The translations under genes and the position numbers were made by a program. A stretch of DNA of 34,801 nt from an uncultured Arenicella sp. (GTDB taxonomy: Bacteria > Pseudomonadota > Gammaproteobacteria > Arenicellales > Arenicellaceae). Within the stretch, counting starts at the first letter, position 1, and each line of letters begins with the position of its first letter. Location of the stretch: assembly GCA_938045295.1 (NCBI GenBank), contig CALINO010000043.1, positions 1 to 34,801 on the forward strand, read 5' to 3'. Positions 1 to 34,801 of this stretch are shown here, piece by piece. The notes below the pieces were generated by a model. The model was not told the DNA's origin. It saw only the letters and a program-made list of their open reading frames with translations, and did not search any database.

Positions 1-1
1 C

Positions 2-742
2 CAAAAGAACGACCACCTCGCCCAAGGCCCGCCCGTCCATGGCCTGCACCACACCGGCTGCCGGAGCGGGCACCTCATAGATCGCCGGGGCCTCCGGTTG
101 ATAGGTCCGCCAGCGCTCAACAAAGTCTGCAGGCCCACCCAACGCCTTGATCATACGACCAAAAACCTCTGCTGCACGGCGGTCGGTGATGGCCGTTGCA
201 ATCTTGGCCTTGCCTTCGGTCACGTCCATGGCCAGCCCCGCCTGCGCCAATAATCCCGCACCCAGTTCGGCCACCAAGTGTTCGACCCGCGACCGGCCCT
301 GCCCGCGTGTGAGAACCTCCATGACCATCGCCACTTCCAGCGCGTTGCCCACCGCCGGGACCACCGGTTCATTCATGTCCGTGATCAGCGCCTCGGTGGC
401 ACAGCCCGCCCCGTTCGCCGTGTCCACCAAGGCCTTCGCCAGCGCCTCCGCCTCTGCCATCTCGGACATGAACGCGCCCGACCCAACCTTCACGTCCAGC
501 ACCAGCCCCGACACACCGCCCGCCAATTTCTTGGACAGGATCGAGGCGGTGATCAGGTCAATGCTCTCCACGGTTCCGGTCACATCCCGCACCGAATAAA
601 GCCGCGCGTCAGCCGGGGCCACCCGCGCATTGGCTCCCACGATGGCACAGCCCACCTCGGCCGTGATCTGCTGCAATCGGTCCACGGACACCTGCGTCGC
701 GACCCCCGGAATGGCCTCCAACTTGTCCAAAGTCCCGCCCGC
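2..742 (-). CDS. deoA: Thymidine phosphorylase, internal fragment
   Basis: Thymidine phosphorylase splits thymidine with phosphate into thymine and deoxyribose-1-phosphate in nucleoside salvage. The minus strand is open from the junction near 742 to the window edge, about 246 codons with no start or stop. The reading begins [12 protein letters not shown] and continues through [20 protein letters not shown], the phosphate/substrate-loop motif [10 protein letters not shown], the TDMN motif and AAEVFGRM, all family hallmarks in the right order. It lacks roughly the first 110 residues and the C-terminal domain. The DNA is far richer in G and C than everything to its right and uses G/C-ending codons, as in Rhodobacterales-like alphaproteobacteria. 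It is joined directly to the interior of sucB, so it is more likely an assembly chimera than a native neighbour. The family call is firm; the origin is inferred. Confidence 0.85.
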
Positions 743-744
743 TA
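738..744. other. Junction between deoA-like and sucB sequence
   Basis: Reading sucB on the minus strand, recognisable SucB sequence runs to codons ACC-ATT (749-744) and then stops matching the family. Reading deoA on the same strand in another frame, family sequence starts at the GGT of GGTLDKLEA (739-731), while the preceding codon gives Ala where the family has the Thr of HTGGT. The switch therefore falls within a few bases of 740. Base composition also changes sharply here. No transposon end, direct repeat or tRNA is visible at the point. Confidence 0.85.
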
Positions 745-1907
745 ATGGTGCGCAAGAAAAGTACAGATTCTTTGCCATCAATAATACGATGATCGTAGGT
801 CAGTGCTAGGTACATCATTGGGCGAATCACCACTTGACCGTTTTCAGCGATAGGGCGCTCTTCAATACGATGCATGCCTAAAATGGCACTTTGTGGCGGG
901 TTCACAATCGGCGTTGATAGCATTGAGCCAAACACGCCGCCGTTAGAAACCGTAAAGGTGCCGCCAACCAAGTCTTCCATGGTGAGTTTGCCTTCTTTTG
1001 CTTTCTGGCCATACTCGCCGATTGATTTCTCAACACCGGCAAAGCTCATTTGGTCAACGTCGCGCAATACGGGAACGACTAAGCCACGAGGCGATGAGGC
1101 GGCAATGCCAACGTCATAATAATCGTGGTACACAATGTCATTGCCATCAATCGAGGCATTCACCGCTGGGAAACGTTTCAATGCTTCAATAGCCGCTTTA
1201 ACGAAAAACGACATAAAGCCTAAGCGTGTGCCGTGTTTTTTCTCAAACAACTCTTTGTATTCTTTACGAATATCAATAACGGCTTGCAAGTTAACGTCGT
1301 TAAACGTGGTCAACATGGCTTGCGTGTCTTGGGCTTCTTTCAAACGGCGCGCAATGGTTGAACGTAAGCGCGTCATTGGCTCGCGGCGCTCAGAGCGTTC
1401 GCCGGCTTGCGGTGTTTTAACTTCAGCCGCGCCAGTGCTTGCTTTGCTCGCGTTTGCTAGGTGATTTTGCACGTCTTCTTTTAGAATGCGGCCGTTTTTC
1501 CCAGTGCCTTTGATGCTTGATGCATCCAAATTGTTCTCTGCCACCATTTTACGCACAGCGGGGCTGAGCTTGTCGGCGTCATCAGTGCTAGGCTCAGGGG
1601 CGGCTTGCGTTGTTGCAGCCGGTGCTGGTGCGGCACTTTCTGCGGCTGGTGCAGGAGCAGTAGCCGCCGCGCCTTCTTCGATGATGGCGATGATATCTTG
1701 TTCGCCTACAGTAGCGCCTTCTTCAACTTTGATCTCTTTGATAACGCCGTTGACAGTACTTGGAACTTCAAGCACCACTTTCTCGGTTTCAATATCAACA
1801 AGGTTTTCATCAATGCTTACGCTATCACCCACTTGTTTATGCCAAGTGGCAACTGTGGCTTCGGCGACTGATTCAGGGAGAATGGGGACTTTAATTTCAA
1901 CTGACAT
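742..1907 (-). CDS. sucB: Dihydrolipoyllysine succinyltransferase (E2 of 2-oxoglutarate dehydrogenase), C-terminus missing
   Basis: This E2 component transfers the succinyl group from E1 to CoA in the TCA cycle. Domains in order: a lipoyl domain at residues 1-77 with the lipoylated lysine in IETEK (Lys43); an Ala/Pro-rich linker at about 78-108; an E1/E3-binding domain at about 112-150 ([19 protein letters not shown]); and the catalytic acyltransferase domain from about 175, ending with the active-site motif [13 protein letters not shown]. Genuine sequence stops after FLRTI at about residue 389; the family normally has some 15 more residues. The reading frame then runs 44 further codons into deoA DNA as nonsense, to a stop at 609. 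A good ribosome site, AGGAAT, precedes ATG 1907. It lies 70 bp downstream of sucA and is presumably cotranscribed. sucCD, usually next, is not present. Confidence 0.93.
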
Positions 1908-1977
1908 GGTTCTTATTCCTGTAAAGGTATCGGTGAGCAGTTAATCTCTTAATATTTATTTTTTAACGGGCAGAGGC

Positions 1978-4779
1978 TTATTGGTACGCTTCTACTCGGT
2001 AAGTGTCTTGTTCATCAAGTGGTGACAATGCCGCATTAACTAAGCGCGCTTGTTGCTCACGGTGAACGGCAAGGTAACCCGCCGCCGGTGATGCAGACGC
2101 TTCGCGACCAGCGTATAACACGGTGTAATCATCATTAACGCAATGTTTGATGTGGTGCATTATTTGGTACCACGCGCCTTGGTTCTTTGGTTCTTCTTGG
2201 CACCAAACAACCTCGGTAGCATTGGGGTATTTTTTGAGCTGTTTAACCACTTCTTTTCTTGGGAAGGGGTAGAGCTGTTCAACACGCAAGATAGCAATGT
2301 CGTCAATCTTGCTTTCGCGACGTTGCTCTAATAGGTCGAAGTAAACTTTACCGGTACACAAAACCACGCGTTTCACGTTTTTATTCGTCAGCTTATCAAT
2401 TTCAGGAATCACATTCTGAAATTCACCACTGTGTAACTCTTCGAGTGTTGACGTTGAAAGTTTATGACGCAGTAAACTTTTTGGCGTCATAACAATCAAT
2501 GGCTTGCGATAGGGGCGCAGCATTTGACGACGAATCATGTGGTACATTTGCGCCGGAGTGCTTGGCACACACACTTGCATGTTGTGTTGTGCGCACAATT
2601 GCAAATACCGCTCTAATCGCGCTGATGAATGCTCTGGGCCTTGGCCTTCATAACCGTGAGGTAAGAACATGGTTAAGCCACTTAAGCGGCCCCATTTTGC
2701 TTCACCGCTGGAAATGAATTGGTCGATTACCACTTGAGCGCCATTGGCAAAGTCGCCGAACTGGGCTTCCCAAATCACCATGGTTTTAGGGTCAGAACAC
2801 GAATAGCCATACTCGAAGGCCAGTACGGCTTCTTCTGAGAGTAACGAATTGATGACCAAAAAGTCAGGCTGTTTTTCTTTAATATTGCGCAACGGAATAT
2901 GAACTTCTTTGTTGTCGGTGTTGTGCAATACCGCATGGCGGTGGAAAAACGTGCCGCGGCCAGAGTCTTGGCCAGAAAGACGAACTGAAAAGTTTTCATC
3001 AATCAGTGTGGCGTAGGCTAAATTTTCGGCCATACCCCAATCTAACTTTAGATCGCCGCTTTTCATTTTGGCTCGATCTTCCATGATCTTTTTAGTGCGC
3101 GCGTGAAGTTTGAAGTCACTCGGCACATCAAGCAAGCGCTCGGCTAAAAAGTCGAGGCGTTTGGCATTAAAACTGGTGCTGGTATCGTGTTCCCAATGAA
3201 TATTAAAGTAGGGCGTCCAATCAACCGTATGGTCGCCTTGCTGTACTTCTACGAATTCAGGAACAACACGTTCACCGGCCACCATTGAGGCACGGTAATC
3301 GGCCACCATTTTATCTTCCACGTCTTTGCTGATCACATTATGGTCGATCAGCTTTTGTGCGTATAAACGGCGAGTGGTAGACAATGCCTTGATGTTTTTG
3401 TACATCACGGGTTGTGTTACTGATGGCTCGTCAGACTCGTTATGACCGTGTCTGCGGTAGCAAACCAAATCAATCACCACGTCTTTGTTGAATTTCATTC
3501 TGAAATCCAGGGCAATTTGCGTGGCTAAAATAACCGCTTCAGGGTCATCACCATTGACATGAAAGATAGGGGCATCGATCATCTTTGCCACTTCGGTGCA
3601 ATACGGCGTTGAACGAGCGTCTTTTGGGTTGCTGGTGGTAAAACCAACTTGGTTGTTAATCACAATATGCAGGGTGCCACCGGTTCGGTAACCGCGGCAG
3701 CCAGACATTTGAAACGTTTCCATTACCACGCCTTGGCCAGCAAAAGCGGCGTCACCGTGAATGGATATCGGTAATACGGTTTGACCTTGGCTGTCATCTC
3801 GGCGTTCTTGACGTGCTCTTACTGAGCCTTCAACAACCGGGCTCACAATTTCAAGGTGCGACGGGTTGAACGCCAATGATAAGTGTACCGGGCCGCCTTT
3901 GGTTAGAATGTCCGAAGAAAAACCTTGGTGGTATTTTACGTCGCCGCTTTCGGCTAGCTCGTTAATATCATGCTTGCCTTCAAATTCAGAGAACAGTGAG
4001 CGAGGCATTTTACCCAATGTGTTTACTAACACATTTAGGCGGCCACGATGAGCCATGCCAATGATCACTTCTTTTACGCCATCGGCACCGCCTTGTTGAA
4101 TAACTTGATCCAGCATTGGGATGAGCGATTCACCACCTTCAAGCGAGAAGCGTTTTTGGCCAACGTATTTAGTGTGCAGATATCGCTCCATGCCTTCAGC
4201 GGCGGTTAAGCGATTTAAGATGTGCACTTTTTGGTCTTGATTAAAGTGTTCATGACCTAACGGCAACTCTAAACGTGTGCGCAGCCAACGGCGTTGTTCG
4301 GCGCTGGCTATATGACCGTACTCAGAACCAATTGAACCGCAATAGCTTGCCTTTAAAATGGCTAATATGTCACGTAAGGGCAGTCTGTCTGGTGCGCGCA
4401 GGGGGCCAGTATCAAACACCGTATCTAAGTCTGAATCGCTTAAACCGTGATAAGCAATGTCCAATTCGGACGCGTCTTGCTCATTCATTTCGTTGATTGG
4501 GTCGATCTGGGCGCGTTTGTGGCCCATGGCTCGATACGTGCTAATTAAACGTGACACTGACCCTTGTTTGGTGGCCATTGACGCATCTAAATTGCTGCTG
4601 CCTGAACTTGACGTCGTCGACGGTGATGCCGAAAGTGGCAACGTGCCCAGATTAGCAAAGTAGGTTTGCCACTCTGATGACACAGAGTTTGGATCTTCTT
4701 GGTATTGTTCGTAAACGTCTTCCAAGAAAGCGATATTTTGCCCGTTAAGTAGGCTTAGAGAGTCTGACTTAGTGCTCAT
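1978..4779 (-). CDS. sucA: 2-oxoglutarate dehydrogenase E1 component
   Basis: Thiamine-diphosphate-dependent E1 decarboxylates 2-oxoglutarate and passes the succinyl group to the lipoyl arm of SucB. The 933-residue length is normal for the family. The N-terminal E2-binding tail (AFLEDVYEQYQEDP) is present, followed by AHRGRLNVLVN at about 242, FNPSHLEIVSPVVEGS at about 303 and HGDAAFAGQGVVMET at about 338. The ThDP/Mg motif follows (GDDPEAVILA, with CYRRHGHNESDEPS shortly after), and then the transketolase-like pyrimidine domain (EAQFGDFANGAQVVIDQF). It sits upstream of sucB on the same strand, and gltA lies 458 bp further upstream. No succinate dehydrogenase genes lie between gltA and sucA, unlike the common gammaproteobacterial order. 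Confidence 0.98.
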   Translation of the reverse strand: MSTKSDSLSLLNGQNIAFLEDVYEQYQEDPNSVSSEWQTYFANLGTLPLSASPSTTSSSGSSNLDASMATKQGSVSRLISTYRAMGHKRAQIDPINEMNEQDASELDIAYHGLSDSDLDTVFDTGPLRAPDRLPLRDILAILKASYCGSIGSEYGHIASAEQRRWLRTRLELPLGHEHFNQDQKVHILNRLTAAEGMERYLHTKYVGQKRFSLEGGESLIPMLDQVIQQGGADGVKEVIIGMAHRGRLNVLVNTLGKMPRSLFSEFEGKHDINELAESGDVKYHQGFSSDILTKGGPVHLSLAFNPSHLEIVSPVVEGSVRARQERRDDSQGQTVLPISIHGDAAFAGQGVVMETFQMSGCRGYRTGGTLHIVINNQVGFTTSNPKDARSTPYCTEVAKMIDAPIFHVNGDDPEAVILATQIALDFRMKFNKDVVIDLVCYRRHGHNESDEPSVTQPVMYKNIKALSTTRRLYAQKLIDHNVISKDVEDKMVADYRASMVAGERVVPEFVEVQQGDHTVDWTPYFNIHWEHDTSTSFNAKRLDFLAERLLDVPSDFKLHARTKKIMEDRAKMKSGDLKLDWGMAENLAYATLIDENFSVRLSGQDSGRGTFFHRHAVLHNTDNKEVHIPLRNIKEKQPDFLVINSLLSEEAVLAFEYGYSCSDPKTMVIWEAQFGDFANGAQVVIDQFISSGEAKWGRLSGLTMFLPHGYEGQGPEHSSARLERYLQLCAQHNMQVCVPSTPAQMYHMIRRQMLRPYRKPLIVMTPKSLLRHKLSTSTLEELHSGEFQNVIPEIDKLTNKNVKRVVLCTGKVYFDLLEQRRESKIDDIAILRVEQLYPFPRKEVVKQLKKYPNATEVVWCQEEPKNQGAWYQIMHHIKHCVNDDYTVLYAGREASASPAAGYLAVHREQQARLVNAALSPLDEQDTYRVEAYQ

Positions 4780-5190
4780 TTGTTGGATTGTTGCCCAGTC
4801 TATGATTGTCGAAATTTATAAATAGCGTGATGCTTTTCAGTTGGTTTTCTTTAGCAATTATTAGGCCAAGTATGGTGAAAAAATAATTCATTATGCAGCC
4901 ACATGTAAGAGTGATGTCAGCCTAATAAGTCATTAATTTAAATGGAATTAAAACGCACTTTTAAAGTGCATCAAACTTTTTCCTGTTTCATTATGGGGCG
5001 TTTTTTTGAAAAATATGCCTTGAATGTAATTAGCGTGAAAACACAGCGAGTATGCCATTTTATTGTCTAAGTGTCGTGCCATTTTTACGTTCAAATGAGA
5101 AATGTTTGCATTTGTGTTTGCGCGCTAAAGTATGTAGTAACTGACGCAGTTTTGAGCGTTTAAACTTCACTAATAGACAAAAAATAGGTA
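4780..5190. other. sucA upstream region, no gene seen
   Basis: This AT-rich stretch lies between the gltA terminator and the sucA start. It should contain the sucAB promoter, since the gltA hairpin would stop read-through. I see no protein with family features on either strand and no tRNA. Several A/T-rich blocks could be -10 elements, but none is distinctive enough to choose. Confidence 0.5.
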
Positions 5191-5225
5191 AAAAAAAGCC
5201 ACCCTAATTATTAAGGTGGCTTTTT
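5191..5225 (-). terminator. Rho-independent terminator after gltA
   Basis: The arms AGCCACC (5197-5203) and GGTGGCT (5215-5221) form a stem around an AT-rich loop. The A run at 5191-5197 reads as a T tract on the minus strand, and there are Ts on the other side, so it could act in both directions. It lies 13 bp past the gltA stop. Confidence 0.88.
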
Positions 5226-5237
5226 CAGATACTTAAC

Positions 5238-6521
5238 TTATGAACGATAGTCGTTCGGGATGTTGCGTTCACCATACCCTTGATAATTCTGGCGAGGGCG
5301 AGTGATGCGGAACTCAGGGTCATCCATCAGCTCCATCCACTGCGCTAACCAGCCAGCCGTACGAGGAATGGCAAACAATACGGTGAATGCTTCCATTGGG
5401 AAACCCATGGCTTCGTAAATCAAGCCAGAGTAGAAATCAACGTTCGGGTATAAGTTGCGCTTAACGAAGTATTCGTCTTCCAAGGCAATGCGCTCAAGTT
5501 CCATAGCCACATCAATCAGTGGGTTACGGCCTGTTACTTCAAACACTTCATCCGCAGTTTGTTTCACAATACGAGCACGAGGGTCGTAGTTTTTATAAAC
5601 GCGGTGGCCAAAGCCCATTAAACGAATTTCGCCACTTTTACAGCGTTTAACGTAATCGGCGACTTTGTCTTTAGTGCCAATTTCTCGCAACATGTTCAAC
5701 ACGGCTTCGTTGGCGCCACCGTGTGACGGGCCATATAATGCGGCGGCCGCGCCAGCAACCGACACAAATGGGTCAGCCTTTGAACTGGCGATATTACGCA
5801 TGGCGCTAGTAGAGCAGTTTTGCTCATGGTCAGCGTGCAAAATGAACAGTACATCAAGCGCACGCTCTAATACTGGGTCAGCTTGGTAGCGTGGTTCAAC
5901 CATGCGGTACATCATGTTCAAGAAGTTGCCGGTGTAGCTCAACTCATTGTCAGGGTAGATGTAAGGTAGGCCGCGGCTATTGCGGTAAGCATAAGAGGCG
6001 ATGGTGGGTGTTTTGCCAATCAAACGGCAAGCTTGAAGCATGCGAGATTCTTTATCTTCAACCTCTTTGGCTTCCGGATAGAACGTTGAAAGCGCGGCTA
6101 CGGTTGAAATGAAAACGCCCATTGGGTGCGCATCGTAGTTAAAACCGCCCATCAAACGTTTGGTTTTTTCATGCAGCATGGTGTGGTGCGTAATGCGTTG
6201 TTCCCACGCTTTAGACTCGCCCGCGTTTGGAAGTTCGCCATTGAACAATAAATAAACCACGTCCAAGAATGTGCTTTTCTCGGCAAGCTGTTCAATGGGG
6301 TAACCGCGATAGCGCAAAATACCTTCAGAACCATGCAGGTCTGTGATGCGGCTTGTGCAACTGGCGGTATTGAGATACCCGGGGTCGTAGCTCATCATGC
6401 CAAAGTCACCTTCGTTAACTTTGATTTGGCGTAATTGAGTGGCACTGATATTTCCGTCTACGATATCAACTTCGTACTCTTTTCCTGTTCGATTGTCTCG
6501 TATGGATAGGGTATCTGACAT
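5238..6521 (-). CDS. gltA: Type I (hexameric) citrate synthase
   Basis: Condenses acetyl-CoA and oxaloacetate to citrate, the entry step of the TCA cycle. At 427 residues it has the same length as the E. coli enzyme, and the catalytic residues fall at the same positions: His264 in GPSHGGANEA, His305 in GFGHRVYKNYDPRA and Asp362 in VDFYSG. The N-terminal segment carries the YDPGYLNTASC motif, which belongs to the NADH-sensitive type I enzymes. The start ATG at 6521 is preceded on the minus strand by AGAGGAAG, a good ribosome site. It lies upstream of sucAB on the same strand but is separated from it by a strong terminator, so it is probably a single-gene unit. Confidence 0.98.
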   Translation of the reverse strand: MSDTLSIRDNRTGKEYEVDIVDGNISATQLRQIKVNEGDFGMMSYDPGYLNTASCTSRITDLHGSEGILRYRGYPIEQLAEKSTFLDVVYLLFNGELPNAGESKAWEQRITHHTMLHEKTKRLMGGFNYDAHPMGVFISTVAALSTFYPEAKEVEDKESRMLQACRLIGKTPTIASYAYRNSRGLPYIYPDNELSYTGNFLNMMYRMVEPRYQADPVLERALDVLFILHADHEQNCSTSAMRNIASSKADPFVSVAGAAAALYGPSHGGANEAVLNMLREIGTKDKVADYVKRCKSGEIRLMGFGHRVYKNYDPRARIVKQTADEVFEVTGRNPLIDVAMELERIALEDEYFVKRNLYPNVDFYSGLIYEAMGFPMEAFTVLFAIPRTAGWLAQWMELMDDPEFRITRPRQNYQGYGERNIPNDYRS

Positions 6522-6894
6522 AACTTCCTCTAATAAATATGGTTAGATTTTCTCAAGCGATTCGCTGTGGCTTGTACAGTCGGTGTATGCCGACTTGTGT
6601 CATACACGTTGGTGTGGCACAAAAGTACGCAACGATTGATTTCAGTTTTTATTGAGCCATGCTCAGTGAATAAACTGAACAGTTGCTCTGAAACAAATGT
6701 TCTTTAGATACTGAACTACAGCGTCGCTTAATCAAGCTAGATGAACTATTGAACCTCAAGGGTCGGTTCGATATGAAATTCGGGGCGGAGTATAGCAAAT
6801 TACTCATGAAAAATAATACACAAGTTGCGTATTAGAGTTCAAATTGTAGACATTCACCGCCTGAATTCAGTAATTTTGCCTGAAAAATAAACAA
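6522..6894. promoter_or_regulatory. gltA upstream region with an inverted repeat
   Basis: This 373-bp gap lies between the dut stop and the gltA start and holds no credible gene. It contains an inverted repeat, GTGTATG (6583-6589) and CATACAC (6601-6607), spaced 11 bp and about 65 bp before the gltA start. That could be an operator or a 5'-UTR hairpin. I recognise no known regulator site. Confidence 0.4.
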
Positions 6895-7353
6895 TTACTT
6901 AACTCCGGTGTGGCCAAAACCGCCACTGGCACGCTCAGATTGAGTGAACTCTTCAACGAGTTCAAACTCAGCTTGAACAATAGGCACAAATACCATTTGC
7001 GCAATGCGGTCACCGGGTTCAATGGTGAATGTGGTGTCGCCACGGTTCCATAATGAAACCATGAGTGGCCCCTGATAATCGGAGTCAATCAGCCCCGTTA
7101 AATTACCCAATACAATGCCATGCTTATGCCCTAAGCCTGAGCGTGGCAGTAATACTGCGGCCAAGCTGGGGTCGGCCACATAAATAGACATGCCGGTAGG
7201 AATCAGTTTAGTCTCGCCGGGCTTGAGTTCGGTGCTTGTCTCTACGCAAGCGCGCAGATCCATGCCTGCCGAGCCGTCAGTGGCGTAATCAGGCAGCTCA
7301 AACTCATTGCCAAGTCGAGAGTCTAGAATTTTTAGTTGGATCGGTGTTTTCAT
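6895..7353 (-). CDS. dut: dUTP diphosphatase (dUTPase)
   Basis: Hydrolyses dUTP to dUMP and pyrophosphate, keeping uracil out of DNA and supplying dUMP for thymidylate synthesis. The 152-residue protein has all five trimeric-dUTPase motifs in order: [28 protein letters not shown] with the catalytic Asp, GDRIAQMVF, and the C-terminal P-loop-like [10 protein letters not shown]. It follows coaBC by 21 bp on the same strand, the conserved dfp-dut pair of gammaproteobacteria, so the two are probably cotranscribed. Confidence 0.98.
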
Positions 7354-7374
7354 TCGTTGTTATTTTTATGTTGC

Positions 7375-8622
7375 TTATGATTGTTTTGCCAAATAAGTCG
7401 CAATTTCATTAATTAAGGTGCGTGCTAGTGCATACTTATTTTGCTTGGGTAGCTCGGTGACCGAGTCTTGTGTAATGAGCGTAATGGCATTGTCGGCGGT
7501 GCCGAACCCCGTTTCGCTATTACCGACATGATTGGCCGCAATCATGTCTAATTTTTTTCGTTCGAGTTTGCCGCGTGCGTAATCCACAACGTTATTGGTT
7601 TCTGCAGCAAAGCCAACGCACAATGGCCGCTTATCGTGCGCCGCCACGTCTGCCAAAATGTCTGGATTTTTAACCATATTAATGGTCATGGTGTCGGCAT
7701 TTTTCTTTATTTTTTGCTCCGCGGAATCAACCGGCCGGTAATCGGCTACGGCAGCCACACCAATGAACACATCTTGTTCTTCAATGTTGCTTAGTACGGC
7801 TTCGTGCATTTCAAGTGCGGAGACAACCTTTACGGGTGTTACGCGTTCCGGAAAAGGCAAGTTAGTGGGGCCGCTGACCAACGTGACCTTGGCGCCTGCT
7901 TCACTGGCCGCTTGCGCTAAGGCATACCCCATTAAACCGGAGCTGTGGTTGGTAATGCCGCGAACAGGGTCAATGGCTTCCCAGGTTGGCCCCGCGGTAA
8001 TCATCACATTTTTCCCCGCTAGGCTGCCGGTTTGAAAGTGTGCCGCTAAGCGCTGAGCGATATCAACGGGTTGCAGCATACGCCCGGGGCCGACTTCGCC
8101 ACAGGCTTGCTCGCCGGAGTCTGGGCCTAAAATAAAGGTGCCGCGTTTGGCCAATGTCTCCATATTGGCTTGTGTGGCGGCGTTTTGCCACATTTGTTGA
8201 TTCATGGCCGGTGCAACCGCCAGTGGGGCTTGAGTGGCAACGCACACAGTGGTGAGCAGTTCGTCCGCATTGCCTTGGCAAAGACGAGCGATGGTGTTGG
8301 CGGTGGCGGGTGCAATCAACACTACGTCTGCCCAGCGAGCTAAATCGATGTGCCCCATGCCTGATTCGCTTTCCGCCGTCATGGCGTAGTTATGCACTGA
8401 GCGGCCGCTGACCGCTTGCAACGCCAATGGCGCCACAAATTGATCCGCATTGCGCGTCAGTATTACTTCAACTTCAGCGCCCAACTCAGTCAGTTTGCGC
8501 ACTAAGTCTGGGGTTTTGTAGGCGGCAATGCCAGCGCTGATGCCGAGTAATACTCGTTTGTTGCTCAGTGGTTTGCTGCCTAGCTGTGTATTGATGGGTG
8601 AATGAGTGTGAGATTCGGCCAT
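7375..8622 (-). CDS. coaBC: Bifunctional phosphopantothenoylcysteine decarboxylase / phosphopantothenate-cysteine ligase
   Basis: Carries out two steps of coenzyme A synthesis: CoaB joins 4'-phosphopantothenate to cysteine and CoaC (FMN-dependent) decarboxylates the product. The N-terminal flavoprotein domain shows VLLGISAGIAAYKTPDLV, the PAMNQQMW substrate clamp and ACGEVGPGRM with the active-site Cys. The C-terminal CoaB domain shows ITAGPTWEAIDPVRGITN, HSSGLMGYALA and the KIKK lysine motif. The open frame extends to 8697, but the 25 extra N-terminal residues look unlike the family, so I choose the ATG at 8622 (MAESHTHS). dut follows; radC is divergent upstream. Confidence 0.96.
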   Translation of the reverse strand: MAESHTHSPINTQLGSKPLSNKRVLLGISAGIAAYKTPDLVRKLTELGAEVEVILTRNADQFVAPLALQAVSGRSVHNYAMTAESESGMGHIDLARWADVVLIAPATANTIARLCQGNADELLTTVCVATQAPLAVAPAMNQQMWQNAATQANMETLAKRGTFILGPDSGEQACGEVGPGRMLQPVDIAQRLAAHFQTGSLAGKNVMITAGPTWEAIDPVRGITNHSSGLMGYALAQAASEAGAKVTLVSGPTNLPFPERVTPVKVVSALEMHEAVLSNIEEQDVFIGVAAVADYRPVDSAEQKIKKNADTMTINMVKNPDILADVAAHDKRPLCVGFAAETNNVVDYARGKLERKKLDMIAANHVGNSETGFGTADNAITLITQDSVTELPKQNKYALARTLINEIATYLAKQS

Positions 8623-8796
8623 ATAAAAAGTGCGTGTATTAAATTCTTTGAGTCCTAGACCCGTGCTAAGCATGCGATTATTACTTATTGTGAACAACTT
8701 TTCAGCTGTATCTGTTCGCGCCTTTGCATTAAAGCAATGGCGAGCTTGGTGTTGGTGTGCTTAAATAGTACTTTCTAACAATACACAAGGAGTGTG

Positions 8797-9489
8797 ATGA
8801 TGACGATGCAACATTTACCCATTTGCGATTGGCCGCAAGCCGAACGACCGCGTGAGAAACTACTGAATCAAGGGCCAGAAACATTAGGCGATGCTGAATT
8901 GCTTGCCATCTTTTTAAGAACTGGCATTCCCGGTAAATCGGCCATTGAAATGGCGCGTGATGTGCTATTAGAAGCCGGCAGCCTGCGCCAGTTGTTAAAC
9001 ATGAGCCCAGTGGACTTGTGTAAATTCAAAGGCATTGGTACCGCCAAATATGTGCAATTTCAGGCCGGTTTGGAATTGGGGCGGCGTTATTTGATGGAGC
9101 AAATGCAAAAAGGCGACGCCATAAGCAGCCCGCAAGTGTCTCGAGACTATTTAACATTGCAGTTGCGTGATAAGCCGTATGAGGCGTTCTTTATTATGTA
9201 CTTAGATGCTAAACACCGTGTGATTCATCATGAAGAGCTGTTTCGTGGCACTATTGACAGCGCAACGGTGCCAGTTCGTGAGGTGGTTAAAGAGTCGCTT
9301 AAACATAATGCCGCCGCAATTATTGTTGCCCACAATCACCCCTCTGGCGTGGCTGAGCCCAGTGTGGCCGACAAGAAGCTAACGCAAACATTGAGTCTGG
9401 CTCTGGGGATGGTGGGCATAAAGTTGTTAGACCATTTTGTGGTTGGCGATGCGCAAGTGGTGTCGTTTGCTGAGCGAGGTGAGTTATGA
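8797..9489 (+). CDS. radC: RadC family JAMM/MPN-domain protein
   Basis: A RadC (UPF0758) protein of about 230 residues. Its cellular role is unsettled despite the DNA-repair name. The N-terminal helix-hairpin-helix-like part (GPETLGDAELLAIFLRTG, FKGIGTAKYVQF) is followed by the JAMM metal-protease fold with HNHPSGVAEPSVADKKLT, which carries the two His and the Asp of the zinc site. The frame opens with GTG at 8794, and ATG codons at 8797, 8800 and 8806 compete; the ribosome site AAGGAG at 8788-8792 best serves 8800 or 8806. It sits between coaBC (divergent) and rpmBG, the conserved E. coli-type order. Confidence 0.95.
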   Translation: MMTMQHLPICDWPQAERPREKLLNQGPETLGDAELLAIFLRTGIPGKSAIEMARDVLLEAGSLRQLLNMSPVDLCKFKGIGTAKYVQFQAGLELGRRYLMEQMQKGDAISSPQVSRDYLTLQLRDKPYEAFFIMYLDAKHRVIHHEELFRGTIDSATVPVREVVKESLKHNAAAIIVAHNHPSGVAEPSVADKKLTQTLSLALGMVGIKLLDHFVVGDAQVVSFAERGEL

Positions 9490-9559
9490 TGCGTCGGCTC
9501 AATAGTGCTTAATGTGCAATAAAGCGAAAACAATACTTAAAAGCGTAAGAATTGGTTTT

Positions 9560-9782
9560 ATTTTCAAAGCCTTTCTGGTATAAAACGCCCCTGAATCGAA
9601 TAGGGCGGTTGCAAAACCGAACTGTTTTTAGGTTAACATTTTAAAAACAAGCGGTTAGGCCGATTTTGCTGCATAAGCACGGTTGAGTAAGTTGCTTCGT
9701 TTTTATCAAATAGATAAAAACGTAATATTTACTCAAAAAACTAAGCGCCGAATTGAAGAAAAAAGTTTAGAAGGTTAGAACA
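9560..9782 (+). promoter_or_regulatory. rpmB-rpmG promoter and structured leader
   Basis: A TATAAA-like -10 near 9580 precedes a long AT-rich leader. Within it I see three possible stems: CGGTT-GCAA-AACCG near 9606-9619, GTTTTTA with TAAAAAC near 9624-9651, and a perfect 10-bp hairpin CGTTTTTATC-aaata-GATAAAAACG at 9698-9722. The hairpin lies 60 bp before rpmB and has no T tract after it, so it looks like a leader structure rather than a terminator. Autoregulation by a ribosomal protein is possible but not shown. Confidence 0.5.
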
Positions 9783-10019
9783 ATGTCTAGAGTATGTCAG
9801 GTAACTGGAAAAGGTACGACGTTTGGTAATAACGTGTCGCACGCTAAAAATCGTACGCGCCGCACTTTCCTACCAAATTTGCATTACCGCAAGTTTTGGG
9901 TAGAGAGTGAGAACCGTTGGGTTCGCCTACGTGTGTCGTCAAAAGGCATTCGTATTATTGATAAGAAGGGCATTGATACTGTTCTAGCGGATATTCGCGC
10001 CAACGGCGTGAAAGTTTAA
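9783..10019 (+). CDS. rpmB: 50S ribosomal protein bL28
   Basis: A 78-residue ribosomal protein of the large subunit. The sequence begins [20 protein letters not shown] and continues with [13 protein letters not shown], the usual bL28 signature, ending in the basic DIRANGVKV typical of proteobacteria. The start is supported by AGAAGG-type purines about 10 bases upstream. It is followed 70 bp later by rpmG, and the pair is a conserved operon. Confidence 0.98.
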
Positions 10020-10089
10020 TAGGCCAACTCTTTTTACTATTGCTCATTTCACTATTGCTTAGTCAATAAAGAGAATTTAGGAGAAACTC

Positions 10090-10245
10090 ATGAGAGATAA
10101 AATTAAATTAGTGTCTAGCGCTAAAACCGGCCACTATTACACTACGACCAAAAATAAGCGTACTCAAACTGAAAAAATGGTGGTTAAAAAGTATGACCCT
10201 GTTGTACGTAAGCACGTAGAGTACAAAGAAGCTAAAATCAAATAA
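10090..10245 (+). CDS. rpmG: 50S ribosomal protein bL33
   Basis: A 51-residue ribosomal protein. The translation begins [20 protein letters not shown], then [20 protein letters not shown], and ends [10 protein letters not shown], which matches bL33 of the cysteine-free (zinc-independent) type throughout. The ribosome site AGGAGA precedes the ATG. It is the second gene of the rpmB operon, and a strong hairpin terminator lies 30 bp after the stop. Confidence 0.98.
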
Positions 10246-10274
10246 GATTGTCTTCAGCTTTTTTCTGCTTGTAG

Positions 10275-10301
10275 AAAAGCCAGCGCTAAGCTGGCTTTTT
10301 T
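10275..10301 (+). terminator. Rho-independent terminator after rpmG
   Basis: The stem AGCCAGC (10278-10284) pairs with GCTGGCT (10290-10296) around a 5-base loop and runs into a T tract at 10296-10301. A preceding A run would allow some activity on the other strand. Confidence 0.92.
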
Positions 10302-10441
10302 GTGGGCGCACGATTGTGCTACTATCAGCAGCCACATTTGTGTTTATTATTGTCTGTTTTCGCTTGTCGATGGCGCTACGTAAGAGAAATGATTACTGTA
10401 GGCCGTTGATGACTCTTTGATGTTATTTTTACTCTGTTGAT

Positions 10442-11818
10442 ATGTCCACAACCCCTGAAGAAGATGCACTGAAGTTACCCCCTCAAGCGATTGAGGCGGA
10501 GCAATCGATTCTTGGCTCCATGATGCTAGACAATCGGGTGATTGATGACATCAGTATGGAGCTCGAAGCCCGAGACTTTTACCGTAACGACCACCGCCTT
10601 ATTTACGATGAAATCGTTAAGTTAGGCACCGCAGGTGATGCCGCTGACGTGGTGACCGTGGCGGAAACGTTGACTCACCTTGGTGAGCTGGACAACGTTG
10701 GCGGCATGGCTTATTTGGGCTCATTAGCGAAAAACACACCGAATACTGGCAACGTAAAATCGTACGCCAAAATCGTGCGCGAACGCGCGATCTTGCGGCG
10801 TTTAATTGAAAGCGCCAACGACATTATTAAGCGAGCCTATCAACCTGACGGTCGAACACCGGAAGAGGTGCTTGATTTTGCCGAGTCGTCTATTTTTGAA
10901 ATTGCCAAAAATAACACGCAAGCCAAAGCCGGCTTTCAGAAAATTGACGTACTGTTAAAAGAAGCCGTACAAAAAATTGATGAGCTGTTTAAGACTAAAG
11001 CCACGGTGACCGGTGTTTCAACCGGTTTTACTGATCTAGACAAGCAAACCAGTGGTATGCAGGGCGGTGACTTGGTGGTGGTGGCTGGAAGGCCGTCAAT
11101 GGGTAAAACATCGTTTTCAATGAACTTGATTGAAAATGCCGCCATTAAAGAAGATTTGCCTGTGGCGGTGTTCAGTATGGAGATGCCGGGTGCCCAATTG
11201 GCCACTCGTATGATGGCGTCGCTGAGCCGAGTTGACTCGGGCAAGCTAAGAACCGGCCAATTAGAAAATGAAGATTGGCCGAAGCTGACCTCTGCGGTGA
11301 GTATTCTCAATGAAAAGAGCATTTACATTGATGACACGCCTAACTTATCGCCCCTAGAAGTGCGAACACGAGCCAGAAGGTTGGCCGCGGAACACGAGCA
11401 CGGTTTGGGTTTAATCATGCTCGATTACCTGCAACTTATGCGCGGTAACGACAGTGGAAACAGCGAAAACAGAACCTTAGAAATTTCAAACATTACTCGG
11501 GCTTTGAAAGGCTTAGCCAAAGAGCTTGAGTGCCCGATTATTGTGCTCTCACAGCTTAACCGAAGTTTGGAACAACGGCCGAATAAACGCCCGGTGATGT
11601 CCGACTTACGTGAATCAGGCGCGATTGAGCAAGACGCCGACGTGATTATGTTTATTTATCGTGACGAAGTTTATAACAAGGAGTCGGAATCCAAAGGCAT
11701 TGCTGAAATCATCATAGGCAAACAACGTAATGGCCCCATTGGCACGGTTAGATTGGCGTGGTTGGGGCAATACACTCGCTTTGAAAATTACGCAGGCCCG
11801 CAGTTTGATGATGAGTAA
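10442..11818 (+). CDS. dnaB: Replicative DNA helicase
   Basis: Hexameric helicase that unwinds DNA at the replication fork and binds primase through its N-terminal domain. The 458 residues are typical. The N-terminal domain (PPQAIEAEQSILGSMMLDN) is followed by the linker, the RecA-like domain with Walker A GRPSMGKTS at about residue 218, the VFSMEMPGAQLATRM motif, Walker B LGLIMLDYLQLM and the sensor region LSQLNRSLEQRPNKRPVMSD, where an inserted intein would normally sit; none is present. No strong ribosome site precedes ATG 10442. It is followed 49 bp later by alr, as in many gammaproteobacteria. Confidence 0.98.
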   Translation: MSTTPEEDALKLPPQAIEAEQSILGSMMLDNRVIDDISMELEARDFYRNDHRLIYDEIVKLGTAGDAADVVTVAETLTHLGELDNVGGMAYLGSLAKNTPNTGNVKSYAKIVRERAILRRLIESANDIIKRAYQPDGRTPEEVLDFAESSIFEIAKNNTQAKAGFQKIDVLLKEAVQKIDELFKTKATVTGVSTGFTDLDKQTSGMQGGDLVVVAGRPSMGKTSFSMNLIENAAIKEDLPVAVFSMEMPGAQLATRMMASLSRVDSGKLRTGQLENEDWPKLTSAVSILNEKSIYIDDTPNLSPLEVRTRARRLAAEHEHGLGLIMLDYLQLMRGNDSGNSENRTLEISNITRALKGLAKELECPIIVLSQLNRSLEQRPNKRPVMSDLRESGAIEQDADVIMFIYRDEVYNKESESKGIAEIIIGKQRNGPIGTVRLAWLGQYTRFENYAGPQFDDE

Positions 11819-11867
11819 GTCGTGCTGTTTGCGAGCACGGCCGTATTGTTATATGTGAGATTTTATT

Positions 11868-12965
11868 TTGGATAATTCCCGTTGTTATGTGGAGATTAAT
11901 CGCTCCGCATTCAGTCATAATTTACGCCGTGTGCGAGAGTTAGCGCCGGCGGCACAAGTCATGGCGGTGATTAAAGCCAACGGCTATGGGCACGGAATGC
12001 AATTGGCCGCTCAAGGGTTAGAGCAAGCCGATGAGTTTGCCGTTACCAGCGTGCAAGATGCCAACGCATTGCGCGCCATGGGCATGACAAAATCTCTGAC
12101 CTTACTGTCAGCGACGTTTTCAGTCAGTGATGTCACTGGCTTTGCAGAAAAAAACATTCGCCCGGTTATTTACGACTACGACCAGCTTGGTTTGCTTAAA
12201 GAGTTACCAGCTAACGCTGATCTTAATGTCTGGTTGAAACTGGACACCGGTATGGGGCGCTTAGGTTTCAGTGCTCAAGAGTTGCCAACAATCAGAGCGC
12301 GATTAGACGCGTTGCCGGGCATATCTCAGGTCAGTTTAATGACACACTTGGCTAATGCGGACCAGCCTGAGTCGCCCGTGAATCAATTGCAATTTGACGC
12401 CTTAAATGAAGCGTTAGAGGCCGCTAAGCGCAATGATCAAACGTATCAACAATTGAGTGTGCTCAATTCAGCCGGTATTGTTGGTTTTGCTGAGCAGGCC
12501 GCCGACACAGTGCGCCCAGGGTTGATGCTGTATGGCATCTCGCCACAACAAGGGGTGTCTGCGCATGCGCTGGGTTTGAAACCGGTTATGTCGTTTAAAA
12601 GCCACGTTATTTCGGTGCGCAGTCTGCCTTCTGGCAGTCGTATTGGTTACGGCGGAACCTACACCCTTGATGGTGATTCGCGCATAGCTTACGTGGCCTG
12701 TGGTTATGGTGACGGTTATCCGCGCCACGCGCCCTCAGGCACCACGGTATTAGTGAATGGCTTTTTAGTGCCGCTTGTGGGGCGTGTGTCGATGGACATT
12801 ATTGCCGTTGATATTGGCGAACTGCCAGTGCAGGTGGGCGATGTGGTGACTCTTTGGGGCGAAGACAACCCCGTTGAAGAAGTGGCCGCGGCGGCGGGCA
12901 CCATTGCTTATGAATTAACCTGCGGTATTACTGAGCGAGTTAGCCGAGTGATTCGTGATGAGTGA
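11868..12965 (+). CDS. alr: Alanine racemase
   Basis: PLP enzyme that interconverts L- and D-alanine for peptidoglycan. The TIM-barrel domain carries the PLP lysine in VIKANGYGHG (Lys36), and the C-terminal beta domain has the catalytic Tyr in RIGYGGTYTL plus GYGDGYPRH and RVSMDII. The 365-residue frame starts with TTG at 11868; there is no ATG that preserves the conserved N-terminus CYVEINRSAFSHNL, and a GTG at about 11889 would cut into it. The dnaB-alr gap holds a small hairpin, CGTGCT with AGCACG (11821-11839), lacking a T tract. Confidence 0.97.
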   Translation: MDNSRCYVEINRSAFSHNLRRVRELAPAAQVMAVIKANGYGHGMQLAAQGLEQADEFAVTSVQDANALRAMGMTKSLTLLSATFSVSDVTGFAEKNIRPVIYDYDQLGLLKELPANADLNVWLKLDTGMGRLGFSAQELPTIRARLDALPGISQVSLMTHLANADQPESPVNQLQFDALNEALEAAKRNDQTYQQLSVLNSAGIVGFAEQAADTVRPGLMLYGISPQQGVSAHALGLKPVMSFKSHVISVRSLPSGSRIGYGGTYTLDGDSRIAYVACGYGDGYPRHAPSGTTVLVNGFLVPLVGRVSMDIIAVDIGELPVQVGDVVTLWGEDNPVEEVAAAAGTIAYELTCGITERVSRVIRDE

Positions 12966-13047
12966 CTATTAATTAGTAGCGCCCGTTATCTAAAAAATAA
13001 ACGTAAGGCGTAAATAGAAACAGGGCCACTGCCCAATAAAAAAGCCT

Positions 13048-14430
13048 ATGGCAAAAAAATCAAGCAAACACTTTATTTGTTCTGAATGCGGTACCAACCA
13101 CTCTAAGTGGGCTGGGCAATGCGACTGTGGACAATGGAATACCATTGTTGAATTTAAAGAATCAGCCAGCCGAGCCGGTGCGGTGTCGGCCATAGCCAGA
13201 GGCTATTCAGGGGCACGTGAGTCGGTGCAAAAGCTAAGCGACATTAAGCCTGAAGAGTCGCCTCGGTTTTCAACCAAAAACCCCGAATTCGACCGAGTGC
13301 TTGGCGGTGGTATTGTGCCGGGCAGCGTTATATTGTTGGCGGGCACGCCGGGTGCGGGTAAGTCCACTCTCACCACTCAAGTGTTGTGCGAAGTGGGCGA
13401 TAACATTGAATGCTTTTTGGTGTCGGCGGAAGAATCGGCCAACCAAATCAGCCGTCGGGCTGAACGGTTAGCGCTTAAAACAGACAAGCTGAACGTGGCG
13501 ATTGAGACTGATGTGCTTGCTATTTTGACCATGATTCAAGAAGTGAAGGCTAAGTTTGTGGTGATTGATTCATTGCAAGCCATGCATCACCCTGATGTGC
13601 AAGGTGCGCCGGGTGGCGTAGGGCAGTTGCGCGAATGCATGCAAGTGCTAACGCAGCACGCCAAGCAAAACGACGTAGCGATGATTATCATTTGCCACAC
13701 CACCAAAGACGGCTCAGTAGCCGGGCCACGGGTAGTGGAACACATTGGCGACGTCATGCTGATGATTGAAGTGGTTGCTGCGTCACGTTTTAGAGAGATT
13801 CGAGCCGCTAAAAACCGCTTTGGTTCCACCAGTGAGTTGGGGTTGTTGGCGATGATGCCGGATAACGGTTACCTCAAAGCCGTTACTAACCCTTCGGCCA
13901 TCTTTTTGGATCGCAGTCGAGATGCCAAACCCGGTTCGATGGTTGCGTCATTGTGGGAAGGTTCGCGTTCTTTATTAGTGGAAATACAAGCCTTGGTGAT
14001 TGATTCGCATCAAGGCAACCCTCGTCGTTTGGCCGTAGGCATTGATCAAAATCGGCTTAACATGTTGGTGGCGGTGTTGGTTCGCCATGCAGACTTGGCA
14101 ATGTACGATCAAGAGCTGTACGTCAACTTGGTGGGTGGCTTACGCTCAACCGACCCAAGCACCGATTTACCGGTGGTTTTGGCAATGGTGTCGTCGTTTA
14201 TTAATCGAGCCATACCGCAAGACTGGGTGGCTTTTGGTGAGTTAGGCTTGTCTGGGGATGTTCGTTCGGTGCCCAGTGGCTTAGAGCGCATTAAGCAGGC
14301 TTCTCAGCAAGGGTTCTCGCATTGCATATGCCCCAAAGGCAATGTGCCCAAGAATGTATCGTCCAGCATGAAAGTTTACCCGGTTGAAACGCTCTCAGAA
14401 GCCATTGCCTGCTTAGAACAAGCCTATTAA
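13048..14430 (+). CDS. radA: DNA repair protein RadA with an altered zinc finger
   Basis: RadA (Sms) is a RecA-like branch-migration helicase in recombination. The N-terminal zinc finger reads CSECGTNHSKWAGQCDCGQW: the second pair is C-x-C (Cys25, Cys27) instead of the usual C-x2-C. Walker A GTPGAGKSTLTTQ lies at about 100, the RadA-specific KNRFG motif in AAKNRFGSTSELG follows, and a Lon-protease-like C-terminal domain completes the 460 residues. The frame is intact, so the one-residue deletion is not a frameshift. The gene lies after alr and ends at a hairpin terminator that overlaps the convergent leuD end. Confidence 0.96.
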   Translation: MAKKSSKHFICSECGTNHSKWAGQCDCGQWNTIVEFKESASRAGAVSAIARGYSGARESVQKLSDIKPEESPRFSTKNPEFDRVLGGGIVPGSVILLAGTPGAGKSTLTTQVLCEVGDNIECFLVSAEESANQISRRAERLALKTDKLNVAIETDVLAILTMIQEVKAKFVVIDSLQAMHHPDVQGAPGGVGQLRECMQVLTQHAKQNDVAMIIICHTTKDGSVAGPRVVEHIGDVMLMIEVVAASRFREIRAAKNRFGSTSELGLLAMMPDNGYLKAVTNPSAIFLDRSRDAKPGSMVASLWEGSRSLLVEIQALVIDSHQGNPRRLAVGIDQNRLNMLVAVLVRHADLAMYDQELYVNLVGGLRSTDPSTDLPVVLAMVSSFINRAIPQDWVAFGELGLSGDVRSVPSGLERIKQASQQGFSHCICPKGNVPKNVSSSMKVYPVETLSEAIACLEQAY

Positions 14431-14456
14431 CTATTCGTCGTGTTTGCGTGTGCTTG

Positions 14457-14498
14457 AGCGAACGTAAGTCGGCGCTAGTAAAGCCACGTTCGCTTTTT
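14457..14498 (+). terminator. Terminator after radA, overlapping the end of leuD
   Basis: AGCGAACGT (14457-14465) pairs perfectly with ACGTTCGCT (14486-14494), followed by TTTT. The loop is 20 bases and can itself pair GGC with GCC. The right arm and loop lie inside the last codons of the opposing leuD gene. Confidence 0.75.
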
Positions 14499-15074
14499 CT
14501 GATCCGCGTTTCTAAACGCGTTAATCTCTTCTGAAAGTTGCAAGGTAGAGCTGATCGGGTCTAAGCCTTCAAGCAGGCTCTCACGATCGTTGCCCGCCAA
14601 TTCAAATACCACAGATTCACCTGCAAATGAGATTTTTTGACTGCGCAGGTCAATGTCAATTTCATTGTTTTTGTGGCGTAGAATTTGATCTATTTTTTCG
14701 CTGCTTAATTGAATCGGCAAAATACCGTTAGCAATGCAATTGCGGTAGAAAATAGCGCCAAAGCTTTCGGCAATAATGCATTTAAATCCATACTCTTTTA
14801 GCGCCCAAACTGCGTGTTCACGCGATGAGCCACAACCGAAATTACGCTTAGAAATTAAAATGCTGGCATCAGCGTATCCAGGTTGGTTCAAAATGAAATC
14901 TGGATTGGGGATGCGTGCTTTTTCGTCCAGATAACGCCACACCGCGAACAAACCATCGCACAGCCCAAGCTTGGATACGGTTTTCATTTCGCGTGACGGA
15001 ATAATGGCGTCGGTATCTATATTATTGCGTAGTAGCGGGGCGGCAATGCCGGTGTGTGTAATAAATTTTTCCAT
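14475..15074 (-). CDS. LeuD-type hydro-lyase small subunit
   Basis: Small swivelling domain of an aconitase-superfamily (de)hydratase of the isopropylmalate type. The 199 residues show NIDTDAIIPSREMK, NPDFILNQPGYADASILI and FGCGSSREHAVWALKEYGF. Canonical leucine-pathway LeuD has a IIPKQFLK-like motif where this has IIPSREMK, which I associate with a second LeuD subtype seen in some proteobacteria. It lies 13 bp behind the large subunit. No leuA or leuB is nearby; the neighbours are catabolic. Possible substrates include citraconate/citramalate, dimethylmaleate or similar branched dicarboxylates. Isopropylmalate isomerase in leucine synthesis remains the alternative. Confidence 0.85.
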   Translation of the reverse strand: MEKFITHTGIAAPLLRNNIDTDAIIPSREMKTVSKLGLCDGLFAVWRYLDEKARIPNPDFILNQPGYADASILISKRNFGCGSSREHAVWALKEYGFKCIIAESFGAIFYRNCIANGILPIQLSSEKIDQILRHKNNEIDIDLRSQKISFAGESVVFELAGNDRESLLEGLDPISSTLQLSEEINAFRNADQKKRTWLY

Positions 15075-15087
15075 AACTGTGAGTAAA

Positions 15088-16485
15088 CTAGGCGCTTTTA
15101 ATAAAACCAGCGCACGCTGAGGCCGCGACGGTTAATGGGCTGGCAATGTGTGTTCTGGTTTTGGGGCCTTGTCGGCCTTCAAAATTTCGGTTGGTGCTGG
15201 AAATAACACGTTTATTAGGGCCAAATGTTTCACCGCCAGCGTAAAAGCACATAGAGCAACCCGATTCACGCCATTCAAAGCCTGCATCGATTAATACTTT
15301 GTCGATGCCTTCGGCTTCAGCTTCGCGTTTTACTCGGCTTGACCCTGGCACGCAAATGGCTGAAACGCCGTCCGCCACTTTTTTACCGCGTAAAAAATCA
15401 GCCACTAAGCGCAAATCACTGAGCCGGCTGTTGGTGCATGAGCCAATAAATGCGGCGTCAATTTTGACACTATTAATGTCGTCGCCTGGGGTTAGGGCCA
15501 TGTATTGCAATGCGCGCTGCATGGCTTCGCGGCGAGTGGAACTGATGTCTTGTAATTCGTCAGGGTTCGGTACTTGGCCATTGGCTGGCATTGCGTCTTG
15601 CGGGCTGGTACCCCAAGTAACACTGTGCTTGATGTCTTTGCAATCAATATTAACTTCCTGATCAAAGCGGGCATTGGGGTCTGAATGCAATGTTTGCCAA
15701 TGCGCTACTGCTTTATCCCATTGTTCGCCGCTGGGCGCATATGGCCGGCCTTTGACGTATTCAATCGTTTTTTCATCCGGTGCAACCAACCCAGTAAAGG
15801 CTGAAAATTCCACCGCCATATTGCACAGAGTTAGCCGTGCTTCTACGCTTAAGTTTGAAATGGCTTCGCCTGCAAACTCAACCGCATAGCCACTGCCGCC
15901 AGCGGTACCGAGCAGGCTGATCAAGTGTATGATCATGTCTTTTGCGCTCACACCGTCAGACAACGTGCCATTAAAGTTAACCCGCATGCTTTTCGGTTTT
16001 TGTACGCGCAATGTGTTGGTGGCAAGAGCGTGTTCGGCATTGGTGGAACCAATACCCCACGCAAGGGCACCTAGCCCACCTAGAGTGCAGGTATGGCTGT
16101 CTGGGCACACCAGAGTGATGCCCGGTTGAGCAATGCCCAGTTCAGGCGAAACTACGTGCGCAATTCCTTGATCAGGATGAGTTAAATCAAAGAGTTGGAT
16201 ACCTGCGCGCTCAGCCGCTTGCCGAGTTGCTTGAATAAATTTTTCGCCGCCCGGCATTTCCGTATTGTCATTACGGCCTAAACGTGTGCTGACAATGTGA
16301 TCCATGGTGCAAAACACGTTTTCTGGCGAGGCTATTGTGCGGCCACTTTCTTCAAGGCTCAATAACGCAATACTGCCAGTACGCTCATGCAAAAATACTC
16401 GGTCAATATTCAGCAAATATTCCGAGTCGCCAAGCTCACTAATTACATGTACTTGCCACAGTTTTTCAAATAAAGATGACGTCAT
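15088..16485 (-). CDS. LeuC-type hydro-lyase large subunit (4Fe-4S)
   Basis: Large catalytic subunit that holds the 4Fe-4S cluster and hydrates or isomerises a dicarboxylic acid. Cluster ligands are visible as the Cys of GSCTNSRLSDL and the C-x2-C of SGCSMCFYAGG. Other family motifs include CPDSHTCTLGGLGALAWGIG, CVPGSSRVKREAE and SSTNRNFEGRQGP. At 465 residues it has normal LeuC length. It forms a heterodimer gene pair with the following small subunit. An operator-like site is found 40-61 bp upstream of its start (16525-16546), shared with other catabolic units here, which argues for a catabolic rather than leucine-biosynthetic role. The precise substrate cannot be read from sequence. Confidence 0.88.
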   Translation of the reverse strand: MTSSLFEKLWQVHVISELGDSEYLLNIDRVFLHERTGSIALLSLEESGRTIASPENVFCTMDHIVSTRLGRNDNTEMPGGEKFIQATRQAAERAGIQLFDLTHPDQGIAHVVSPELGIAQPGITLVCPDSHTCTLGGLGALAWGIGSTNAEHALATNTLRVQKPKSMRVNFNGTLSDGVSAKDMIIHLISLLGTAGGSGYAVEFAGEAISNLSVEARLTLCNMAVEFSAFTGLVAPDEKTIEYVKGRPYAPSGEQWDKAVAHWQTLHSDPNARFDQEVNIDCKDIKHSVTWGTSPQDAMPANGQVPNPDELQDISSTRREAMQRALQYMALTPGDDINSVKIDAAFIGSCTNSRLSDLRLVADFLRGKKVADGVSAICVPGSSRVKREAEAEGIDKVLIDAGFEWRESGCSMCFYAGGETFGPNKRVISSTNRNFEGRQGPKTRTHIASPLTVAASACAGFIKSA

Positions 16486-16524
16486 TATGTGATTTTAACG
16501 GGGGAAATAGTTAAGGTTCGTTCT

Positions 16525-16546
16525 ATTTATATAAAGATATAACAAT
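16525..16546. promoter_or_regulatory. Operator-like site upstream of leuC
   Basis: ATTTATATA-AAGA-TATAACAAT. The right arm is identical to the right arm of the best site at 28806 and the left arm matches 7 of 9 positions, with the same 4-bp spacer. Confidence 0.5.
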
Positions 16547-16659
16547 ATATCAAATAAAGCAAAGTTTAACGAAATTATTCGTGCTTTGAAGAACGAAAAG
16601 AAAGGGGCTCTAGAGGTTTAATTACTAGAACGCAGGGTTAGGCCGTGTAAAGCGTGGTA

Positions 16660-16968
16660 TTACCAGATTTTTCCGTTTATCCAAGTTCCGGCGGCGGGGG
16701 TAAAATGATGAAATTCGACGTGTTCATACACGCCATTCTTCACGTACGGATCTTGTTGAAATAAGGTTTGGGCCTGTTCTAGGCTGTCGGTTGCATAAAT
16801 GAATGTACTGCCATGGGGGCTGGCATTGTCGATGTTGATTGGCTTTTGAGGGCCCGCGATCAGTACTTGATCTAATACAGTTTCAATGTAATCAAGGTGT
16901 GCTTGTAAATACTCTTGGCGCAAATGCGGGGCATTTTTAGAGTCTTTGCAGATGACAAGGATTGGCAT
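16660..16968 (-). CDS. YciI family protein
   Basis: A 102-residue protein of the YciI/YCII superfamily, small dimeric alpha-beta barrels related to muconolactone isomerase and EthD folds. The start MPILVICKDSKNAPHLRQEYLQAHLDYIE and the centre ADSLEQAQTLFQQDPYVKNGVY-type stretch (here ATDSLEQAQTLFQQDPYVKN) match the family pattern with a His in the first helix. Members often act in dechlorination or ring isomerisation, or have no known activity, so only the fold is claimed. It follows the cupin gene by 90 bp and precedes leuC on the same strand. Confidence 0.8.
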   Translation of the reverse strand: MPILVICKDSKNAPHLRQEYLQAHLDYIETVLDQVLIAGPQKPINIDNASPHGSTFIYATDSLEQAQTLFQQDPYVKNGVYEHVEFHHFTPAAGTWINGKIW

Positions 16969-17058
16969 GCGAGGAGTGTAAACCGGATTTGATGCTATCG
17001 CCAGTAGGCAAACAGCCTCAGTGTTTAGTCTGAGGCTGCTTGACCCTTAAAAGCTGGC

Positions 17059-17961
17059 TTATTGGTAATTAGGGTCTTCCCATTTACCGGCAGAACGAGA
17101 TCGTACAGGCTGCAGCATTGCTGGCGGCTCGCTTTGAGGGTAGTCGTCGCCCCAGTTTACCGGGTCGCCGTGCATTTCCACTCGAGCATTGTCGGTGTAC
17201 CAGTCCACTAAGTCGCCATCGCAGCGTAATAGGAAAGTGGCGCCTTCTTCTTCACCGGCGGTGAAATCACCGTGGCGTATGTGCGCTGGGCGGAAGAAGT
17301 AAGTGCCTGGGTTTAGTGACCCATAGTTGTAGTGAAATGAGCCGCCTAATGTGTATGACTCTTCAAATACAGGGTGGTGTGCCAACGGGTGCTCACGCCA
17401 GCCGGGCTTGGCTTTAATTAAACGAGTGTAAAAGCCGGTAATTGGGTCACGGTACATAAGCTTGATGTACAAGCCGGGCACGGGTGTGCCGCCTCGCTCA
17501 AAGTCCATCGGGCTGCCATGCTTAGGGTCGGTCACTTCGTACCAGTCCATTTCATTGGTGTGCACAATGGTTAATTCGTTTTCTTTGGGCTTGTCCGGTG
17601 AATCGGCGTCGGCCGGGGTAAATTGCCAATCGCCGTATTCGCGAAACAGCAGTATTTCGGTTCCGGCATCCACACTCAATGCGGGTGTCAGTACGCCTTT
17701 AGGGGCACAAAAATAGCTGCCTTCGCCTAATTTTTCGTCACCAATACGTACTTCACCTTTGAGCACGTACCACTCGGTCATGGCATTGTGTATGCCTTGA
17801 ACGCGTGTCCAGTCGCTCTTGAAGTTAACGCGCAATGAGGCAGAGCCGTCTTCTTCGTCGTAACTTAGGTTTTTTTGTACCGCATCGCCTTGGCCGTGTG
17901 GCAACTCGGCAGGGTGCGAAATTAGGTCATCTTCGTGGATGAATTCTACGTGTGGTCTCAT
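17059..17961 (-). CDS. Two-domain cupin (DUF4437-like)
   Basis: A 300-residue cytoplasmic protein made of two cupin halves. The first half carries GIHNAMTEWYVLKGEVRIGD and EGSYFCAPKGV; the second carries HPLAHHPVFEESYTLGGSF and YFFRPAHIRHGDF, whose His and Glu residues fit a metal site. This resembles DUF4437/ChrR-type cupins, for which no general reaction is known; a dioxygenase or isomerase is possible. The start is set by GGAG 8 bases before ATG 17961. It lies between the LysR regulator and the YciI gene in a run of minus-strand genes. Confidence 0.75.
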   Translation of the reverse strand: MRPHVEFIHEDDLISHPAELPHGQGDAVQKNLSYDEEDGSASLRVNFKSDWTRVQGIHNAMTEWYVLKGEVRIGDEKLGEGSYFCAPKGVLTPALSVDAGTEILLFREYGDWQFTPADADSPDKPKENELTIVHTNEMDWYEVTDPKHGSPMDFERGGTPVPGLYIKLMYRDPITGFYTRLIKAKPGWREHPLAHHPVFEESYTLGGSFHYNYGSLNPGTYFFRPAHIRHGDFTAGEEEGATFLLRCDGDLVDWYTDNARVEMHGDPVNWGDDYPQSEPPAMLQPVRSRSAGKWEDPNYQ

Positions 17962-18014
17962 TAGTACGCTCCAGGTGGTATCAATGTGAATAAATTAGCA
18001 AAAAAAACAAATAG

Positions 18015-18035
18015 ATAAAAATAGATAATTTTTAT
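18015..18035 (-). terminator. Weak AT-rich hairpin after the lysR gene
   Basis: ATAAAAAT and ATTTTTAT arms pair around a 5-base loop, 20 bp past the LysR stop, with a T-rich run following on the minus strand. The stem has no G or C pairs, so termination would be weak. Confidence 0.35.
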
Positions 18036-18054
18036 TTTTTTAATAGATTATCGT

Positions 18055-19041
18055 CTATTCTTCTCCCCATTTGCCTTGCATGGCCGAGTTTACGTTCTTT
18101 TCAATTTCTTTCATTGGTAGCACACCGCGAGCATTATTCTGTAAAAATTCCAGAAAGCGTTGGGCAACCAATGACAGCTTTTTGTCTTTTAAATGGGCAA
18201 AACGCCATTCTGAAGTAAGAGGAAAGCCTTCAACATCAAGCTGGGTTAGACCGTCTTTATCTGCATTGCTGAGAATGTAAGCCGACATAACGGATATGCC
18301 CATGTTGGCCATCACTGCATGTTTAATGGCCTCGTTGCTTTGTATAGTCATCACGGTTTCCATGTGCAGATCATTATTTTGTAAATAGTGTTGCACTTTC
18401 ACCATGCCGCCCGAGCCGGCTTCGCGCATGATAAAACGTTCGTCTTTAATGTCTTGCCAACGTAAGTTTTTTTTGCCGGCTAATCGGTGCTCTTTAGAGG
18501 CAACCACGGCAATAGGGTTGGGCAGAAAATGTGACGAATTTACTTCCACATCTATCGGTAAGTCGCTGAAAAAATAGAGATCGTCTAGATTTTCTTTAAG
18601 GCGCTTTACAATCAGGTCGCGGTTTCCGGTGTGCAGTTCAACGTCCACGCCCGGGTACATTTCGCAAAATGGCGCCAACACATAAGGCATAAAATATTGT
18701 GCGGTTGTGACCACCGAAATGCTCAAATGCCCCGACTTTAGGCCTTTTAAGTTATTGATTGAGTCGTCCAGTTGGTTGACTACGTCAAAAATATTCAGCC
18801 CCGCTTGTTCAACTTCTCGGCCGGCTTCGGTGAGCTTTAAGCTTTTTCCAATCACCTCGTATAAAGGCAGACCAATGGCGTCGGATAACTTTTTTACTTG
18901 AATGGATACGCTGGGCTGAGTTAAACATAGCTGCTCAGACGCACGCGCAATGCTGCCCAACTCGGCCACTTTTAAGAAAATTTCAATTTGTCTTAAAGTG
19001 CCGAGTTTAGATAGAAGCCGAGTATCAAGAGGTTGTCGCAA
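18055..19041 (-). CDS. LysR family transcriptional regulator
   Basis: A 328-residue LysR regulator. The winged helix-turn-helix lies at residues 16-75 (LRQIEIFLKVAELGSIARAS, LTQPSVSIQVKKL), followed by the effector domain (SGHLSISVVTTAQYFMPYVL, EMYPGVDVELHTGNRD), most like the CbbR/CysL-type branch. The start is TTG at 19041, preceded on the minus strand by GGAG seven bases away. It sits between the racemase-fold gene and the cupin gene, all on the minus strand, so it probably responds to an intermediate of the cluster. The effector is unknown. Confidence 0.93.
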   Translation of the reverse strand: MRQPLDTRLLSKLGTLRQIEIFLKVAELGSIARASEQLCLTQPSVSIQVKKLSDAIGLPLYEVIGKSLKLTEAGREVEQAGLNIFDVVNQLDDSINNLKGLKSGHLSISVVTTAQYFMPYVLAPFCEMYPGVDVELHTGNRDLIVKRLKENLDDLYFFSDLPIDVEVNSSHFLPNPIAVVASKEHRLAGKKNLRWQDIKDERFIMREAGSGGMVKVQHYLQNNDLHMETVMTIQSNEAIKHAVMANMGISVMSAYILSNADKDGLTQLDVEGFPLTSEWRFAHLKDKKLSLVAQRFLEFLQNNARGVLPMKEIEKNVNSAMQGKWGEE

Positions 19042-19100
19042 ATAAAGCTCCGGTTACGTGAACGGGTAGCGCTTGTTGTTCTTATGGTAGCGCTCTTGTT

Positions 19101-19847
19101 CTAATGTTCTTTTAAAAGGCGGCCAAAGCCATCCAGCTTGTCATTAATGCCAATCGTTCTTAAGGCATGCCAGTAGGTTGCCGTGTTAATGGCTATGACG
19201 GGTTTGCCTAATTCCAGTTCCATGTCAGCGGCTAAATGAATGGCCGATAGGTTAGTGCCTACTTGAATAATGGCATCAACACTGTCGTCGTTCAAATCGT
19301 TGAAGGTTTGACGAGTGACTTTGTTGCTCACTTCGGCAATCGCTGTCCAGCTTGGGCATTGTAAACATATGTCTGAAACAGATTCATAGCCATAGTCGCT
19401 GAAGAAATTTGCCACCTCTTGATTAGCCACCGGGTAGTAGGGTGACATAAACGCTATTTTCTTAACGTTGCCATAGGCTTTTAAAGCGGCCACTATCGAC
19501 TCTGAGCCAACTGAAATATTCAACCCTGAGAAGTCTTCTATTTTTTTCTTCCATTGAATGCAGCCTTCAGCGCCGCCGTAGAAGGTTACCGCTGACATGC
19601 CCATGACTAAGTAATCGGGCGCGCAAGGCATAACGTGCTTGACGGCGTCTAAGGTGTTTTCAGAAATTACCATGGTGCCTTGCATAAAGGCTTCGTTGGA
19701 AATGGCGTTTGCGTTTTCAACGTAAATGCGGCTGTAGTGGTTGGTGACCCCAGCAGGGCGCATTTCTTCAAATTCTGGTTGTACAATGGTGTTTGTGGCT
19801 GGGCCAAGCACGCCAAATTTTGCTCTGTAGCCGAGTACATCGGTCAT
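19101..19847 (-). CDS. Asp/Glu racemase-superfamily protein (maleate isomerase / arylmalonate decarboxylase-like) lacking both catalytic Cys
   Basis: A 248-residue member of the superfamily that includes maleate isomerase, arylmalonate decarboxylase (AMDase) and hydantoin racemase. Segments that align by eye with AMDase are YLVMGMSAVTFYGG (AMDase SLMGTSLSFYRG), VKKIAFMSPYYPVANQEVANFF and AIIQVGTNLSAIHLA (AMDase GILLSCGGLLTLDAI). At the first cysteine position this protein has Gly83, as AMDase does. At the position of AMDase Cys188 it has Gly197. It therefore retains neither canonical Cys, although Cys75, 96, 161 and 164 occur elsewhere. The reaction is unknown. It is divergent from the DUF1330/nitrilase unit. 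Confidence 0.8.
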   Translation of the reverse strand: MTDVLGYRAKFGVLGPATNTIVQPEFEEMRPAGVTNHYSRIYVENANAISNEAFMQGTMVISENTLDAVKHVMPCAPDYLVMGMSAVTFYGGAEGCIQWKKKIEDFSGLNISVGSESIVAALKAYGNVKKIAFMSPYYPVANQEVANFFSDYGYESVSDICLQCPSWTAIAEVSNKVTRQTFNDLNDDSVDAIIQVGTNLSAIHLAADMELELGKPVIAINTATYWHALRTIGINDKLDGFGRLLKEH

Positions 19848-19888
19848 GATTGTTTACCTATGAATAGTCATACTTTCTGTTATGATAT

Positions 19889-19910
19889 ATAATTATGTCA
19901 TTATATCAAA
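19889..19910. promoter_or_regulatory. Operator-like site between racemase-fold and DUF1330 genes
   Basis: ATAATTATG-TCAT-TATATCAAA. The right arm differs from the half-site TATAACAAA at one base and the left arm is weaker. A wider inverted repeat, TGATATA (19883) and TATATCA (19902), overlaps it. It lies in the divergent promoter region. Confidence 0.4.
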
Positions 19911-19943
19911 TGTAATTTTTCATATTTCGTAAAGGTTTATCTT

Positions 19944-20252
19944 ATGAGTGCTTATTTAGTTGTAGAAGCGGTTCTTACTGACCCTAAAGGCTTTGTGCCT
20001 TATACAAAAGTTGTGCCATCATTAGTGGCGAAAATGGGCGGTGAATACATTGCCATTGGCGGTGAATCTGAAGTTCTGGAAGGCGAGTGGGGTAACACTA
20101 AAGTGGTGTTGCATCGTTGGCCTAGCATGCAAGCTGCGCGTGACTTTTGGTATTCAGATGAGTATCAGGAGGCTATTAAGTTGCGTGAAGGTACTGGCGA
20201 GTTCCGTGTAATGTTGGTCGATGGTGTTAAGCAAGAAGTATTAAAAAAGTGA
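19944..20252 (+). CDS. DUF1330 family protein
   Basis: A 102-residue protein of the DUF1330 / dimeric alpha-beta-barrel type. The start SAYLVVEAVLTDPKGFVPYT, the GGEYIAIGGESEVLEGEW strand pair and WPSMQAARDFWYSDEYQEAI are characteristic: the last stretch is the usual DUF1330 helix ending in a Tyr-rich SDEY motif. No enzymatic activity is established for the family. AAAGG precedes the ATG. Its stop overlaps the GTG start of the nitrilase-fold gene, so the two are translationally coupled. Confidence 0.85.
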   Translation: MSAYLVVEAVLTDPKGFVPYTKVVPSLVAKMGGEYIAIGGESEVLEGEWGNTKVVLHRWPSMQAARDFWYSDEYQEAIKLREGTGEFRVMLVDGVKQEVLKK

Positions 20253-21310
20253 GCAAGTACATGAAGGTAGATCCTTATCAGGCAATTGCGTTGCAGGTTT
20301 CCTGCCAAGCCGTGAATTTATTACCGTCGGTGGACGAAGCTAGGGCGCAAATGTTGCGTGCCATTGAGCATTGCGATCATCTTATAAAAGGCAGCATTGG
20401 TTTTGCCAATAGCTTTAATGGCGTGCCAGTTAAATTGGTGGTGTTGCCCGAATATTTTCTAACCAGCTTTCCGTTAGGCGAAAGCATACCCGCTTGGATA
20501 GACAAAGCATGTTTGCAATTTAACGGGCCTGAATACGAGGCCTTGGGTAAGGTTGCGCAAAGCAATGGCATTTATCTGTCTGGCAACGCGTATGAGGTTG
20601 ATCCGCTGTTTCCGCAACTGTATTTTCAAACCAGCTTTATTATTAATGACTCTGGCGATGTTGTGTTGCGCTATCGGCGCTTGGTGTCAATGTATTCGCC
20701 AACACCGCACGACGTGCTGGATCAGTATTTAGAAGCGTACGGCAAAGATGCTTTATTCCCAGTGGTTGATACTGACATTGGCCGTTTGGCTTGCGTGGCG
20801 TCAGAAGAAATACTTTACCCTGAAATTACACGTGCGCTGGCATTAAATGGGGCCGAACTAATTTGCCATTCTTCGAGTGAAGTGGGTAGCCCAAGACCAA
20901 CGCCTAAAAATATTGCAAAGCAAGCCAGAGCTTATGAAAACATGGCGTATGTTGTGTCCGCTAACAGTGCAGGAATTGAAAAAATTCCGTTTCCGGCTCA
21001 GTCAACAGACGGCAGTTCGCAGGTGGTTGACTATAAAGGGCAGGTGCTTGCTGAAGCCGACACTGGCGAGTCTATGGCCGGCAGCGCGGTGATTGACATT
21101 AATGGGTTAAGGCAGGCTCGTAATAAGCCGGCCATGACCAATATGTTGGCTCGCCAGCGCTTGGATTTATTTGCTGATGTGTATGGTTCGCAAACGGTTT
21201 ACCCGCCCAATAATATGCTCGAATCTGGCGATGTTGTGGTGCCAGATCGAGCGCATTTCATGCAGTGCCAGGAAACGGCAATAGATAATTTAAAGAAGTT
21301 AAAACAATAA
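20249..21310 (+). CDS. Nitrilase-superfamily protein with replaced catalytic residues
   Basis: A 353-residue carbon-nitrogen hydrolase fold. The catalytic Glu is kept (Glu68 in VVLPEYFLTS). The usual catalytic Lys position in YRK reads Arg144 (LRYRRL), and the nucleophile position six residues before the PE of YPE reads Ser185 in ACVASEEILYPEI, where the family has CYD/CYE. A Cys lies three residues earlier (Cys182) and another at 207. This could be a distinct subfamily using another nucleophile, or a non-catalytic paralogue. The start is GTG 20249 overlapping the DUF1330 stop (GTGA); ATG 20261 is the alternative. It ends 14 bp from the convergent gntR gene. Confidence 0.8.
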   Translation: MSKYMKVDPYQAIALQVSCQAVNLLPSVDEARAQMLRAIEHCDHLIKGSIGFANSFNGVPVKLVVLPEYFLTSFPLGESIPAWIDKACLQFNGPEYEALGKVAQSNGIYLSGNAYEVDPLFPQLYFQTSFIINDSGDVVLRYRRLVSMYSPTPHDVLDQYLEAYGKDALFPVVDTDIGRLACVASEEILYPEITRALALNGAELICHSSSEVGSPRPTPKNIAKQARAYENMAYVVSANSAGIEKIPFPAQSTDGSSQVVDYKGQVLAEADTGESMAGSAVIDINGLRQARNKPAMTNMLARQRLDLFADVYGSQTVYPPNNMLESGDVVVPDRAHFMQCQETAIDNLKKLKQ

Positions 21311-21324
21311 TTTGAATTGCTTTT

Positions 21325-22104
21325 TTAATCTATTTTCAAATCCATTTTGTATTGGAAGTGTTCAGGATTATAGAAAACGGTTAAGTGATCTCGCATGTGC
21401 TCACTGTCGCCGGTTTTATTGAATGAGTGGCGCGTGAGTGTAAGCAGCGCGCTACCTTCAGGAACCTCGAGCGCCGCGGCAATTTCTGGGCTTGCGGATA
21501 CCGCGCTTAATGTTTGTGTCACGTGCGTGATTTCCAAGCCTTTCTGACGAAAGTAACTTAACCTTGGTTCTTTCACGAACAAGTCTTGTTCGCTGGGCAT
21601 TTCCACGCCTGCGGTCCAGCTAACGTAGTAGCCAAATTTACGGCCGTCACGTTCACGCACCCTTATAAGGTGCAGTGCTTTCTCGTTAGAAGCTAACTCT
21701 AAGCCATCACGAATAGCGCCCGGTGGCGTACGTAATGAGCATTCCAAAATAGACGCTTGAGAGTTTCGTGCCATGCTTTCAATTTCTTGCAGCATGCCAA
21801 CCAATGGTGCTTTTACTGGCTTTTGAGTGTATTTGTAAACAACGTGCGAGCCTTTTCCGCGGTGTCGTTCGACAAGCTTTTCTTTCGCTAACTCGTCCAT
21901 GGCTCTTTTGGCCGTAATTCGTGACACGTCAAACGCCTTAGCAAGCTGTTCTTCGGTTGGTATGCGTTCACCGTAAGGCAGACTTCCGTCTAAAATCATT
22001 CCTTTGAGTAAGCTGAATAATTGAAAGTACAACGGCGTAGGAGTGCCACTGCTTAAATTTCTCTTATTTCGGTGCTTAAGTAGTAAGTCTATTGTCTCAG
22101 TCAT
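21325..22104 (-). CDS. GntR family regulator (HutC/UTRA type)
   Basis: A 259-residue repressor-type protein. The N-terminal winged helix-turn-helix (PLYFQLFSLLKGMILDGSLP, IPTEEQLAKAFDVSRITAKR, VERHRGKGSHVV) is that of GntR proteins, and the C-terminal half, with ALHLIRVRERDGRKFGYY and GSALLTLTRHSFN, is a UTRA ligand-binding domain. It is divergent from the membrane-protein gene at 22301. A 22-bp operator-like inverted repeat lies 28 bp upstream of its start, and related sites lie before leuC, 22301 and the 28876 operon. I infer that it controls the cluster and itself; the ligand is unknown. Confidence 0.93.
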   Translation of the reverse strand: MTETIDLLLKHRNKRNLSSGTPTPLYFQLFSLLKGMILDGSLPYGERIPTEEQLAKAFDVSRITAKRAMDELAKEKLVERHRGKGSHVVYKYTQKPVKAPLVGMLQEIESMARNSQASILECSLRTPPGAIRDGLELASNEKALHLIRVRERDGRKFGYYVSWTAGVEMPSEQDLFVKEPRLSYFRQKGLEITHVTQTLSAVSASPEIAAALEVPEGSALLTLTRHSFNKTGDSEHMRDHLTVFYNPEHFQYKMDLKID

Positions 22105-22131
22105 AATATGGGGGGAGTGCTATTTTTATGA

Positions 22132-22153
22132 TTTGTACTAATGATATAACAAA
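22132..22153. promoter_or_regulatory. Operator-like site upstream of gntR
   Basis: TTTGTACTA-ATGA-TATAACAAA. The arms are imperfectly inverted (7 of 9), with the same 9-4-9 layout and the same TATAACAA half-site as the perfect site at 28806. Confidence 0.55.
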
Positions 22154-22235
22154 TTACATGCAAGATGAGTGTGAGTGTAAGGCAAATATCGTATTTTTGC
22201 TGTTTTTTTCTATGTGACGTTGTTAGTATAGTTAT

Positions 22236-22257
22236 ATTGTTATATCATTATTACTAT
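22236..22257. promoter_or_regulatory. Operator-like site upstream of the 22301 membrane gene
   Basis: ATTGTTATA-TCAT-TATTACTAT. The left arm is identical to that of the best site and the right arm matches 7 of 9. It lies 43 bp before the start codon, where a repressor would block the promoter. Confidence 0.5.
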
Positions 22258-22300
22258 ATCCGGACTATCAAAAAATAGAGACAGAAAGAGATTTATTGAA

Positions 22301-22978
22301 ATGATTACAACATTAGCAGTACTTAAATGGTTGCATATAATTGCCATGGTTTATTGGCTTGGTGGCGAATGGGGAGTGTTTAATACTTCTCGATATGTGG
22401 TGGATCGAAACTTAAGTATGCAAGAACGTAAGCGGCATATGAACACGGCCTACATCATTGATATTCCCGCGCGCACCGGCATCATCCTGTTAATGCCCAT
22501 AGGCTTACACATGGGTTACTTTTGGGGTGTTCAGCCTTATGGTGGTGGCTATATGGTGGCTATGTGGGCTTTTACCGCATTGTGGTTGGCCATTTGTTGG
22601 GCTGCGTTCTTTTATCGTGAAACCGATCTTGGCGTCAAATTAACAAAATTGGATGAAAAAATTCGTTTTATCTTAATTCCTTTGATCATCGTTGCTGCAA
22701 TCACTTCCTTGATGGGGTACGGGCCGTTTAATGCCGGTGCAATGCAAAAATGGTTTTCAATTAAATTAGGTTTGTTCGGAGGTCTTTTAATAATCGGCTT
22801 GATATTGCGATTCATTATGCGCGAGTGGACAACACTGTTCCGCATTTTGGCTGAAGGCCCTAACGAGCAAGCTGAAAGCAGGCTGGAAAAGTCTTTAAAA
22901 CTAGGCCGTACACTGGCTTACTTTTATTGGGTTGGAATTGCTACTGTGGCATTTTTTGGTGCGACAAAATTCATGTAA
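22301..22978 (+). CDS. Integral membrane protein of unknown function (CopD/DUF2269-like)
   Basis: A 225-residue protein with about five hydrophobic segments (near residues 3-22, 54-74, 80-100, 120-138, 148-168, plus one at the C-terminus). The first carries WLHIIAMVYWLGGEWGVF, and the WLGG-x2-GVF motif with a following Ser and two Val is shared with the protein at 32686-33351. His and Trp residues within helices recall heme- or copper-related membrane families, but I do not assign a function. It starts after an AGAAAGAG ribosome site, is divergent from gntR with an operator-like site in its promoter, and ends at a strong terminator. Confidence 0.75.
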   Translation: MITTLAVLKWLHIIAMVYWLGGEWGVFNTSRYVVDRNLSMQERKRHMNTAYIIDIPARTGIILLMPIGLHMGYFWGVQPYGGGYMVAMWAFTALWLAICWAAFFYRETDLGVKLTKLDEKIRFILIPLIIVAAITSLMGYGPFNAGAMQKWFSIKLGLFGGLLIIGLILRFIMREWTTLFRILAEGPNEQAESRLEKSLKLGRTLAYFYWVGIATVAFFGATKFM

Positions 22979-23042
22979 ACCCAGTCTGTTTACGTTCTCC
23001 CTCCCCCCCAAAAGTCCTTTCTCGAGATGGGAGCGTTAAAGG

Positions 23043-23074
23043 CAAAAGGCCAACCCTAGGGTTGGCCTTTTTTT
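23043..23074 (+). terminator. Strong Rho-independent terminator after the 22301 gene
   Basis: A perfect inverted repeat with 12-bp arms (AAAGGCCAACCC and its complement, 23045-23070, two-base centre) runs into a T tract to 23074. Being symmetric with flanking A and T runs, it may also serve the convergent DUF1838 gene. Confidence 0.92.
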
Positions 23075-23125
23075 ATCTGTGCTGCTTTGACTTTGCATCA
23101 GAAGCAGCGGGTAATACAGCAATAA

Positions 23126-24028
23126 TTAGTTCTTACTTTCAGCGCGCCTTTTGTCGATGATTTTCTTCATGTATGTCCACGACGTTTCATTTTTTCGTTG
23201 GTCATTTGCTGGTGGGGCATTGGTGTATTTAGGATAACTTTTCTTGATTTCGTCTTTCAGTGTATCCGGCATGTCGTCCCAGCTTTTGAGCTTGCGACCA
23301 ACGGCATTAAAATACATGTCACCGTCTCGGCCTTTCATGTTCATCCAAGGCAACCATTGAGAGATGCGCACCCAGGCAATTTTGCCATATTCAATATTGG
23401 TGTCGGCGTCTAGTAAGGTATCGGAATTACCCATGAAGTCAAAAATTTCAGCACTGTGGTAGGTGCCGCCAATATGCTCTTGGTATTCGCCACCTAATGG
23501 GTTTGGATAGAATAATGGCACTTCATAAGGTAAGAAGTAGCCGCCATCGGCAATAGTGGCCGGAAATGTGTTTTCTTTACCTTCTTTGTCGCGAGCAAAG
23601 TCTGGGCGGCTATTCACCGGGTCGTTGGCTACGTGTATGACTTCGTTGGTTTCTCCAGTCCATGGGTTTTCCCACGTCTTAAGAACTTCACCTGTTTCTG
23701 TGTCTAGGTAGAGCATGATCTCACGTGAAATGATGCGATAGCCTTCGCCTCGTTCTTTGTCATTAACGCCGACACACTGACGAACATTCATGCCTAGCAA
23801 CTTGAATAATTTTTTGTCGCGCTGGCCTTGTACTCGAGAGTAAGCGTTGCCAGCCCACATCCAGGTTACTTCTTCTCCGTCTACCAGCGAGCAGTGAAGT
23901 TTGCGGTTCAGTTTGACATAGCCCTCACCGGTGTTGGGGTCAATTTGGCCGGCATGGCTGACGCCAAGGCTTAAGCTTACGCAGGTGAGTGCAATCGTTA
24001 TATTTTTTATGATGCTTCTTTTTTTCAT
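23126..24028 (-). CDS. Secreted DUF1838 family protein
   Basis: A 300-residue exported protein. Residues 1-26 form a Sec signal peptide (basic MKKR, hydrophobic core, cleavage near SHAG). The mature part, with GEGYVKLNRKLHCSL, MWAGNAYSRVQGQ, REIMLYLDTETGEVL and WENPWTGE, resembles DUF1838 proteins, whose biochemical role is unknown. Trp-rich and aromatic stretches suggest a ligand-binding beta-sheet. GAGGAAA on the minus strand precedes ATG 24028. A 24-bp perfect palindrome lies just upstream, between this gene and the divergent small secreted protein. Confidence 0.82.
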   Translation of the reverse strand: MKKRSIIKNITIALTCVSLSLGVSHAGQIDPNTGEGYVKLNRKLHCSLVDGEEVTWMWAGNAYSRVQGQRDKKLFKLLGMNVRQCVGVNDKERGEGYRIISREIMLYLDTETGEVLKTWENPWTGETNEVIHVANDPVNSRPDFARDKEGKENTFPATIADGGYFLPYEVPLFYPNPLGGEYQEHIGGTYHSAEIFDFMGNSDTLLDADTNIEYGKIAWVRISQWLPWMNMKGRDGDMYFNAVGRKLKSWDDMPDTLKDEIKKSYPKYTNAPPANDQRKNETSWTYMKKIIDKRRAESKN

Positions 24029-24049
24029 GGTGGGGTTTCCTCTATTAAA

Positions 24050-24073
24050 GAATTAATGATATATCATTAATTC
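24050..24073. promoter_or_regulatory. Perfect 24-bp palindrome
   Basis: Two 12-bp arms (GAATTAATGATA and its exact complement) meet with no spacer in the divergent region between the DUF1838 gene and the 24125 gene, 22 bp from the former start. The inner part contains the TGATATA/TATATCA elements seen in the other operator-like sites, although the 9-4-9 layout is not well kept. Confidence 0.55.
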
Positions 24074-24124
24074 AAATTTTCCGATATTATTTTCATTTAA
24101 AATTAACTTTTAAGGTAAAAAATA

Positions 24125-24544
24125 ATGCGTTTCCTGATCATCTTTTATGTGGCTTTTATGGCCTTGTTAATGCCCACTTTGGCGTTTTCGGATAATGACG
24201 CTGAGGCTCAAGATGTAAGAGCTGCGTTACAATACAGCGGCTGGTTGGCACTAAAGCGTCAAATCATTGACCCGCAGGCAAAAGAAGATGAGTGGCTCTC
24301 AATGCGCGATATATCAATGAGCGACGATGGGAAAAAGCTGCGCATTAAAGATGGCGATAAAAACACGCCCTATGAATTAGAACTCATTGTGATTACCTAC
24401 ACTCAGACCGACACCACGGTGCTTAAGTTAGCGTTGTATGAGGACGGTAAAGATAAGGCCATCACTTATATCTGGAGTGAGCCTGAAACCAAACGAATTG
24501 GTATGAACTTGCGTTGGATGCAAGTGGGGCTGACCAAAAAGTAG
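24125..24544 (+). CDS. Small secreted protein of unknown function
   Basis: A 139-residue protein that I do not recognise. Residues 1-21 form a clear signal peptide (MRFLIIFYVAFMALLMPTLA, cleavage near AFS-DN). The mature part is charged, with an alternating beta-strand pattern (YELELIVITYTQTDTTVLKL) and no cysteines. It is divergent from the secreted DUF1838 gene, sharing its palindromic control region, and convergent with the amine oxidase. AAGG precedes the ATG. Shared location and export suggest a periplasmic partner, which is inference. Confidence 0.7.
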   Translation: MRFLIIFYVAFMALLMPTLAFSDNDAEAQDVRAALQYSGWLALKRQIIDPQAKEDEWLSMRDISMSDDGKKLRIKDGDKNTPYELELIVITYTQTDTTVLKLALYEDGKDKAITYIWSEPETKRIGMNLRWMQVGLTKK

Positions 24545-24613
24545 CCAGTCTATGACCTGCATACGATCTACAGCCTATGAAAAACCCATGTGTGCTTGGG
24601 CTATTCTTTGAGC

Positions 24614-26032
24614 TTATTGTAGGCGATCTATCAGTTGCTGGTAGGTCGCCTCGGATGATTCCAAAGCGCCTTCCATGCCCGACGCTTCTCTCGAGCAATG
24701 TTCACCAGCAAAAAACACATTATTGCTAACCGGCTTTACCATTTCATTAGCAAACTGGCTGATTTGCCCCGGGGCGAATGCGGCGTAGGCTCCAAGTGCG
24801 TAAGGGTCGTTGCCCCATGAGTGAAACGCCAGTGGTGTTAATGCGTTTTGTGTTGCGGGGCGTATCTTGGCTAACTGTTTAAGCAGCCACACTTGAGCCT
24901 GCTTGGGAGGCAGTTGATCAAGTGCTTGAGTGCCCGTGCCATTGACGAAAAAAGTATAACTGGCGTCGCCTTGTTTATTGAAGGTAAGAAAGCAGCGTTC
25001 AATGGCTGAGTCACACCACATGTTGCCGGGTAAGCCGTCAGTCTCCCAAAACGGCTTGTCCACTCGGGCAACCATTTTAGTGATGCGGGTATAGGGCAAG
25101 TTGGTAATGGCTTGTTGGTGCTGCGCCGGTAATTCTATGTTTAGGTTTATTTTCCTAAGCACCGAAAAGGGCACCGCCAGTACCAATTTCTCAGTAATGA
25201 ATTGGCTGCCATTGTTACAGGTCACCACAATGCCTTGGCTGGTTTGTGTAATGTCGGCCACTGTGTGGTTGTATCGAACATCACTTAAGCTGTTGGCAAT
25301 GGCCACTGCAAGCTGATCGTTACCGCCTTTCAAGCGTAAGGTTTTGGTGCTGTCACTGTACTTGTAGTTGGCAATGGCTCGCATGGTGTGCAAGGCAGAA
25401 ACAGTGTTAATGTCATTGAAATTGCCGGCTCTGTTTATTAATTCAAGCGCCGCATCGCTAGCACCGAGTTCAGATAAGCGCTGAGACTCGGGTATGTCGT
25501 AGTGTGCAAGGTCGGCGTTTAACCAATCAAGGGTTGAAGACAGAGGAAACTGTTGCCCATGAAGGGTGGATTGCAAACGGCTTGGCAGCACACTTTTTAG
25601 CTTACCACTTAACGGGTTGGTGTTAGACGTGCCCCAGTCATCGGCATGCAGCAATTGGTTGTTTCTGTGAATGGTTAAACCGCGTTGGCTTTTGTCTGGC
25701 GCGACCAGTTCTAAGCGGTACTCATTCACTAAGTCGATAAAACGCCGATAGCCATCACCAATTTCTACGCCCCCCATGTTAATACTCTGACCCTGCGCTT
25801 TCATGCTGAGCGTGCGCCCACCGGCTTGAGACTTTCCTTCAAGCAGCGTTGCTTCAATGCCTTGGCGTTGCAATAAGCGCGCTGTATTCAAGCCGGCCAA
25901 GCCCGCGCCAATAATAAGAACCTTGGTTCTAGTAGCGGAGCTTGGGGGCGGCGTAGAACATGCCGTCATTAGGCCACCGGGTACAATTAATGAGCTTTTA
26001 AGAAAAATTCTGCGATTTATTTTTTTACTCAT
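24614..26032 (-). CDS. Tat-exported flavin amine oxidase, putative lipoprotein
   Basis: A 472-residue FAD-dependent oxidase of the monoamine oxidase/phytoene-desaturase superfamily. The N-terminus has a twin-arginine signal (NRRIFLKSS, Arg7-Arg8) and a lipobox-like LMTAC with Cys25. The FAD Rossmann motif follows at about residue 38 (VLIIGAGLAGLNTARLL, AGGRTLS), and the C-terminal flavin contact FFAGEHCSREASGMEGALES closes the fold. It presumably oxidises an amine or a related C-H bond in the periplasm. It lies 72 bp downstream of the two PuuE-like genes on the same strand. The substrate is unknown. Confidence 0.88.
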   Translation of the reverse strand: MSKKINRRIFLKSSLIVPGGLMTACSTPPPSSATRTKVLIIGAGLAGLNTARLLQRQGIEATLLEGKSQAGGRTLSMKAQGQSINMGGVEIGDGYRRFIDLVNEYRLELVAPDKSQRGLTIHRNNQLLHADDWGTSNTNPLSGKLKSVLPSRLQSTLHGQQFPLSSTLDWLNADLAHYDIPESQRLSELGASDAALELINRAGNFNDINTVSALHTMRAIANYKYSDSTKTLRLKGGNDQLAVAIANSLSDVRYNHTVADITQTSQGIVVTCNNGSQFITEKLVLAVPFSVLRKINLNIELPAQHQQAITNLPYTRITKMVARVDKPFWETDGLPGNMWCDSAIERCFLTFNKQGDASYTFFVNGTGTQALDQLPPKQAQVWLLKQLAKIRPATQNALTPLAFHSWGNDPYALGAYAAFAPGQISQFANEMVKPVSNNVFFAGEHCSREASGMEGALESSEATYQQLIDRLQ

Positions 26033-26104
26033 TGTTTATTAACCATTATTTTGTTTTATCAGTGGCCCGCATGCGCTGGTTTTATGTCATTAAAGTGGGT
26101 GCGC

Positions 26105-27037
26105 TCAAGCGTCTTTTGTTTGCGACAAAAAGGCGTTTCGTATGTTGGCAGCGCCGGCACTCCAGACTTTTTCGCCAGCCGTGATGTACTCTAATACTTG
26201 CTCTAATTTGCTAATGCGGTGAGGTTGCCCGAGCATCCAAGGGTGTATGTTTAAAGCTAAGATGCGCCCACCTTGTTGTTCAGCTTCGCCTAGTAAAAAG
26301 TCGTGTGCATCACAAATTTGTTCAACGTAAGACTGTTCACTGTGTTTGTTGTCCATCAGAATGAACTTGTCTTCTAACTCGTTTGATAATGGCATGGCGG
26401 TTATCTCGCCTGAGTTGGTTTTAAAGGCATAAGGCATGTCATCGTTCACCCAGTCTGAAAAATACTCAATGCCATGTTCGGCTAACAGATCTGGCGTATT
26501 TGCACTCTCGCTGCGCGCAGGGCTCAGCCAACCGGTAACGTCTTGACCGCTGAGTTCTCTAAGGCGGGTGAGGGCGTGATCGATCTGCTGGCGTTCGTCT
26601 TCAATGGGCTGCCCACCGTAATGCAAGGCATCCATGTGCAAGCCGTGGCATGCAATTTCATCACCTCGTTCTTTCAGGGCGTGCAGCAAATAAGGGTTGC
26701 GTTCGGCCAAGCGCGTGTTCATGGCAAAAGTAGGGCGAATGCCATATTTGTCGAAGGCTTTTAGAAAGCGGTACACGCCTACTCGATTGCCATAGTCACG
26801 CAAGGTGTAGTGGCGTAAATCGGGGTGTGGCATGGTCATGCCGCCAGGAACCTTAAACGGCTTGCCTTGTTGATTGATTGGAAAGAACTGCAAACACACA
26901 TTCACCCACAGGGCTAACTTTTTACCGTTAGGCCACTCTATTTTGGGGCGTTGGCTGAGCATACTCCACGAGTAACGCTCATGGTCCATACCGTAGCGGC
27001 GCATAGGATACTCTAAAAACTTTTTATCCAGGCTCAT
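26105..27037 (-). CDS. PuuE/NodB-type polysaccharide-deacetylase-fold hydrolase, second of a pair
   Basis: A 310-residue protein of the NodB fold, closest in layout to the allantoinase PuuE and cyclic-imide-hydrolase branch rather than to sugar deacetylases. Visible features are RPKIEWPNGKKLALWVNVCL, LRDYGNRVGVYRFLKAFDKY, EIACHGLHMDALHYGG, TGWLSPARSESANTPDLL and ALNIHPWMLGQPHRI. The usual TFDDG metal motif is absent from the first strand. The start overlaps the stop of the upstream homologue by 4 bp (ATGA), so the two are coupled. A ring-opening amidohydrolase on an imide, ureide or lactam is inferred. Confidence 0.82.
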   Translation of the reverse strand: MSLDKKFLEYPMRRYGMDHERYSWSMLSQRPKIEWPNGKKLALWVNVCLQFFPINQQGKPFKVPGGMTMPHPDLRHYTLRDYGNRVGVYRFLKAFDKYGIRPTFAMNTRLAERNPYLLHALKERGDEIACHGLHMDALHYGGQPIEDERQQIDHALTRLRELSGQDVTGWLSPARSESANTPDLLAEHGIEYFSDWVNDDMPYAFKTNSGEITAMPLSNELEDKFILMDNKHSEQSYVEQICDAHDFLLGEAEQQGGRILALNIHPWMLGQPHRISKLEQVLEYITAGEKVWSAGAANIRNAFLSQTKDA

Positions 27038-27954
27038 GCGATGCTCTCCTGTTGTTGTTTAATACTGCTTAACGCTTGGTCGTAATGGTTTTCAAGGTAA
27101 AAGTCGGCTATTTCACGCCCAGTGGTTACCCACACATCTGAGTGGCCGGTAATGTATTCCAGTGCTTCTTCGTAAGCGCGCATACGGTGCGGGCAACTCA
27201 CTTGGTAATTATGAGTGGGGATGCACATGACGGTGCCAAATTCATCGCCTTCTTGATATAAGCGGTCGAAGTTGTCTTTAATGATTTGCCCATAGCGCCG
27301 CGGTTCTATCTTGTTGACCACGTAGGCAATGGTGTCGTTCATTTCAAGCGAGTAGGGGATTGAGATAAAGCGTGAGCCATTGCGCACTTTTACTGGCGTG
27401 GGTTGGTCGTCATGAAACAAATCGCAGGTGTAAATTCCGCCAGCTTCGGCAAACAAATCAATCGTATGCTCAGAATGAGACAGTGCAGGTGCAAGATAGC
27501 CAGCGGGCTTTTTGCCAACGTGCTTTTCTATGGTGTCCACAGAGTCTTGAATCATTTCACGTTCTTGTTCTTGCGATAAGCCATAGGTGTAGCGCGTGTT
27601 GTACACCCCGTGAGTGAAAAATTCCCAGTCACGTTCGGCGCACATTTCAATAATCTCTGGGTGGTGATCGCACAGCGCCGTAGATAATGAAATAGAGCCT
27701 CTGATGCCATACTTATCCAGCAGTTGCATTTGTCGCTCATGGCCAACCCGGTTGCCGTAATCGCGAATACTGTAACCGCCCACCGCAGGGTACGCTTGTG
27801 GCCACGGTTTACGATTGGGGTTCTCTGGTGGGTTAAGCTCGTAAAATTCAATGTTGGGGGCTACCCAAAATGCAATTTTAGCGCCGTTAGGCCAGGTGAT
27901 TTTGGGGCGTTTTTCATACGCCCAATAGTCGTATAAATTAGGATCTTCTTGCAT
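27034..27954 (-). CDS. PuuE/NodB-type polysaccharide-deacetylase-fold hydrolase, first of a pair
   Basis: A 306-residue homologue of the next gene, with RPKITWPNGAKIAFWVAPNI, SIRDYGNRVGHERQMQLLDK, EFFTHGVYNTRYTYG, AGYLAPALSHSEHTIDLF and CIPTHNYQVSCPHRM. The DYGNRVG block is shared almost exactly with its partner, while the region after the His differs: HGVYNT here and HGLHMDAL there. The two may therefore act as a heteromer or on successive substrates. It lies 10 bp after the isochorismatase-like gene. As in its partner, the first NodB Asp motif is missing, a trait I associate with PuuE-like enzymes. Confidence 0.82.
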   Translation of the reverse strand: MQEDPNLYDYWAYEKRPKITWPNGAKIAFWVAPNIEFYELNPPENPNRKPWPQAYPAVGGYSIRDYGNRVGHERQMQLLDKYGIRGSISLSTALCDHHPEIIEMCAERDWEFFTHGVYNTRYTYGLSQEQEREMIQDSVDTIEKHVGKKPAGYLAPALSHSEHTIDLFAEAGGIYTCDLFHDDQPTPVKVRNGSRFISIPYSLEMNDTIAYVVNKIEPRRYGQIIKDNFDRLYQEGDEFGTVMCIPTHNYQVSCPHRMRAYEEALEYITGHSDVWVTTGREIADFYLENHYDQALSSIKQQQESIA

Positions 27955-27964
27955 GCCGCCCTCG

Positions 27965-28633
27965 CTATTGGGCTTGGCCGTCTAGCCAAGTAAACACGTC
28001 TTGCACTTCAAGGACATCCGCGTATTTAATGGCCAAGTCGGTCAAGTTGGCGTAGTGGTAACTTTCGTGTTTGTCGGCCACGCACTCTTCAGGAACAATG
28101 GTGCGATAACCTCGTGACAGTGAATCAACCGCCGTGGCGCGAATGCAGCCCGAAGTTGAGCCGCCAGTAATAATGACGGTGTCTACCTGATGCCACACAC
28201 ACAACGATTGAAGTTGAGTTTCGAAGAACGCCGAGGGCATTTTTTTGCAGTAGATCACGTCTTTGACTCGGTCAATTTCCAAGCGGTCATCAAACTCGGT
28301 GCGTTCTGAATTAAAGGCAATGTTTTGCAGAGAGTCCGGCGTGTCGGTGCGCGTGCCCCAGATGCCGCAGTCTTCGCCCGATTCCATATAAGCAACGTGG
28401 GTCCAGACAACAGGCCAGCCTAAGCGTCTGAATTCCTTAGCCAGCTCGTTGGTGTAATGCATTTGTTTGGGGTCAGTTTCGTAAGCGGTTTTAAATAAAT
28501 CCGTACGTGTGTATGCTTTTTGTGGGTCGACATTGACTAAAATTGCCTTTTTGCCAAAGCCAAATTTGGCGCGTGTGGGGTTGGCCTTGAGCTCTTGGTA
28601 GATTTCACGCGCCGTCTTATTACTGCTTTGCAT
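27965..28633 (-). CDS. Isochorismatase-like cysteine hydrolase (amidase)
   Basis: Member of the isochorismatase/nicotinamidase/N-carbamoylsarcosine-amidase superfamily. The catalytic triad is complete: Asp in ILVNVDPQKAYTR, Lys in VIYCKKMPSAFF and Cys in GGSTSGCIRATAVDSLSRGY, with the cis-peptide context in place. The overall look is closest to N-carbamoylsarcosine amidase and maleamate amidase types. The frame reaches 28687, but I choose ATG 28633 because GAGGA lies about 10 bases upstream and the earlier 18 residues are unlike the family. It heads a minus-strand operon with the two PuuE-like genes, a pairing that suggests amide hydrolysis after ring opening. Confidence 0.88.
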   Translation of the reverse strand: MQSSNKTAREIYQELKANPTRAKFGFGKKAILVNVDPQKAYTRTDLFKTAYETDPKQMHYTNELAKEFRRLGWPVVWTHVAYMESGEDCGIWGTRTDTPDSLQNIAFNSERTEFDDRLEIDRVKDVIYCKKMPSAFFETQLQSLCVWHQVDTVIITGGSTSGCIRATAVDSLSRGYRTIVPEECVADKHESYHYANLTDLAIKYADVLEVQDVFTWLDGQAQ

Positions 28634-28805
28634 AATTGCTGAGTCCTCGTTACTGTTTTTTCGTGTGTGTAGAGTTTGTTGTATCAATAATGTTCTTAAT
28701 TTTCTCGGTACTAGCTTTGGGGGCTAAGTTTCGCTATTAATTGAACAATATCAGACTGTATTCATGGTGCCATTCATTAGGCGACAAGTGTTATGAATAA
28801 TTTAA

Positions 28806-28827
28806 ATTGTTATATTAGTATAACAAT
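28806..28827. promoter_or_regulatory. Best operator-like site, between the two catabolic operons
   Basis: ATTGTTATA-TTAG-TATAACAAT, with perfect 9-bp inverted arms and a 4-bp spacer. It lies in the divergent promoter region, 49 bp before the CoA-transferase start. It is the model for the weaker sites at 16525, 19889, 22132 and 22236. Confidence 0.65.
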
Positions 28828-28875
28828 AGTACAATAAGCAAATCTAAAGACGTATAAACAATACAAATTTGATAC

Positions 28876-30075
28876 ATGAATAAACCACTTAAAGATGTTC
28901 GAATTCTGGATTTAACCCACATGCTGTCTGGCCCATATGGCGCCATGATCTTAGCTGACCTGGGGGCAGAAACAATTAAGGTTGAACCACCCAAAGGCGA
29001 GGGCACACGCAAGCTTTTGGCGACCGACCCAAAGAATTCCTTAGAAGGCATGGGGGCGTATTACATTACCCTGAACCGTAATAAAAAAAGCACCGTCATT
29101 GACTTAAAAAGCCCAGAAGGCTTAGAGGTGTTTTACGACTTGGTTCGTGAATCTGACATTGTTATTAGTAACTTTGGTGCTGGTGTGCCCGAGCGCTTAA
29201 AGATCGATTACGACACATTGGCTGAAATCAATCCGCGAATCATCACCTGCACCGTGTCGGGTTTTGGTTCTGATGGGCCTAATTATAAGCGCCCTGCATT
29301 CGACCAAGTGGCGCAAGCCACTGGCGGCGGCATGTCGATCACTGGCTTAGATAAAAACACCCCTATGCGCGCCGGCATCCCTATTGGTGACTTAGGTGGC
29401 GGTATGTTTGCCGTAATGGGCATTTTGTCGGCTCTGCATGAGCGTACCAGCAGTGGCAAAGGTCAGCACGTGGATATATCCATGCTGGATGCGCAAATAT
29501 CGTTGCTTAACTACATGGCAACCATGTACTTTATGTCAGGCGAAGACCCGTATCCTATTGGTAACTCGCACTTCGTGCATGTGCCATACGACACCTTTAA
29601 ATGCGCCGACGGGTTTATAGTCATTGCCGTGATTACCGATAACTTTTGGACTAATTTAAAAACGGTGGTGAACGTACCTGAGTTTGATGACCCTGAACTC
29701 GATGGCCAACCTGGTCGTTGGGCTGCGCGAGACATGATCAGTGAAAAACTCAATGACGTGTTGAGCAAAAAAAGTGCAGCGCATTGGATTGCCGAACTTG
29801 AAGCCAAACGCATTCCTTGTGCCCCAGTGAATAAGTTCAGCCAAGCGCTAAATGACGAGCAAGTACTGCACCGTAATATGGTGGTTGATATTGCACACCC
29901 TTCGGGCAAATCCACCAAAGGGCCGGGCAACCCAATTAAGTTGTCACGAACCGCCGAAGAAAGTTTTAGCCCCGCGCCGTTATTAGGGCAAGACACGGAT
30001 GATGTATTTACCAGTGTGCTCAACTATGACGAGTCTAAGCTGGCCGAGTTGAAGAAAAAAGGGGTGATTGGCTAA
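28876..30075 (+). CDS. Class III (CaiB/BaiF) CoA-transferase
   Basis: Moves CoA from a donor such as succinyl-CoA to a carboxylic acid. The 399 residues show the family N-terminus (VRILDLTHMLSGPYGAMILADLGAE split as VRILDLTHML and ADLGAETIKVEPP), the catalytic Asp172 in IPIGDLGGG, equivalent to Asp169 of formyl-CoA transferase, and HVDISMLDAQISLL. No strong ribosome site is seen before ATG 28876. Its stop overlaps the lyase start by one base (TAATG). With an adjacent HMG-CoA-lyase-type gene it resembles the succinyl-CoA:D-citramalate CoA-transferase pair of Chloroflexus; the acceptor acid here is inferred. Confidence 0.92.
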   Translation: MNKPLKDVRILDLTHMLSGPYGAMILADLGAETIKVEPPKGEGTRKLLATDPKNSLEGMGAYYITLNRNKKSTVIDLKSPEGLEVFYDLVRESDIVISNFGAGVPERLKIDYDTLAEINPRIITCTVSGFGSDGPNYKRPAFDQVAQATGGGMSITGLDKNTPMRAGIPIGDLGGGMFAVMGILSALHERTSSGKGQHVDISMLDAQISLLNYMATMYFMSGEDPYPIGNSHFVHVPYDTFKCADGFIVIAVITDNFWTNLKTVVNVPEFDDPELDGQPGRWAARDMISEKLNDVLSKKSAAHWIAELEAKRIPCAPVNKFSQALNDEQVLHRNMVVDIAHPSGKSTKGPGNPIKLSRTAEESFSPAPLLGQDTDDVFTSVLNYDESKLAELKKKGVIG

Positions 30076-30992
30076 TGGCTGAGCGCGTTTATATCAATGA
30101 TGTTGGCCCTCGTGATGGGCTGCAAAATCAAGCTAAAATTTTAACCGTGGCTGAGCGTATTGAGTTAATCAACAGCTTGCTTGAGGCCAACGTAGACAGT
30201 ATTGAAGTAGGCGCGTTTGTGTCGCCTAAGGCCGTGCCAGCCATGGCCGGTTCGAATGAGGTGGCGCTTGGTCTAAATGGCCAGCAGTCGCAAGCTCAGT
30301 TTTCGGCCTTAGTGCCAAATTTGCGCGGTTATGAGATGGCGGTAGAGTCGGGCATTCGCACGGTCGCTATGGTGCTGTATGGCAGTGATACCATGGCGGA
30401 AAAAAACGTGCGCATGACCCCTGAACAAGCAGAGCAGTCTGCCTTAGACATGTTGCAGCGTTCACGCGATGACGGCGTGGCGGTTATTGCTACCATTGCG
30501 GTGTCGTTTGAATGCCCGTTCGACGGGGCTACAAACCCCGACCGAGTGCGTGAAATAACCACCAAATTTCTACAAGCCGGCGCCGAACGTATTGTGATTG
30601 CCGACACCATTGGTGCGGCTAACCCCAGTGACGTGGCCTCGCTGTCAAAAAGCTTAGTGGCTGATAATGGCGCCGAGCAAATTGCGTGTCATTTTCACGA
30701 TACACGGGCTTTAGGCATGGCCAATTTGTACGCCGCGGTAGAGGCCGGTATTCGCCACTTTGACGCTTCGATTGCCGGTTTAGGCGGTTGTCCATTCGCA
30801 CCCGGAGCAACCGGCAATATTGCCACTGAAGACGCGGTCATGATGTTGCATTCAATGGGCTACGACACCGGCATTGATTTAAATAAACTGCTGGTGGCCT
30901 CTGACTTGGCTGAAACCTTAACCGGTTCGGCCCCCGGAGGGCGCAGCAAGCCGTGGTTGGCGCCTTACTTAGCAAAAGGCAAGGCTGTGTAA
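30075..30992 (+). CDS. HMG-CoA lyase-type retro-aldol lyase
   Basis: A 305-residue TIM-barrel lyase of the HMG-CoA lyase family, cleaving a 3-hydroxy-3-methylacyl-CoA to acetyl-CoA plus an oxo acid. The N-terminus has the catalytic Arg13-Asp14 in NDVGPRDGLQNQ; further on come VEVGAFVSPK-like SIEVGAFVSPKAVPAM, the metal-binding HFHDTRALGMANL at about 204 and the signature GLGGCPFAPGATGN at about 236 with the catalytic-loop Cys. It could act on HMG-CoA, citramalyl-CoA or a homologue. Coupling to the CoA-transferase and absence of leucine-catabolic genes (methylcrotonyl-CoA carboxylase, isovaleryl-CoA dehydrogenase) favour a citramalyl-CoA-like substrate. Confidence 0.93.
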   Translation: MAERVYINDVGPRDGLQNQAKILTVAERIELINSLLEANVDSIEVGAFVSPKAVPAMAGSNEVALGLNGQQSQAQFSALVPNLRGYEMAVESGIRTVAMVLYGSDTMAEKNVRMTPEQAEQSALDMLQRSRDDGVAVIATIAVSFECPFDGATNPDRVREITTKFLQAGAERIVIADTIGAANPSDVASLSKSLVADNGAEQIACHFHDTRALGMANLYAAVEAGIRHFDASIAGLGGCPFAPGATGNIATEDAVMMLHSMGYDTGIDLNKLLVASDLAETLTGSAPGGRSKPWLAPYLAKGKAV

Positions 30993-31594
30993 TGGACTTA
31001 AAAAAGCATTCATCTGGGTTGGGTAAAAAGCCGGCGTTGATTGTGGTTGACATGATCAATGCCTTTACTGACCCTGAATGCGATTTGGGCAGTGAGTGTG
31101 AATCGGTTGTAAAAGCAAACCAAGAATTGCTGGCCGAGTTTAGAAAACTTAATCTGCCCATTTTATTTACCACGGTTGCGTATCACAATGGTGAACAAGC
31201 GCGCGTCTTTCGTGAACGAATTTCTGCGCTAAACATCTTAGTGGCTAAAAGCCACTGGGTTGATTTAGATGAGAGAATGGAACGCAAGAAAAATGAAAAA
31301 ATTGTTGAAAAACAATGGGCCAGTGGCTTTTTCTCAACTGATTTGCACGACTTATTGCAAGCCGACGCGGTGGACTCTATTGTGGTAACAGGCTTAACCA
31401 CCAGCGGTTGTGTGCGCGCAACGGCGGTGGATGGCTTACAGCATGATTATCGTGTTGTGGTGGCCGAGCAAGCGGTGGGTGACCGCAACCAGCAAGCGCA
31501 CGACGCCAACTTGTTTGACCTGAATGCAAAATACGCAGACGTTGAAAGCAATCACACCATTATTGAAATGCTCAGCGCCTGTCGAATAAATTAA
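30992..31594 (+). CDS. Isochorismatase-like cysteine hydrolase (amidase), second copy
   Basis: About 200 residues with the full catalytic set: Asp in ALIVVDMINAFTD, Lys in IVEKQWASGFF and Cys in TGLTTSGCVRATAVDGLQHD. It resembles N-carbamoylsarcosine amidase/maleamate amidase members. The frame opens at 30953, but the ATG at 30992 overlaps the lyase stop (TAATG) and gives the natural family N-terminus. Third gene of the CoA-transferase operon. It shares the TSGC(I/V)RATAVD core with the enzyme at 27965, so the two amidases may take related substrates. Confidence 0.9.
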   Translation: MDLKKHSSGLGKKPALIVVDMINAFTDPECDLGSECESVVKANQELLAEFRKLNLPILFTTVAYHNGEQARVFRERISALNILVAKSHWVDLDERMERKKNEKIVEKQWASGFFSTDLHDLLQADAVDSIVVTGLTTSGCVRATAVDGLQHDYRVVVAEQAVGDRNQQAHDANLFDLNAKYADVESNHTIIEMLSACRIN

Positions 31595-31639
31595 GCTGCA
31601 ATAAATAGCCACGCAATCACCAAGGAAGAGGGTTCGCGC

Positions 31640-31741
31640 GTTGTACTTTCCAACCTAGTATTTTTCAGCCTAGTACTTTTTAATCCAGTACTTACAAACG
31701 CGGCATTTTCGAACTTAGCACTTACGAACTTAGAGACGTTC
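31640..31741. repeat. Degenerate direct repeats of about 15 bp
   Basis: Related units follow one another: CAACCTAGTATTTTT (31651), CAGCCTAGTACTTTTT (31666), AATCCAGTACTTAC (31682), GAACTTAGCACTTAC (31711) and GAACTTAGAGACGTTC (31726). The shared core is about AACCTAGTACTT. The array lies between convergent genes and runs into the last codons of the Lrp gene. No hairpin terminator with a T tract is evident here. Confidence 0.6.
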
Positions 31742-32210
31742 GAACATCAATGTGCGACTGCGTTTTGATTTCTTCCATAGAAAAAGCCGAGCTTACGTCA
31801 ATCAGCCCAGGTACTTCTTCAATGAGCTTTTGATACACGCGGTCGTAGTGATTTAAATCCTGCACCACTATTTTCAATAAGTAATCCACATCTCCGGTCA
31901 TTCGATGGCATTCAATAATCTCAGGCATATTTTTCACTGAGCGCGAAAAGCGCGTTAGCCAATCGGCATTGTGTTTTTCTATGCGCAATGTGACGAAAGT
32001 GGTGGTACCTAAGCCGATAGCCTTAAGGTTCACGTCGATGGTGTAGCGGGCAATAATGCCGCTTTCTTGCAAGCGCTTTATTCTCCGCCAACAAGGGTTA
32101 TTCGTTAACCCTATTTCATTGGCAATGGCTTGCACTGAAGAAGTGGAGTCTCGTTGAAGTATGTTTAATATGTGGATGTCTTTGGTATCTAATTCTAATA
32201 TATCGTTCAT
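31722..32210 (-). CDS. Lrp/AsnC family regulator
   Basis: A 162-residue feast/famine regulator. The N-terminal helix-turn-helix (LDTKDIHILNILQRDSTSSV, NEIGLTNNPCWRRIKRLQES) is followed by the RAM ligand-binding domain (VTLRIEKHNADWLTRF, ECHRMTGDVDYLLKIVVQDL). Lrp proteins bind amino acids or small effectors and often control a neighbouring gene; here the divergent DUF6356-like gene, or the amidase operon that ends 127 bp away, are candidates. The last seven or so codons come from a degenerate repeat array. Confidence 0.94.
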   Translation of the reverse strand: MNDILELDTKDIHILNILQRDSTSSVQAIANEIGLTNNPCWRRIKRLQESGIIARYTIDVNLKAIGLGTTTFVTLRIEKHNADWLTRFSRSVKNMPEIIECHRMTGDVDYLLKIVVQDLNHYDRVYQKLIEEVPGLIDVSSAFSMEEIKTQSHIDVRTSLSS

Positions 32211-32273
32211 TATTGAAATAAAAACACTATCTATGATTGATCTTTAGATTATTATGGGATGCGCTAAAGAGCA

Positions 32274-32582
32274 ATGGCTTTTACACTGATTATTAGTAAT
32301 AACCAATCTGACATTGATGCTTACACAGCCATGAAACAGCCTTTATCTGTATTTACCGATCACCCTAATTCCGTGGGCGAAAGCTACTTTGAACACTTTT
32401 TAACCGCCTCTGGTTTTGCCACAAAAATGTTCATTGGCAGTTTGGCGTGTTTGGTGCACGCGTTGTTTCCATTTTGGTGTACAAAAACCGGCAGTCAGGC
32501 CATTACTGAGTTGCATGGCCGCATGGTGACGCACCGTGATAAAAACAGCTGTGACGGCGACGAAGCAACGCCTGAAAAGTAA
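32274..32582 (+). CDS. DUF6356-like small protein
   Basis: A 102-residue protein. The core FTDHPNSVGESYFEHFLTAS, then FATKMFIGSLACLVHALFPF, matches the pattern of small proteobacterial proteins listed as DUF6356, of unknown role. One hydrophobic segment lies at about residues 52-68, so it may be membrane associated. Family members usually begin just before FTDHP, so ATG 32331 (MKQPLSVF) may be the real start, which would make it 83 residues. It is divergent from lrp. Confidence 0.7.
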   Translation: MAFTLIISNNQSDIDAYTAMKQPLSVFTDHPNSVGESYFEHFLTASGFATKMFIGSLACLVHALFPFWCTKTGSQAITELHGRMVTHRDKNSCDGDEATPEK

Positions 32583-32685
32583 GTCATGATGTTCTGGCGG
32601 CGCTAAGCAAAAATCAGCGAAAACGCGCCGCCCCAATTCCCTCAGCAACTGGCAACTCTCCCCAGTCAGTTACAGTCCGTTAAAT

Positions 32686-33351
32686 TCAAGCCCAAGGTTT
32701 GGCCACACCTAAATAGGCCTCAACCAACAGTATTAGCCAAATAGTGATAACCCAAGGGCGTACCTTGTTTAGGCTGTTAATCATGACTTGATTGTCTTGA
32801 TCATTGTGAGTGCCTTGCAATAGTTTCACATACGTTGCGCTGAAGCCTGTGATCTTTATTCGAATCATTAAGCCGCAAAACACCAACAGTGCAAAGCCAA
32901 GCAATTTGGCAATCAGCCAAGGCGCATTTTCTAAGCGCTGAGTTTGGTAAGCGTAAATGCACGAGGCAATGATCGCGGCAATGATGAACCAACGAAAATA
33001 AAAGTCGAACTTTGTGAGTGCGGCAATAAAGGGGGCGTGGTGCTTAAAGTGCAATATCAGCACCATGGCTAACCAAAAAGGCCCTAAGGCAATGATGGCC
33101 AGCATTTGCCAGCTGGCATGTTCCACGCCAATATAATGCGACAGCAGGCCCCCCACGGTCAGCATTAAACTCATGCATATGCGAGGCAGTAAATCACAGC
33201 CCAGCATGATTTTTGCGGCGGTTAAGCGAGCCTCGGTTGATAGCTCAGGGTTCACCACAAAGCCACTTGAGTAAAAAACGCCCAAATCACCACCCAGCCA
33301 GTAAACAAATAGCAGAAGGTGAATAATCAACAGCAGCTCATAAGTACTCAT
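32686..33351 (-). CDS. Integral membrane protein, paralogue of the 22301 product
   Basis: A 221-residue protein with about five hydrophobic helices. Its first helix, HLLLFVYWLGGDLGVFYSSGF, mirrors the WLGGEWGVFNTSRY stretch of the 22301 protein, and the later basic loop and Trp-rich C-terminus correspond as well. Function unknown; CopD/DUF2269-like fold suspected. It lies 54 bp downstream of the MFS transporter on the same strand and may be cotranscribed with it. Confidence 0.75.
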   Translation of the reverse strand: MSTYELLLIIHLLLFVYWLGGDLGVFYSSGFVVNPELSTEARLTAAKIMLGCDLLPRICMSLMLTVGGLLSHYIGVEHASWQMLAIIALGPFWLAMVLILHFKHHAPFIAALTKFDFYFRWFIIAAIIASCIYAYQTQRLENAPWLIAKLLGFALLVFCGLMIRIKITGFSATYVKLLQGTHNDQDNQVMINSLNKVRPWVITIWLILLVEAYLGVAKPWA

Positions 33352-33405
33352 AGTGGCTTACCTTTTATAAATGGCTTTTTGTTATAAAACCATTTTGTTA
33401 TTAAA

Positions 33406-34801
33406 CTATTTTACTTCTTGGTTATTGTTACTGAAGGTTCGGTACTTTCCTAAAGCCAACAGCGGAATAGAGCCAATCACCAATAATATGCCGGCGGTAG
33501 AGAGTGCGCTGTCCCAGCCTTGAGTGGCGGCTGAATCGGCCAAAAGTTTAGGGCCAAAACCAGCGCCTAGGGCAAAGAACGCATACAGCAAACCGTAGAT
33601 GGCTGAGTAACTGCGCATGCCAAAATACTTTGATACTAAGTAGGCAAGAAAGTCGTACTCCACGCCAGCACCGAAACCGATCAACAGTATTGCCCAGCGC
33701 GCGCTGCTTGGCGACACATCGCCCGACGACAGCATGTAAAACGCAATGGCTGGCGAGGCTAAAAACACAAAGGCCACGCCCGGCGCCCAAAATTTGTCGA
33801 TAAGAAAACCGCCAATCAGACGGCCGGCTAACACCGCCAACCCGGTTAAACCAGCCAGTGCAACCGCATCGGCTAACTCAAACCCTTGCGCTTTGAGTAC
33901 TTGCTCAAGGTTGGGGATGATTGAACCCAAAGCGTAAGAAATAGGGACGATGCAAATGCACAACAACCACAAACGCCACTCATAAAGTGATTGCTTAAGC
34001 GTGAACCCAGGTAATGACTCACCGCGTTTGAGTTGGTAACGAACAATTGGGTCGGTGCCGATTTTACCAACTAAGAAAGCCAATATCGGCAGGCTGCACA
34101 TGATTGAAAATGGAAACACAATAATGTATTCCAAGCGAAAGCCATTTTTGGCTATTTGCGGCAACACAAATTGCGTGTTCAACCAGATTAAGGCAATTAA
34201 GCCTGCAATCGCGGGCAATAGAATCAACAGTTTGAACTTGGTCAGTAACGAGTCGCGCGCCGGCACATCATCAACATCACGCAAGCCAAGCAGCGCCATG
34301 GGGAAGGCAATCAATATGGGCAATAGGCCAAGGGCAATATACGCGGTGCGCCAGTCGTACAAATTGATTATCTCTTGCGCAAAATACTTCGCCAGCGTGC
34401 CAAACATGCCGGTGGCAATTAACGCAATGCCGAGCGCTTTGCCCCGGTGTTTATCAAACGCATTATTGACCGCCCGAGTAAACGTAACGGGCAGGGTACC
34501 GGCGCCAAATATTGATATTAGCGCCCACAAGCCAATGTACACATACTGGTTGCCGGTGTGTAAGGCTTGCGCCATCATGGCAAAACCAAACAGGATGATT
34601 GATATCAGCGACACTTGGCGTGCGCCAAAGCGGTCGGCCAACGCGCCAATAATAGGCGCCATAAAAAAGGCCATGAACGTGTACACCGGAAAGGCCAAAA
34701 ACACTTGCCCCAAACTCCAATCAAACTCTTGCATGATGGGGCCGGCCATAACGCCAAGGGTGTAGAACGGCAGGGGTGACATGCCTAAACCAATACCTAC
34801 T
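33406..34801 (-). CDS. MFS transporter, N-terminus beyond the window
   Basis: Major facilitator with at least eleven hydrophobic helices in the visible part. The intramembrane loop motif GALADRFGARQVSL between helices 2 and 3 is the classic MFS signature, and LAGRLIGGFLIDKFW is its repeat in the second half. An ATG at 34782 exists, but the frame stays open upstream to the window edge (VGIGLG just before it) and that Gly-rich stretch reads as the first helix, so the real start is likely outside. The layout recalls oxalate/formate or monocarboxylate-type MFS carriers. It may import the substrate of the cluster, which is inference. Confidence 0.9.
   Translation of the reverse strand, partial: VGIGLGMSPLPFYTLGVMAGPIMQEFDWSLGQVFLAFPVYTFMAFFMAPIIGALADRFGARQVSLISIILFGFAMMAQALHTGNQYVYIGLWALISIFGAGTLPVTFTRAVNNAFDKHRGKALGIALIATGMFGTLAKYFAQEIINLYDWRTAYIALGLLPILIAFPMALLGLRDVDDVPARDSLLTKFKLLILLPAIAGLIALIWLNTQFVLPQIAKNGFRLEYIIVFPFSIMCSLPILAFLVGKIGTDPIVRYQLKRGESLPGFTLKQSLYEWRLWLLCICIVPISYALGSIIPNLEQVLKAQGFELADAVALAGLTGLAVLAGRLIGGFLIDKFWAPGVAFVFLASPAIAFYMLSSGDVSPSSARWAILLIGFGAGVEYDFLAYLVSKYFGMRSYSAIYGLLYAFFALGAGFGPKLLADSAATQGWDSALSTAGILLVIGSIPLLALGKYRTFSNNNQEVK

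Follow-up and report, generated by a model that had tools for sequence, protein, structure and literature searches.

A nitrilase-fold protein encoded in an uncultured Arenicella genome belongs to a clade, here called SR for its serine and arginine, in which two residues of the Glu-Lys-Cys triad that is treated as the signature of nitrilase-fold enzymes are replaced to give Glu-Arg-Ser. The gene lies at positions 20249 to 21310 on the forward strand of the window, by which we mean the whole stretch of 34,801 nucleotides that was analysed; this is the entire contig C43 of an assembly of 2.99 Mb in 92 contigs. The swap is kept by the close relatives that we examined, which come from many bacteria, so the SR clade is, judged from its sequences, a conserved and uncharacterised branch of the nitrilase family and not a broken gene. 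Among the matches listed in a search of the open-licence literature we recognised no paper on a bacterial Ser/Arg nitrilase-fold clade, which is not proof of absence. The replacements are uniform and chemically able residues, and the reading that we favour, with a probability of about 0.5, is that the protein would be a remodelled Ser/Arg acyl hydrolase with an active site that was rebuilt and became fixed within one clade.

Fold and active-site residues

The open reading frame encodes 353 residues from a GTG start without an internal stop, with an in-frame ATG near the start at 20261. It matches the Pfam family PF00795 (CN_hydrolase) with 97.6 bits against a curated cut-off of 23.2 (E 1e-27), and of the six proteins in its genome that match PF00795 only one scores higher. 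The NCBIfam equivalog models for specific enzymes score it below their cut-offs: 61.7 of 406 bits for the formamidase AmiF, 54 of 427 for the aliphatic amidase AmiE and 51 against 410 for the N-carbamoylputrescine amidase AguB. The best sequence matches of solved structure are NIT2, yeast Nit3 and AmiE. An AlphaFold2 model, made from a 46-sequence alignment of the window protein and unchanged relatives, has a mean pLDDT of 95.1 and a pTM of 0.94, and its top Foldseek match is AmiE (PDB 2uxy, E 3.7e-21). VIA-align places the model on 2uxy with a Z of 32.2 and an rmsd of 2.9 over 288 aligned residues, the best of 998 aligned chains of solved structures, 213 of which had a Z of at least 8. Given both the profile and the structural match, the window protein is a nitrilase-fold protein, and the first-pass annotation, made from the window's letters, was right that the rest of the fold is well preserved.

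All codons given here are on the forward strand. Glu68 (GAA, 20450 to 20452) is the only residue of the triad that is retained, and it is present in all 81 sequences of a set made up of the window protein and the best 80 loci found by our scan. The triad lysine is replaced by Arg144 (CGC, 20678 to 20680, in R-Y-R-R) and the nucleophilic cysteine by Ser185 (TCA, 20801 to 20803, in S-E-E-I-L-Y-P-E), each again in 81/81. The retained Glu68, the arginine in place of the YRK lysine and the serine at the nucleophile position before YPE had all been read from the window beforehand, and the HMMER alignment to AmiE (2uxy) agrees, with Arg144 opposite the YRK lysine and Ser185 opposite the catalytic Cys. 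The model has S185 opening a helix (185-189) directly after a strand (178-184) and R144 coming after a strand (138-143), positions that fit the site of the nitrilase nucleophile elbow. Arg143, Glu186, Glu187, His207 and Glu211 are each found in 81/81 as well. Among the 34 relatives from outside the clade that were compared, 33 have Lys at 144, and position 185 is Cys in 24, Ala in 8 and Gly in 2, where the SR rows all have Ser.

Clade-specific switches occur at 127, 185, 186 and 220, and the switch at 144 is shared with one further sequence, L021. Gln127 (20627 to 20629) is Gln in 32/32 SR rows and Asn in 34/34 of the relatives compared. The pair Glu186-Glu187 (20804 to 20809) is invariant in the SR rows; among the relatives 186 is variable, and 33 of 34 have Glu or Asp at 187. 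Position 220 (20906 to 20908), Lys in the window, is basic in 32/32 SR rows (Lys in 29, Arg in 3), and the relatives have Trp (25), Phe (7), Ser (1) or Tyr (1) there. The loop between the YRR and PHD motifs, where the second conserved Glu of the tetrad (presumably AmiE Glu142) would be expected, is also changed. It is short, running from residue 145 to 152 (20681 to 20704) with the sequence LVSMYSPT and no Glu, and it is 8 residues long in 32/32 SR rows and L021 as compared to 11-14 in most of the nearer relatives. The second Glu is absent from it in 29 of the 32 SR rows. The other three, L013, L167 and L168, have Glu as residue 150, within this loop, and are the same three with Arg at 220, which makes this SR sub-branch a natural contrast for mechanism. 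Since the Cys/Lys rows L014, L170, L152 and L155-L159 likewise lack the second Glu, its loss is older than the serine or separate from it.

In 29/32 SR rows the tetrad keeps one residue of four, and a new fixed cation has been added. The catalytic Glu is found in the SR protein, and the Lys, the nucleophilic Cys and the second Glu are not; with two of the three triad residues missing, it is a homologue with the fold and not a canonical member. A concerted change of this kind, uniform over several phyla, points to changed function and not to loss.

The cysteines near the site deserve separate mention. The first-pass annotation had seen a Cys three residues before the normal place, and counting from the GTG start this is indeed Cys182 (20792 to 20794), which is Cys in 59/81 and Ala in 19/81. 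Its 'Cys207' was misnumbered, as the residue is Cys206 and 207 is His; Cys206 is Cys in 42%. Over the 32 SR rows the most frequent Cys columns are Cys19 (23), Cys182 (15), Cys88 (14), Cys206 (13) and Cys25 (12), and none is conserved throughout. Nothing in the alignments puts Cys182 or the second of these cysteines in the triad place together with a Lys, the arrangement that had been named as speaking against a variant site, and as neither is conserved both are ruled out as the nucleophile.

Departures from the canonical Cys are also found outside the clade. In the 44 rows with Lys of our full alignment the nucleophile column holds Cys in 31, Ala in 8, Gly in 2, Thr in 1, Val in 1 and a gap in 1, a warning for annotation, since among these relatives it is not rare for a PF00795 protein to lack the Cys. 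The rows with Ala (L015, L016, L120, L121, L122, L123, L153 and L154) and with Gly (L025 and L171) keep the Lys and Glu68. They are found elsewhere in the tree, the Ala rows not as one group in either best tree, and such branches also occur on haloarchaeal plasmids, with L120-L123 annotated as 'nitrilase-related carbon-nitrogen hydrolase'. From their residues, these branches cannot be expected to use the usual covalent mechanism, and with eight Ala and two Gly rows the loss of the nucleophile is evidently tolerated nearby. In a further PF00795 branch, represented by L006 (G000:C13:35587-36315, from the window's own genome) and L024, the nucleophile column holds Val or Thr and is accompanied by a gap of two residues.

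Distribution, selection and order of the changes

Our scan of genome contigs relied on a pair of peptide patterns, and one of them, SEEI[LM][YFW]PE, picks out sequences with the serine. At least 557 stretches were confirmed, and the best 80 of these were examined as loci. Because one pattern contains the serine, a serine-free check was needed, and this was provided by 19 relatives found without the motif in whole-genome protein and profile searches and in a plasmid collection (5 of 125 plasmid records were taken, and three further genome matches in the class of genome G634 were left out). These 19 are 44-59% identical in the 77-row alignment described below. Two of them are not new, as L008 duplicates L059 from the 80 and L142 matches L097 at 97% identity; each of the remaining 17 shares no more than 65% identity with any of the 80 loci. 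All 19 have Glu, Arg and Ser. An alignment of close homologues had been proposed as a check on Ser185 and Arg144, and since both are present in 81/81 and in 19/19 motif-free relatives they are not there by chance. Below the SR relatives there is a gap in identity, with L021 (Arg and Cys) next at 39% and then rows with Lys at 34% or less.

The clade was found in 7 of the 369 genomes of the window's class, its own included, and in 10 of the 385 of G634's class, which is about 2% of genomes in the two classes searched. Its nearest relatives include an Arenicella MAG at 73% identity, from which the window's class should be Gammaproteobacteria, and there was no match at E 1e-20 in any of the three same-genus genomes drawn. 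Five phyla are represented among the 80 loci, with many phylum labels resting on MAGs, and the loci are not independent, as 22 come from Cellvibrionales. A link to viruses was considered and dropped, as 36 stretches of viral contigs matched a pattern and none of them encodes a relative. Some SR relatives (L091, L096 and L102) carry an N-terminal extension with what can be read by eye as a putative Tat signal (DRRQM, TRRSFL), hinting at export.

The alignment used for the trees has 77 rows: 32 Ser/Arg, 1 Cys/Arg and 44 with Lys. Left out of it were the duplicates L117, L118, L151, L002, L007, L108 and L109, together with L003 and L004, distant paralogues from the window's own genome; L124-L141, which repeat places covered by earlier loci, were unused. 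The trees have 72 rows, without L164, L169, L005, L006 and L024, and the table of switches, which sets the 32 SR rows against 34 relatives, is also without L001, L113-L116 and L166. The 32 Ser/Arg proteins form one clade with a support of 100/99, and of 100/98 when columns 68, 127, 144, 182, 185, 186, 187 and 220 are masked. L021 is sister to this clade at 100/99 in both the unmasked and the masked tree. Because this sister has Arg with Cys, the change of Lys to Arg probably came before that of Cys to Ser, an order that rests on one Arg/Cys sequence on a long branch. The simplest history would have Lys become Arg in the ancestor shared with L021 and Cys become Ser on the SR stem. The alternative, a serine already in that ancestor with a reversion to Cys in L021, would take one change more.

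The serine is encoded in diverse ways, with all four TCN codons in use at 79/80 loci and AGC in one. Using a simple Nei-Gojobori count, dN/dS had a median of 0.345 and a range of 0.026-0.557 over 85 pairs with dS of 0.1-1.2, which are not independent, and it was below 1 in all 85; for the pair Q-L028 the silent sites are saturated. The SR gene is under purifying selection. The well supported clade in five phyla, its invariant S185, R144 and E68, the TCN codons and the dN/dS together support the first-pass annotation in proposing a functional variant subfamily rather than decay, where functional means that selection has kept the gene. That annotation did not pick up the changes at 127, 186 and 220, the shortened loop or the surroundings of the gene.

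Gene neighbourhood and proposed function

To describe the surroundings, the genes of the window were used as queries against the 80 loci at E 1e-15 and 60% of the query. Directly upstream is a gene for a DUF1330 protein (19944 to 20252, forward; PF07045, E 4e-26), which overlaps the nitrilase-fold gene by four bases (GTGA). At least 33/80 loci have such a gene immediately before the nitrilase-fold gene and in the same orientation, a lower bound because some loci stop at a contig end, and the neighbourhood test finds a homologue in 32/80. The convergent neighbour is a GntR/UTRA regulator (21325 to 22104, reverse; 26/80). Further on are a 225-aa protein without a Pfam or NCBIfam match (22301 to 22978, forward; 25/80), which by eye looks like an integral membrane protein, a DUF1838 protein (23126 to 24028, reverse; PF08894, E 1e-72; 21/80), two PuuE-like polysaccharide-deacetylase-fold proteins (26105 to 27954, reverse; each 21/80), the first of two isochorismatase-family hydrolases (27965 to 28687, reverse; PF00857; each of the two 21/80), a CaiB-type CoA-transferase (28876 to 30075, forward; PF02515; 23/80) and an HMG-CoA-lyase-like protein (30075 to 30992, forward; PRK05692 above cut-off; 16/80). 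LeuD-like and LeuC-like hydratase subunits (14475 to 16485, reverse) recur in 16/80 and 24/80 loci, an amine oxidase in 13/80 and a 221-aa protein in 12/80. The LeuC of this island is a second genome copy, with 553 bits under the LeuC cut-off of 560, where the copy on C59 has 730 bits. The best NCBIfam match of the CaiB protein is succinyl-CoA:mesaconate CoA-transferase, under its cut-off. The frames at 22301-22978 and 32686-33351 encode similar-looking proteins of about 220 aa with a WLGG motif, both without a Pfam or NCBIfam match (25/80 and 12/80 loci).

Nine housekeeping genes of the window were found in 0/80 loci each, as against 16-32/80 for twelve others. Being single-copy, they make a lenient control where a family is large, as CaiB and isochorismatase are, and paralogous queries (the two PuuE-like proteins, the two isochorismatases) may match the same ORFs. 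Some window genes rarely recur, namely DUF4437 (5/80), YCII (4), a 139-aa ORF (4), AsnC (2) and LysR (1), and the Amdase-like and MFS genes were found in 0/80 loci each. Median identity is 77% for the second PuuE-like protein and the first isochorismatase and 33-38% for CaiB and the HMG-CoA-lyase-like protein, so the hits to the latter two in other loci may be dissimilar enzymes that share only the family. Other frequent neighbours are aldehyde dehydrogenase (35 loci) and FAD_binding_4 oxidase (30 loci), families that are absent among the window proteins scanned. The stretch from 14475 to 34782 holds the LeuCD-like subunits, a cupin, DUF1330, the nitrilase-fold protein, DUF1838, the amine oxidase, two PuuE-like proteins, two isochorismatases, CaiB and the HMG-CoA-lyase-like protein, and parts of it recur round the SR gene in other bacteria. 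By its gene content this neighbourhood is recurrent and apparently catabolic, yet not fixed. At the start of the window, a frame that we take to be OdhB (1-781) loses its usual end after SVLFLRTI, and what is presumably a DeoA-like frame (609-1907) lacks its usual start and begins near 781 in another frame, which has the appearance either of a joint made in assembly or of a true deletion close to the end of the contig.

If the protein is the remodelled acyl hydrolase that we favour, its rebuilt site would keep Glu68 and have Arg144 for Lys, Ser185 for Cys, Gln127 for Asn and Lys/Arg220 for Trp/Phe, with the second Glu mostly gone. Ser185 at the elbow would attack the carbonyl, aided by Glu68 and possibly by Lys220 as a new base, and Arg144 would take the oxyanion-holding part of the lost Lys. 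Arg144 and Lys/Arg220 are also candidate charge binders, which would suit an amide or ester that bears a carboxylate. Because the gene is found beside imide/amide hydrolase-like enzymes, a LeuCD-type hydratase, CaiB and an HMG-CoA-lyase-like enzyme, we suggest a half-amide, imide or ester step toward an alkylated C4-C6 diacid, with the substrate a guess. Along such a route an N-containing ring or imide would be opened, the amide nitrogen removed, an alkylated maleate-like acid hydrated, and the product loaded onto CoA and cleaved. This chain is drawn by analogy from what is known of the families, and the pathway is a guess, since the isochorismatases, PuuE-like and CaiB proteins pass no NCBIfam cut-off. 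Parallels can be found in the maleamate amidase and maleate isomerase of nicotinate breakdown, in dimethylmaleate hydratase, and in imidase and half-amidase. A broader proposal, which we offer tentatively as somewhat doubtful in its full extent, is that the clade-wide switch from Glu-Lys-Cys to Glu-Arg-Ser with the fixed cation at 220 has given a natural serine-nucleophile hydrolase or a non-covalent catalyst, within an undescribed catabolic island (PuuE-like, isochorismatase, LeuCD-like, CaiB, HMG-CoA-lyase-like) for N-containing rings, for example alkylated maleimides supplied by tetrapyrrole breakdown.

A serine in a canonical nitrilase pocket would be expected to be poor, and the co-changes at 127, 144 and 220 may make it work or may mark a different chemistry. 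In the latter case Glu68, Glu187, Arg144, Lys/Arg220 and Gln127 of a repurposed, non-covalent catalyst would do acid-base chemistry (isomerisation, hydration, decarboxylation or a lyase reaction) and Ser185 would only bind the substrate. This would agree with the three tetrad residues altered in 29/32 SR rows, the new invariant positive charge at 220, the retention of Glu68 in those branches outside the clade that have Ala or Gly where the nucleophile would be, and the isomerase- and hydratase-type families among the neighbours. However, it is a serine, and not some other small residue, that occupies the position in 81/81, and we regard this chemistry as unlikely. It is also rather unlikely that the protein has no catalytic part at all and acts in binding, as a scaffold or as an allosteric partner, perhaps of the DUF1330 protein encoded upstream. 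The gene order in 33/80 loci and the four-base overlap in the window would agree with such a partnership, as would the loss of all or nearly all activity when Cys is mutated to Ser in canonical members. On the other hand, DUF1330 is not directly upstream in 47/80 loci (some of which end there), a second nitrilase-like ORF that could be regulated is present in just 3/80 of the loci in the DNA fetched, and residues presumed to line the pocket count among the invariant positions, a constraint for which a scaffold would have no use.

The two remaining readings have far less in their favour. An ordinary nitrilase with a triad rebuilt from Cys182 or Cys206 and a migrated Lys could point to Lys220, which is new and nearly universal (29/32, the others Arg), but no Cys column is conserved, the most frequent, Cys19, reaching 23/32; we find this very improbable. 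Decay of the gene, to which the lack of a match in the three same-genus genomes might be attributed, has a negligible chance and is ruled out by the full-length open frame, the tight conservation of residues in 81/81 and the dN/dS below 1 in every pair.

Comparison with known systems

The SR protein can be compared to several known systems. AmiE (2uxy, 2plq) and AmiF (2dyu, 5g3o) are like the SR protein in their near-full-length fold, the catalytic Glu and the YPE after the elbow. They differ in that identity is 19-20% and the SR protein has Arg for Lys, Ser for Cys and no second Glu. N-carbamoylputrescine amidase, NIT2 and beta-ureidopropionase also share the fold and the general-base Glu, but their own Lys and Cys are canonical. 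In the two papers concerned, the C233S and E207Q variants of human beta-ureidopropionase are inactive (PMC10741476), the C158S variant of the Medicago N-carbamoylputrescine amidase has 'strongly diminished' reactivity and no covalent adduct (PMC4812014), and both sources give the second Glu a part in catalysis. The same Cys to Ser change that disables or badly weakens these canonical enzymes is found in every SR row examined, in several phyla.

Closest in sequence outside the clade is L021, from genome G368 of the window's class, at 40% identity. It resembles the SR protein in R144, in Glu187 and in the 8-residue loop without the second Glu, and it differs in Cys185, Gly186, Asn127 and Trp220. 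Given this Cys/Arg sister and the short list of co-changes (127, 144, 185, 186 and 220), the conversion of a Cys to a Ser nucleophile could be tested by a few residue swaps.

The closest likeness in the triad itself comes from squid. Symplectin-like pantetheinase homologues with E-K-S or E-R-S triads are described in PMC5541922, whose authors consider that the serine could still serve as the nucleophile. Going by that description, the E-R-S proteins (the yellow-starred clades and proteins of the Figure 1 legend) belong to the same superfamily and have the same three triad letters as the SR protein. They are unlike it in belonging to the animal biotinidase/pantetheinase family, which has an extra base domain, for which the 353 residues of the SR protein would leave little room, and according to the same text the squid serine proteins 'do not form a clade' apart from Group 3. 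As far as this analogy goes, the squid E-R-S proteins are a precedent for the triad letters of the SR clade.
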